This document shows positions 1-40,054 of a stretch of 40,054 nt of DNA, piece after piece. Source of the stretch: Nitrospinota bacterium (GTDB taxonomy: Bacteria > Nitrospirota > Nitrospiria > Nitrospirales > UBA8639). The notes below the pieces were generated by a model. The model worked only from the letters and a program-made list of their open reading frames with translations. It did not search any database and had not been told where the DNA came from. Positions within the stretch are counted from its first letter, which is position 1; each line of letters begins with the position of its first letter. The position numbers and the translations under genes are program-made. The DNA is taken from the NCBI GenBank assembly GCA_022572725.1, contig JACZVJ010000012.1:1-40054 (forward strand), given 5' to 3'.

Positions 1-88
1 AAGCGAATTCGTTGCTATGGGGGAATAGTCAGGGCTGAGACGTATTCTGGCATGAAGCCGGTCACCATGGCAATCTCCCGTTTGCCGT

Positions 89-772
89 TCATTTCTCAAT
101 TGGCGTCAATGTGATGTTGCGAAAGTGGATTTCGGCGCCTTCGGACTCCAGGCAGAGATAACCCTTCTTGACCGAGGATTTGCTGACGCCGTTGACGAAC
201 TTGCCGTTGACCGAGAGCTTGACAACACCGTCGACACAGACGACGTCGTAGACGTTCCACTCTCCTTTGCCTTTGCAGCGGTTTTCGATCGACTTGCTGC
301 GTCTGCCGCGGGGATTGTCCGGCACCGTCTCGACACCGTTGACGCCAAAGAGTTCGCCGTGCACATAGGCGACCGGGGGCTTCTTGCCATCGCGGGTGTG
401 GAGGTTGACCCAGTCGAGTTCGAGCATCTGGACCTCGACTCCATCTGGAAGACGTTTCCCGGGATGCGGCTGGGCATTGCTCCAGATAAAAACGCCCGAG
501 TTGCCGCCGGGCTCGATGTGCTTCCACTCGATGTGCAGGATGAAGTTTTCGTATTGCTTCTCACTGCGCATCACGCCGATGGGATGCCCGGAGCAAACCA
601 GCTCGCCGTCGCGAACCGACCAGGTGTCGTCCGCGGTGTTGACGTTGACCCAGCCGGAGAGATCCTTGCCGTTAAAGAGATCCCGAAACTTCGGAAGCTC
701 GGCGGCAGGGCCGGAAGCAGCGCAGGCAAGCAGCAGGAGAGCTGCCCATCGGGCGGTAAGTCGTCGTTTCAT
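89..772 (-). CDS. DUF1080 (3-keto-disaccharide hydrolase-like) exported protein
   Basis: The 227-residue product starts with a typical signal peptide ([19 protein letters not shown], then GPAAELP). The DUF1080 core follows: an [13 protein letters not shown] opening, a central GGNSGVFIW motif and a closing IHFRNI strand. DUF1080 is a concanavalin-like beta-sandwich domain, found in large numbers in Planctomycetes and Verrucomicrobia and linked to sugar-ring hydrolysis. The length suits a single-domain member. The ATG at 772 has an AGAGGA ribosome site a few bases upstream on the minus strand. The gene lies in the first 1.57 kb, which appears to come from a different genome from the rest of the window. 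The family is clear; the exact substrate is not. Confidence 0.85.
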
Positions 773-1053
773 AGGATCGTCCTCTGGCAGGTGATGGTCG
801 CCGATGGCGCCGCAGCGGCCCCGATCCGTCGCCTGAGCGGCACCGGCGCGGCTTCACACGGCAGCGGCATGATCGCTTGGAAAACTGCTCAATGGGCAAG
901 CCGCGCACCGTTGCCACGACATACGGACTGGCCATGAGAGAGTGTACCCGAACCAGCCCGGCGTTTGCCAGCCAGACCCGCCGCTGCTGGGAAGCCAGGC
1001 GAACGCCAGCGCGGCGAGACTTCCCCGGATGTGACCTGCTATATAGTAGGTCC

Positions 1054-1386
1054 ATGGGGATATTTCGATTAGTTTTGGCAATCGCGCTTTTGGCTGGAAT
1101 CGGTGGCCTCCAGTCAAACGCTGAGCAGTTTGTGCTGGATGTCGAGCTGGAGGTGGTCTCGGTGGATCTTGAGCACCAACAGATCACCTTACTGGATCTC
1201 GAGAGCAAGACGCCTTACGTATGCAAGGTCGATAAGAAAACCAAGCTGAAGGCCAAGAAGAAAGTGTTTCGCGGGAAGCTGCGATTGGAAGACCTGAAAG
1301 CAGGCGACCTGGTAAAGGTGAAATTGGTTCCGGAGGACAGCAGGCTGCTAGAGCTCCAGTTGCTCAAGCGTGGGAAGGACTCTTAG
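1054..1386 (+). CDS. small exported protein of unknown function with one beta-rich domain
   Basis: A 110-residue product. I chose the ATG at 1054 because it gives a clean signal peptide (MGIFRLVLAIALLAGIGGLQ, cleavage near NAEQ). The longer upstream frame codes for low-complexity Arg/Ser sequence that does not look like protein. The mature part (VVSVDLEHQQITLLD, KTKLK, LEDLKAGDLVKVKLV) has the alternating strand pattern and late GD.V.V turn of small OB-like or DUF5666-like domains. No catalytic residues are visible. It sits in the segment before the breakpoint near 1575 and is transcribed divergently from the DUF1080 gene. Function unknown. Confidence 0.6.
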   Translation: MGIFRLVLAIALLAGIGGLQSNAEQFVLDVELEVVSVDLEHQQITLLDLESKTPYVCKVDKKTKLKAKKKVFRGKLRLEDLKAGDLVKVKLVPEDSRLLELQLLKRGKDS

Positions 1387-1467
1387 CAAAGCGACGGTGC
1401 TGCTTCCGCAACAACCCGCCCGGCAGGGGAGAGGCCGCCTCGCCGGTCCGTTACAATACCTTCGCTG

Positions 1468-1580
1468 ATGAAGGTGCGTAGTCTGCTTCGTGTCGTCGTG
1501 CCGCTTGCCGTCACGGCGAGCGCTTCCCTGCCCACCGTCGTGCAGGCGCAATCGCCCGGCCAAGGGCAGGATCAATTCGC
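1468..1580 (+). pseudogene. 5' fragment of an exported protein, cut at the breakpoint
   Basis: An ATG at 1468 opens a convincing signal peptide (MKVRSLLRVVVPLAVTASA, then a VVQAQ cleavage site). A TACAAT box lies about 10 bases upstream of the start region. After about 37 residues the frame enters sequence that is antisense to the sigma-54 activator, so the rest (to a stop at 1815) is not genuine coding. Only the N-terminus of the original gene is present. The lost protein cannot be identified. The cut coincides with the loss of the activator's C-terminus on the other strand. Confidence 0.55.
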
Positions 1581-1590
1581 GGCGCTCACG
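1565..1590. other. breakpoint joining two unrelated sequences
   Basis: On the minus strand the AAA+ domain matches its family through VPPLRERRE, then turns into unrelated sequence (LILPLAGRLRLHDGG). On the plus strand an exported-protein N-terminus enters from the left and stops making sense at the same place. Two genes on opposite strands losing their coding logic within about 20 bases means the sequences on each side were not originally adjacent. It could be a recombination event in the genome or a misjoined assembly. Confidence 0.75.
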
Positions 1591-2535
1591 CAACGGCGGA
1601 ACGTGAAAATCGAGCACGTTCAGCCGGTAATAGAGGTCTTGTCTGAATTTTCCCTCGGGCATGGCCCTATCCAAATCCTGATTGGTGGCCGCCATGATTC
1701 GCACGTTGAGGGAGACCTCCTCCTTCCCACCCAACCGGTAAATCGTTCCTTCCTCGATGGCTCTGAGAATTTTCGCTTGAGCGGAGGAACTCATTTCTCC
1801 TATTTCGTCAAATAGGATGGTGCCCCCTTGGGCCAATTCCAATTTTCCTCGTCGGGCTCCAACTGCACCAGTAAACGCCCCTCGGTCATAGCCAAAGAGC
1901 TCGCTTTCCAAAAGAGTTTCGGGGACCGCCGCACAGTTCACGCACATGAATGGCTTTCTGCGTCGCATACTATGTTCATGAATTAGCCGGGCTACCAGTT
2001 CTTTGCCCGTGCCTGTTTCTCCGGTAATGAGGACATGACTGTCTGTCATGGCCACCCTACCCATGTAAGCGCGTAGTTCCTGTATGGCCAGGGAATTGCC
2101 AACAAGAAAATGCTCCATGTCATTGGGAAAAATAGGTGGGGGTTCAATTCCCTCGTCCAAGGTGGAACAGGAGGAGAGGCATCGGTCTATACTCGACTGG
2201 AGCACCTCGAAATCAAATGGGTTCTTGACAAAATCGTTTATCCCTGCCCGGAGCATAGCCAGGAATAGTTCTTCTGAGCTTTCCCCAGCTATCAGAAGAA
2301 TAGGGATTTTCCTATGAACATGTCTTGCGTGTTTCGCCAGCGAAAGCCCTTCCTCGCTCGGCAATTGAGAGGCGTCGACGATGACAAGGGTTGGCTTTCC
2401 CTCCTCAAACAACCCTACCCTGGCGATATCCCGAGGTGATTCGATTACTTTTACCTGGTAGGTGGAGGATAGGCGTTGGAAGTACGGATGAGCATGAGTG
2501 CGTTTTGCCAAAATAAGAAGGTTCGGTTTTTTCAT

Positions 2536-3229
2536 ATCCAGTCCCCTTTATATGGTGGGTGGCCGGGATGAGATTAGTGGGAACTCCCTTCCATGGCCGC
2601 CATTTAGAAACACAGAATGAAAAGTGGTTAAAAAGGCAATGAAAGTGAAAGATGATTGGGGGAAAAGGTCTTGTCACGTCAAATTCCTCCTTGCTGTTTT
2701 GGGCATGCAACCCTTATACCGGAAAAATGCACTGCGGCTTTTTAAGGGGTGAGCCTTCAAGTCTTTGATTTCCTGTCCAATTTAAAACCTCAAAGGACAT
2801 TTCCTGAGTGGGGAAAAGGGGTTGGTCGTATCGATTTGGATACGCCCTGTATCCTTTTGGTTTAACGGGAGATTGAAATATACAGGGGAATTTTTGGATT
2901 GGAGAGGGGTGTAGGGAAGGAGCCTTACTGAACCAAGGCTTGAGGGAATTCTCGATTATTCAGGATGTTTAGTCCTGGAGTTCACCGGCTCTACCCCACC
3001 TTACCTCCCCTTCCAAGAAACTTCCCCCCTCACCTTCACCTCTCCCCCCAAACAGGGGGCGAGGAAAATGAGAAAGTTCCTTCCCTTCACGGAGCCGTAG
3101 AGCTACTTTCTTGGGTTACAGAGGGGAGGAATCATTAACCAGTTTCCCAAAGTAGAAAGTCAGTGGAGCAAAGTTTTCCATGAAAGACCCACTGAAAACT
3201 CGGAAGAATCAAAAGAGGTAAGGTCCCAA
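2536..3229. other. long intergenic region with a G/C-palindrome, no gene seen
   Basis: Nearly 700 bases without a convincing gene. It holds the upstream region of the sigma-54 activator (right of 2535) and the downstream region of mdh. Positions ~3020-3070 carry a cytosine-rich stretch followed by its rough complement (CTCACCTTCACCTCTCCCC, then a GGGGGCGAGG run). This is one of the palindromic intergenic elements seen elsewhere in the window (13448, 28540, 28660). The rest is unstructured by eye. Confidence 0.5.
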
Positions 3230-4171
3230 TCATCCCTCCAACAAACGATCCACCTCTTCGCACAATTCTTTGACCCCGGCGGCTGAGGTATCGAGGGCCG
3301 CCTTTTCTTCTTGGCTCAGATCATACTCGATAATTTCTTCGATTCCCTTGTTCCCAAGCCTCACCGGCACCCCCACAAAGACGCCCTGATAGCCATATTC
3401 CCCCTCGCACAGTGCCGCACAGGGTAAGACCTTTTTCCCATCCTTGAGCATCGCCTCCACCATTTGGACAGCAGAGGCCGCAGGAGCGTAGTAGGCGCTG
3501 CTGCTCTTCAGCAGGTTGACTATTTCCGCTCCACCTTCACGGGTTCGTTTCACGATCGCGTCCAGTTTCGGCTTGGGAATCCGTTCTTCCACCGGCTTTC
3601 CCGAAACGGTGGTATATCGGATCAGCGGGACCATGGCATCACCGTGCCCACCGAGGACCATGGCCTCCACGCTGGTGACCGACACGTTGAGCTCTTTCGC
3701 AATAAAAGTGCAAAACCGCGCGGAATCCAGAACTCCGGCCATGCCCACAACCCGCTGCTTCGGAAACCCGCTCACCCGGTACGCGACATAGGTCATGGCA
3801 TCAAGAGGGTTGGCGACGATGACAAGGATCGCCGAAGGCGACCGCTGAGCAATTTCCTGCACCACCGACCGAACAATCTTGGTATTGGTGTCGAGCAATT
3901 CCGACCGGCTCATGCCGGGTTTGCGTGCAATGCCCGAAGTGATGACCACCACTGCTGAACCGACGGTGTCGTCATACCCGTTGGTCCCGATAATGGTGGA
4001 GTCATAACCACAGACGGGACCCGCCTGAGCCAGGTCCAAGGCCTTACCCTGGGGCAGCCCCTCCACCACATCCACCAGCACAACCGTATAACAATCTTTC
4101 TCGGCCAATCGCTGCGCAATCGACCCACCAACGTTTCCTGCTCCAACCACCGTAATTTTCAGACGTCCCAT
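3230..4171 (-). CDS. mdh: malate dehydrogenase (LDH-like type)
   Basis: Interconverts malate and oxaloacetate with NAD(H), a step of the oxidative or reductive TCA cycle in the cytoplasm. The 313 residues match the usual length. The NAD fold opens with VVGAGNVGG. The mobile loop reads ARKPGMSR; Arg83 at this site favours dicarboxylic substrates, where lactate dehydrogenases carry Gln. The catalytic pair is Asp149 (VLDSARF) and His176 ([12 protein letters not shown]). The 137-codon unknown gene lies 28 bp upstream on the same strand, so the two may be cotranscribed. Identification is firm. Confidence 0.96.
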
Positions 4172-4199
4172 GATGTCACCCTTCTACTCTCCCTCAAGG

Positions 4200-4610
4200 T
4201 CATTCGTCATCGTCATGGCTGGCCCAACCGGCAACCTTAAAGTTCAGGGTACACACGAAATTCTCGCCATAGTAAAAATTGACCTTGATTTTCTTCTTCC
4301 CATACTCCCGGGCGAGAAACTCCTCCGGGGCATCGACGAGTTCCTGATACCCACCGGGAGGATACGTTCCGAGTTCCACAAAACTCACGATCATTCCCTT
4401 TTTGATTTCTTGAAGGATTCGAGCTGAGCAGTCGGGAAATATCTCCCAGAACTTGGCATCAATTTCCTCGGCCGTGGGTTCGGTCCGGTCTTCTCCCGCT
4501 ATTTTGGGCTTGGCAAACTTGGCCTGCCGGCGCACGTAAGGATACTGACGGCCCGTAAACAATTTATAGAGCCAGGGAGCGATCGTTCGCTGAGGAGGTT
4601 GATCAACCAT
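4200..4610 (-). CDS. conserved-looking hypothetical protein upstream of mdh
   Basis: A 136-residue soluble protein I do not recognise. It is basic near the N-terminus (LYKLFTGRQYPYVRRQAKFAKPK), acidic in the middle, and ends in an acidic tail (SHDDDE). There is no signal peptide, membrane segment or obvious metal motif. The start at the ATG (4610) is supported by an AAGGAAGAG ribosome site; a GTG one codon upstream is the alternative. Codon quality and a 28-bp gap to mdh indicate a real gene, probably in one transcript with mdh. A palindromic element lies just upstream and may separate it from the large VWA gene. Confidence 0.7.
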   Translation of the reverse strand: MVDQPPQRTIAPWLYKLFTGRQYPYVRRQAKFAKPKIAGEDRTEPTAEEIDAKFWEIFPDCSARILQEIKKGMIVSFVELGTYPPGGYQELVDAPEEFLAREYGKKKIKVNFYYGENFVCTLNFKVAGWASHDDDE

Positions 4611-4628
4611 CACAGCTCTTCCTTGCTT

Positions 4629-4846
4629 AGGAGGTGGTTAAAAAACCCTTTCGGCCCAGGGGCAACACAACACTCTGGGAAAACAGGGACGGCATCAGAA
4701 CAGCCCGCAGGATGGTCAAAAAGGCCGTCCAGCGCGGCCGCAGCAAGCGAGGAGGCGAAAGGCTACTCTGTTCGGTACGTCGAGCCTCCAAGCGCCGCGA
4801 GAACAAAGCTGGCGGACTTTTTCACCATCCTGTTAGGAGGTGGTTA
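4629..4846. repeat. palindromic MITE-like element between 14-bp direct repeats
   Basis: Positions 4708-4832 form an imperfect palindrome. The left end CAGGATGGTCAAAAAGGCC pairs with the right end (GGACTTTTTCACCATCCTG) over about 25 bp with three mismatches. The interior (GCGGCCGCAGC, then GAGCCTCC) is also partly self-complementary. The 14-mer TTAGGAGGTGGTTA occurs at 4629-4642 and again at 4833-4846. The right copy contains the last codons and stop of the VWA gene. The element resembles short dispersed repeats I associate with Nitrospira genomes (recollection, not searched). Confidence 0.75.
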
Positions 4847-7800
4847 GCCGCCTATAGATTTTGGGCAACCGTTCCGGAAGGACACTCACATCATCGAGAA
4901 CAAGGTAGCGAACGTCTCCGTACATACGCTTCAGGTACCCACTGGCATCACGATCAATCGTGAGGCAAAACGGGCTGATCCCTGCCAGCCGCGCCTCCCG
5001 CAACGCCATTTTGGTATCTTCCAACGCATACTCATCGGCATAGCCATCATCGAGAGGTTTCCCATCACTCAGGAGGATGAGCAGGCGGTGACGCGCCGGA
5101 CAGCCGAGTAATTTCGTGACGGCATGGCGAATGGCTGCCCCATCCCGGTTTTGCTGAAGAGGGGTAATGGCTTCAATTCGTTGTCCCGTGCGATATCGCA
5201 ACGTCTCCTCAAAATCCTTGATGACCACGAAATCCACTCGATCCCGGCCCTGGCCGGAAAAGCCATAGAGCGCATACTGATCCCCAATGGCATCCAGAGC
5301 CTCTGAAAGCAACACGAGCCCTTCCTTTTCCACATCAATGACGCGACGCCCGCCTGATTCAATCTGCCGTCCCGTTGACCCGCTCATGTCGATGAGAAAG
5401 GCCGCAGCCACCCGCCTTTCGCGCTTATCCCGCCGAATGTAAATCCGATCAGACAAATCAGCACCTGCCCGACGATCGACCATACGTTGAAGAGCCGCGT
5501 CCAGATCCACCTCTTCCCCATCCTCTTGCCCATGAACCCGGCGCAACCCCGCTGGCCGAATCGCCTCGAAGTAGCGACGCAACAACCGAACGGCCGGAGC
5601 GTGGGCTTCCAGCGTGGCCTGGGCGAAATCCTGACTGCCCTCAGGCCCAGGCCGTTCAATCACCCGGCACCACTTTGACCGATAATCCTGAATCAGGCCG
5701 TCCCATTCATCGTACAGGAACGAACGCCCGTCTCCCGAACGCGATTGGAGGGCACCCTCACGATCGGTTTTCACAGCCAGCCACTGGTCAATCACCGATG
5801 GCTCCTCGACTCCAACACGATGATCCTCGGCCTCCGGCTTCCCGATCACCTCCTTATCTCCAGGGCTTTTCGTGGGGCTGCTTCCGCCATCAGAACCGTG
5901 TCCCTCCGGCAGACCAGACTCACACACCTCCTGAGTGGCAGCCGGTTCAGGCGAGTCACCTTGTCCCCGGACCATTTCAGGATCCAACGCCCCTCGATAG
6001 GCCCAATTGGTAATGGGGCGATAGACGCCGGAGGTTTCCTCCGCCGCACGCGGCCCCGGCCCCAGGTCCGCCTCTTCCTCAGCCTGCTTCTGGTTGGGAT
6101 CATCCTTCGACACCGCTTGCAGGCTGCTGATCATCTCATCCATCACGTGATAAATGCGATCAGCCGCCTGAATGGCATCCTCAGCCGTCGAATCCGGACG
6201 AAGCACCGCTTGGGCATGGGACCACGCTCGATCCACTACAAGCTGAAGGTCCTCACGAACCGGCACCGACCCAGGCTCAGCAACAAACAAGACAAGCAAG
6301 GAATCGATAACCATTTCCCGCACGGTCACGCCGTGGAGAAATGATCGGGTTGTGACAGCCTCTTGGGCGAGAGCGGTCAGATCCCGTCGAAACCCGGGGT
6401 ATTCGTGCTGAAGCCGATAATCCACTCGCGCATCTTCCAACACGGTCCATAAGTCTCGAATCACCCCCTTGTGGGGATACAGGTCAAACAAATCGGCCAG
6501 CGTGGCGACGGGAGGCACACCCTCGGTGTTGGACGAATATCGGCCTCGAACGGTTTGAGCCAGACCTTGGAGCCGACCAAGATCGATCCGGTACGTTCCA
6601 AATTCCAAATGGCCAATCTCATGAGCTGTCATGACGGTGTAAAAACGCAGGTTTTCTTGTCGCGTCGGAAACCGATTCACCAGGGCAGGTAAATACAGGG
6701 TCTTCCCATCCGAACTGACCTTTGCTCTCCCCACCAAATCAGGTGTGCCTTCTGCCCCTCCCAACTCAGGATGGGGAGACCCGAGGGAGTGAGGGGTGGC
6801 CCGACTGAGAGAAACCGGATCTGGAAGGGATTCAATCCGAATGTCTTCTCCGCAGAGCATGTTGCCAAACAACTTGAGCGACCGGGCCACTTGCCTGAGC
6901 GGCACTCCACTCATGGCTTTTTCCAAAGAAGCCAAGGCTCTCCCGGTTTCGAGCCTAAAAAAGGCTCGGGCCCCCTCAGCGCTATAATCCAAAATCTCCA
7001 TGCCGCCCCGGAACCACGCCTCGAACGCCTCGTGACTTTCCCCACCATGCACCAAACCCAAAACGTCCGGGCACCGGCGCAGGTATTCCAGAGCCACCTC
7101 GGCATCGCGTTCCGCCAACAAGCCCCCATACTGCAGAACTTTGAGCCGCCACTCAGGAGTGGGAATGGACCGAAGGAGGTGAGGGGCGTCCGCAAGGAAC
7201 GTGAGCGCCGCGTGAGGGGACCGATCCGCGAGAACCGATCCCATACTCACGACCGCCGTCCGCAACGTGGCTTCCGGCAGATCACCCAAGATCGCCGGGC
7301 TGCTCCGAAAGAACTCCAAGGTACCCAAGTAATCGGGTTTGCCCAAACTATTTTGGGTCATCAGTTTCATCCCAAACCCCACCCATGCCCGGACCTGGTC
7401 CTGATGGAGGACCTCGGCCACCTTGGGACTTTCGCGAAAGAATTCAATCCCCAACACATAGTTCCACTCGGCCAGCTCCAACCCAATGTCGGCCCAGGCC
7501 TGCAATTCAGTGTGGGCAACGACCATGAGCAACTCAGGCGCCTTTCGGAAAAATTCAAACGCGCAGTTCGAAGCGAACTCCGAGTCTCCATCGGCAACCT
7601 CCAGGGCCACCACGAGCACGTGTTGCCGAAGAACCGGAGTATCCAGTATTCCCAAAAGGCGAGGGCTTTCCCGAATATATTTGAGTGTCGTCGCCCCCGA
7701 GGACCCGGCAAGACTGATGGCGAGATCGAGCCAGGGGACCAGCGTGTCGGGCCCACACCGATGGTGAACCTCCGGCAGAGCCCCGATCGCCTCCTGCATC

Positions 7801-7958
7801 AGTTTCTCCGAGATCTCTCGCAATTCAGAGAGTAGTTCCAGCAAATGGACGGCCACGCCCGCCTGGGCCATCACGGTTACCAACTGACGGGCAGTCGAAG
7901 AGTCGAGCCGATTCGCCAAGATTTCAAACAACCGTTGTTCCAATTCAGGTCCAGCCAT
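4833..7958 (-). CDS. large VWA-domain protein with HEIGH motif and helical repeats (NorD/CbbO-like)
   Basis: A 1041-residue cytoplasmic protein. The N-terminal ~330 residues hold about seven copies of a 35-45-residue helical unit, each with a core such as ALEYLRRCPDVLG, AFEFFRKAPELL, GIEFFRESPKV or TLEFFRSSPAIL. A zinc-protease-like HEIGH sits at residues 446-450 (TAHEIGHLEFGTYR). Residues ~620-740 are an acidic low-complexity linker. The C-terminal VWA domain (from ~850) has the MIDAS motif DMSGSTG at Asp857 and a later LLILLSDGKPLDD strand. NorD and CbbO proteins share the VWA end and partner MoxR-type AAA+ ATPases (NorQ/CbbQ) to remodel metalloenzymes. No such ATPase gene lies beside it here. 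The helical repeats are extra compared with short NorD. The stop codon lies in a direct repeat bounding a palindromic element. Confidence 0.8.
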   Translation of the reverse strand: MAGPELEQRLFEILANRLDSSTARQLVTVMAQAGVAVHLLELLSELREISEKLMQEAIGALPEVHHRCGPDTLVPWLDLAISLAGSSGATTLKYIRESPRLLGILDTPVLRQHVLVVALEVADGDSEFASNCAFEFFRKAPELLMVVAHTELQAWADIGLELAEWNYVLGIEFFRESPKVAEVLHQDQVRAWVGFGMKLMTQNSLGKPDYLGTLEFFRSSPAILGDLPEATLRTAVVSMGSVLADRSPHAALTFLADAPHLLRSIPTPEWRLKVLQYGGLLAERDAEVALEYLRRCPDVLGLVHGGESHEAFEAWFRGGMEILDYSAEGARAFFRLETGRALASLEKAMSGVPLRQVARSLKLFGNMLCGEDIRIESLPDPVSLSRATPHSLGSPHPELGGAEGTPDLVGRAKVSSDGKTLYLPALVNRFPTRQENLRFYTVMTAHEIGHLEFGTYRIDLGRLQGLAQTVRGRYSSNTEGVPPVATLADLFDLYPHKGVIRDLWTVLEDARVDYRLQHEYPGFRRDLTALAQEAVTTRSFLHGVTVREMVIDSLLVLFVAEPGSVPVREDLQLVVDRAWSHAQAVLRPDSTAEDAIQAADRIYHVMDEMISSLQAVSKDDPNQKQAEEEADLGPGPRAAEETSGVYRPITNWAYRGALDPEMVRGQGDSPEPAATQEVCESGLPEGHGSDGGSSPTKSPGDKEVIGKPEAEDHRVGVEEPSVIDQWLAVKTDREGALQSRSGDGRSFLYDEWDGLIQDYRSKWCRVIERPGPEGSQDFAQATLEAHAPAVRLLRRYFEAIRPAGLRRVHGQEDGEEVDLDAALQRMVDRRAGADLSDRIYIRRDKRERRVAAAFLIDMSGSTGRQIESGGRRVIDVEKEGLVLLSEALDAIGDQYALYGFSGQGRDRVDFVVIKDFEETLRYRTGQRIEAITPLQQNRDGAAIRHAVTKLLGCPARHRLLILLSDGKPLDDGYADEYALEDTKMALREARLAGISPFCLTIDRDASGYLKRMYGDVRYLVLDDVSVLPERLPKIYRRLTTS

Positions 7959-8117
7959 GACTCCCTCATGGTGATGGAAAGTGGCGGATTATAGGAACCG
8001 TAAGGGGAGGTTGTAAACTGGGAACCCGTTAAGGCCACCTCGCCTGCCAGCCACAAATGGTGCCAATCACTCCATCGAAAATCGATCTCGCCACTTTCTC
8101 GCCCGCGAAAGGAGGCG

Positions 8118-8123
8118 TATAAT
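8118..8123 (+). promoter_or_regulatory. -10 box upstream of the Uma2 gene
   Basis: A perfect TATAAT lies 22 bases before the ATG at 8145, in the 186-bp gap between two divergent genes. A good -35 at the right distance is not evident. The short leader carries an AAAGGAA ribosome site. Confidence 0.45.
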
Positions 8124-8144
8124 TCACCTCAAAGGAACTGTCTT

Positions 8145-8693
8145 ATGACCTCCCCAGGCCTCAAACACAAACTGGATTATTTGGACTACGTCCAGATCCC
8201 GTCCGATGGCAAGCGCTATGAATTGTTGGAAGGAGAACTCTACGTTGCCCCAACCCCGAGTCCGCTCCATCAGCGTGTCTCCAAACGGCTTCAGCGGATG
8301 CTGGAGGCCTATTTTGAACACACCGGCTTGGGAGAAGTCTTTGATGCCCCCATTGATGTGATTTTGACCAACCAGGATGTCGTCCAACCGGATCTTGTTC
8401 TCGTCACCAACCCGGCGCAAATTTCGTCGCGGGGTATTGAGGGCCCACCTTTATTATTCGTCGAAGTCCTTTCCCCTTCGACGCGGGGCTATGACCGTAC
8501 GGCCAAAGCCCAGCGGTATGCCACGCTGGGGGTTCGCCATTACTGGATTGTCAACCCTGAGGACCATCAGGTGGAATGTTACCGGGTCCGCGATGCCACG
8601 TATGAATTGGTCGCCAACGCGAAAGGCTCCTCCGTCCTCAGCCATCCCGATTGGCCTGAGCTCCATCTCCCTTTGGCTGACTTGTGGGCCTAA
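8145..8693 (+). CDS. Uma2 family (DUF820) endonuclease-fold protein
   Basis: A 182-residue protein of the Uma2 family, a PD-(D/E)XK nuclease fold abundant in cyanobacteria and present in Nitrospirota. The pattern is typical: YELLEGELYV near residue 30, VVQPDLVLV carrying the catalytic Asp, FVEVLSPSTRGYDRTAK with the Glu and Lys, and RHYWIVNPEDHQVECYR closing the core. All nuclease-like residues are present, so it may be active, although cellular roles in this family are mostly unknown. AAAGGAA precedes the ATG. It appears to be a single-gene unit. Confidence 0.88.
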   Translation: MTSPGLKHKLDYLDYVQIPSDGKRYELLEGELYVAPTPSPLHQRVSKRLQRMLEAYFEHTGLGEVFDAPIDVILTNQDVVQPDLVLVTNPAQISSRGIEGPPLLFVEVLSPSTRGYDRTAKAQRYATLGVRHYWIVNPEDHQVECYRVRDATYELVANAKGSSVLSHPDWPELHLPLADLWA

Positions 8694-8816
8694 GCCACGG
8701 GGAAAAGACAGCCACGAACTTCAGGATGCCCCATTCGTGGGCATGACCGACACCAGGGCGACCTCAGTCTGTCCCCTTTTCTTTTTCAGGGGGCTTAGCG
8801 GGAAATTCATGTTACC

Positions 8817-10094
8817 TTGTCACGCTGGCTGACTGACATCCGAGGGTTGAAGCTATCACTCCTCCTGATTGTTTCGGCCATCGTCATCCTCGCCTACGTT
8901 GTGGCGATTCGGGCCATCACCATGCCGCCGGTTGATCTCTCGCAACTCGTCATCTCCACCGAGCTGGCTCAACGGCTCCGGGCCCACGTGGACTACTTGG
9001 CCAGTCCGGAGCTCAAGGGCCGGAAGCCCGGGACACCGGGGAATCGGGCTGCTGCGCAGTATATTCAAGAGGCCTTTCACCAGGTGGGGTTGGAGCCTCT
9101 GACTTCACTCGGCGGGTACGGCCAAACCATCTCCCCCGCCCTCGGCGACAATCTGATTGCGGTGCGTCGCGCTCGCTCGCCTCATTCCAAGGAACGCTGG
9201 CTTCTGGTCGGGGCGCATTACGATCACCTCGGCGAGTCCTGGGGGAAGATTTATGCGGGGGCCGATGACAACGCCTCAGCCGTCGGCATTCTCTTGGAAA
9301 CGGCCCGGGCCACTGAACCTCTTACTCATTATTCCATCGCCTTCGTCGCCTTCAACGCCGAGGAAGCTCCCTTTATCCGCACCCCTCTCATGGGGTCGCA
9401 ATACTTCGTGGACCATCTCCCCGTTGAAATCGGGTCGCCCGGCCAACTTCAGGCGGTGATCATCATGGACTTAATGGGTGGGGTGCACTGGGAGCCCCTG
9501 CGGGACGTGGTATTCGCCGCGGGGGCAGAACACAGCCCGGGCTTGTATCGTCATGTCACACACCTTCACGAGGCACAGGACGATGGTCAAGGGCTGATGG
9601 TTCAACCTATTGGCATGCATGTGATTGAAGAGATTCCGGTATTGGGTCAAACGCCGTTCAGTGATTATGACGCGTTCCGCAATGCGTCGGTCCCGTACCT
9701 GTTCCTGTCGGCCGGTCGGACTCCACGGTATCATCAACCCTCGGACCTCCCCGACACTCTTCACTATGAAAGGATGGCGCTGACGGTGAGGTGGATCCAT
9801 GATGTGTTGTTGAACATCGATCAGGACCCACACCCCTATGACTTCGAGCCACACCGTATCGAGCTCGCTGACGAGGTCGCGACCCTTCGCCCCCTCATCA
9901 CGAAAGCGGCAGCCTGGGACACCTCCATTCCCGGCACCTCGCCGGCTTCTTTGCTCAGACTCAAACTGGATGCGAATTGGCTCGCCACCCTGGACCCCAA
10001 CCACGCGGGATCGGACGACATCACACGCCTGGAACACGCCTCCCTCAGAATGCAATGTCTGCTTGGCGATTTCAGTGGATGCTTTTTGCTGTAA
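8817..10094 (+). CDS. membrane-anchored M28 family metallopeptidase
   Basis: A 425-residue protein with an uncleaved-looking N-terminal helix (LKLSLLLIVSAIVILAYVVAI), which places the peptidase on the outer face of the cytoplasmic membrane. The M28 dizinc site is visible: GAHYDHLG, GADDNASA, FNAEEAP and DLMG, with the last histidine in RYHQPSD. The family comprises aminopeptidases and glutaminyl cyclases, so the substrate cannot be fixed. The start is a TTG at 8817, the first start codon in frame ahead of the membrane helix, with only a weak ribosome site. It could instead begin at an internal codon just before the helix. Confidence 0.86.
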   Translation: MSRWLTDIRGLKLSLLLIVSAIVILAYVVAIRAITMPPVDLSQLVISTELAQRLRAHVDYLASPELKGRKPGTPGNRAAAQYIQEAFHQVGLEPLTSLGGYGQTISPALGDNLIAVRRARSPHSKERWLLVGAHYDHLGESWGKIYAGADDNASAVGILLETARATEPLTHYSIAFVAFNAEEAPFIRTPLMGSQYFVDHLPVEIGSPGQLQAVIIMDLMGGVHWEPLRDVVFAAGAEHSPGLYRHVTHLHEAQDDGQGLMVQPIGMHVIEEIPVLGQTPFSDYDAFRNASVPYLFLSAGRTPRYHQPSDLPDTLHYERMALTVRWIHDVLLNIDQDPHPYDFEPHRIELADEVATLRPLITKAAAWDTSIPGTSPASLLRLKLDANWLATLDPNHAGSDDITRLEHASLRMQCLLGDFSGCFLL

Positions 10095-10113
10095 GCTCAA
10101 GCTCTTTAAACTT

Positions 10114-10235
10114 GCTATTCCCCATAGCTTGCTACGGGGTGACCACTGAGATTCCCCCTTTGAAAAAGGGGGTTAGGGGGATTTGGAAGTTCCGGTTTTC
10201 TCTGAATACCCCGCAGCTTGCTGCGGGGATCTTTA
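10114..10235. repeat. pair of REP-like palindromes
   Basis: Two similar hairpins lie between the M28 gene and the convergent DUF167 gene: CCCCATAGCTTGCTACGGGG (about 10120-10139, one mismatched pair) and CCCCGCAGCTTGCTGCGGGG (about 10212-10231, perfect 9-bp stem, TT loop). A third, simpler palindrome (CCCCCTTTGAAAAAGGGGG) lies between them. The two main copies share the GCTTGC core and flank, as REP pairs do. They may act as a bidirectional terminator for the two converging genes. A RAYT transposase, the enzyme type linked to REP sequences, is at 30760-31695. Confidence 0.7.
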
Positions 10236-10247
10236 TTGAGCTAGTCC

Positions 10248-10553
10248 TCATGACCCACCCAAGCTTCCGCCTCGGGTATTCAATACTTCCCGGACCTTCT
10301 GAGCAGACACCCCCTGAAGCTTAACTCGCTTTCGCCTCCCGCCATGACCTGAACACACCGTGACCTTCCCCTTTGACACCGAAAACAGATGCGCGAGAAA
10401 CCGACAAAGCGCTTCATTGGCCGCCCCCGCCACCGGAGGAGAAGCCACGCGAAATTTTAGCGCATCGCCATGCATTCCGACGTACTCCGTCCGACCGGCA
10501 TTGGGCTGGACGTGAACCGTGAGAATGGTGCCCTCTGGTGTGTCCTGGATCAT
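10248..10553 (-). CDS. DUF167 (YggU-like) protein
   Basis: A 101-residue member of the DUF167/YggU family. It shows the typical strand pattern TVHVQPNAGRTEYVG, LKFRVASPPVAGAANEALCRFLA and VTVCSGHGGRRKRVKL. The PVxGxANxxL stretch at residues 39-48 is the family hallmark. Function is not established for the family; members are small alpha/beta proteins. The ATG at 10553 is the natural start. The gene converges on the M28 peptidase, with REP-like hairpins between the two. Confidence 0.88.
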   Translation of the reverse strand: MIQDTPEGTILTVHVQPNAGRTEYVGMHGDALKFRVASPPVAGAANEALCRFLAHLFSVSKGKVTVCSGHGGRRKRVKLQGVSAQKVREVLNTRGGSLGGS

Positions 10554-10647
10554 GTTTCTTTTTCTTCTTTTACTTTCAGTTAGTTATGAGTCATACGGAA
10601 CTCTAGCCCTCACGTGACAAAAATCGATACCCCCTCCAAATAGGATC

Positions 10648-10676
10648 TTGACAGCCTCCAGGACTAGGAATACAAT
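10648..10676 (+). promoter_or_regulatory. near-consensus sigma-70 promoter for the Bfd gene
   Basis: TTGACA at 10648-10653 and TACAAT at 10671-10676 are separated by 17 bases, an almost perfect housekeeping promoter. Transcription would start near 10683, about 45 bases before the ferredoxin ATG at 10729. I see no clear Fur-type operator overlapping it. Confidence 0.75.
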
Positions 10677-10728
10677 GGGCCCAAAGATGAGAACAGTAAT
10701 CAAAATCGTATTCGTTTAGGGCAAGTTC

Positions 10729-10935
10729 ATGTACGTTTGTGTGTGTAAAGGAATTACCGAATCGGATGTCCGAAGATTAGGCCGTGCCGGCGTCACCTGC
10801 CCGAAAACCCTGGCCTCCACCCTCGGGATTGACGACGAAGAAAACTGCTGCGGCCGCTGCCTCACCGATATTGGCGACTTTGTGGCCCTGGCGACCGAGG
10901 GGCAGGTTCGGCATCATTCTTCCGTAAAAACCTGA
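10729..10935 (+). CDS. bfd: bacterioferritin-associated ferredoxin-like [2Fe-2S] protein
   Basis: A 68-residue BFD-like protein. The cluster ligands are Cys4 and Cys6 (YVCVCKGIT) and Cys41 and Cys44 (NCCGRC), the spacing of Bfd. In Bfd this [2Fe-2S] protein passes electrons to bacterioferritin to release stored iron. Similar domains also occur in other redox proteins, so the partner here is inferred; no bacterioferritin gene is in the window. A strong promoter precedes it. The C-terminal tail (VRHHSSVKT) is not conserved-looking. Confidence 0.87.
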   Translation: MYVCVCKGITESDVRRLGRAGVTCPKTLASTLGIDDEENCCGRCLTDIGDFVALATEGQVRHHSSVKT

Positions 10936-11056
10936 CGCCCTCTTTTTTCCTCCCTCTCCCCTTCACCTCCTTTATTATTGATTCCTTGATGTCTCCCATT
11001 TGGTAGTATCCGGTTGCATGCTGTCCCCTGTCCTGTCTCCTGTTTGAGAACACACC

Positions 11057-13000
11057 ATGGCCACCCCAACAATTGCCCCTTACGGGTCCTGGAAATCGCC
11101 TTTCACCTCCGACCTGATTGTGTCAGAAACCATCAGATTGGGACAAATCACTCTTGATGGCGATGACCTCTATTGGGTGGAAAGCCGCCCGACCGAAGGC
11201 GGGAGAAACGTCATCGTCCGCCTCACACCCAATGGAGAAAGCACGAGCCTGACCCCACACCCTTTCAACGCACGGACTCGCGTGCATGAGTACGGGGGCG
11301 GGGCATTCCTGGTTGCCGATGGGATCATTTACTTTTCCAATTTCTCAGACCAGCGCCTCTATCGGCAGAGACCCGGCTCCCCTCCCGATCCCTTGACGCC
11401 AGAACAGGGGTATTGTTTTGCCGATGGCATCATGGATCGTAGAAGAAGCCGAATCATTTGCCTACGGGAAGACCATACCGACCCCGACCGGGAACCGGTG
11501 AATACCATCGTGGGCCTTCCTCTCGGGGCAAAGGCCGAAGACAACGCCGGCCAGGTCTTGGTCTCGGGTCATGATTTCTATTCCACTCCTCGCCTGAGTC
11601 CGGACGGAACGCACATGGCTTGGCTGGCTTGGAACCATCCCAACATGCCGTGGGATGGAACGGAACTTTGGGTGGGGGAGCTGACACCCGATGGGGCATT
11701 CATTCAGACCCACTGCGTTGCGGGCGGACCCGAGGAATCCATCTTTCAGCCCGAGTGGTCCCCCGATGGCATCCTTCATTTTGTCTCGGATCGAACGGGA
11801 TGGTGGAATCTCTATCGCCTGCTCGATAACCGCACCGAGGCGCTCTGCCCCATGGAGGCCGAATTTGGCGAGCCCCAATGGATGCTCGGGGCGACCACCT
11901 ATGGGTTTGCCTCACCCACTCGTCTCGTCTGCACCTACACCCAACAAGGAATTTGGCACCTGGCGGTTCTTGATACTGGGACGGGAAGATTGGACACACT
12001 CGATACTCCCTACACGGAAATCGGGGGCCCAACTCTTCGGAACGGCCGGGTCATCTGCACAGCCAGCTCACCCTCCGAACCTCTTTCCATCATTCAACTC
12101 GACCTCGAAACCCAAAGGGCGGACATCCTCCGCCGATCCGTCAATTTCAAGATCGACCCCCAATACTTGTCCCTCCCACAGGCCATTGAATTTCCAACTG
12201 AAGGCGAGCGCACCGCTCATGCCTTTTTCTACAAACCTCAGAACGCCGATTTCCAAGCTCCCGCCACAGAGCGCCCGCCGTTGATGGTGAAAAGCCATGG
12301 GGGACCGACCGGCTCGACCTCCACGGCCTTCAATCTCATGATCCAATATTGGACGAGCCGCGGCTTCGCCGTGCTGGACGTGAATTACGGCGGCAGCACG
12401 GGGTACGGGCGCGCCTATCGAGAACGACTCAACGACCGATGGGGGATCGTGGATGTGGATGATTGCGTCAACGCGGTGCGGTATGTGATCGACAGGGGGG
12501 AGGTTGACGAGAAGCGTGTCACAATCACTGGCGGGAGCGCAGGAGGCTATACCACCCTCGCGGCGCTGACTTTTCGAGACTGTTTTACGGCTGGATCAAG
12601 CTATTACGGGGTGTCCGATTTGGAGGCCTTGGTGCGAGACACGCACAAATTCGAGTCACGGTACCTCGATCGACTCATCGGTCCCTACCCGGAGCGGCAA
12701 GACCTGTATCACGAACGGTCGCCCATTTATTTTACGGATCGACTCTCCTGCCCGTTGATCCTTTTCCAAGGCTTAGAGGACAAGGTCGTTCCCCCAAACC
12801 AGGCCGAAAAAATGTTCGAAGCGGTGCGGGCCAAAGGAATACCGGTCGCCTACGTCCCTTTTGAAGGCGAACAACACGGCTTCCGCCGGGCGGAGAACAT
12901 CAAACGAGTCCTGGACAACGAACTCTACTTCTATTCAAAGATTTTTGGTTTTCAGGCCGCAGACCATGTGGAACCACTTGTCATCGAAAACCTGCCCTAA
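11057..13000 (+). CDS. S9 family peptidase (acylaminoacyl-peptidase/prolyl oligopeptidase type)
   Basis: A 647-residue serine peptidase. Residues 1-~380 are a WD-like beta-propeller (repeated blades such as SPDGTHMAWLAW and SPDGILHFVSDRTGWWNLY). The C-terminal alpha/beta-hydrolase domain carries the nucleophile Ser494 (TGGSAGGY), Asp575 (EDKVVPP) and His607 (GEQHGFR). There is no signal peptide, so it probably acts in the cytoplasm, trimming oligopeptides or acylated N-termini. Length and architecture match the S9C group. The ATG at 11057 is the obvious start. Identification of family and active site is firm; the substrate is not. Confidence 0.92.
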   Translation: MATPTIAPYGSWKSPFTSDLIVSETIRLGQITLDGDDLYWVESRPTEGGRNVIVRLTPNGESTSLTPHPFNARTRVHEYGGGAFLVADGIIYFSNFSDQRLYRQRPGSPPDPLTPEQGYCFADGIMDRRRSRIICLREDHTDPDREPVNTIVGLPLGAKAEDNAGQVLVSGHDFYSTPRLSPDGTHMAWLAWNHPNMPWDGTELWVGELTPDGAFIQTHCVAGGPEESIFQPEWSPDGILHFVSDRTGWWNLYRLLDNRTEALCPMEAEFGEPQWMLGATTYGFASPTRLVCTYTQQGIWHLAVLDTGTGRLDTLDTPYTEIGGPTLRNGRVICTASSPSEPLSIIQLDLETQRADILRRSVNFKIDPQYLSLPQAIEFPTEGERTAHAFFYKPQNADFQAPATERPPLMVKSHGGPTGSTSTAFNLMIQYWTSRGFAVLDVNYGGSTGYGRAYRERLNDRWGIVDVDDCVNAVRYVIDRGEVDEKRVTITGGSAGGYTTLAALTFRDCFTAGSSYYGVSDLEALVRDTHKFESRYLDRLIGPYPERQDLYHERSPIYFTDRLSCPLILFQGLEDKVVPPNQAEKMFEAVRAKGIPVAYVPFEGEQHGFRRAENIKRVLDNELYFYSKIFGFQAADHVEPLVIENLP

Positions 13001-13061
13001 ACTCTCCTTCAGACCTTGGCAGGTTTTGACCACCATTTCTATTCCTTGCCAAAATGGAACC

Positions 13062-13379
13062 TTATTTTTTCTTCCCCTTCTTTCCCCAGGTTTCTTTCAG
13101 AATCCCCTTCCACTCTTCTCGCGAGACCGCAGGCATGGTCTTGATTCGAATATGACCCATTGAAGCGTTGAGGACTGCCGCTTTCATCGCCGCCCGATTA
13201 TCGGGAAAATCAAAAATCGCCACCACATCATACTCGCCCAAGCAATAATAGGCCTGAAGCAGCTTACCGCCCAATGATTCAATGTTCCGTTTGACTGCAT
13301 CCGACCGGGTAATCCCTCTTGTCTTCATCGTGGCGAGACCGTCTTGGGTAAAATTTACCAGGCTGACATAAACAGGCAT
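13062..13379 (-). CDS. GYD-domain protein
   Basis: A 105-residue small protein. I chose the ATG at 13379 (MPVYVSLVNFTQDG) because GGAGG lies six bases upstream and the frame above it is not protein-like. GYD-domain proteins have a ferredoxin-like fold. The name motif is present as CLGEYDVVAIFDFPD. The C-terminus is very basic (KETWGKKGKKK), which could bind nucleic acid or simply be a disordered tail. Function unknown in the family. It converges on the S9 peptidase gene. Confidence 0.85.
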   Translation of the reverse strand: MPVYVSLVNFTQDGLATMKTRGITRSDAVKRNIESLGGKLLQAYYCLGEYDVVAIFDFPDNRAAMKAAVLNASMGHIRIKTMPAVSREEWKGILKETWGKKGKKK

Positions 13380-13420
13380 GAAATACCTCCGTGGTAGTGT
13401 TGTAAATGATGAGAACAGCC

Positions 13421-13511
13421 TATAGTGTTTTAACTTTCTGACGAGACTACCCCTCACCCCAAAGGGGCGAGGGAGAAAGGAGATGTACGAGCTGAAAGTT
13501 AAAACACTATA
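13421..13511. repeat. perfect 18-bp inverted repeat around a G/C palindrome
   Basis: TATAGTGTTTTAACTTTC at 13421-13438 is repeated exactly in reverse complement at 13494-13511. The 55-bp interior contains the dispersed palindrome CCCCTCACCCCAAAGGGGCGAGGG. The whole 91-bp unit lies between two minus-strand genes, so a transcript would fold into one long hairpin. It could be a small mobile hairpin element or a transcript-end structure. Confidence 0.75.
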
Positions 13512-13540
13512 TTCGGGAAAACAATGGTGACAAGACCTTT

Positions 13541-14503
13541 CTACTTCGCTCTCTCAATCGAAAGCGCTTTGTCATTTTTGAGCACCGTGGCTTTAATGCG
13601 ATCCCCAAACTGGAATTCTTCCGTGATCTTGGTCTTTTCGGTTCTTTCGACCCGGATTTCCCCGAGCTCGCCGCGTAACACATAGAAATCCCCATCGACC
13701 ATGAGAAGGTCCCCTTCCACCACCCGCGTCCCGGGCTGGGCCACTTTGGCCGCCTGGCTTTTTTCACCGGGTGGAGGCGCTGTGGCGCCAGGTTTCTGAG
13801 CCATGGGTGCTTTCGCGTCTTTGCCCTTCGGCGCTGGTGCCGGGGTGGCTGTGTGTACCGTCACCCCCGGAACATCATTGGGCCCTGCCCGTTCAATGGT
13901 CAACGCTTTGTCATTCATCAACACGATGGCCTTGATGCGGTCACCGAATTCGAACTCCTCGGTGATCTTGGTTTTTTGTGTTACTTCTATGCGAAATTCT
14001 CCATACTCGCCCCGGAAGACATAAAAATCCCCATCGACCATCAAAAGATCGGCAATCACCGTTTTCGTCTTAGGCTGCACAGGCTGGGGCTTCACCTCCT
14101 GACCCTTCGCAGGTTGCGACGTACCTCCCGGCACCTTGGCCACCGGTTCCGCTGTTGGAGTTGGCTGATTCTCGGTGACCCCTGGGATATCATCCGGCCC
14201 CGCGCGTTCGATGACGAGAGCTTTGTCATTTCTCAACACGATGGCCTTGATACGGTCACCGAATTCGAACTCCTCGGTGATCTTGGTTTTGTGCGTCGCT
14301 TCTATCTGAACTTCCCCATATTCGGTCCGGACGATATAAAAGTCGCCATCGATCATCAAAAGGTCGGCTATGATAGTCCTGGTGGCAGATTGCTCAGCCT
14401 GAGCCCATACCTCTGCAACCACCGGTATGCCCAAAGGGGCACCCCATCCCGAGCCGATAACCAACACACCCGCAACAACTACGACCGCCCATCTGCCTTG
14501 CAT
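13541..14503 (-). CDS. exported protein with three tandem copies of one domain
   Basis: A 320-residue protein with a signal peptide (MQGRWAVVVVAGVLVIGSGW, cleavage near AQAEQ). Three copies of a ~70-residue unit follow, at roughly residues 42-110, 150-205 and 258-320. Each reads VxxDLLMxDGDFYxxRxEYGE, then TxKTKITEEFxFGDRIKAxVLxNDKALxIERA. Linkers rich in Pro, Ala and Lys separate them (TPTAEPVAKVPGG, PAPAPKGKDAKAP). The unit looks like a small beta barrel. A related strand pattern is seen in the 110-residue protein at 1054. Long DNA identities between copies suggest recent duplication. I do not recognise a named family; a periplasmic binding or structural role is a guess. Confidence 0.75.
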   Translation of the reverse strand: MQGRWAVVVVAGVLVIGSGWGAPLGIPVVAEVWAQAEQSATRTIIADLLMIDGDFYIVRTEYGEVQIEATHKTKITEEFEFGDRIKAIVLRNDKALVIERAGPDDIPGVTENQPTPTAEPVAKVPGGTSQPAKGQEVKPQPVQPKTKTVIADLLMVDGDFYVFRGEYGEFRIEVTQKTKITEEFEFGDRIKAIVLMNDKALTIERAGPNDVPGVTVHTATPAPAPKGKDAKAPMAQKPGATAPPPGEKSQAAKVAQPGTRVVEGDLLMVDGDFYVLRGELGEIRVERTEKTKITEEFQFGDRIKATVLKNDKALSIERAK

Positions 14504-14577
14504 GATTCCACCCTCTTTCGTTCAAGGCCTTTAAAAAATTTGAAGTAATTATTATGCCTTATATTCTCACCAGGAGT

Positions 14578-15366
14578 TCAACCCACGCTGGGGAGGGTAC
14601 CATACCCATTCATCCTCAGCCATATACCGAAAGCCAAGACCACTCCCATTCCCATCAGGGTCACATAGTCCCGCCAATGCATTTTGGTTCCCACAGCCCG
14701 ACGATGCCCGCGTCCCGGCCCCACCCCCTTTGATTCCAAGGCCATGGCCAACAGATTGGTTTGCCGCAACGTATGGCCGATTAAAGGCACCACCAGCGGC
14801 GGGTACCGGCGAATCTTTCCCAAGATCGTTGCCGACGCCAAGTCCAGCCCACGGGCCCGCTGGGCTTGGACAATCGTGGTGACCGACCCTAATAGCGTTG
14901 GAACCCAGCGGAAGGCCAAGGATAAGGCAAATCCCACCGACCGGGGAAGACCCAGTTGATGGAGAGCTTGTGCGAAGTCTTCTATGGCTGTGGTGGAGAG
15001 CAGGAGAATCCCGCTCATCAGGAAGACATCAAGGCGAAGCCCCATGCCGACTCCATGAGCCACCCCTTCCATCGTGATGACGAAGTTACCAAGAACGGCC
15101 AAGGTCGTTTGGCCCTGAACAAAAAACGGCCAAAGTACTGTGCTGTAGACAAACAACAACACCAGCAAAATCCACATCTTTCGGAGATTGGCCAATGCAC
15201 GGGCTCTTATGATGAGGAAGAGCACCAAAACCGTCAGCCCCAACAAATACGATGGGTCTGAAAAAATTAAGGCGAGGACAAAGAGCATAAGGAGACACAC
15301 CACTTTTGTCCGGCCATCTAGCAGGTGAACCCAAGTCCCAGAATCCAAGTAGAGAGAGAGATTCAT
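14578..15366 (-). CDS. ecfT: ECF transporter transmembrane component EcfT
   Basis: A 262-residue membrane protein with about five to six hydrophobic helices (VVCLLMLFVLALIF, LLGLTVLVLFLIIRA, MWILLVLLFVYSTVLW and others). The coupling-helix motif ARGLDLAS at the start of the C-terminal third is the Ala-Arg-Gly signature by which EcfT proteins contact the ATPases. The second such motif is less clear. The ATG at 15366 overlaps the stop of the upstream ATPase gene (ATGA), so translation is probably coupled; a GTG one codon earlier is possible. It forms one transporter with the S-A-A polypeptide. Substrate unknown. Confidence 0.9.
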   Translation of the reverse strand: MNLSLYLDSGTWVHLLDGRTKVVCLLMLFVLALIFSDPSYLLGLTVLVLFLIIRARALANLRKMWILLVLLFVYSTVLWPFFVQGQTTLAVLGNFVITMEGVAHGVGMGLRLDVFLMSGILLLSTTAIEDFAQALHQLGLPRSVGFALSLAFRWVPTLLGSVTTIVQAQRARGLDLASATILGKIRRYPPLVVPLIGHTLRQTNLLAMALESKGVGPGRGHRRAVGTKMHWRDYVTLMGMGVVLAFGIWLRMNGYGTLPSVG

Positions 15367-17780
15367 GACCGTTTCAATGAAGCCCGAACTTCCTCGACTG
15401 TCAGGAGGGTATGGCCCCAACGCTGAGTGAACCGGGATAAGGCCGGTACTTCAAGAGAGGCCGATTCGACCAACGCAGAATCCGAAAAAATTCCTCGGGT
15501 AGGACCATCTCCAATCAACTGCCCGTCTTTCATCAGGAGGCAACGGGTGGCATACTCCGCGGCCAACCACATCGTGTGGGTTATCATGATAATGGTGTGA
15601 CCCTGGCGGTTGAACTGCTTGATCATTTCCATCATCCGCCGAGACTCTTCTGCATCCAGCCCGGTAGTCGGTTCGTCAAAAATCAAGATTCGCGGCCTGG
15701 CCGCCAACACCGACGCGACGGCTACCCGCTGTCGTTCCCCTTTAGTCAGAGAAAAGGGGTCTTGCTCCCCTGCACCACAAAGGCCAACAGCTTCCAGAGC
15801 TGCAGCGACACGCTGCTGACACTCCTCCGGCGGGCAACCCATGTTCTGGGGGCCAAACGCCACCTCATTCCATACCGTCTCTGCAAAAATTTGATGGTCT
15901 GGATTTTGAAAGACATGGCCCACTAAAGAAGCCAATTGGCTCATGCTTGCCGTTTTGGTATCCAACTCCTCCACCAGAACACGCCCTTCCGTTGGAAGAA
16001 GAAGCCCATTGAGGAGCTTAGCAAACGTACTTTTCCCAGACCCATTCTCACCTAACACTGCGACAAACTCTCCCTCGCTAACAGAAACCGAGAAATTTTT
16101 TAGAGCTTGGAGGCCGCCTTCATACACGAAAGAGACCTGCTCCAGGCGGAAACCCGAAGTTCCTTGAAGCGGGCTCCCTTTCGATTCTTTTTGATGAGAC
16201 TGGACTGGGCCGAGCTCAGGAGGGGGATCCACCCGTAGCCCATGCTCGTCCGCCAACTGCCAAGCCTCCTCAACGGTCGCAGGGAGAGTTGGCAAATCCA
16301 ACCCCGAAAAACACTGAGCCAGGGGGAATGGGCGGATCCCGTATTTTGTCGCTAAAGCGGGCTGGCCGAGCAGATCACGCGGGGGACCAGCCCAGGCCAC
16401 TTTCCCTTGATCAAGGAGACAGATACGATCGGCCCAGAGGGCTTCCTCAGAATCATGCTCGGCAAGAACCAGGGTCATCCCCTCACGCCTAAGCCGGTGA
16501 AGGAGTTGAATCAGCCGCTTACGCCCGGCAGGATCCAGATCGGTCATGGGTTGATCCATGACCACCACGGCAGGCTCCTGGACCAATACTGATCCCACCA
16601 CTAAACGCTGACGCTGCCCACCGGAAAGCGTTAAGGGATCCCGTTGCTCTAACCCTGTGAGCCCGACCAACCGGAGGGTGCCTTGTATGCGGCGAGTCAT
16701 AGTCTCAGGATCCTGCGGTCTCAGTGAAGGGTCTCCATTCTCCAAGGGATATCGAAGCTCCCTTTCGACATTGGTGGAAATCAATTGCGTTTCAAAATCC
16801 TGAAACACCATTCCAACGGTCCCAGCCTGCTCCCACACATGGCGTCGAGTGGAATCCTTGCCATCCACTTTAACTGAGCCAGAAAATTGGCCAGCCACGA
16901 ATTGGGGAATAAGCCCGTTCATGGCATAACACAATGTGGACTTGCCTGATCCACTGCGTCCCATCAACACCACGGATTCTCCCTGATTGATCTCGAGCGA
17001 GAGTTGGGACAGGACGGGCCTTTCAGCGTCTTTATAGCGGAATGTCAGATCACGGACCGAGATGAACGGCTCATCTCGAATGGCCTCCTGGCCAAACGTC
17101 TGCTGATCGGAAGGATCGGCGAGTATCTGGGTATCTGAACGTAAACCTGGAAACTTGCCCGAGGATCTGAGATCCACGTATCGCAGACCCCACCGTTTGA
17201 CTCGTGGATAGAGAAACAGCAACAAGGGTGGTCCTAGGAGAAGTCCCATGATGACATTGTTAAAAAAAATTAACGGTGCAAGGAGTACAAAGGGAAGCAG
17301 ACCCAGCAGCTCCACACCCCATCCGATCGTTGCGGCGCAGATACATGAAGCCACCAGGCACACCACCACAAACTCAAGCCCCTGCCGCCAGGATTTCACT
17401 ATGGGCTCCTCTCCAGACGAAAGCGGCCCCATGTTTCCCCATAAGAGATACGGCACATAGCCAAGGAGAAAATTCCCAAAAAACCCAAAGAGACTCGCTG
17501 GTCCCAAGGTGCCGAAACAGTCGGCGATCATATTTCCGATGCCAGCCCCCCAGGCAGCGGCCGGACCAAAGAGTAACGACGCGACAATCGGGATAGCGTT
17601 GGCGGGGCGAAGCTCCGCAAACCCCGGAATCAGCGGAATGCCCACTTTAAAGGGGATTAAGATGGCCGCATAAATAGCCGCGATTTGAGCCACCAAAACG
17701 ATTTGGCGTGTATCCCGCCAGACTTGGCTGAGGTCGTAGACCCACCGAAGCGGGTGCCAAGATGAAGAGGGAACCTTCAT
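15363..17780 (-). CDS. single-chain ECF transporter: S component fused to two EcfA ATPases
   Basis: 805 residues. Residues ~25-205 form about six membrane helices (AAIYAAILIPF, AIPIVASLLFGPAAAWGAGIGNMIADCFG and others), which fits an ECF substrate-binding S component. Two ABC ATPases follow. The first has Walker A Lys280, signature LSGGQRQR and Walker B VVVMDQPMTDLD with Gln410 where the catalytic Glu is expected. The second has Lys583, signature LTKGERQR and a normal IFDEPTTGLD with Glu703. S, A and A' are usually separate proteins. In head-to-tail ATPase pairs, Gln410 and the LTKGE signature would meet in the same ATP site. The start codon directly follows the stop of the UshA-like gene (TAAATG). 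ECF systems import vitamins, nucleobase-like compounds or metals; I cannot assign the ligand. Confidence 0.88.
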   Translation of the reverse strand: MKVPSSSWHPLRWVYDLSQVWRDTRQIVLVAQIAAIYAAILIPFKVGIPLIPGFAELRPANAIPIVASLLFGPAAAWGAGIGNMIADCFGTLGPASLFGFFGNFLLGYVPYLLWGNMGPLSSGEEPIVKSWRQGLEFVVVCLVASCICAATIGWGVELLGLLPFVLLAPLIFFNNVIMGLLLGPPLLLFLYPRVKRWGLRYVDLRSSGKFPGLRSDTQILADPSDQQTFGQEAIRDEPFISVRDLTFRYKDAERPVLSQLSLEINQGESVVLMGRSGSGKSTLCYAMNGLIPQFVAGQFSGSVKVDGKDSTRRHVWEQAGTVGMVFQDFETQLISTNVERELRYPLENGDPSLRPQDPETMTRRIQGTLRLVGLTGLEQRDPLTLSGGQRQRLVVGSVLVQEPAVVVMDQPMTDLDPAGRKRLIQLLHRLRREGMTLVLAEHDSEEALWADRICLLDQGKVAWAGPPRDLLGQPALATKYGIRPFPLAQCFSGLDLPTLPATVEEAWQLADEHGLRVDPPPELGPVQSHQKESKGSPLQGTSGFRLEQVSFVYEGGLQALKNFSVSVSEGEFVAVLGENGSGKSTFAKLLNGLLLPTEGRVLVEELDTKTASMSQLASLVGHVFQNPDHQIFAETVWNEVAFGPQNMGCPPEECQQRVAAALEAVGLCGAGEQDPFSLTKGERQRVAVASVLAARPRILIFDEPTTGLDAEESRRMMEMIKQFNRQGHTIIMITHTMWLAAEYATRCLLMKDGQLIGDGPTRGIFSDSALVESASLEVPALSRFTQRWGHTLLTVEEVRASLKRS

Positions 17781-19382
17781 TTAGGAGCGGGACTTATGGG
17801 AAGGAGACCGGGGAGTTTCAATAAAACGTATGCGGTGGTCTTTTTGGGCCATGAGTGGTGCATGAGCCAGGGCTTTGAGTAAGACATCTCGAATAGGAAT
17901 CTGATGATCGACACGTTTGCTGGCCTGTTTGAACATGGCATAGCCATCTCCTCCATCGGCCAGAAATCCATCAGTCCCGACAGAGTAGGTTCGTTCCAGG
18001 TCAAGAGGCTGACCACCCACCCTCACCTTTGTGACACGTGCCCCAGGCGGCGCGCTGACATCGTAGGTGACCTGCAACCCAGAGACCTGGAGGAATCGAC
18101 CGGATTGTCTTGGCAAGAGTCTGACGCTATTTTCCAACGCCTCGAAAATTTGCTGACCGGTGAGGCTTAACGTCACCACGGAAGAATCGAACGGAAGAAC
18201 CGACAGCACTTTGCCTAAATTGACGGACCCTGCGGGAATGGTTGCCCGGATTTGCCCACTGTTTACCAGCGCGATCTCCTGACCAAACTCCTTTCGTAAG
18301 AGATCAGCCAGCAGATTTCCCAGGTTGGTTTCTTGAGTTCGGATTTTCTCACTTTCACCGATTAGGGTCACCAGCGACCGACCAACAACTTCATGCGCTT
18401 GTTTGGCAAATCGCTGGAGGTAGCGCTGGAGAAGCTGGTGTACCGTCTGATCGGGCGTTACCGAGGCGGTGACGGGAAGGTTTTGCGCCTTGGCCCACGT
18501 CACCCGACCTTTGTCAATGAGTAGATCCAATCGCCCAAGCGTTCGGCCTTGACGATGGGTCTTCACATACACGGCGCCTGGTTCCTGAACCTCATCAACG
18601 GGGTGAGTGGCATTGGGAGTAAAAAGCCCATCGAACCCCTCTGTATGCCCGCCGATGATGACATCCAGGTAAGGCACATCTTTCAGCAATTTTCGGTCTT
18701 CTTCGGTATCTTGGTGGGTGATGACCACCACAACATCAACGGTGCCGGCCTCTTTCCACCGCCGGGCCTGGCGCCTCACAGTCTCAACCGGATCGCGCAA
18801 TTCCAGGGTTTTCACCACTTCACGGTTGAACGTGTCGGGGAAATTGCTATTTCCAACGATCCCCATGAGACCCACGGTAAGCTTGCCAATCTGGATCGTC
18901 GCCGAGTGCTTGCACGGTAAATCCACATCCCGACCCGTTAAATTGGTGCAAAGAATAGGAAACGTCGCCAGGCCTTGAAGTTTCTGGAGGTGTTCCAACC
19001 CAAAATCGAAATCATGGTTCCCGGCGGTCATTGCATGGTATCCCATCAGGTTCATGGCTTTGACATCAGGCTCACCGCGAAACCATGAAGACAGGGCCGT
19101 CCCGATTAAAATATCCCCGGAATCAACGATCAAAACCGCTTCCGTTTCTTCCTTGACCTTCTGGATCAGTGTAGCCCGCCCGGCCATTCCTCCCACCGTC
19201 CTCAATCCAGGATCACTCAGGGGAAGGGCAACCCCATGATGTTCACTACTGTGAAGAATCGTCAGATGCTCCGCCCCCAACGCACACAAAGGTGTGCATA
19301 CCAAGAGGAGGAAAAGGGCTAGGGCCAGCAGGAAAAACCCGAAAAAGGACCTGAATGCAAGTCGCGGAGAGGAATACACCAC
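17781..19382 (-). CDS. exported UshA-like 5'-nucleotidase/phosphoesterase
   Basis: A two-domain metallophosphoesterase. The N-terminal catalytic domain has LTILHSSEHHG, IVDSGDILIGT, TAGNHDFDFG, VITHQD and IIGGHTEG. The C-terminal nucleotidase domain has ETNLGNLLADLLRKEF, IALVNSGQIRATIPAG and VGTDGFLADGGDGY. Two positions differ from the usual form: the first metal Asp is Glu (SSEHHG for TNDxHG) and the last ligand position is Glu (GHTEG). The signal peptide is FFGFFLLALALFLLLVCTP, then CALGAEH. I set the start at a GTG (19382) just before it. The open frame runs up to a GTG at 19619 that gives a lipobox-like LSGC; GTGs at 19409 and 19424 are also possible, and none has a clear ribosome site. 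It probably dephosphorylates a compound before uptake by the adjoining ECF transporter (inference). Confidence 0.85.
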   Translation of the reverse strand: MVYSSPRLAFRSFFGFFLLALALFLLLVCTPLCALGAEHLTILHSSEHHGVALPLSDPGLRTVGGMAGRATLIQKVKEETEAVLIVDSGDILIGTALSSWFRGEPDVKAMNLMGYHAMTAGNHDFDFGLEHLQKLQGLATFPILCTNLTGRDVDLPCKHSATIQIGKLTVGLMGIVGNSNFPDTFNREVVKTLELRDPVETVRRQARRWKEAGTVDVVVVITHQDTEEDRKLLKDVPYLDVIIGGHTEGFDGLFTPNATHPVDEVQEPGAVYVKTHRQGRTLGRLDLLIDKGRVTWAKAQNLPVTASVTPDQTVHQLLQRYLQRFAKQAHEVVGRSLVTLIGESEKIRTQETNLGNLLADLLRKEFGQEIALVNSGQIRATIPAGSVNLGKVLSVLPFDSSVVTLSLTGQQIFEALENSVRLLPRQSGRFLQVSGLQVTYDVSAPPGARVTKVRVGGQPLDLERTYSVGTDGFLADGGDGYAMFKQASKRVDHQIPIRDVLLKALAHAPLMAQKDHRIRFIETPRSPSHKSRS

Positions 19383-19600
19383 GGAGAAAAAAAATGGGAG
19401 GGCGATCACAAGGTCTAACTTCACCAGGGATTGTACGGAATAGCTAAAGAGAATGTGATGATAGCATTGTTTTGGGTTTTTCCTCCAGGAGCGGGGGGAG
19501 GGAGACAGGTGGGAAGTGAAGCGTTCTTCAAACTGGACTACACAGATGCCTGGAACGGGCAAAAGGACACAACCAGACAAGCAGAGGGTTAAACAACCCC

Positions 19601-20815
19601 TCAGGAGTTTTGCACGCACCGGAACCCGGCATGGGCGTGGGGATACCCTTGCCGGAACCAGTTGCGAAACGACCTGCGCAACAAACAGTTGGCGGTCGTC
19701 GGGGAGGCTCCTTTGATCACATAGTGATCCTGATCGAAAAATCTGGTCGAGTATCCCGTGTAAGTTGGATAAGGAGTAAAGCCTTCAAATGGGTGGAACG
19801 GGGTCGAGGTCCATTCCCAGCCATTGCCGACTAACTGAGACACGCCAAAGTCACTATCGCCCAAAGGTGTCGCCGTAACTGGGATCGGATCCCAGTATGT
19901 AAAATTGAAATTCCCGCGGGCGTCATTCGGGGGTTCATCCCCCCACGGGTACATTCGCTCTTCGCTTGTTCGGGTCCCATAGGCTGCTCGATGAAATTGG
20001 GCCTCGGAGGGTAAGTCCATGCCTGTCCACTCCGCATACGCCTTCGCTTCCCATTGCGACACATAGACCGGCCAATCGTAGGGCAGCGGTATTTCCCCAA
20101 ACATGGCCTGTAGAAACCATTGGGTACCCTGTAAAGACCAAAAGGGAGGGGGCGCTGCGCCATCTTCTACGAACTTGAGGTACTGCCCATTTGTCACTTT
20201 GTACTTACTGATGACAAACAAGGGAACATCTTGAAGGTGTTTGGCAAACTCGTTATCCCAGCCAAACCCTTCCTCTGGATCACGACCAAGGGTGACTCTT
20301 CCGGCTAGAATTTCAATCATTTCGTGTTGTGGGGGAGGGCCTTGGGGCTCCTGCGAAGGAAGAGGGGTGATTTTTCGCTCCTGAGGTAATTGGTGCAGAA
20401 TATAGGCTGTCGTTTCTGCATGCATCCACCGATGTTCGAGAGCAATATGCAACGCCTGGTCGGGGGCTTCGCCAAGAGCCTTATCGACTACCCGCCGCAC
20501 CTGCGAATTATATTGTTGGACTTGCGCGATCGAAGGCCAGTCTGAAGGCTGATCCTGCGGCAAGTCGCCTTCCTTGGGGTCGATTCCTGCCTCGAACAAA
20601 CGGTCAAATTCAGGGTGGAACGATGGTTTGTCCAATGTCCATCTGCAGATTTGATTCCAGTCAAACGCCTCAAGGTGTCCGAAATAAAAAATAATTCGAT
20701 GACGCTCGGGAATAGGCCGTTCATAAAAGGCTTCTGGTTTGATGAGTGAAAAAATGGCGTCGGTGCGGCTACGGGCCTCACCCAAGGCCCGGCGTAATTG
20801 GGGTACAGACGGCAT
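19601..20815 (-). CDS. egtB: EgtB-type non-haem iron sulfoxide synthase
   Basis: A 404-residue protein that should join a thiol donor to hercynine with O2, the central step of ergothioneine biosynthesis. The N-terminal DinB-like domain carries the three-histidine iron site: His47 (FGHLEAFDW) plus His128 and His132 (EHRWMHAE). The C-terminal FGE/sulfatase-modifying domain has MYPWGDEPP, VGNGWEWTSTPFHPFEGF and a final HAGFRCV. The ATG at 20815 sits behind GAGGAGGGT, which decides the start over a TTG at 20830. EgtD and an EgtE-like gene lie on the opposite strand beyond the importer genes. No egtA or egtC is seen nearby, so the donor (cysteine or gamma-glutamylcysteine) is open. Confidence 0.9.
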   Translation of the reverse strand: MPSVPQLRRALGEARSRTDAIFSLIKPEAFYERPIPERHRIIFYFGHLEAFDWNQICRWTLDKPSFHPEFDRLFEAGIDPKEGDLPQDQPSDWPSIAQVQQYNSQVRRVVDKALGEAPDQALHIALEHRWMHAETTAYILHQLPQERKITPLPSQEPQGPPPQHEMIEILAGRVTLGRDPEEGFGWDNEFAKHLQDVPLFVISKYKVTNGQYLKFVEDGAAPPPFWSLQGTQWFLQAMFGEIPLPYDWPVYVSQWEAKAYAEWTGMDLPSEAQFHRAAYGTRTSEERMYPWGDEPPNDARGNFNFTYWDPIPVTATPLGDSDFGVSQLVGNGWEWTSTPFHPFEGFTPYPTYTGYSTRFFDQDHYVIKGASPTTANCLLRRSFRNWFRQGYPHAHAGFRCVQNS

Positions 20816-21175
20816 ACATACCCTCCTCAACTGGGCAAAACATCTTCTTAAGGCTCACTCGGGAAATGATAAAGATGCAATACGCTGGATCCCCTGACCA
20901 GGAGACCTCTCCCCCGACTCACCCAAGAACCATTAAATAGACGATTCTGAATCCTTTGTAATATAAGGACCCAAGGCCTTGTCAAGTAGAAATATTGGGA
21001 AAAAGGCCGAAAAAATCGATTGCAGAACTCCTGAAAATCTGGCCATAGCCAATGGGGCGAAGCCTGCCAGCACTCACCAGCGAAGGACCTATTTTTTACT
21101 GAAATCCTTATAAAAGCCTAGCGAGACCAACCCTACCTTGTTATCCTCCGGCCTGACCATGGAACGATCAAGATA
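20816..21175. promoter_or_regulatory. divergent promoter region between egtB and the importer
   Basis: A 360-bp gap with no gene. On the minus strand TTGACA (20980-20985) and TATTAC (20958-20963), 16 bases apart, form a plausible egtB promoter with a leader of about 140 bases. On the plus strand TATAAA (21109-21114) lies 62 bases before the ATPase ATG but lacks a clear -35. Shared control of both arms of the locus is likely. I see no operator palindrome. Confidence 0.5.
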
Positions 21176-21925
21176 ATGAATACTCCCGTATTAGAAGCCT
21201 CGGCCGTCGACAAGCAATTTCCAAACGGGGTGACCGCGCTCCAAGGCATCTATTTAACAGTTGCCCGAGGGGAAACGATGGTCCTCATCGGGGAAAGCGG
21301 CTCGGGGAAAACTACGCTTCTTCGACTCTTCAATCGCCTTGATGATCCCACCGCTGGAGACATTTGGATTCACGGCCGATCGGCCCGTGAGGAGGACCCC
21401 ATTCTCCTGCGTCGGCGGATCGGGTATGTCCAGCAAGATGGCGGCCTGCTGCCACATTGGACTGTTGGTCGGAACGTGGGGTTGGTTCCGACTCTCCTTG
21501 GCTGGCCTGCCGACCAAACCCAACACCGCGTGGAGACGCTTCTGGAATTGGTAAACCTTGACCCTCATCACTATTGGGACCGGTATCCTTCTCAACTCTC
21601 TGGTGGGGAGCGCCAGCGCGTGGCCTTTGCGAGAGCCTTGGCTGCCGATCCCGAAGTTGTGTTGCTCGATGAGCCATTCGGAGCCCTCGATGCGATTACG
21701 CGGGATGACCTTCAGAAGCAATTCCTCCAATTAAAAGGAAAGCTCCACAAGACAATGGTTTTAGTGACCCATGACCTGAACGAGGCCTTTCGCTTGGGTG
21801 ATCGGGTCGCGGTGCTAAGACAAGGGCGTGTGCTTCAAACTGGGACGCCTGATCAGCTTCTGGAACATCCAGCCGAGGGATACGTGCGATCCCTCCTCGA
21901 CCATCGCGCAGGTTTCAAAACATGA
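21176..21925 (+). CDS. osmoprotectant-type ABC importer ATPase, possible EgtV counterpart
   Basis: A 249-residue ABC ATPase of the quaternary-amine (OpuCA/ProV) group. Walker A is GESGSGKTTLL, signature LSGGERQRV, Walker B VVLLDEPFGALD, and the switch His is in LVTHDLNEAF. It lacks the C-terminal CBS domains that OpuCA uses for osmotic gating. Its stop overlaps the next ATG (ATGA), so it is coupled to the binding-protein/permease fusion. The pair lies between egtB and egtD. Ergothioneine and hercynine are histidine betaines, chemically close to the betaines this group imports, and EgtUV transporters belong to the same group. Import of ergothioneine or a precursor is therefore a reasonable inference; glycine betaine or choline remain possible. 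Confidence 0.85.
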   Translation: MNTPVLEASAVDKQFPNGVTALQGIYLTVARGETMVLIGESGSGKTTLLRLFNRLDDPTAGDIWIHGRSAREEDPILLRRRIGYVQQDGGLLPHWTVGRNVGLVPTLLGWPADQTQHRVETLLELVNLDPHHYWDRYPSQLSGGERQRVAFARALAADPEVVLLDEPFGALDAITRDDLQKQFLQLKGKLHKTMVLVTHDLNEAFRLGDRVAVLRQGRVLQTGTPDQLLEHPAEGYVRSLLDHRAGFKT

Positions 21926-23508
21926 TTCGTGCCTGTTTTCTCCGAGTAACCCTGATTGGTGCGGCTTTTCTGGGAGCCCTAACAATTTGCGTTCCCGTCA
22001 CTTCCGCCTCACCACCGGAGGGACGGATCGTTGTCGGTTCCAAGAATTTCATGGAGAGCCGGCTTCTGGCCGAGATCTTTTCCCAATTGATCGAAAATCG
22101 AACGACCCTTGTCGTTGACCGAAGATTCGGACTTGCCGGCACTCAAGTGTGCTTTGAAGCCCTGAGAAGCGGGGGTATTGATCTCTATCCTGAATACACC
22201 GGAACCGGACTCGTGAGTATCCTGGGGCATCAGCCAACGGGAGATCCACGGGAGGCACTTAGGATCGTCCGTTCAGAATTTTTGGAACGATGGAATTTGT
22301 GGTGGATTGCTCCACTCGGGTTCGAAAATTCGTATGCTTTGGCGGTCCCCCGAGCCCATGCGGTCCAGTTGAGCCTGCGCACGATCTCCGACCTCGCCAA
22401 GGTTTCCTCGACACTCACAGCCGGTTTGGGGTACGAGTTCATTCAACGAGACGATGGCCTGCCTGGTCTTGAACGCCGCTATGGCCTTAAATTTGGGAAG
22501 GTCCGGGCCATGCAACAGACCTTAAAGTACCAAGCTGTCGAAATGGGAGAAATCGATGTTCTCGATGTGTACACCACCGATGGGCGATTGGCCGTCTACG
22601 ACCTTACCGTGCTCGAAGACGACAAAGGGTTTTTCCCACCTTACGAAGCCGCGGGGTTAGTGCGAGGAAAAACACTGGAACGACATCCCGAGCTCGGGAA
22701 CATCTTGGGACTGTTGGCCAACGCCTTCGACGCCACGACAATGCGCAAGTTGAATTTCAGGCTTCAAGAAGGTGGAGAGTCTGTCGAAACCGTCGCGCGC
22801 AATGCGCTTCACTCCCTCGGGTTGGTGCAGGTTCAGTCGGTGGAGCCCACATCTTCACCCCAAACCCAGAGTTTGGCTGGGTATATGTGGGCTAATCGAC
22901 AAACTCTGGTTTTTCAGACGGGTGAGCATATTGGACTCGCTGGCTTGGCCTTGTTCTTGGGCATTCTGCTTGCGATCCCACTGGGATTGTTGCTCGAACG
23001 CAGACGGTCATTGGCGGAACCGGTGATACGAGTCATTGGCATGACCCAAACCATCCCATCCATTGCGCTGTTGGCTTTTATGATCCCCCTGTTCGGTGTC
23101 GGCGCAGTCCCCGCAGTGGCGGCCCTCTGGATCTACTCTATTTTCCCAATCCTGAGGAACACGTATTCCGGCTTGCGGGATGCCGCTCCCCACGCCGTCG
23201 AGGCGGCACGCGCCCTAGGGATGACGGAATGGCAAGTTCTGCATTGGGTCCGCCTCCCGTTGGCCGCCCCGGTGATCATGGCCGGGGTGCGGACTTCCGG
23301 GGTGATCACGGTGGGAACGGCAACGCTGGCAGCCTTCATTGGAGCCGGTGGGTTGGGCGTGCCTATCGTTTCGGGTCTTCAATTAGCCAACACAACGATT
23401 ATCCTTTCCGGAGCGTTGCCGGCAGCCGCGCTCGCGGTCATGGTGGATGGAGGTCTTGGCTTCATCGAACGGTGGGTCCGCCCTCGGGGAATAGAAGAGC
23501 GTGGATAA
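21922..23508 (+). CDS. fused substrate-binding protein and permease, osmoprotectant type
   Basis: A 528-residue fusion. A signal peptide (FLRVTLIGAAFLGALTICVP) leads to a ProX/OpuCC-like binding domain (residues ~30-310) with VVGSKNFMESRLLAEI, FGLAGTQVCFEALRSGGIDLYPEYTGTG and PLGFENSYALAVP. Residues ~335-525 are the permease with several helices and the EAA-type coupling loop AARALGMTEWQVLHWVRLPLAAP. In EgtU and OpuF-type fusions as I know them the permease comes first and the binding domain last; here the order is reversed. It overlaps the ATPase gene by four bases. Its place between egtB and egtD suggests ergothioneine or a related betaine as ligand (inference). Confidence 0.88.
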   Translation: MIRACFLRVTLIGAAFLGALTICVPVTSASPPEGRIVVGSKNFMESRLLAEIFSQLIENRTTLVVDRRFGLAGTQVCFEALRSGGIDLYPEYTGTGLVSILGHQPTGDPREALRIVRSEFLERWNLWWIAPLGFENSYALAVPRAHAVQLSLRTISDLAKVSSTLTAGLGYEFIQRDDGLPGLERRYGLKFGKVRAMQQTLKYQAVEMGEIDVLDVYTTDGRLAVYDLTVLEDDKGFFPPYEAAGLVRGKTLERHPELGNILGLLANAFDATTMRKLNFRLQEGGESVETVARNALHSLGLVQVQSVEPTSSPQTQSLAGYMWANRQTLVFQTGEHIGLAGLALFLGILLAIPLGLLLERRRSLAEPVIRVIGMTQTIPSIALLAFMIPLFGVGAVPAVAALWIYSIFPILRNTYSGLRDAAPHAVEAARALGMTEWQVLHWVRLPLAAPVIMAGVRTSGVITVGTATLAAFIGAGGLGVPIVSGLQLANTTIILSGALPAAALAVMVDGGLGFIERWVRPRGIEERG

Positions 23509-23825
23509 TCAATTTCCTCCGGCTACGTTCTCAAGACCGGCCCATTCTCCACGGTAGAATGTCGAAATCCCAGGCGTGACGATCGAGAGAGATCCGGACG
23601 TGAAGAAGAAACCCGCCTGGTCCATCTTGCAGAGTTCGTGAAAACCCTTTATAGTTTTGCCTCTTTTCTCAACCACTCCCATGGGTGACCACTCGTCAGA
23701 CATGGCCTCACGACACCTGGATTTCCCATAAGCCGGGTTTAGGCAATTTCCCTGCACGTCAGGTCATTTGAACCCACCAACACCCTTTACCTTAATCATT
23801 AAAAACCGACGGCAGACACGTTGCC
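23509..23825. other. intergenic region before egtD, nothing clear
   Basis: 317 bases between the importer fusion and egtD. A minus-strand frame (23509-23757) is open but has no support as a gene. AT-rich sequence at 23785-23812 could hold the egtD promoter. No terminator hairpin is obvious. Confidence 0.4.
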
Positions 23826-24812
23826 ATGGGAAAGTCTCTCGACAACCCCAATATCATTATTGATGTGCACTTGGATGGGCAGGACCCCAAGGCCCTTCGC
23901 GCGGAAATCCACGATGGGCTCCTTTCTTCACCGCGTCGACTTCCCACCAAATACTTCTATGATGATCGCGGATCCGAACTCTATGAACGAATCTGCGAAC
24001 TTCCTGAGTACTACCAAGCGCGGACCGAGCACCAGATCCTCACGAGGTTTGCCGACGAAGTTGCCGCCACTAGCCGAGCGAACGAACTTGTCGAGCTAGG
24101 TTCCGGTGCGGCCACCAAAACCCGAGTCCTGCTCAATGCCATGGCTCGTGCCGAGCGGCTCCGGTTTTATGTCCCCTTCGATTTCAGCGAAGGGATCGTG
24201 CGACGTGTGGCCCATGAATTGGTGAATGAGTATGCAGGACTTCAGGTGCATGGGGTCGTCGGAGACTTTCTGGTCCATTTGGAACATATCCCGGATGGAG
24301 GGCGGCGCCTGGTGGTGTTTTTGGGCGGGACGATCGGCAATATGGGGCCGGAGGCGGCCCTAGCCTTCCTCACCTCAATCCAAGCAGGAATGGCCTTGGA
24401 TGATTACTTTTTATTGGGCGTCCAATTGATTACGGACGTTGATCGATTAGAAGCCGCGTACAACGATGCAGCAGGGGTAACTGCTGAGTTCAACAAAAAC
24501 ATTCTGCATGTGATGCAGGCAATGGTGGGTGCTGACTTTGACCCCGACGCCTTCGAACATGTCGCCCGGTACAACCACGAACAGCATCGCATTGAAATGC
24601 ATTTGCGTTCCGTGCGTGACCAAGTCGTCCATCTTCCAGACCTCAACCTGACTCTCACATTGGCCGAAGGAGAAGAAATTCTCACCGAAATCAGCACCAA
24701 GTACGACCGCCAGCAGACGGAAGCACTCTTATCCAAGGCTGGGTTTGACATGGTGGCATGGTATACCGACCCTGAGGAACTGCACGGGCTGGCGCTGACA
24801 AAAAAATCTTGA
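23826..24812 (+). CDS. egtD: L-histidine N-alpha-methyltransferase EgtD
   Basis: A 328-residue SAM-dependent enzyme that trimethylates the alpha-amine of histidine to hercynine, the first ergothioneine step. Family signatures are present: LPTKYFYDDRGSELYERICELPEYY at the N-terminus, the SAM loop VELGSGAATKT, LVVFLGGTIGNMGP in the middle, and an ending in EISTKYDRQQTEALLSKAGF. The length matches the usual ~320 residues. The ATG at 23826 is the first sensible start. It precedes the EgtE-like gene by about 190 bp. Confidence 0.94.
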   Translation: MGKSLDNPNIIIDVHLDGQDPKALRAEIHDGLLSSPRRLPTKYFYDDRGSELYERICELPEYYQARTEHQILTRFADEVAATSRANELVELGSGAATKTRVLLNAMARAERLRFYVPFDFSEGIVRRVAHELVNEYAGLQVHGVVGDFLVHLEHIPDGGRRLVVFLGGTIGNMGPEAALAFLTSIQAGMALDDYFLLGVQLITDVDRLEAAYNDAAGVTAEFNKNILHVMQAMVGADFDPDAFEHVARYNHEQHRIEMHLRSVRDQVVHLPDLNLTLTLAEGEEILTEISTKYDRQQTEALLSKAGFDMVAWYTDPEELHGLALTKKS

Positions 24813-25005
24813 CCCTTCCCTCTGGAGATGCTCCTACCATCAACCGTCGTTCAAACATCTGTCAGGCTTGCAAAGACAGGGATCTGGCAAATCAGAAGCC
24901 TTCCTTGATTTCTGCTTTTACAGAAATATCAATTCTGTGGAAATGACAAAATTCTAGCCACCTTCCTTCTGAACTGATTTACCAGAATACGCTATACGCT
25001 CGAAC

Positions 25006-26097
25006 ATGATTTACCTCAATTACGCAGCCCTTTGCCCCACTCATCCGGAAGCAGAGAGGGAAGTCGAGGGTACCCTGGCAGAGTTCAAGCAGTATCTCTA
25101 TTCAGATGCAGGGATCCAATGGTATCTCCAAAAGTCACAGCACTGTCGGGAAAAAGTGGCCAAACTCCTGAACGTCCAGGATCCCTCCACGATTGCCTTT
25201 GTTCCCAACGCCTCCACCGCCAACTCTCTGGTGCTGTCCTCGCTTGTTTGGAATCCTGGTGATGCCATCGTTACATCCACTCATGAGAACCCCTCCATTA
25301 TCAGGGAACTCCGGGCGCTGGCCCAGAGGGGTGTTCAGACTCATACGGTCAAGCCCACTTCGGCTTCCGAATTCGTGACGGCCATTGACCGACTCACGGC
25401 AACCCAGAAGGTGAAGGCCATCGTCCTGAGCCATGTGTCCCATGTGGACGGAAGGGTATTTCCTCTTCAAGAGGTGGCCCGTATTGCGCGCGAGAAAGAG
25501 ATCCTCTTCATCATCGATGGCGCCCAGGCAGTTGGGCACATACCCGTGGATGTAAGCCGGCTGGAGTTTGATATTTATTTCTTTACAGGCCACAAATGGT
25601 GCCGAGGTCCACTGGGTACCGGGGCTTTGGTCGTGCATGACCATTTTTTACAATTGAATCCCATGTTTGGTCTTCAAGCGGCGGAACAGGGGCACCCCCG
25701 TGCATCGCAATTTGAGATCGGCACTCACAACATCGGCCTTATAGCCGGGTTGGCCAAGGCTTGCGAAGTAAAGCATGAGGAGGGACTTGGGACGGAGCGA
25801 CTCGAACACCTCAAGGCTGAAGTCAACGGCGCTTTGGATGAACGGGGGGACGTAAGAATTTTGAAATGGGATGGCCCCCATGCCCCAGGAATCCTTACCT
25901 TCCAAGGCCCGCCATCCCTTGACCACCACGAGATGGTCACAACCCTCTCTTCCCAATGGAATATCGTGGTGAAACCCTTTTGGGACTACCCGGAAGGAGA
26001 AACCCCGGCCATTCGGCTTTCCTGGTCCCCAGCAACTAAGGAACAGGACATTCGGTTTGTTTTGGAAAAAATCGGGGACTTTCTGGGAAGGAAGTGA
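25006..26097 (+). CDS. egtE: EgtE-like PLP-dependent C-S lyase (class V aminotransferase family)
   Basis: A 363-residue PLP enzyme of the cysteine desulfurase/class V family. Lys197 (FTGHKWCRG) should carry the cofactor and Asp171 (IIDGAQAVGH) contacts its pyridine ring. The N-terminus MIYLNYAALCPTHPEA is the family opening. In ergothioneine biosynthesis EgtE cleaves the sulfoxide intermediate to release ergothioneine. Assignment here rests largely on position behind egtD, because many class V enzymes look alike. The ATG at 25006 starts the conserved region, with no strong ribosome site. Confidence 0.75.
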   Translation: MIYLNYAALCPTHPEAEREVEGTLAEFKQYLYSDAGIQWYLQKSQHCREKVAKLLNVQDPSTIAFVPNASTANSLVLSSLVWNPGDAIVTSTHENPSIIRELRALAQRGVQTHTVKPTSASEFVTAIDRLTATQKVKAIVLSHVSHVDGRVFPLQEVARIAREKEILFIIDGAQAVGHIPVDVSRLEFDIYFFTGHKWCRGPLGTGALVVHDHFLQLNPMFGLQAAEQGHPRASQFEIGTHNIGLIAGLAKACEVKHEEGLGTERLEHLKAEVNGALDERGDVRILKWDGPHAPGILTFQGPPSLDHHEMVTTLSSQWNIVVKPFWDYPEGETPAIRLSWSPATKEQDIRFVLEKIGDFLGRK

Positions 26098-26099
26098 TG

Positions 26100-26127
26100 A
26101 ACCTTCACCTGAGACGGTGAGGTTTAA
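26100..26127 (+). terminator. possible terminator after the EgtE-like gene
   Basis: AACCTTCACC, a TGAGAC loop and GGTGAGGTT form a hairpin with one bulge directly after the stop at 26097. The following tract is mixed (TTAAAACC), so termination efficiency is uncertain. Confidence 0.35.
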
Positions 26128-26171
26128 AACCAGGCCTTGAGTATGGGAAATTGGTCGGACACCTCCCCCGA

Positions 26172-26603
26172 TCACGTTTCCGATTGGAGGTACCCGCGAA
26201 GGATATCCCGCCTGGCTACGATACCAATTAATTTGCCTCCTGCATCAACCACCGGTACCCGAATGAGGTGGTTATTCTGAAGAACATCAATCAAGGTCGG
26301 GATGTCCATGTTCTGGCTAGCAGAAACTGGATTGGGAGTCATAATTTCCCCGGCGGTGACTTCGGATAATTTTCGGCCTTTCCTCAAGGCATTGAGAAGG
26401 TCAAACTCGGAAACAACCCCTACAAGACGCTGAGAATCATCAACGATCGGGACCGACCCAAACCCGTCCATCATATAGGAAGCCAACGACTCCGCGACGG
26501 TGTTTTTGTTGCTGGACTGGACGTCTTTCTCCATCAATTGCCCAACCGTCATATGGCCAAATTTTGTGTCCCTTAGGCTGGCCCCTCCTCCCTTGTCTAT
26601 CAT
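26172..26603 (-). CDS. CBS-domain-pair protein
   Basis: A 143-residue protein consisting of two CBS domains (VGQLMEKDVQSS with VPIVDDSQRLVGVVSEFDLL, and AGEIMTPNPVSAS with VPVVDAGGKLIGIVARRDIL). CBS pairs bind adenine nucleotides and act as energy sensors. Stand-alone proteins of this kind usually regulate a partner that cannot be named from sequence. The ATG at 26603 has GGAGG eight bases upstream; the longer frame starts at a TTG without one. It converges on the EgtE-like gene and has no obvious operon partner. Confidence 0.88.
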   Translation of the reverse strand: MIDKGGGASLRDTKFGHMTVGQLMEKDVQSSNKNTVAESLASYMMDGFGSVPIVDDSQRLVGVVSEFDLLNALRKGRKLSEVTAGEIMTPNPVSASQNMDIPTLIDVLQNNHLIRVPVVDAGGKLIGIVARRDILRGYLQSET

Positions 26604-26639
26604 CCTGATGTCCTCCAACAATGTGGTGAAATGAATGTG

Positions 26640-26760
26640 TCAAACGCCCCCCGCGGGGCCGATCGGGAACCCTTATGTACCTCAAGAAGCACGATATCAT
26701 GATCAGGGCATGGATTCCAGCAGGCTGTTTGAAAACCCCCAAACCCTACTAGGAGATCTC
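26640..26760. repeat. degraded palindromic-element remnant
   Basis: The gap between the CBS and ftcD genes holds a short CCCCGCGGGG palindrome (near 26650). It also holds AGCAGGCTGTTTGAAAA (26719-26735), which resembles the left end of the element at 33433 (TAACAGGCTGTTGAAAAA). No matching right end is seen, so this looks like a relic. Confidence 0.4.
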
Positions 26761-26824
26761 ACTTGAATCCCTCTTTGGTAAGCGGATCTTTTGCTTGGAG
26801 CATATTCCTTTAGGCTAATACGAT

Positions 26825-27736
26825 TTACAGCTCTTCCCCCAAATTCATCCGCTTTTCCAGCACTTGGTCCGAGGCCAACCTTCCCAACTGAAGATCATGG
26901 GCCGCCGTTTCGGTCAGCGCTTCCTGCGGGATCAGTCCTACTAACTCACTCCCGGAAATGCTGACCCCTCGCTGCGCAGCCTCCTGTTTGACAGCCTCAT
27001 ACGCGGTGTGGATCGGCGTTTCCCGAAAATTCGTGAGGTTCATGGACACCTGAACTTGGCCGCGGCTTCTCAGCTCGAACCCAAGAGCCTTCACGGATGG
27101 GAGCCCCCCTTCTGATGATCGGATCTTCTTGGCGATGGCATGAGCAATGGACAGATCAGTCGTCTCCAGGATCACATTAAAAGCAATCAGAGGCGGACGG
27201 GCCCCGACGGCAATGGCCCCGGCCGTGGGATGAAGCGCACAAGGCCCGTAATCCGGAACCCACCGGGAATCAGTTCTCATGCGGGTTCCCAACCCCTCCA
27301 ACCCTCCACGGCGGATAGCTTCTAGGGTGGCCCGGTCTGGTTCCGAACAGGCCCGTTCATACAGGAAGACCGGAACCTTAAGCTCCGATCCAATTCGCGC
27401 CCCCACGTGCTTTGCCAATTCTATACATTGAGCCATGGTGGATTCCCGAAGGGGAATAAAAGGCACCACATCGGCCGCCCCTACCCGTGGGTGCTGTCCG
27501 GAATGGGATTTCAAATCAATCAAGCCTATGGCAGTCCGAACAGCCTCGAATGCCGCCTGCCCCACTAAGTCCGGTGGTCCCGCAAAGGTGAGGACGGATC
27601 GGTGATGGTCGGCATCCATATGCTGATCGAGCAGGGCCACGCCTTTCACCGCTCGGACGGCAGCGGTTAACGCATTGACGACCGCTTGGTTTCGTCCCTC
27701 GCTAAAATTGGGTACGCACTCAACAATCGGTTTCAT
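26825..27736 (-). CDS. ftcD: glutamate formimidoyltransferase
   Basis: A 303-residue enzyme that transfers the formimino group from formiminoglutamate to tetrahydrofolate, the last step of one histidine degradation route. Motifs: VECVPNFSEGRN at the start, DADHHRSVLTFAG, LKSHSGQHPRVGAADVVPFIP and PVFLYERA. It is the transferase domain only; the cyclodeaminase half of the bifunctional enzyme is absent. No other hut-type genes are nearby. It may serve folate one-carbon supply or another formimino donor. The ATG at 27736 opens the conserved region. Confidence 0.93.
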   Translation of the reverse strand: MKPIVECVPNFSEGRNQAVVNALTAAVRAVKGVALLDQHMDADHHRSVLTFAGPPDLVGQAAFEAVRTAIGLIDLKSHSGQHPRVGAADVVPFIPLRESTMAQCIELAKHVGARIGSELKVPVFLYERACSEPDRATLEAIRRGGLEGLGTRMRTDSRWVPDYGPCALHPTAGAIAVGARPPLIAFNVILETTDLSIAHAIAKKIRSSEGGLPSVKALGFELRSRGQVQVSMNLTNFRETPIHTAYEAVKQEAAQRGVSISGSELVGLIPQEALTETAAHDLQLGRLASDQVLEKRMNLGEEL

Positions 27737-27989
27737 GCATGAAGAGGCCTTTTCAGCAACGGTTTGTTAAAACCAGAGCCACAAGACCACGATGGGCCCA
27801 CCTTCCTTGACAACGAAAAAACCACCATATTATAGTCAAATGGTCTGAAAACCCCTTCCCTTGAGAATGTCGCAATTCGTAAATTGCTGCCCTGTGGGGG
27901 CCTGATCAGTCGGGGTTTCAATCCGTTGAAGAACTTGAAGGCGACGAAGTACACGATCTTAGCCAAACCACTTATACACAGGTGATATC

Positions 27990-28520
27990 ATGAACGTGAC
28001 GAATGTCGAACCCGTAACTGCCTTAGCCGAACTTCAAGAAACCAAGCCTGCCAAAGTGACCATTGTGGTGCTGAGTGGCGATATGGACCGGGTGATGGCA
28101 GCATTTATCATCGCCACCGGTGCCGCAGCGATGGGCATGCCGGTCACCATGTTCTTCACCTTTTGGGGCCTGAACGTCATTCGGAAGAAAGGAACCACGA
28201 GTTCGGCCAAGGACTGGCTTCGTAAGATGTTTGGGTTCCTCAATAAAGGCGGGGCCGACAACCTTCCCCTTTCACGGTTTCACTTTGGGGGGCTCGGCAC
28301 CACCATGATGAAAAAGGTCATGCGAGACAATCGAATGCCCAGCGTCCCTGAACTCTTGGAAACCGCGCAGGACCTGGGGGTAAATATGATTGCCTGTACG
28401 ACAACCCTAGGCCTCATGGGGATTTCCAAGGATACTCTTCTTGACGGGATAGACCAACTTGCCGGTGTGTCCACCTACCTGGCTGAAGCAAAAGACGGAG
28501 CGGTTAATCTATTCATTTGA
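27990..28520 (+). CDS. dsrE2: DsrE2-like sulfur-relay protein
   Basis: A 176-residue DsrE/DsrF-like family protein. VTIVVLSGDMDRVMAAFIIATGAAAMGMPVTMFFTFWGL contains a hydrophobic stretch typical of the DsrE2 subgroup, and Cys136 (NMIACTTTLGLMG) is the conserved sulfur-carrying cysteine. These proteins shuttle sulfane sulfur with TusA and rhodaneses in sulfur-oxidation or cofactor pathways. The TusA gene follows after ~210 bp of repeats. Sulfur relay is likely; the end acceptor is unknown. Confidence 0.9.
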   Translation: MNVTNVEPVTALAELQETKPAKVTIVVLSGDMDRVMAAFIIATGAAAMGMPVTMFFTFWGLNVIRKKGTTSSAKDWLRKMFGFLNKGGADNLPLSRFHFGGLGTTMMKKVMRDNRMPSVPELLETAQDLGVNMIACTTTLGLMGISKDTLLDGIDQLAGVSTYLAEAKDGAVNLFI

Positions 28521-28537
28521 GAGAAGGGGAACCGTAT

Positions 28538-28711
28538 ATCCCCCTCCCTTTTGAGGGGAGCGCGCAGGGTGAGAGGTGATGTTCAACAAAGTTTCTGGTT
28601 TCCCCCTAAAGTGAAAACAAGCATGCTCTGAACTCCCTTCCCAAGAAGGCCATATCCCATCTTCCTCTCCCTTGAGGGGAGAGGCCAGGTGAGGGGTGAT
28701 CCCCAACAAAG
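28538..28711. repeat. two direct copies of a G/C palindromic repeat between dsrE2 and tusA
   Basis: Copy one (28538-28591) and copy two (28653-28711) share a CCTCCCTTTTGAGGGGAG-type palindrome, then a CAGGGTGAGAGGTGAT-like tail and the ending CAACAAAG. They are in the same orientation and about 115 bases apart. The same palindrome family occurs near 3040 and 13450. They lie between two cotranscribed genes and could modulate transcript stability. Confidence 0.7.
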
Positions 28712-28733
28712 AAAAGTTGTTAAGGAGCCAGAT

Positions 28734-28979
28734 ATGATACAAGCCGATGTGAAACTCGATACGCTCGGGTATTTCTGCCCGATGCCAATTATCATGACTT
28801 CTAAGAAAATCAAAGAACTCGCCGTTGGGCAGATCCTGGAAGTGGCGTCGGATGATGAGGGGATCAAAAAAGATATGCCGGCTTGGTGCCAAACCATCGG
28901 CCATGAAATGGTGGGGCTAGAGGAAGAAGATACGAACCCCAAAAAAGTTTACAAGGCCTACGTGAAGAAAACGAAATAA
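28734..28979 (+). CDS. tusA: TusA family sulfur carrier
   Basis: An 81-residue TusA-like protein. The FCPMP motif places the sulfur-carrying Cys15. The fold pattern (LDTLGYFCPMPIIMTSKKIKEL, EVASDDEGIKKDMPAWCQTIGHE) fits the family. The ATG at 28734 was chosen because AAGGAG lies six to seven bases upstream; a longer frame from 28689 reads through the repeat. It pairs with the DsrE2 gene upstream as a sulfur relay. A terminator follows. Confidence 0.92.
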   Translation: MIQADVKLDTLGYFCPMPIIMTSKKIKELAVGQILEVASDDEGIKKDMPAWCQTIGHEMVGLEEEDTNPKKVYKAYVKKTK

Positions 28980-28999
28980 AGATTTTTTATAAAATTTAA

Positions 29000-29033
29000 A
29001 AGGCCCCAGGAAAAAACCTGAGGTCTTTTTTTT
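29000..29033 (+). terminator. Rho-independent terminator after tusA
   Basis: GGCCCCAGG, an A-rich loop and CCTGAGGTC form a stem followed by eight T residues, 20 bases after the tusA stop. Confidence 0.85.
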
Positions 29034-29512
29034 CTTCAAGGGATGGTGGAAGCCGAAGAGGGGTTCTCACAACCTTACTCTTTCAATTAGTCCTGTCAAT
29101 GCAATTAAATTTTTCTTAGAAACCAAATATTTGCCCATCAAACGGTATGCATGGGCGAGTTATTTATCCCATCCAGTCGACCGTATACCGGAGACCAGGG
29201 AAAAATCGTGGGGCCCTCGACGTTCCAGACACTATCCCACGGCACATTTGCTTGCGCCAAAGGATGACAAACTTCAGGGGGAACTTTAAACCCCTACCCG
29301 AGAACCGATACCCGGTCAACCTAACTCACTCATTGGTTGAATCCAAGGCCTAACCATTTTTCTCTTTATCATTTCTCACCCCTCCACCTCTCACTCTCAT
29401 TATCCTAAAAGGTACCTACAAAATCAGGGAATGTTCAGGCTTTATTGCAGGCCTGCGCTACAAACCGTCCAGATGCCTTAGAAATTTAAGGCTCCTGGTA
29501 GTTACCAATTTA
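29034..29512. other. intergenic region, nothing recognised
   Basis: About 480 bases of lower-GC sequence between the tusA terminator and the end of the DUF900 gene. A plus-strand frame at 29147-29353 is open but rich in Arg and Pro, with no ribosome site or family resemblance. No hairpin terminator for the DUF900 gene is obvious. Confidence 0.4.
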
Positions 29513-30688
29513 TCACATGGGTTTCATGCGAAAGGTATTGGGATATCGATCAAGTGACTCCCGAAAACGACTTGGTTCTTCCTGCGGAATATTATCCAAA
29601 CTCATGCGAATATCGGCGTTAATGCTACCCTTCAGATAATAGCCATGTTCTAACACCCCTTGAACGAGATCACCTGAACAGTCCATTTGGTAAATCTTTT
29701 TATGTACCTGGTTGGGATTCGCGACTCCATTCGTTCCCAATCGATCAGGGTTGCCTTTAGTATAATCAGACCCTCGCAGTGCCAAATCTCCACGGTTGAA
29801 ATAGACGTTCACATTTCGACACAGTTCATGAAGCCTCCCCAGCGGTTGCCCAGCTTCAAGAACATCATCGTCGACATCAGGAGAACATAGAAATACGTGA
29901 TCGAAGATTCGCGGCAGACGTCTGCCTTCTGTTCGTTCAATGATTCTTTGGAGAGCATTCTGTAGGACATAATTCCCCATAGAATGACAAAGAAGGTTGA
30001 AATTCTGATTGCATTGTTCTGGTTGCTCCTTCTCCTCATCTCCCTTTTTAATCGATGTTTTTGTGGCTTCTGTTAGAAAATCACGAAGTTTGAGGAACGC
30101 TCGGCCTAGCGCAAACCCTGAACCAATGGCATCCGTCCGGTCGGAGCCATACGCCACAAAGGGTACAGCAGATCCATCAGACGGCCAAGTGTAGAGAATT
30201 ACAAGAACATTTTTATTTTCCTTGGCGACGGGTAATGGTCGATTGAGCATTTCCTGGAGAGCAAAGGCTGCCCCAACCGCATCCCACCATGATACATTGA
30301 ACCCATGCACATAGAATAGGACATCATGGCCCTTCCGCATGGTTTCCAGCACCTCATCCCGCATTTCATGGGAGCCAAGTTTCTTTTTATCCTCAGTGCT
30401 TTTGGTACTTTTCTTGTCAGGATTACTTTCGCGAAAGGCGACAATGCTGGCATGTTTCTTGGCTAATTTGGCCAATTTTTCACTGAGCTTTACCCCATCA
30501 CCATTGCCTGAACCCGTTTCCTCCTTAAAACATTGGCTCAATAAATCCTCCCCCACATCGAGAGTCACTTTCCCCAAACGAAGATTTTCAATTCCACTTT
30601 TACTTGGGTCAATACCATACCCAACTGGGTTAAACTGGTTGTTTCCCTGGTGCCCACGATTTGTTGCATAATAAAGTTTAAGTTTCAT
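29513..30688 (-). CDS. DUF900 family alpha/beta hydrolase
   Basis: A 391-residue protein. The hydrolase core has the oxyanion strand VLFYVHGFNVSWWDA, the nucleophile elbow LLCHSMGNYVLQ and the family fragment FLCSPDVDDDVL; a late histidine is likely in HKKIYQ or LEHGYYLKG. The opening KLKLYYATNR is typical of DUF900 proteins. A lysine-rich insert (residues ~90-110) is unusual. There is no signal peptide. Base composition is lower in GC than in neighbouring genes, and a transposase gene lies directly upstream, which suggests an accessory, perhaps transferred, gene. Substrate unknown. Confidence 0.8.
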   Translation of the reverse strand: MKLKLYYATNRGHQGNNQFNPVGYGIDPSKSGIENLRLGKVTLDVGEDLLSQCFKEETGSGNGDGVKLSEKLAKLAKKHASIVAFRESNPDKKSTKSTEDKKKLGSHEMRDEVLETMRKGHDVLFYVHGFNVSWWDAVGAAFALQEMLNRPLPVAKENKNVLVILYTWPSDGSAVPFVAYGSDRTDAIGSGFALGRAFLKLRDFLTEATKTSIKKGDEEKEQPEQCNQNFNLLCHSMGNYVLQNALQRIIERTEGRRLPRIFDHVFLCSPDVDDDVLEAGQPLGRLHELCRNVNVYFNRGDLALRGSDYTKGNPDRLGTNGVANPNQVHKKIYQMDCSGDLVQGVLEHGYYLKGSINADIRMSLDNIPQEEPSRFRESLDRYPNTFRMKPM

Positions 30689-30741
30689 TGAGTTTCTCCC
30701 TTTTATGAAAATTGTGAAAATTGGGGTCAGGAAAACTGTGA

Positions 30742-31743
30742 TCAGGCATGAGTATTGACTTACTTCCTTAAGAGCGAATGCACCCGCCGCTCCAAGGTCC
30801 CATTCCGTCTTGTGGCATAGCTGGCATACAGGCGACTGATCATCGAAGCATCACGATGCAGGCGCCGTCCGAGGAGCTTCACGGTCATCCCACTCCACTC
30901 TCGGGCGGTATACACCAGCAGCGCTCGGGGTTCCACCCACTCGCGCTGGCGCCCCATTCGCACCAATTGATCCACGGAGACCCCCGTGGCGTGCGCGACC
31001 GCGGGGAGTAAGCGGGAGAAGGGCACCCGCGGGCCCTTCACCGTGACGTCGTGTTTCGCGTCTGTCTTGCGCTGAATCTCCTCCAGAAACCGGTCGTCTC
31101 CCAAAAAGCGCTGATCCACGGTCTCGTAATACTGGGCTTGGTGCCCGAGGGAAAGCCCCTCTCGTAAGAACTGTTGATAGGCCTGTCGCGCGACCCTCAC
31201 CTGGCGGTGAAACTGCTCGAGTACCACTGCCGTGTCGACACGCACCGGCGTTTGCTCGCCGAGATAGGCTCGATGGCTACTCCAGGGATACCGCCACGGG
31301 TTCTGCGGCTGACGGAGCCGGGCCGGGTTCAAATGGAGGTACCGCACCAGTTCCACGAGATAGGCGTCCCGATCACACACGATGGCCTGGTACCGCCCTT
31401 GGAAGAGATGGCCCGTCTTCCGATAGCGCCGATTATAATACTGGGTATAGGTGAACTGGAGCCGCTGCATGGTCCGCGACAGCGGGACGTCGCCGCTTTC
31501 CACCAGCAGATGGAGGTGATTGGCCAGCAAGACAAAGGCATAGCAAGTGAGGTGATCTTGCTCCTGGTAGTGGCGCAACCGGTCAAGATAGGCGGCATAA
31601 TCGGCCTTGTCATGAAAGAGGGTCGCCCGGCGGTTGCCTCGGGCGATCACGTGATAGCAGGCGCCAGCGAATTCCACCCGCGGTTTCCGTGCCATGCACA
31701 CAGCCTAGTCCGGCTCGACACATAAGTCAATACTCATGCCTGA
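30742..31743. mobile_element. RAYT-type element bounded by perfect 21-bp inverted repeats
   Basis: TCAGGCATGAGTATTGACTT plus A at 30742-30762 is repeated exactly in reverse complement at 31723-31743. The transposase gene fills the space between, and its stop codon (30760-30762) is part of the left arm. To the right, three near-copies of a GACCCCATCTTTG unit follow in tandem (31742-31787). The layout matches a self-contained REP/RAYT transposon. Confidence 0.8.
30760..31695 (-). CDS. REP-associated tyrosine transposase (Y1_Tnp/RAYT) with DnaA-like C-terminus
   Basis: A 311-residue transposase. The HUH metal motif is HLHLL in FVLLANHLHLLVE. The catalytic tyrosine region is FTYTQYYNRRYRKTGHLFQGRY. 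The start MARKPRVEFAGACYHVIARGN is the family opening. The C-terminal ~90 residues (LVRMGRQREWVEPRALLVYTA, GMTVKLLGRRLHRDASMIS) resemble a DnaA-type helix-turn-helix, common in this subgroup. RAYTs cut single-stranded REP hairpins. The ATG at 31695 is preferred over the GTG two codons upstream. The gene appears intact. Confidence 0.93.
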   Translation of the reverse strand: MARKPRVEFAGACYHVIARGNRRATLFHDKADYAAYLDRLRHYQEQDHLTCYAFVLLANHLHLLVESGDVPLSRTMQRLQFTYTQYYNRRYRKTGHLFQGRYQAIVCDRDAYLVELVRYLHLNPARLRQPQNPWRYPWSSHRAYLGEQTPVRVDTAVVLEQFHRQVRVARQAYQQFLREGLSLGHQAQYYETVDQRFLGDDRFLEEIQRKTDAKHDVTVKGPRVPFSRLLPAVAHATGVSVDQLVRMGRQREWVEPRALLVYTAREWSGMTVKLLGRRLHRDASMISRLYASYATRRNGTLERRVHSLLRK

Positions 31744-31966
31744 CCCTATCTTTGTGATGACCCCATCTTTGTGACCCCATCTTTGCCGTTTGGAAATCCT
31801 ATAAGCTTTTTCAACACTTAGCAAGAAATTCCCAACGCTAGACTCAAAGGGGTCTGAAGCCCTCTCGATTTGATATAGTTAGGCAATCACCAACAGGGTA
31901 CACGGTCCTTTCCCCCTCATCTGGGGTCGGAGTTATTTTTCTTCGATCAGCTTATGTAAGATTGTC

Positions 31967-33277
31967 ATGTCGAGAGCCTCGATTTTTTGGGTTTCTATTT
32001 TCCTGGTTTTAACTCTGTGCGGCTCTATCAATTATGCGGGGGAACTGGAGGGGTCCCCTCGCCTCCAGGCTCAACCAATTGCCATCCAGTCTCTCTCTGC
32101 TCTTATCCGGGCATATTTGGATTCTGGGGATGGGCAGGAAGCACAAGACATTCTGGCCAGGATTCTGACTCATCCAAAAGCCGATCTGGAAATGGTGAGC
32201 CGGGTCATTGGGGCTGGTCGCTCCTACGGAAATGAACCGGTCGGGCTTTACCCCAATGTCCCCGTGCAGGTTCGAGGAAAAACCCAGGGGTACGGGTTGT
32301 ATGTTCCTTCTTCCTACGACCCGGCCACGCCATATCCCCTGGTTGTCTGTCTTCACGGGGCAGGGTTTACGGGTGCGACCTATCTCGAACGCTGGCAACC
32401 GCGTCTTGGGGATTCGTACATTTTGGCTTGTCCGACATACTACCAAGGGGCATGGTGGACCCGGTTTGGGGAGGACCTGGTCCTGGCTACGATCCGGGCG
32501 GTTCGGGCGCGCTATCACATTGATCCCGATCGGATTTTGTTGACGGGGATGTCAAATGGGGGGATTGGAGCCTGGATCATTGGGATGCACCGTGCCCCGC
32601 TTTTTGCCGGGGTTGCCCCGATGGCCAGTGGGGTGGATGATGTCTTGTTTCCATTTTTGAAAAACCTGAGCCAAACTTCTGTTTATATTATCCATGGGGC
32701 ACGGGATCGGATCATGCCCGTTGATTTGAGCCGTCAAATTGTGAAGGAACTCGATACGCTTCAAGTGGACTACATTTATCGTGAGCATGACCATACTCAT
32801 CCCCATGCTGGTGGACATTTTTTCCCCCGCCCGGAACTTCCCGCCCTGGTGTCCTGGTTTGGGAAGCAGCAGCGGAATCCCTTTCCTCACACAGTCACCC
32901 TGGTACGGGATGCCAGCCATCTTACCGAATTCGGTTGGGTCAGGATTGATGCAACTGATCGAATCGCCATGTTCTCTGAGGCGCTGACGGATAACCGGGA
33001 TGAGTTTGTGAAGAATCGGATTTATGCTGAATTAGATGTGTCCATTGTCGGCCCCAACCGGATTGAAGTACGGACTACCCGGGTGCGGCGGTACACGATT
33101 TTCCTTAACCATCACTTGGTTGATCTCTCTCAGCCGGTGACCGTGGTGACGAACGATGTAATGAGCTTTCAGGGTGTTGTCAAACCTGATCTTGAAACCT
33201 TGCTTCGGGAGGCTCGCCGGCGACAAGATCCCCGGATGCTTTTTCCTATTCAATTGACGCTAGATGTTGAGAAGTGA
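31967..33277 (+). CDS. exported esterase of the PHB depolymerase/phospholipase type
   Basis: A 436-residue protein with a signal peptide (ASIFWVSIFLVLTLCGS, then INYAGE). The alpha/beta-hydrolase domain (residues ~105-310) has the oxyanion motif CLHGAGFTG, the nucleophile elbow LTGMSNGGIGAW, an Asp in IIHGARDRIMPVD and the His in HPHAGGHFFP. The C-terminal ~110 residues (HTVTLVRDASHLTEFGWVRI) form a beta-rich domain of unknown role. It is probably periplasmic or secreted and acts on an ester; the substrate cannot be named. The ATG at 31967 is the clear start. Confidence 0.82.
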   Translation: MSRASIFWVSIFLVLTLCGSINYAGELEGSPRLQAQPIAIQSLSALIRAYLDSGDGQEAQDILARILTHPKADLEMVSRVIGAGRSYGNEPVGLYPNVPVQVRGKTQGYGLYVPSSYDPATPYPLVVCLHGAGFTGATYLERWQPRLGDSYILACPTYYQGAWWTRFGEDLVLATIRAVRARYHIDPDRILLTGMSNGGIGAWIIGMHRAPLFAGVAPMASGVDDVLFPFLKNLSQTSVYIIHGARDRIMPVDLSRQIVKELDTLQVDYIYREHDHTHPHAGGHFFPRPELPALVSWFGKQQRNPFPHTVTLVRDASHLTEFGWVRIDATDRIAMFSEALTDNRDEFVKNRIYAELDVSIVGPNRIEVRTTRVRRYTIFLNHHLVDLSQPVTVVTNDVMSFQGVVKPDLETLLREARRRQDPRMLFPIQLTLDVEK

Positions 33278-33281
33278 ATGC

Positions 33282-33316
33282 TCTACCTCCCCTTGCCCCT
33301 CCTTACAAAGGAGGGG
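33282..33316. repeat. 35-bp direct repeat, copy 1
   Basis: Identical to 34232-34266. Contains the perfect hairpin CCCCTCCTTACAAAGGAGGGG (9-bp stem, 3-base loop). It lies just after the esterase stop. Confidence 0.85.
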
Positions 33317-33432
33317 AAATTAGGATGACTCACCAGGGTTAGCACAAGTGAAAGTTTTTTGATTTTTCATGTAGGAATCCCACTCTCGCTAAAGGAGCTT
33401 TGGTTGGATACCAACTTACAAAGGAGGAGATC

Positions 33433-33593
33433 TAACAGGCTGTTGAAAAAAGGCTGCGTGGGGGGATGCTCGAAAAGGGAGCGAGGAGCGGCTTGCTCCG
33501 CCTTCGAGGGGTCATAGGCTCCGTATTTAGGTCCGTCCTAATGGCGGGGGACCCTGGGTAAGCAGGGTGTTGGGGTTTTTCAATGCCCTGCTA
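33433..33593. repeat. MITE-like palindromic element
   Basis: The ends TAACAGGCTGTTGAAAAA (33433-33450) and TTTTTCAATGCCCTGCTA (33576-33593) are inverted repeats, matching at 14 of 18 positions. An internal GCGGCTTGCTCCGC hairpin adds structure. The ends resemble those of the element at 4708-4832, so the two probably belong to related families. Confidence 0.65.
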
Positions 33594-33868
33594 AGGCTGA
33601 CTTCACTCATGTGAAATACCATTTGAAAGATGTCTGAACCCCTCCTTAAAAATCTCGCACCTGGCGGTTGGAGTTCCTTTTGATATAAGCTTCGCCTGTT
33701 CTGCTTTGCCGGAATTCGTTCTTGCCCTCGATTTTACCAGCGGGGAGTTTCCCCTTCCCTAAAACGGATCTTCAGTTATCTGTGCAAATTGTTGTTTCTT
33801 GAATTCCCAATTTTCCTCCCCTTGGTAAGGGGAGGGTAGGTGGGGTAGAAGTGTCCAGGTGAATTTTC

Positions 33869-35686
33869 ATGCCTAGGGTCGTCCGGGGAATTCCACAGCA
33901 CCTGAAGCAAAAGAGACGGCTGAGATCAGAGGTGACCAAGGCTGAACTGTTGCTTTGGTCAAAGCTTCGGGGCTGCCAATTCCATTCTTTGAAATTTCGT
34001 CGGCAACATGGGATTGGATCCTATATCGTGGATTTTTATTGCCCGGACCGATTGTTGGTGATTGAAATCGATGGGGATATTCATGCACAAGGGAACCGAA
34101 AGAAAATGGATTGCCAAAGAGAGGCCTATTTGACCACTCTGGGTTTGAAGGCCATTCGTTACCCAAACGATGATGTGTTGAACAACCTTGATGGGGTCCT
34201 TCAAGATTTAGAAAACAAGATTTTTTCGGATTCTACCTCCCCTTGCCCCTCCTTACAAAGGAGGGGCAAAAGGAACCGACTCAAAAACATGTCGTTGAAT
34301 TCCTTCGTGACCCCAGAGGGCGGAGAAATGGGGCGGGCACAAGTGCTCCAGGCGCAGGCCTGCGGGCTTCTGCCGCACGTCGATATGAACCCTATTCTCC
34401 TGAAGCCGGAGGCGGACCAACGTTCTCAGATTATCGTTCAGGGAAAAATTTGGGGGACTCAAGACGCCAATGGGTACTTTGGGTGCAGGCCGGAGTTGTT
34501 TGGCTTTGTTCGAGACAGCTACGAGCGGTTAGCCAAAGACTACCAGGTTATTGTCATTGAGGGTGCGGGGAGTGCCGCGGAAGTGAATTTGCGGGACCGG
34601 GACTTGGTCAACTGGCCTGTGGTCGAGCTGGCGAATGCGGTGGTGGTCTTGGTTGCGGACATTGATCGGGGAGGGGTGTTTGCCCAGGTGATCGGGACGC
34701 TGGATCTTATCGACCCGAAAGAACGGCAAAGAGTTCTGGGAATCGTGGTGAACAAATTTCGTGGCGACCTGAATTTGTTTACTGATGGCGTGGCTTTTTT
34801 GGAGGAACGCACTGGGTTGCCGGTGCTCGGGGTACTGCCGTTTCTCCGTGACCTTCAATTGGATCAGGAGGACAGCGTTGGCGTGGATCGGTCTTCTCAG
34901 GCTCCGTTTGGTGATTCCACGGTGAATGTGGCGGTGGTGCTTTTGCCACACATGAGCAACTTTACCGATTTTAATGCTTTAGCGGCTGAAGAGGATGTGG
35001 TCTTGCGGTATGCGGCGACTCCGGCCGAGCTCAGTCGGGCGGATGTGGTTATCCTGCCAGGCAGTAAGACCACGATTGCCGATTTGGCGTATTTGAAGAA
35101 TGCTGGGTTCGGTGAGAGGTTGGTGGAATACGTGGATCAAGGGGGAGAACTGGTGGGGATCTGCGGTGGGTTTCAAATGTTGGGGCATGAAATTTCCGAC
35201 CCCCTCGGCGTGGAAATGGGGGGACTGGTTAAGGGTCTTGGTCTCTTAGAGGTGAAGACCGTTTTACATCGGGACAAAAAAACGGTTCAGGTTGTGGCCA
35301 CCCCGGCTCACTTGGGAAGTGCCGTTGGATTGCGCGTGAGAGGATACGAGATTCACATGGGGGAAACACGGCGATTGAAGGGGAAAGCCTGTTTCACAAT
35401 AATGCAAACATTTGGGCAGGAAAGGCCAGAGGAAGACCGAGAAGATGGGGCGTGGCGTGAGGACAAGTTGGTCTGGGGTACGTATATCCATGGCGTCTTT
35501 GACCAACCGGCCTTTCGACGGGCCTGGCTTAATCGGGTACGCGAACGGAAAGGGCTCCCCCAAATTGATCCTACGGTGTCCGAGGCGGTGACGGCCCGGC
35601 TTTGCTCCGCGCTGGACCGTTGGGCAGACCATGTCGAGCAACATGTACATATGGGAACAATTTTTTCAGCCCTAAATTTGAAATAG
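33869..35686 (+). CDS. DUF559 endonuclease-like domain fused to CobQ lacking its P-loop
   Basis: One 605-codon frame with two parts. Residues 1-~120 are a complete DUF559 domain (Vsr-like nuclease fold) with RRQHGIGSYIVDFYCPDRLLVIEIDGDIH; Asp55, Glu66 and Asp68 are candidate metal ligands. Residues ~121-139 are encoded by a 35-bp palindromic repeat. From residue 140 (KNMSLNSFVTPEGGEMGRAQ) the sequence is adenosylcobyric acid synthase (CobQ/CbiP), which amidates the corrin ring with glutamine and ATP; its glutaminase half has Cys432 (GICGGFQMLG) and His541 (YIHGVFDQP). Normal CobQ has about 40 more N-terminal residues with the ATP-binding P-loop and a KAQ just before NMSLNS; these are absent. 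An ATG at 34289 (residue 141) could start CobQ alone, with a weak ribosome site. Whether CobQ works without the loop is uncertain. Confidence 0.88.
   Translation: MPRVVRGIPQHLKQKRRLRSEVTKAELLLWSKLRGCQFHSLKFRRQHGIGSYIVDFYCPDRLLVIEIDGDIHAQGNRKKMDCQREAYLTTLGLKAIRYPNDDVLNNLDGVLQDLENKIFSDSTSPCPSLQRRGKRNRLKNMSLNSFVTPEGGEMGRAQVLQAQACGLLPHVDMNPILLKPEADQRSQIIVQGKIWGTQDANGYFGCRPELFGFVRDSYERLAKDYQVIVIEGAGSAAEVNLRDRDLVNWPVVELANAVVVLVADIDRGGVFAQVIGTLDLIDPKERQRVLGIVVNKFRGDLNLFTDGVAFLEERTGLPVLGVLPFLRDLQLDQEDSVGVDRSSQAPFGDSTVNVAVVLLPHMSNFTDFNALAAEEDVVLRYAATPAELSRADVVILPGSKTTIADLAYLKNAGFGERLVEYVDQGGELVGICGGFQMLGHEISDPLGVEMGGLVKGLGLLEVKTVLHRDKKTVQVVATPAHLGSAVGLRVRGYEIHMGETRRLKGKACFTIMQTFGQERPEEDREDGAWREDKLVWGTYIHGVFDQPAFRRAWLNRVRERKGLPQIDPTVSEAVTARLCSALDRWADHVEQHVHMGTIFSALNLK
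34232..34266. repeat. 35-bp direct repeat, copy 2, inside the fusion gene
   Basis: Identical to 33282-33316 and read in frame, giving the linker PCPSLQRRG between the DUF559 and CobQ parts. It marks the junction of the two domains. Confidence 0.85.
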
Positions 35687-35811
35687 GATTGTTCCTCAAC
35701 TCTCCACGGACAAATGGCTGGTAGGTGATTTCACTTATCTAGGGCCATCATCAAATTTAGTCAACTTGACAAACTGATTCCCCGTTCCCTACAGTCCCCT
35801 CCACAATACCG

Positions 35812-36033
35812 GTTCGGGTTCAGGGAAGAAGGTGTAAATCCTTCGCGGTCCCGCCGCTGTGACTGGGGACGAAACCCGCAAATGCCACTGTCTGAACGCG
35901 TGACGTGTAAAAGGTCATGAGTAATGGGTGCTTGGAGCTTTCACTCATTACCCGTAACTCATTACGCATAACGTCCTAGACGGGAAGGCGCGGGGAGTAG
36001 GCTAGCACTCAGGAGCCAGAAGACCTACCCGAA
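35812..36033 (+). ncRNA. cobalamin riboswitch upstream of btuF
   Basis: Shows the conserved blocks of the adenosylcobalamin riboswitch in order: GGTTCAGGGAAGAAGGTG, CCCGCCGCTGTGACTGGGGA, GCCACTGTCTG, GGGAAGGCGC and CAGGAGCCAGAAGACCTACC. The variable arm is lengthened by a hairpin (ATGAGTAATGGGT at 35917-35929 with ACCCGTAACTCAT at 35950-35962). It ends about 40 bases before the btuF start, so B12 binding probably lowers btuFCD expression. Confidence 0.9.
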
Positions 36034-36074
36034 TCGAGGCTTTCGTTCCTTCGTGGGCTGAGGAGCGGGTGAGG

Positions 36075-37124
36075 ATGAAGAAGCGGGTGCAATCCTCAGG
36101 GTCGGATAGGCCTTGGGGATTTTTTATTTTGACTTTCTTTCACCGGGCGCTTTTTCTCGTAGGCTGTCTGACGGCGAGTATCGCCCTCCTCTCGACAACC
36201 CTTGTCCAGGCCTTTGATGCCAAGGTTCATCTCATGAAACGCCGTCAACAAGGTATCCTCACAGGGATGCCGTTTATGGCCAACCTGGCCCCGCGCACTT
36301 TTATCGATGACACAGGGCGTAAAGTATTTTTGGCCAACCCTCCTCAACGAATTATTTCCCTCGCGCCCAGCATCACGGAAATTCTTTACGCGCTTGGAGC
36401 CGGTGATTCTGTTGTTGGGGTCACGGAATTTTGTGACTATCCCCCTGAAACCAGCTCCAAACCCCGAGTAGGGGATTCCCGCCCTAACCTTGAGGCTATT
36501 ATCGGCCTTAAGCCTGACCTTGTTCTTGCCATGCAAGTGGTTCGTACGGATGTGTTTGGGACACTGGAACAACTCAAAATTCCGTTGTTTATCATGGAAG
36601 CCAAAACACTGGAGGACATTTACTCCCATATTCGCACCCTGGGGCGAATGCTTGAACGGGTGAATGAAGCCAATTCGTTAGCCACATCCATGCGTCAAGA
36701 TGTCCAAGTGGTTGCGGATAAAATCCGAATGCTCCCCCGCCCTCGCGTCCTTTATGTGTTGTACGGCAAACCTTTCATTACCGTGGGGCCGGGGAGCTTT
36801 ATTCATCAATTGATTGAGCTTGCTGGTGGAGAAAATGTTGCCAGTGATGCGGGTTCCGCCTATCCCAGGTTGAGCATGGAGGTGGTGGTTCAAAAGGATC
36901 CTGAAATAATTGTGTTTCCCGCGATGGTTCAAGAAGGTCTTCGGGATGCAGACTTAGCCCCATGGAAGCGATGGCCGACCCTGACTGCAGTGAAGACGGG
37001 GAATCTTCACCATATTCCTTGGGGTTTGATGAGTCGCCCTGGGCCGAGGATTGTTCAAGGGTTGGTTCATCTGGCAAAGATCATTCATCCCGAGGTGTTT
37101 CAGGGACAGGATGGGCAACATTAG
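36075..37124 (+). CDS. btuF: cobalamin-binding periplasmic protein
   Basis: A 349-residue helical-backbone binding protein for corrinoids. A hydrophobic segment (FLVGCLTASIALLSTTLVQAF) serves as the export signal after an unusually long N-region. The binding fold starts at PQRIISLAPSITEILYALGAGDSVVGVTEFCDYP and includes RVGDSRPNLEAIIGLKPDLVL. Riboswitch control and the following btuC and btuD genes support B12 over iron-siderophore as ligand. I chose the ATG at 36075 because AGGAG lies about nine bases upstream; a GTG at 36069 is the alternative. Confidence 0.9.
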   Translation: MKKRVQSSGSDRPWGFFILTFFHRALFLVGCLTASIALLSTTLVQAFDAKVHLMKRRQQGILTGMPFMANLAPRTFIDDTGRKVFLANPPQRIISLAPSITEILYALGAGDSVVGVTEFCDYPPETSSKPRVGDSRPNLEAIIGLKPDLVLAMQVVRTDVFGTLEQLKIPLFIMEAKTLEDIYSHIRTLGRMLERVNEANSLATSMRQDVQVVADKIRMLPRPRVLYVLYGKPFITVGPGSFIHQLIELAGGENVASDAGSAYPRLSMEVVVQKDPEIIVFPAMVQEGLRDADLAPWKRWPTLTAVKTGNLHHIPWGLMSRPGPRIVQGLVHLAKIIHPEVFQGQDGQH

Positions 37125-37155
37125 GAAATTCGTTTTTCAGGATGAACAGGATCTG

Positions 37156-38304
37156 ATGAGTAGCAGTCCAGTAAGAGAGAATAGCCTCAGTGCCGGGAGT
37201 CTGGATTCTGGAATTAAGAGCATCGGTCTTTTGGAAGAGGACATCCGGGAAATGCCGACCCTCTTTCTTTCAGCGAAGCGGTGGCTGTCTGTCATTTCAG
37301 GAATAATCCTTCTCAGTCTTCTTATCGTGCTAGTCTGCCTGACGTTTGGTGCACAACCGATTGGCATGGGCGTTGTGATGCAGACCCTCGTTGCGGGGGT
37401 CCGGGATGGTCAAGCGGGCATCGAGTCCGCAGGGGTTCCTGGGGTTATTGTGTGGCAGGTGCGACTCCCGCGGATTTTGTTGGCCTTTTTGGTTGGTGGT
37501 TCCTTGGCTGGGGTAGGTGTGGCTTTACAAGCTCTCCTTCGGAACCCGTTGGCAGAACCTTTTGTATTGGGAATTTCCAGTGGGGCGGCCTTCGGCGCCA
37601 CGCTGGCCATGCTCCTGGGGGTGGGGAATACGTTTCTGGGTGTGTCCACCCTTCCCCTATGGGCATTTGCCGGGGGGCTGCTCGCCATTATGGTGGTGTA
37701 CCGAATTAGTGTGGCGTACAGAATGCTCTCGGTGCATACCCTCCTGCTCGCCGGGGTCATTCTCAATGCCCTGTTCTCCGCCCTCATTATGTTTGCTATT
37801 TCAATCGCTGACCCTACTCAGGCCTTTAAGATGATGCTCTGGTTGATGGGGACCTTGTCCGTCCCGGAATTCTGGACGTTGGTGACCCTTCTTGTCTACC
37901 TGGCCTGTGGGTTTCTGATTTTGTTCTGGTTAGCCCGGCCCCTGAATATTTTAACCCTTGGGGATGAATCGGCCCGGTCCTTGGGTGTGGAAGTCGACCG
38001 AATCAAAAAACTTGTATTTGTGACCTCGGCTCTTGTGACGGGGGCTGTGGTCTCTATTGCTGGTCTGATTGGGTTTGTGGGAATGGTCGTTCCCCATGCG
38101 GTTCGGATGATCGTTGGGGCGGATCATCGTCTTTTGTTACCGGTTGCGGCTTTGGCCGGTGGAGCGTTCTTAACCGTGGCGGATACGGTTGCCAGAACCG
38201 CCTTAGCGCCAACCGAACTTCCCGTGGGGGTGGTGACCGCGCTCATCGGAGGGCCATTTTTTATCTACCTCCTTGTGCAACGTCGGGCGGGGGTTCCCTT
38301 TTGA
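37156..38304 (+). CDS. btuC: cobalamin ABC transporter permease (FecCD family)
   Basis: A 382-residue permease with about ten membrane helices. Family motifs include VRLPRILLAFLVGGSLAGVGVALQALLRNPLAEPFVLGISSGAA, GLIGFVGMVVPHAVRMIVGADHR and LPVGVVTALIGGPFFIYLL. The start is ambiguous: ATG at 37156 (MSSSPVREN), or ATG at 37111, which would overlap btuF. A ~50-residue hydrophilic N-terminal tail precedes the first helix in either case. It works with BtuF and BtuD. Confidence 0.9.
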   Translation: MSSSPVRENSLSAGSLDSGIKSIGLLEEDIREMPTLFLSAKRWLSVISGIILLSLLIVLVCLTFGAQPIGMGVVMQTLVAGVRDGQAGIESAGVPGVIVWQVRLPRILLAFLVGGSLAGVGVALQALLRNPLAEPFVLGISSGAAFGATLAMLLGVGNTFLGVSTLPLWAFAGGLLAIMVVYRISVAYRMLSVHTLLLAGVILNALFSALIMFAISIADPTQAFKMMLWLMGTLSVPEFWTLVTLLVYLACGFLILFWLARPLNILTLGDESARSLGVEVDRIKKLVFVTSALVTGAVVSIAGLIGFVGMVVPHAVRMIVGADHRLLLPVAALAGGAFLTVADTVARTALAPTELPVGVVTALIGGPFFIYLLVQRRAGVPF

Positions 38305-39125
38305 GTAGGCAATCGGGTTCCGGCGCGGCTTACACCATCCAATCTCTGACCTTTACGTATGGCCGGAGTGGTCGAGGATCAGGGGGATGGGGTTTCCATC
38401 ATTTGGATTGTGAGGTGGGGGAAGGAAAAATTTTAGGCATCATTGGACCGAATGGATCGGGCAAAACCACGTTACTGAAATTGTTCATTAAAATTTTGAA
38501 GCCGCAATCGGGAATGATCCGGTTGTTTGGTAAGGATCTTACGGAAGTCTCACAAATGGAGGTTGCCCGACTTGTTGCCTTTGTCCCACAGGAAAGCCAG
38601 CAACTCTTTCCCTTCACCATTGGGGAATTGGTGCTGATGGGACGGTTTCCATACCATAGGCCCTTTGATGGGTTGGGATGGGAGAATCCAGGTGACGTCA
38701 AACTCGCCAGGCGGGCCATGAAGGAAATGGACGTGGACCACCTTGCCGAACGACAAATATCCGAGGTCTCCGGTGGGGAGCGTCAGCGGGCGCTCTTAGC
38801 TCGCGCTCTTGTCCAGGAGCCACGCGTGCTTCTTTTGGACGAACCGACAGCCTTTTTAGATTTGAACCATCAGTTGGACATCGCCAGGAAGCTTCGACGG
38901 CTGAACCAGGAGCACGGGCTTACCGTCGTGATCGTCTCTCATGACTTGAACTTGGCGAGCCAATGTTGCGATCACCTCATGCTCTTGCACAATGGCGCTA
39001 TCATCCGGGCTGGGACTCCACAGGAGGTCATTCGTCAGGAAGTGCTGAAGGAAGTGTATGGGTGTTCCGTGATTGTTGACCAACATCCCCAATCCGGGAA
39101 TCCGCGGGTTTCATTACCTGTGTAA
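38301..39125 (+). CDS. btuD: cobalamin ABC transporter ATPase
   Basis: A 274-residue FecE/BtuD-type ATPase. Walker A is IIGPNGSGKTTLL, signature VSGGERQRAL, Walker B VLLLDEPTAFLDL and switch VIVSHDLNLA. It starts at a TTG whose last bases overlap the btuC stop (TTGA), suggesting coupled translation. With BtuC and BtuF it completes the inner-membrane B12 importer. Confidence 0.92.
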   Translation: MSRQSGSGAAYTIQSLTFTYGRSGRGSGGWGFHHLDCEVGEGKILGIIGPNGSGKTTLLKLFIKILKPQSGMIRLFGKDLTEVSQMEVARLVAFVPQESQQLFPFTIGELVLMGRFPYHRPFDGLGWENPGDVKLARRAMKEMDVDHLAERQISEVSGGERQRALLARALVQEPRVLLLDEPTAFLDLNHQLDIARKLRRLNQEHGLTVVIVSHDLNLASQCCDHLMLLHNGAIIRAGTPQEVIRQEVLKEVYGCSVIVDQHPQSGNPRVSLPV

Positions 39126-39265
39126 GGAGTAAGAAAAGGGGAGTGGGCCTAGAAGTGAAAGACCAGGAGGGAAGCAAAGAGTGTGGCTATCTTCTCTCTT
39201 AATTAGCCTATAGCCACAGGTTTTGGGTAAATCTTCAACAACAAGGAGGGAGAAAAGGAAATAAC

Positions 39266-39490
39266 CCGGTAGTGACGGGGAAGATGGTGCGAAACCATCA
39301 CGGTGCCGCCACTGTAAGCGGGGAGTGACTCTGCACAAAGGCCACTGGTTCAGCCAGTGAGGAGTAAGGAGTAAAAAGTTAGGAGTGGAGGGGAAGCCTC
39401 CAACCTAACTAAGAACTCGCTATCCCTCACCCAAGATCTGGGAAGGCGCAGGGAAACGACGATCCGCAAGTCAGGAGACCCAACTGCCGT
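39266..39490 (+). ncRNA. cobalamin riboswitch upstream of the BtuB-like receptor
   Basis: Blocks in order: GGTAGTGACGGGGAAGATGG, GGTGCCGCCACTGTAAGCGGGG, GGCCACTGG, GGGAAGGCGCAGGG and AGTCAGGAGACCC. The variable arm between GCCACTGG and GGGAAGGC is a long stem (GTGAGG with CCTCAC, GTTAG with CTAAC, TGGAGG with CCTCCA). It ends about 40 bases before the receptor start, which has its own GGGAGG ribosome site. Confidence 0.92.
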
Positions 39491-39530
39491 GTCTTTCAAC
39501 CTCACCCTTCGAACCAAAGGGAGGTGTATC

Positions 39531-40054
39531 ATGTGTGTTATTTCCCGCCGTTTCCAAGTCTTAATCTTCTTCCTTGGAATTCTGTTTCCCCCCCCTACCA
39601 ATGTAGATGCTGACGAAGCCCCTATTAAGGGCGAGGAGTCCTATGTGCAGGAATTGAAGGAGTATGTCGTCAGCGATTCTCGGCTTCCCACCACAAAAAA
39701 GAATATTCAAGCTGTCCCGGCCAAAATAACCGTTATCACTGATGAGGACATAGAAAGGATTGGTGCAAAGACGGTTCAGGAGGCGATCCAATACTCAACT
39801 GGTATCGTCATGTACAACGCAATAGGCAATAATTTTGAACAAACCATCGACCTCAGGGGATTTAATGCCCAGCCCGTACCATCAATCAGTGTGTTTGTTG
39901 ATGGGGTACGGGCCAATAATCCTGACTTCAATACAATTAATTGGGACTTGATTCCCTTGGAAGCGATTAAACGGATTGAGGTCTATCCGGGTTCCTCGGC
40001 AATTTTTGGAAAAAATGCTCTGGGTGGGGTCATAAATATTTTGACCAAAGATGG
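39531..40054 (+). CDS. btuB: TonB-dependent receptor, BtuB-like (runs off the window end)
   Basis: The 174 visible residues begin with a signal peptide (FQVLIFFLGILFPPPTNVDA). A TonB-box region (ELKEYVVSDSRLPTT) and most of the plug domain follow: AKITVITDEDIERIGAKTVQEAIQYSTG, DLRGFNAQPVPSISVFVDGV and IKRIEVYPGSSAIFGKNALGGVINILTKDG. The ATG at 39531 has GGGAGG eight bases upstream. The cobalamin riboswitch in front and btuFCD before that support vitamin B12 as cargo. The beta barrel lies outside the window. Confidence 0.9.
   Translation, partial: MCVISRRFQVLIFFLGILFPPPTNVDADEAPIKGEESYVQELKEYVVSDSRLPTTKKNIQAVPAKITVITDEDIERIGAKTVQEAIQYSTGIVMYNAIGNNFEQTIDLRGFNAQPVPSISVFVDGVRANNPDFNTINWDLIPLEAIKRIEVYPGSSAIFGKNALGGVINILTKD

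Follow-up and report, generated by a model that had tools for sequence, protein, structure and literature searches.

The window analysed here, by which we mean the whole stretch of 40,054 nt (GCA_022572725.1, contig JACZVJ010000012.1, positions 1-40,054, forward strand), carries on its plus strand a DUF559 coding part (Pfam PF04480) at 33869-34231, with the domain match at 33905-34216. DUF559 is a large family that is named only by number. The reading frame continues into CobQ, giving a single 605-aa ORF (33869-35686). The CobQ part (34275-35686, plus strand, start approximate) lacks its first ~37 residues, the P-loop region, and is fused in frame behind the DUF559 part and a repeat. A second full-length cobQ was not found in this assembly; the synthesis of cobyric acid may be disrupted, or the DUF559-CobQ fusion may be a tolerated accident.

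A preliminary description of this DNA had pointed to two identical 35-bp direct repeats, each with a perfect 9-bp stem, as the brackets of a DUF559 unit. The repeats are real: positions 33282-33316 and 34232-34266 agree in all 35 bases (37/38 when extended to 38), and each holds the stem CCCCTCCTT-ACA-AAGGAGGGG. A search with a 61-base query built around the repeat found ~15-20 related places in the same genome, so this identity is not due to chance. The brackets, however, lie elsewhere. A third related hairpin at 33815-33847 stands in opposite orientation just before the DUF559 start codon, and together with 34234-34266 it forms an inverted pair that tightly encloses the gene. We rejected the direct repeats at 33282 and 34232 as unit ends because the inverted pair is the conserved arrangement; the copy at 33284-33316 (minus strand), after the esterase stop, is an extra solitary element of the right-end type and not an end of the DUF559 unit. 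A MITE-like stretch (33430-33700), noted in the earlier reading, lies between this solitary copy and the DUF559 cassette.

Inverted triplex motifs around the DUF559 gene

The repeats had been described as hairpins, and the hairpin is indeed present, but it is only part of the element. Behind each hairpin comes a stretch of purines, the tail, in mirror image to the purine arm (AAGGAGGGG-caa-GGGGAGGTA, read on the minus strand). Read from the purine side, every copy consists of a pyrimidine arm, a short loop, a purine arm, a linker usually of 3 nt and a purine tail; the tail repeats the purine arm in mirror order, and where the arm has A, the tail has A or T. To judge from its sequence, this pattern obeys the rule for an antiparallel purine-motif intrastrand triplex, and it places the window repeats in the known class of intrastrand triplex motifs (TM, or PIT), in which a hairpin with a purine arm is accompanied by a mirror purine strand that can form G.GC and A.AT or T.AT triplets. 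The window TMs fit this rule at 9/9 triplets. The left-end element (LE TM; 33815-33847, plus strand) reads CCTCCCCTT ggt AAGGGGAGG gta GGTGGGGTA, fits at 9/9 triplets and lies 22 bp before the DUF559 start codon. The right-end element (RE TM; 34234-34266, minus strand) reads CCCCTCCTT tgt AAGGAGGGG caa GGGGAGGTA on the minus strand, is inverted relative to LE and is translated through by the DUF559-CobQ ORF.

To avoid circularity, the mirror rule was tested on 148 hairpins near DUF559 genes that had been chosen without any condition on the tail. A hairpin's own arm fits its own tail better than other arms do in 21 of 22 arm types (Wilcoxon 7e-6). Among the good fits, A is faced by A in 95 cases, by T in 87 and by another base in 5, and G is faced by G in 623 cases and by another base in 14. 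If our reading is true, this co-variation of tail and arm over 22 arm types would represent a rare natural role for a triple-stranded DNA motif. Two other accounts of the conserved feature were considered. A plain G-quadruplex is insufficient, since the A positions of the arm, too, recur in mirror order in the tail, although a G-quadruplex is possible as an extra structure. Plain inverted repeat pairing, with the tail as Watson-Crick partner, does not fit a tail that is the mirror, and not a copy, of the arm.

TMs, also termed TMECO and earlier PIT elements (Hoyne et al., as cited in PMC4666352), are known repeats, of which E. coli MG1655 has 23 (Holder et al. 2015, PMC4666352). The repeats described here are the same: the TM families at DUF559 genes include the E. 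coli consensus, CCCTCNCCC-N3-6-GGGNGAGGG-N3-GGGNGAGGG. TMECO oligonucleotides form a triplex in vitro by CD and NMR, in vivo footprints have not shown stable triplexes in E. coli, and TM loci are unstable in this species (PMC4666352). Lists of triplex-forming repeats exist for hundreds of bacterial genomes, the repeats have been tied to instability of the genome, and inverted pairs of two types (A with B) have already been described (PMC4666352). Transposase or integrase remnants were never found around them, and that work reports neither a mobility gene nor a link to any gene (PMC4666352); here, in contrast, they bracket DUF559.

The genome of the window holds three DUF559 genes, and the TM family differs at each: CCTCCCC/CCCCTCC in the window, CCCCCC..GGGGGGATT on contig C84 and CCCTCTCCC on contig C210, where the gene runs off the contig and both TMs seen are downstream. 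Solitary TMs of all three families are present in the window. Besides the solitary copy after the esterase gene, the window carries one of the family that brackets the gene on C84 (10154-10183, plus strand; CCCCCTTT..AAAGGGGG..GGGGGATT) and one of the family at the gene on C210 (28664-28695, plus strand; CCTCTCCC..GGGAGAGG..GGTGAGGG).

Association of DUF559 genes with triplex motifs across bacterial phyla

We listed 80 DUF559 loci from genome contigs, chosen by protein sequence alone (two protein patterns), from Nitrospirota, Proteobacteria (several classes), Binatota, Rokubacteria, Desulfobacterota, Actinomycetota, Chloroflexi, Spirochaetes, Armatimonadetes and candidate phyla; 71 of the 80 lie far enough from contig ends to be scored. 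Controls were 550 other ORFs on the same contigs, called mechanically. A tight TM scan was fixed beforehand, and a generalised scan, which adds a longer second loop, was chosen after the first negatives had been seen. The tight scan finds TMs on both sides of 46/71 listed DUF559 loci and of 1/550 control ORFs. Its apparent negatives carry TMs with a long second loop that holds an inner hairpin, and the generalised scan recovers most of them: among the loci listed, 61 have a TM upstream, 68 downstream and 58 on both sides, against 1/550 controls with both (Fisher p = 1e-67), and all 71 have one on at least one side.

The arrangement is regular. In 44 of 49 pairs (tight scan, loci listed) the two TMs are inverted, '+' upstream and '-' downstream, and they usually lie within a few tens of bp of the ends of the DUF559 domain. 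TM density is 2.4/kb locally and 0.12/kb further out in the cross-phylum set listed. Among relatives, TMs flank 21/30 DUF559 genes on both sides versus 1/351 control ORFs, and the remaining negatives there are largely decayed orthologues fused to a deiminase gene. For ten further, plasmid-borne DUF559 genes the scan finds TMs near 8; the other two, from cyanobacteria, have shorter-armed TMs recognised by eye. The association of DUF559 genes with TMs across many bacterial phyla is thus a general arrangement, and the hairpin enrichment near DUF559 genes that the preliminary description had proposed as a check is borne out among the loci listed.

Some loci depart in detail from the window. At L131, L133, L135, L158 and L162 (Alphaproteobacteria and some others) a whole inner hairpin sits inside the second TM loop; for TMs of this kind, a comparison with the orphan CGTC palindromes without known enzyme (PMC3733652) suggests itself. 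In two Rickettsiales loci (L103, L104) the DUF559 unit apparently lies in frame within an ORF and the repeats have a structured second loop, and a link to the Rickettsia palindromic elements is possible. At the plasmid-borne genes L292, L293, L296 and L297 (cyanobacteria, Azospirillum, Deinococcus) the TMs point outward.

Also encoded in the window, 3 kb away (30760-31701), is a Y1 transposase of the REP type that has a DnaA C-terminal-like domain. We considered whether such a RAYT could be the hidden mobiliser and rejected it: this ORF and 29 Y1_Tnp genes of relatives have no flanking TM (0/30).

The position of the TMs invites a regulatory explanation, in which they would be regulatory or terminator elements of the DUF559 gene, kept by selection for autoregulation or control of toxicity, and their spread over the genome would have another cause. 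An LE TM in the 5' leader and an RE TM at the stop codon are in places suited to control of translation or termination, and DUF559 proteins are potentially genotoxic, the Caulobacter member VsrA driving the SOS response in cells without the methylase ScmA (PMC12907096). We nevertheless consider this explanation unlikely. TMs of the matching family are found by the dozen far from DUF559, and other compact genes on the same contigs are not bracketed by TMs (1/550). Often the reading frame continues through the RE TM into the next gene, and the RE TM therefore has no terminator role at such loci. Earlier work on PIT/TM elements, as quoted in PMC4666352, found neither promoter nor terminator activity.

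The TM type varies with the phylogeny of the gene. The more identical two DUF559 proteins are, the more alike are their TM arms (Mantel rho 0.37 and 0.26, values reached in 0/2000 permutations), and LE and RE arms are alike within a locus (45% identical versus 11% between loci). Common descent of the cassette would give the same Mantel signal, so these values indicate that gene and repeats travel together and are not proof of binding. TMs of one family, C, are present in 9/9 carriers of the family C DUF559 gene versus 14/50 other relatives (p = 6.5e-5). TMs therefore persist, or spread, without the gene, as the 14 of 50 congeners that have the TM family without the cognate gene indicate. Family B TMs occur in only 7/59 genomes, with the most, 23 copies, in the window's own genome. 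Copies per genome reach 88 for family C and 176 for family A, and a reversed-pattern control gives 0. Family C ends are GGGGTAGAG, with GTAG after the tail; in an unsystematic reading the other families are without GTAG.

TMs without DUF559 in some genomes, and a gene small enough to be captured between repeats, would also suit a passenger role, with replication slippage or another transposase spreading the TMs and DUF559 as frequent cargo between two of them. Such cargo would not be expected to belong to one family over the sampled phyla, with association at 71/71 loci listed, in a fixed orientation and with a cognate TM type, and no other ORF class among the 550 controls shows TM bracketing. 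We regard a passenger role as very improbable.

The DUF559 enzyme and its relatives

Twelve residues, including D55, E66, D68 and H72, are invariant across 57 DUF559 sequences. The AlphaFold model of the window DUF559 (pLDDT 87.8) matches the folds of 3hrl (Z 16.9), itself a DUF559 protein, of the homing endonuclease I-Bth0305I (Z 13.0) and of Vsr (Z 11). By sequence, the window protein matches I-Bth0305I (3r3p) with E 5.5e-5, and the weaker PDB matches below it are at chance level. Fold and conserved acidic active-site residues together identify DUF559 as a predicted PD-(D/E)XK, Vsr-like nuclease. The catalytic-domain fold is common to I-Bth0305I and Vsr (1vsr, 1cw0), with sequence similarity in addition to I-Bth0305I. 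Unlike these enzymes, the ~120-aa DUF559 protein has no intron, intein or DNA-binding extension, and its own gene is bracketed by repeats.

To our knowledge, ycjD is the only DUF559 gene in E. coli K-12. The window DUF559 is 37% identical to YcjD, which Kosinski et al. placed near Vsr (PMC1189080). A decayed TM lies at the stop codon of ycjD in E. coli K-12; ~170 bp further on, before fabI, follows an intact one, number 9 in the list of Holder et al. (PMC4666352). A cyanobacterial DUF559 gene has been filed under EDxHD (PMC9403480). The Caulobacter DUF559 protein VsrA (CCNA_02930), genotoxic in vivo in cells without ScmA, is interpreted as an enzyme of VSP repair linked to a cytosine methylase, and in the searched passages of that paper repeats do not come up (PMC12907096).

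Might DUF559 then serve DNA repair, as a mismatch (VSP-type) or structure-specific nuclease that tolerates TM sites or mends them, with selection keeping the enzyme near fragile DNA? The predicted Vsr-like fold, the VSP repair proposed for VsrA (PMC12907096) and the instability of TM loci in E. coli (PMC4666352) are consistent with this. True Vsr genes, however, gathered in the same way, have TMs in 0/30 cases, and for a repair enzyme free to diffuse, TMs next to its own gene are of no benefit. A repair role of this kind therefore appears to us most unlikely.

Presence and absence of cassettes and a REPtron-like reading

The flanks of six cassettes of one genus were searched in 14 genomes. The cassette of locus L084 is absent at the orthologous site in seven congeners and that of L072 in five; other sites in the genus show clean gaps, single TMs or gene-less TM pairs. 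Empty-site alleles, which the preliminary description had proposed looking for, thus exist among congeners. L084 has inverted ends with boundaries within a few bp, and no target-site duplication was seen, at a divergence too high to resolve one. For L084, parsimony over the compared alleles favours gain; in general, cassette loss and gain are hard to separate at 80-93% flank identity. Near-identical cassettes stand at unrelated sites in one genus (L057, L061, L064).

In three genera we also found gene-less LE..RE doublets that share the cassette's ends, mostly 63-70 nt apart. Their spacers do not align, even within a single genome. At L061, L079, L080, L083 and L200 the TM doublets are near-constant in length and their spacers unrelated. 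In E. coli, strains differ in whether they have a ~186-bp segment between fepB and entC (NC_000913.3 624320-624505), in the middle of which lies a TM pair; the segment is absent from both alternative alleles read. A query for this site gives a full match in about half of the 5,366 E. coli genomes with the site and <80% in the rest. At tauD-hemB, the TM-less alleles of E. coli resemble deletions.

Few plasmids (37/72,556 records) or phages (3/50,697) carry DUF559; it is therefore not a vigorous horizontal element, and we rejected the idea of plasmid or phage cargo. Several units lie within or against host genes. DUF559 with its repeats stands in frame inside HsdS, the type I specificity subunit, at L058, L063, L067 and L098-L100, in ORFs of 709-790 aa; these hosts belong to Nitrospirota and, judged by flanking sequence, also to Binatota. 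Elsewhere DUF559 forms the in-frame front part of a fusion with a PAD_porph gene of the agmatine-deiminase type, by Pfam at L003 and L060 and by eye in the relatives L059, L070, L073, L074, L077, L078 and L082, and many of these copies carry decayed TMs. At L086 (Pfam) and L080 it is fused in frame to a methylpurine-DNA glycosylase gene.

Units that sit in frame inside HsdS and at the fronts of host genes, leaving the frame unbroken, recall homing. DUF559 might cut TM-free alleles or related targets, the cassette or a lone TM would be copied by gene conversion, and the TMs would be target or border sequences and not transposon ends. Among characterised enzymes, the EDxHD homing endonuclease I-Bth0305I (3r3p) comes closest in both sequence and fold, and the cyanobacterial DUF559 gene has already been classed as EDxHD (PMC9403480). 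Homing-type action is the nearest rival to the reading we prefer; the main difference between the two lies in the DNA that is cut. Near-identical cassettes at unrelated sites of one genus (L057, L061, L064) are not accounted for by allelic homing alone, and the high-copy TMs at many sites also require movement to new places; we judge homing improbable.

The arrangement most resembles that of REPtrons and REPINs (PMC3116915, PMC8049555, PMC3733652, PMC8266576). In both, a single-copy chromosomal enzyme gene lies between inverted palindromic repeats of a dispersed family, many intergenic copies occur as singlets and as inverted doublets with diverse spacers, and enzyme and repeat types co-vary. 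REPINs pair two inverted REPs around a highly diverse spacer (PMC8049555, PMC3116915), as the TM doublets do in their own repeat type. The enzymes and repeats differ, however. The REPtron enzyme is an HUH Y1 tyrosine transposase (PF01797), whereas DUF559 (PF04480) is a predicted PD-(D/E)XK Vsr-like nuclease; because its enzyme is not an HUH transposase, the DUF559-TM system is not a REPtron by membership. REP repeats consist of a GTAG head and a plain palindrome, and TMs have the mirror purine tail of a putative triplex.

We therefore favour, with a probability of roughly 0.6, a reading in which DUF559 genes and TMs form one REPtron-like system, in which a Vsr/I-Bth0305I-like nuclease stands where REPtrons have the RAYT transposase. 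Inverted LE and RE TMs enclose the DUF559 gene, and other TMs of the same family are dispersed over the genome as singles and as gene-less LE-spacer-RE doublets. The nuclease would recognise its cognate TM, probably single-stranded and folded at replication forks, and nick or cut beside it; host repair would then lose the TM, doublet or whole cassette, or copy it to other sites. The preliminary description had spoken of a DUF559 cassette tied to the hairpins as a possibly undescribed mobile unit. The tie is strongly supported by the association described above; recognition and cleavage of the TM by DUF559, the single-stranded substrate, the copying step and hence movement of the cassette by DUF559 are what we infer from it. 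The further proposal that DUF559 is a new class of repeat-mobilising enzyme, a PD-(D/E)XK nuclease of Vsr/homing type by which intrastrand-triplex DNA ends are recognised and spread, we hold more tentatively, at a little under even odds.

In the open-access literature on DUF559, TMs or REPs we found no account of the DUF559-TM link, and no earlier description of DUF559 bracketing, cognate families, LE/RE asymmetry or doublets with unrelated spacers. The same literature yielded no described mobile system with a triplex-forming end and none with the DUF559 nuclease family in such a role. Were DUF559 such a repeat-mobilising enzyme, this would account in one step for where the TM/PIT repeats of bacteria come from and for what DUF559 does. 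If the favoured reading is true, the lifestyle of RAYTs and REPs would have evolved a second time, independently, with an unrelated enzyme. The DUF559-TM link would offer a joint explanation for both repeat and gene family, and one that is testable in E. coli K-12.

Follow-up and report, generated by a model that had tools for sequence, protein, structure and literature searches.

A DUF559 domain joined in frame to CobQ

We conclude, with a probability of roughly 75%, that the DUF559 gene at the cobQ locus of this genome is the gene of a palindrome-bounded unit of a mobile type, and that this unit landed at cobQ and became fused to it, most likely leaving an inactive CobQ. The window analyzed here, 40,054 nucleotides in length, is the whole of contig C158 in a draft assembly of 221 contigs. 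Its open reading frame 33869-35686 (+) is a single open frame of 605 amino acids, in which a full DUF559 (PF04480) domain with the conserved acidic/histidine quartet occupies residues 13 to 116 (Pfam; E = 3.6e-28, 98 bits, profile positions 5 to 106 of 109). A CobQ match begins at residue 139 and extends from profile position 38 to the end (NCBIfam; PRK00784, 550 bits), and the C-terminal type-1 glutamine amidotransferase domain GATase_3, a membership feature, is present at residues 353 to 548 (Pfam; E = 6e-54). The frame and both profile matches agree with what had been read from the sequence alone, namely, that a complete DUF559 is joined in frame to CobQ at its NMSLNS motif. The junction reads SLQRRGKRNRLK followed directly by NMSLNS, which is encoded from 34286, and the frame between DUF559 and CobQ runs through a perfect palindrome, CCCCTCCTTACAAAGGAGGGG, at 34246-34266. 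The sequence-only reading had given 33869-35686 as its coordinates; the meaningful unit instead begins at approximately 33811 with the 5' inverted repeat. The features of the locus are as follows:

31967-33277, + strand: esterase-like gene; a homologue directly precedes the intact cobQ in relatives of genus g3, which serve as the empty-site reference
33282-33319, + strand: solo 3' terminal repeat, 5 bp past the esterase stop and 97% identical to 34232-34269
33429-33599, no strand assigned: copy of a dispersed repeat of ~165 bp, unrelated to the unit
33811-33850, + strand: 5' terminal inverted repeat, TTTTCCTCCCCTTGGTAAGGGGAGGGTAGGTGGGGTAGAA; the same end is found in L178, L187, L191, L192, L193, and L197
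33869-34225, + strand: DUF559 coding part (Vsr-like nuclease fold), with D55, E66, D68, and H72 intact
34231-34271, + strand: 3' terminal inverted repeat, TTCTACCTCCCCTTGCCCCTCCTTACAAAGGAGGGGCAAAA, with its palindrome at 34246-34266 and the in-frame translation STSPCPSLQRRGK
34286-35686, + strand: remainder of cobQ from NMSLNS to the stop, lacking the first ~40 codons (P-loop), as defined by profiles, P-loop searches, and conserved columns

The DUF559 unit spans ~460 bp (33811-34271) and has imperfect terminal inverted repeats of ~40 bp, each of which holds one palindrome; that of the 5' end, CCTCCCCTTGGTAAGGGGAGG (CCTCCCC..GGGGAGG), occupies 33815-33835, upstream of DUF559. With the inner flank included, the 5' palindrome gives the terminal repeat TTTTCCTCCCCTTNGTAAGGGGAGGnnAGGNGGGGTAGA and the 3' palindrome gives TCTACCTCCCCTnnCCCCTCCTTACAAAGGAGGGGAA, and the two form an imperfect inverted pair. 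These ends also surround the nearest DUF559 relatives in other contexts, among them L187, which comes from another family, and this agreement indicates that the limits of the unit lie at approximately 33811 and 34271. The DUF559 profile matches 3HRL, a solved endonuclease-like protein (E = 1e-36), and 3R3P, described as "Mobile intron protein" (E = 5e-6). The dispersed ~165-bp repeat (AACAGGCTGTTGAAAAA..TTTTTCAATGCCCTGC) occurs at 14 or more further places in the source genome and almost nowhere in relatives.

CobQ belongs to a BioD-like P-loop family, whose members require the ATP-binding loop. This N-terminal P-loop (GTxSDVGKS) of the BioD-like domain is absent from the open reading frame, the window, and the genome: the P-loop segment (40 residues in relatives) gave no match in any frame of the window and nothing above noise against the whole genome (best match 13 bits, E = 0.55). 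This bears out the earlier statement that the ~40 loop-bearing residues are gone from cobQ; in full they would include GTGSDVGKS. The intact second CobQ that had been proposed as a check was sought in the genome and none was found, nor did any other CobQ or CbiA there rise above noise. By regular expression, the P-loop motif stands directly before NMSLNS in 94 of 96 full-length relatives, L074 and L120 being unmatched. The nearest intact CobQ proteins, all from Nitrospirales, have 60 to 65% identity over most of their length, in a comparison set without a same-genus genome. What is left of CobQ keeps 82 of 83 near-invariant columns (at least 97% conserved among the 96 relatives), the lost one being the junction residue; this undecayed state points either to a recent event or to continuing selection on the remainder.

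An assembly artifact, in which a misjoin at the palindrome conceals a true cobQ that is intact or otherwise interrupted, seems unlikely. The assembly is a draft of 221 contigs, near-identical 38-bp repeats lie at 33282 and 34232, and a further DUF559 gene of the assembly lies at the edge of contig C210, all of which would favor a misjoin. However, usual reads are longer than a 38-bp repeat, the join leaves the frame open, no 5' part of cobQ is found elsewhere in the genome, and even a wrong join would need the palindrome to adjoin cobQ at codon ~41. The same architecture is also seen at independent loci of relatives, including genomes assembled into one or a few contigs (G017, G018, and G020), which further argues against an artifact.

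Paired palindromes around DUF559 genes

DUF559 was found in 29 of 60 related genomes, with many copies lying within long frames, and this survey, in which 43 DUF559 loci were read, rules out the unit in the window as a one-off. Hairpins with scores of at least 22 are present on both sides of 19 of 33 DUF559 genes, compared to 1 of 110 control frames of the same loci, and at a threshold of 20 the comparison of DUF559 with the other frames of these loci gives a Fisher p of 3e-12. Palindromes also lie on both sides of DUF559 genes in Geomonas, Geobacter, and other non-Nitrospirota genomes, so that several other phyla are represented; clear pairs are absent at three Firmicutes-type DUF559 genes (L227, L228, and L242). 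Among 35 pooled units, the palindrome upstream of a DUF559 gene resembles the one downstream of it more than permuted pairings do (17.7 versus 10.1, z = 11), most pairs are inverted copies (25 versus 8), and palindrome type tracks the DUF559 tree (8 changes versus 21.8 when shuffled, with 0 of 200 shuffles as low), with near-copies contributing to both the pairing and the tree statistics and sequences drawn mostly from draft or metagenome assemblies. The clade of the window's unit has near-constant ends across contexts and in another family (L187). A cassette that is delimited and recurs at other loci lends good support to the sequence-only suggestion that a mobile DUF559 cassette broke cobQ.

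Near this clade in the tree we also observed the DUF559 gene of L229 (Deltaproteobacterium GWB2_55_19), whose palindromes have swapped arms as in the window's unit (CCTCCCC..GGGGAGG upstream, CCCCTCC..GGAGGGG downstream).

Solo and miniature copies

Exact copies of the 21-mer palindrome number 102 in G002, 73 in G034, 38 in G014, 21 in G021, and 4 in the source genome, and a reversed-pattern control gave 0 in every genome. Miniatures that lack DUF559 consist of both terminal repeats 30 to 110 bp apart; they occur on contigs C47 and C185 of the source genome and also just upstream of the intact cobQ in G014 and G034. At this position, an empty site is seen in other g3 genomes (esterase stop, short spacer, and cobQ start, with nothing inserted), and alignment to it makes the insertion visible, with no clear target-site duplication. 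Terminal inverted repeats and dispersed copies, both features of MITEs and transposons, are therefore present. All 8 of the 8 family-f1 genomes with the window's DUF559 clade have at least 4 palindrome copies (Fisher p = 8e-5, uncorrected for relatedness). Six genomes hold 9 to 28 copies without this clade, and palindromes without it are found, for example, in G024, G026, G028, and G032, indicating that copies can outlast, or arise without, a resident gene.

These solo palindromes, present in many copies, raise the possibility that they are ordinary REPs moved by a Y1 transposase (RAYT) and merely flank DUF559, which would then be a passenger. The window does contain a Y1 (RAYT-like) transposase gene, at 30760-31701, with a DnaA_C-like helix-turn-helix end. 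Nevertheless, the palindrome-richest g3 genomes (G002, G034, G014, and G021, all with clade-N DUF559) have no Y1_Tnp (PF01797) match, and the other members of their genus have at most a weak one; palindrome copy number is negatively correlated with the count of Y1 transposases, and the inverted repeats that flank the window's Y1 gene (AGTCAATACTCATGCCTGAC, 30738-31744) differ from the ends of the unit. For these reasons ordinary RAYT mobilization is not a good explanation, and we rejected RAYT as the source of the palindromes on the basis of its distribution and its different end repeats. In REP/RAYT systems a GTAG tetranucleotide abuts the palindrome foot; the 5' repeat of the unit holds a GTAG ~10 nt away from its palindrome. 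No Y1 domain lies within the DUF559 unit, and DUF559 is the only thing common to several unrelated palindrome types, so that a passenger role for this gene is improbable.

Fusions to host genes

Of the 43 units that have a 3' palindrome, 28 reach their stop codon only past it, in host DNA; with a stop often missing before the unit's 3' end, read-through fusions recur. The partners are agmatine deiminase, AAG glycosylase, HsdS, HsdM, and CobQ. The DUF559-agmatine deiminase fusion is one old insertion common to genera g1, g4, and g9 at a conserved locus of the family, with DUF559 upstream in L123 (G000:C210), L165, L166, L176, L179, L180, L184, L185, L189, L216, and L226. The deiminase partner is complete, the palindrome in the linker is decaying, and 9 of 13 copies no longer have the D-E-D-H quartet, while all other aligned DUF559 domains, including that of the CobQ fusion, retain it. 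DUF559 is likewise in frame with methylpurine-DNA glycosylase (AAG), as one insertion within g9, in two genomes of that genus (L188 and L193), and a unit lies in frame between the two HsdS recognition domains in L164, L169, and L173, where the open reading frame begins with a nucleotidyltransferase-like domain. A single site in HsdM is found in several states, all of them in frame (L177, L171, L168, L164, and L173): it is empty in G018, holds one palindrome in G021 and several in G032 and G024, and in G034 carries a whole unit, as palindromes, DUF559, and palindromes again, after which the gene continues normally. An intein was rejected, since Pfam found no Hint domain in six fused frames or in the CobQ fusion.

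That the product at cobQ is a working fusion, either with CobQ activity or with its DUF559 and glutaminase parts doing something new, appears quite unlikely. A frame kept over 460 codons and the retention of nearly all near-invariant CobQ columns (82 of 83) would be consistent with function, as would the persistence of the DUF559-agmatine deiminase fusion across three genera of the family. The latter, however, has a complete partner and has lost the quartet in most cases (9 of 13), and its persistence needs no joint function; at cobQ, the ATP-binding loop that 94 of 96 relatives possess is absent. With the nucleotide-binding loop gone, cobyric acid synthesis by the fusion is very unlikely, and from its sequence the protein is most likely without CobQ activity. 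The altered mechanism once proposed for a working fusion thus finds no support as far as a CobQ is concerned.

Cobalamin context

CbiC is absent in 25 of 25 family-f1 genomes searched (G000 to G024, the source genome included), suggesting that ring synthesis is probably absent and that the corrin ring probably comes from import in any case. Neither CobS nor CbiA turned up in the source genome, and the contig ends where relatives carry late genes. The sequence-only reading had proposed that a broken cobQ would make the cell dependent on the adjoining B12 importers; with a contig that ends before the late B12 genes, this dependence is no more than plausible. A second cobalamin riboswitch lies at 39254-39501, near the contig end, and the genes under its control are outside the contig.

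Proposed mechanism and implications

We propose that one copy of the unit landed at the esterase-cobQ boundary and that the insertion, or a deletion tied to it, would have cost cobQ its first ~40 codons along with the short spacer. With no stop before the end of the 3' repeat, ribosomes translating DUF559 would then cross the palindrome and continue into cobQ. The Vsr-like nuclease may move or copy the unit by acting on its hairpin ends; in the simplest model, it would nick the hairpins that the paired ends form, with repair then copying or moving the unit. Alternatively, the unit could home into solo palindromes already in place, and this too would produce the series of states seen in HsdM. 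Mobility is suggested by the structure of the unit, its recurrence, the miniatures, the in-frame insertions, and the empty and filled HsdM sites, and the DUF559 nuclease may drive the movement. Weighing against this account, no target-site duplication was recognized, a simple insertion does not account for the loss of 40 codons, and the conservation of the CobQ remainder also fits a protein that is still used. The genomes that carry the palindromes without this DUF559 clade, the three Firmicutes-type genes without clear pairs, and the draft or metagenome nature of most sequences count against it as well. The neighborhood of the lost cobQ start is rich in repeats, with the solo terminal repeat at 33282 and the 165-bp repeat at 33429-33599.

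A broader view, which we hold at about even odds, is that DUF559 nucleases drive a widespread and undescribed class of small mobile elements by recognizing paired palindromic ends. In that case, and with the same balance of confidence, both the unit and its DUF559-less miniatures would be moved or copied, and ends that leave the frame open would allow translational fusions in host genes or at their starts. Annotation usually gives DUF559 genes, which are found widely, no more than the label "endonuclease domain-containing protein". Should they prove to be the mobile genes of units with palindromic ends, palindromic repeats lacking a transposase would have a candidate driver. Repeats of the CGTC type have been reported without association to transposase genes (PMC3733652). 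Odd annotated fusions, such as those with CobQ, agmatine deiminase, AAG, HsdS, and HsdM, would then be explained by insertion and not by a functional joining of domains, and the units would constitute a second in-frame insertion system, comparable with the Rickettsia palindromic elements.

Comparison with known systems

Relative to cobyric acid synthase, the fusion has everything from NMSLNS on, with the near-invariant columns kept, but carries DUF559 in place of the nucleotide-binding P-loop segment. A limited literature search recovered no paper that describes DUF559 genes as units bounded by palindromes, and several known systems share some of their features. The REP/RAYT systems (REPINs and BIMEs; PMC2817692, PMC3116915) likewise have many short palindromes, inverted pairs, and a driver gene with its own palindromes, whereas the DUF559 unit encodes a Vsr-like PD-(D/E)XK nuclease rather than a Y1 HUH transposase, its palindromes lie inside reading frames, and its copies are most numerous where Y1_Tnp is absent. 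Rickettsia palindromic elements (PMC10969869) also place palindromic DNA in frame in protein-coding genes; they are, however, ~150 bp long with a short conserved peptide, whereas DUF559 units carry a full nuclease gene and coexist with DUF559-less forms. MITEs resemble the miniatures, which have two terminal inverted repeats, no protein gene, and intergenic copies with empty sites, but the related autonomous form here seems to code for DUF559 and not for a transposase, and target duplication was not recognized. Vsr-like homing endonucleases (I-Bth0305I, PDB 3R3P) and free-standing DUF559 proteins such as Caulobacter VsrA, reported as a Vsr-like endonuclease (PMC12907096), are homologous nucleases by profile, and by analogy a selfish use of the nuclease is plausible for DUF559 units; unlike the homing endonucleases, the unit lies outside any intron or intein, is bounded by palindromes, and occurs at several loci. 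The units would be palindrome-bounded small mobile DNA, which is of a known kind, with an unexpected nuclease gene.
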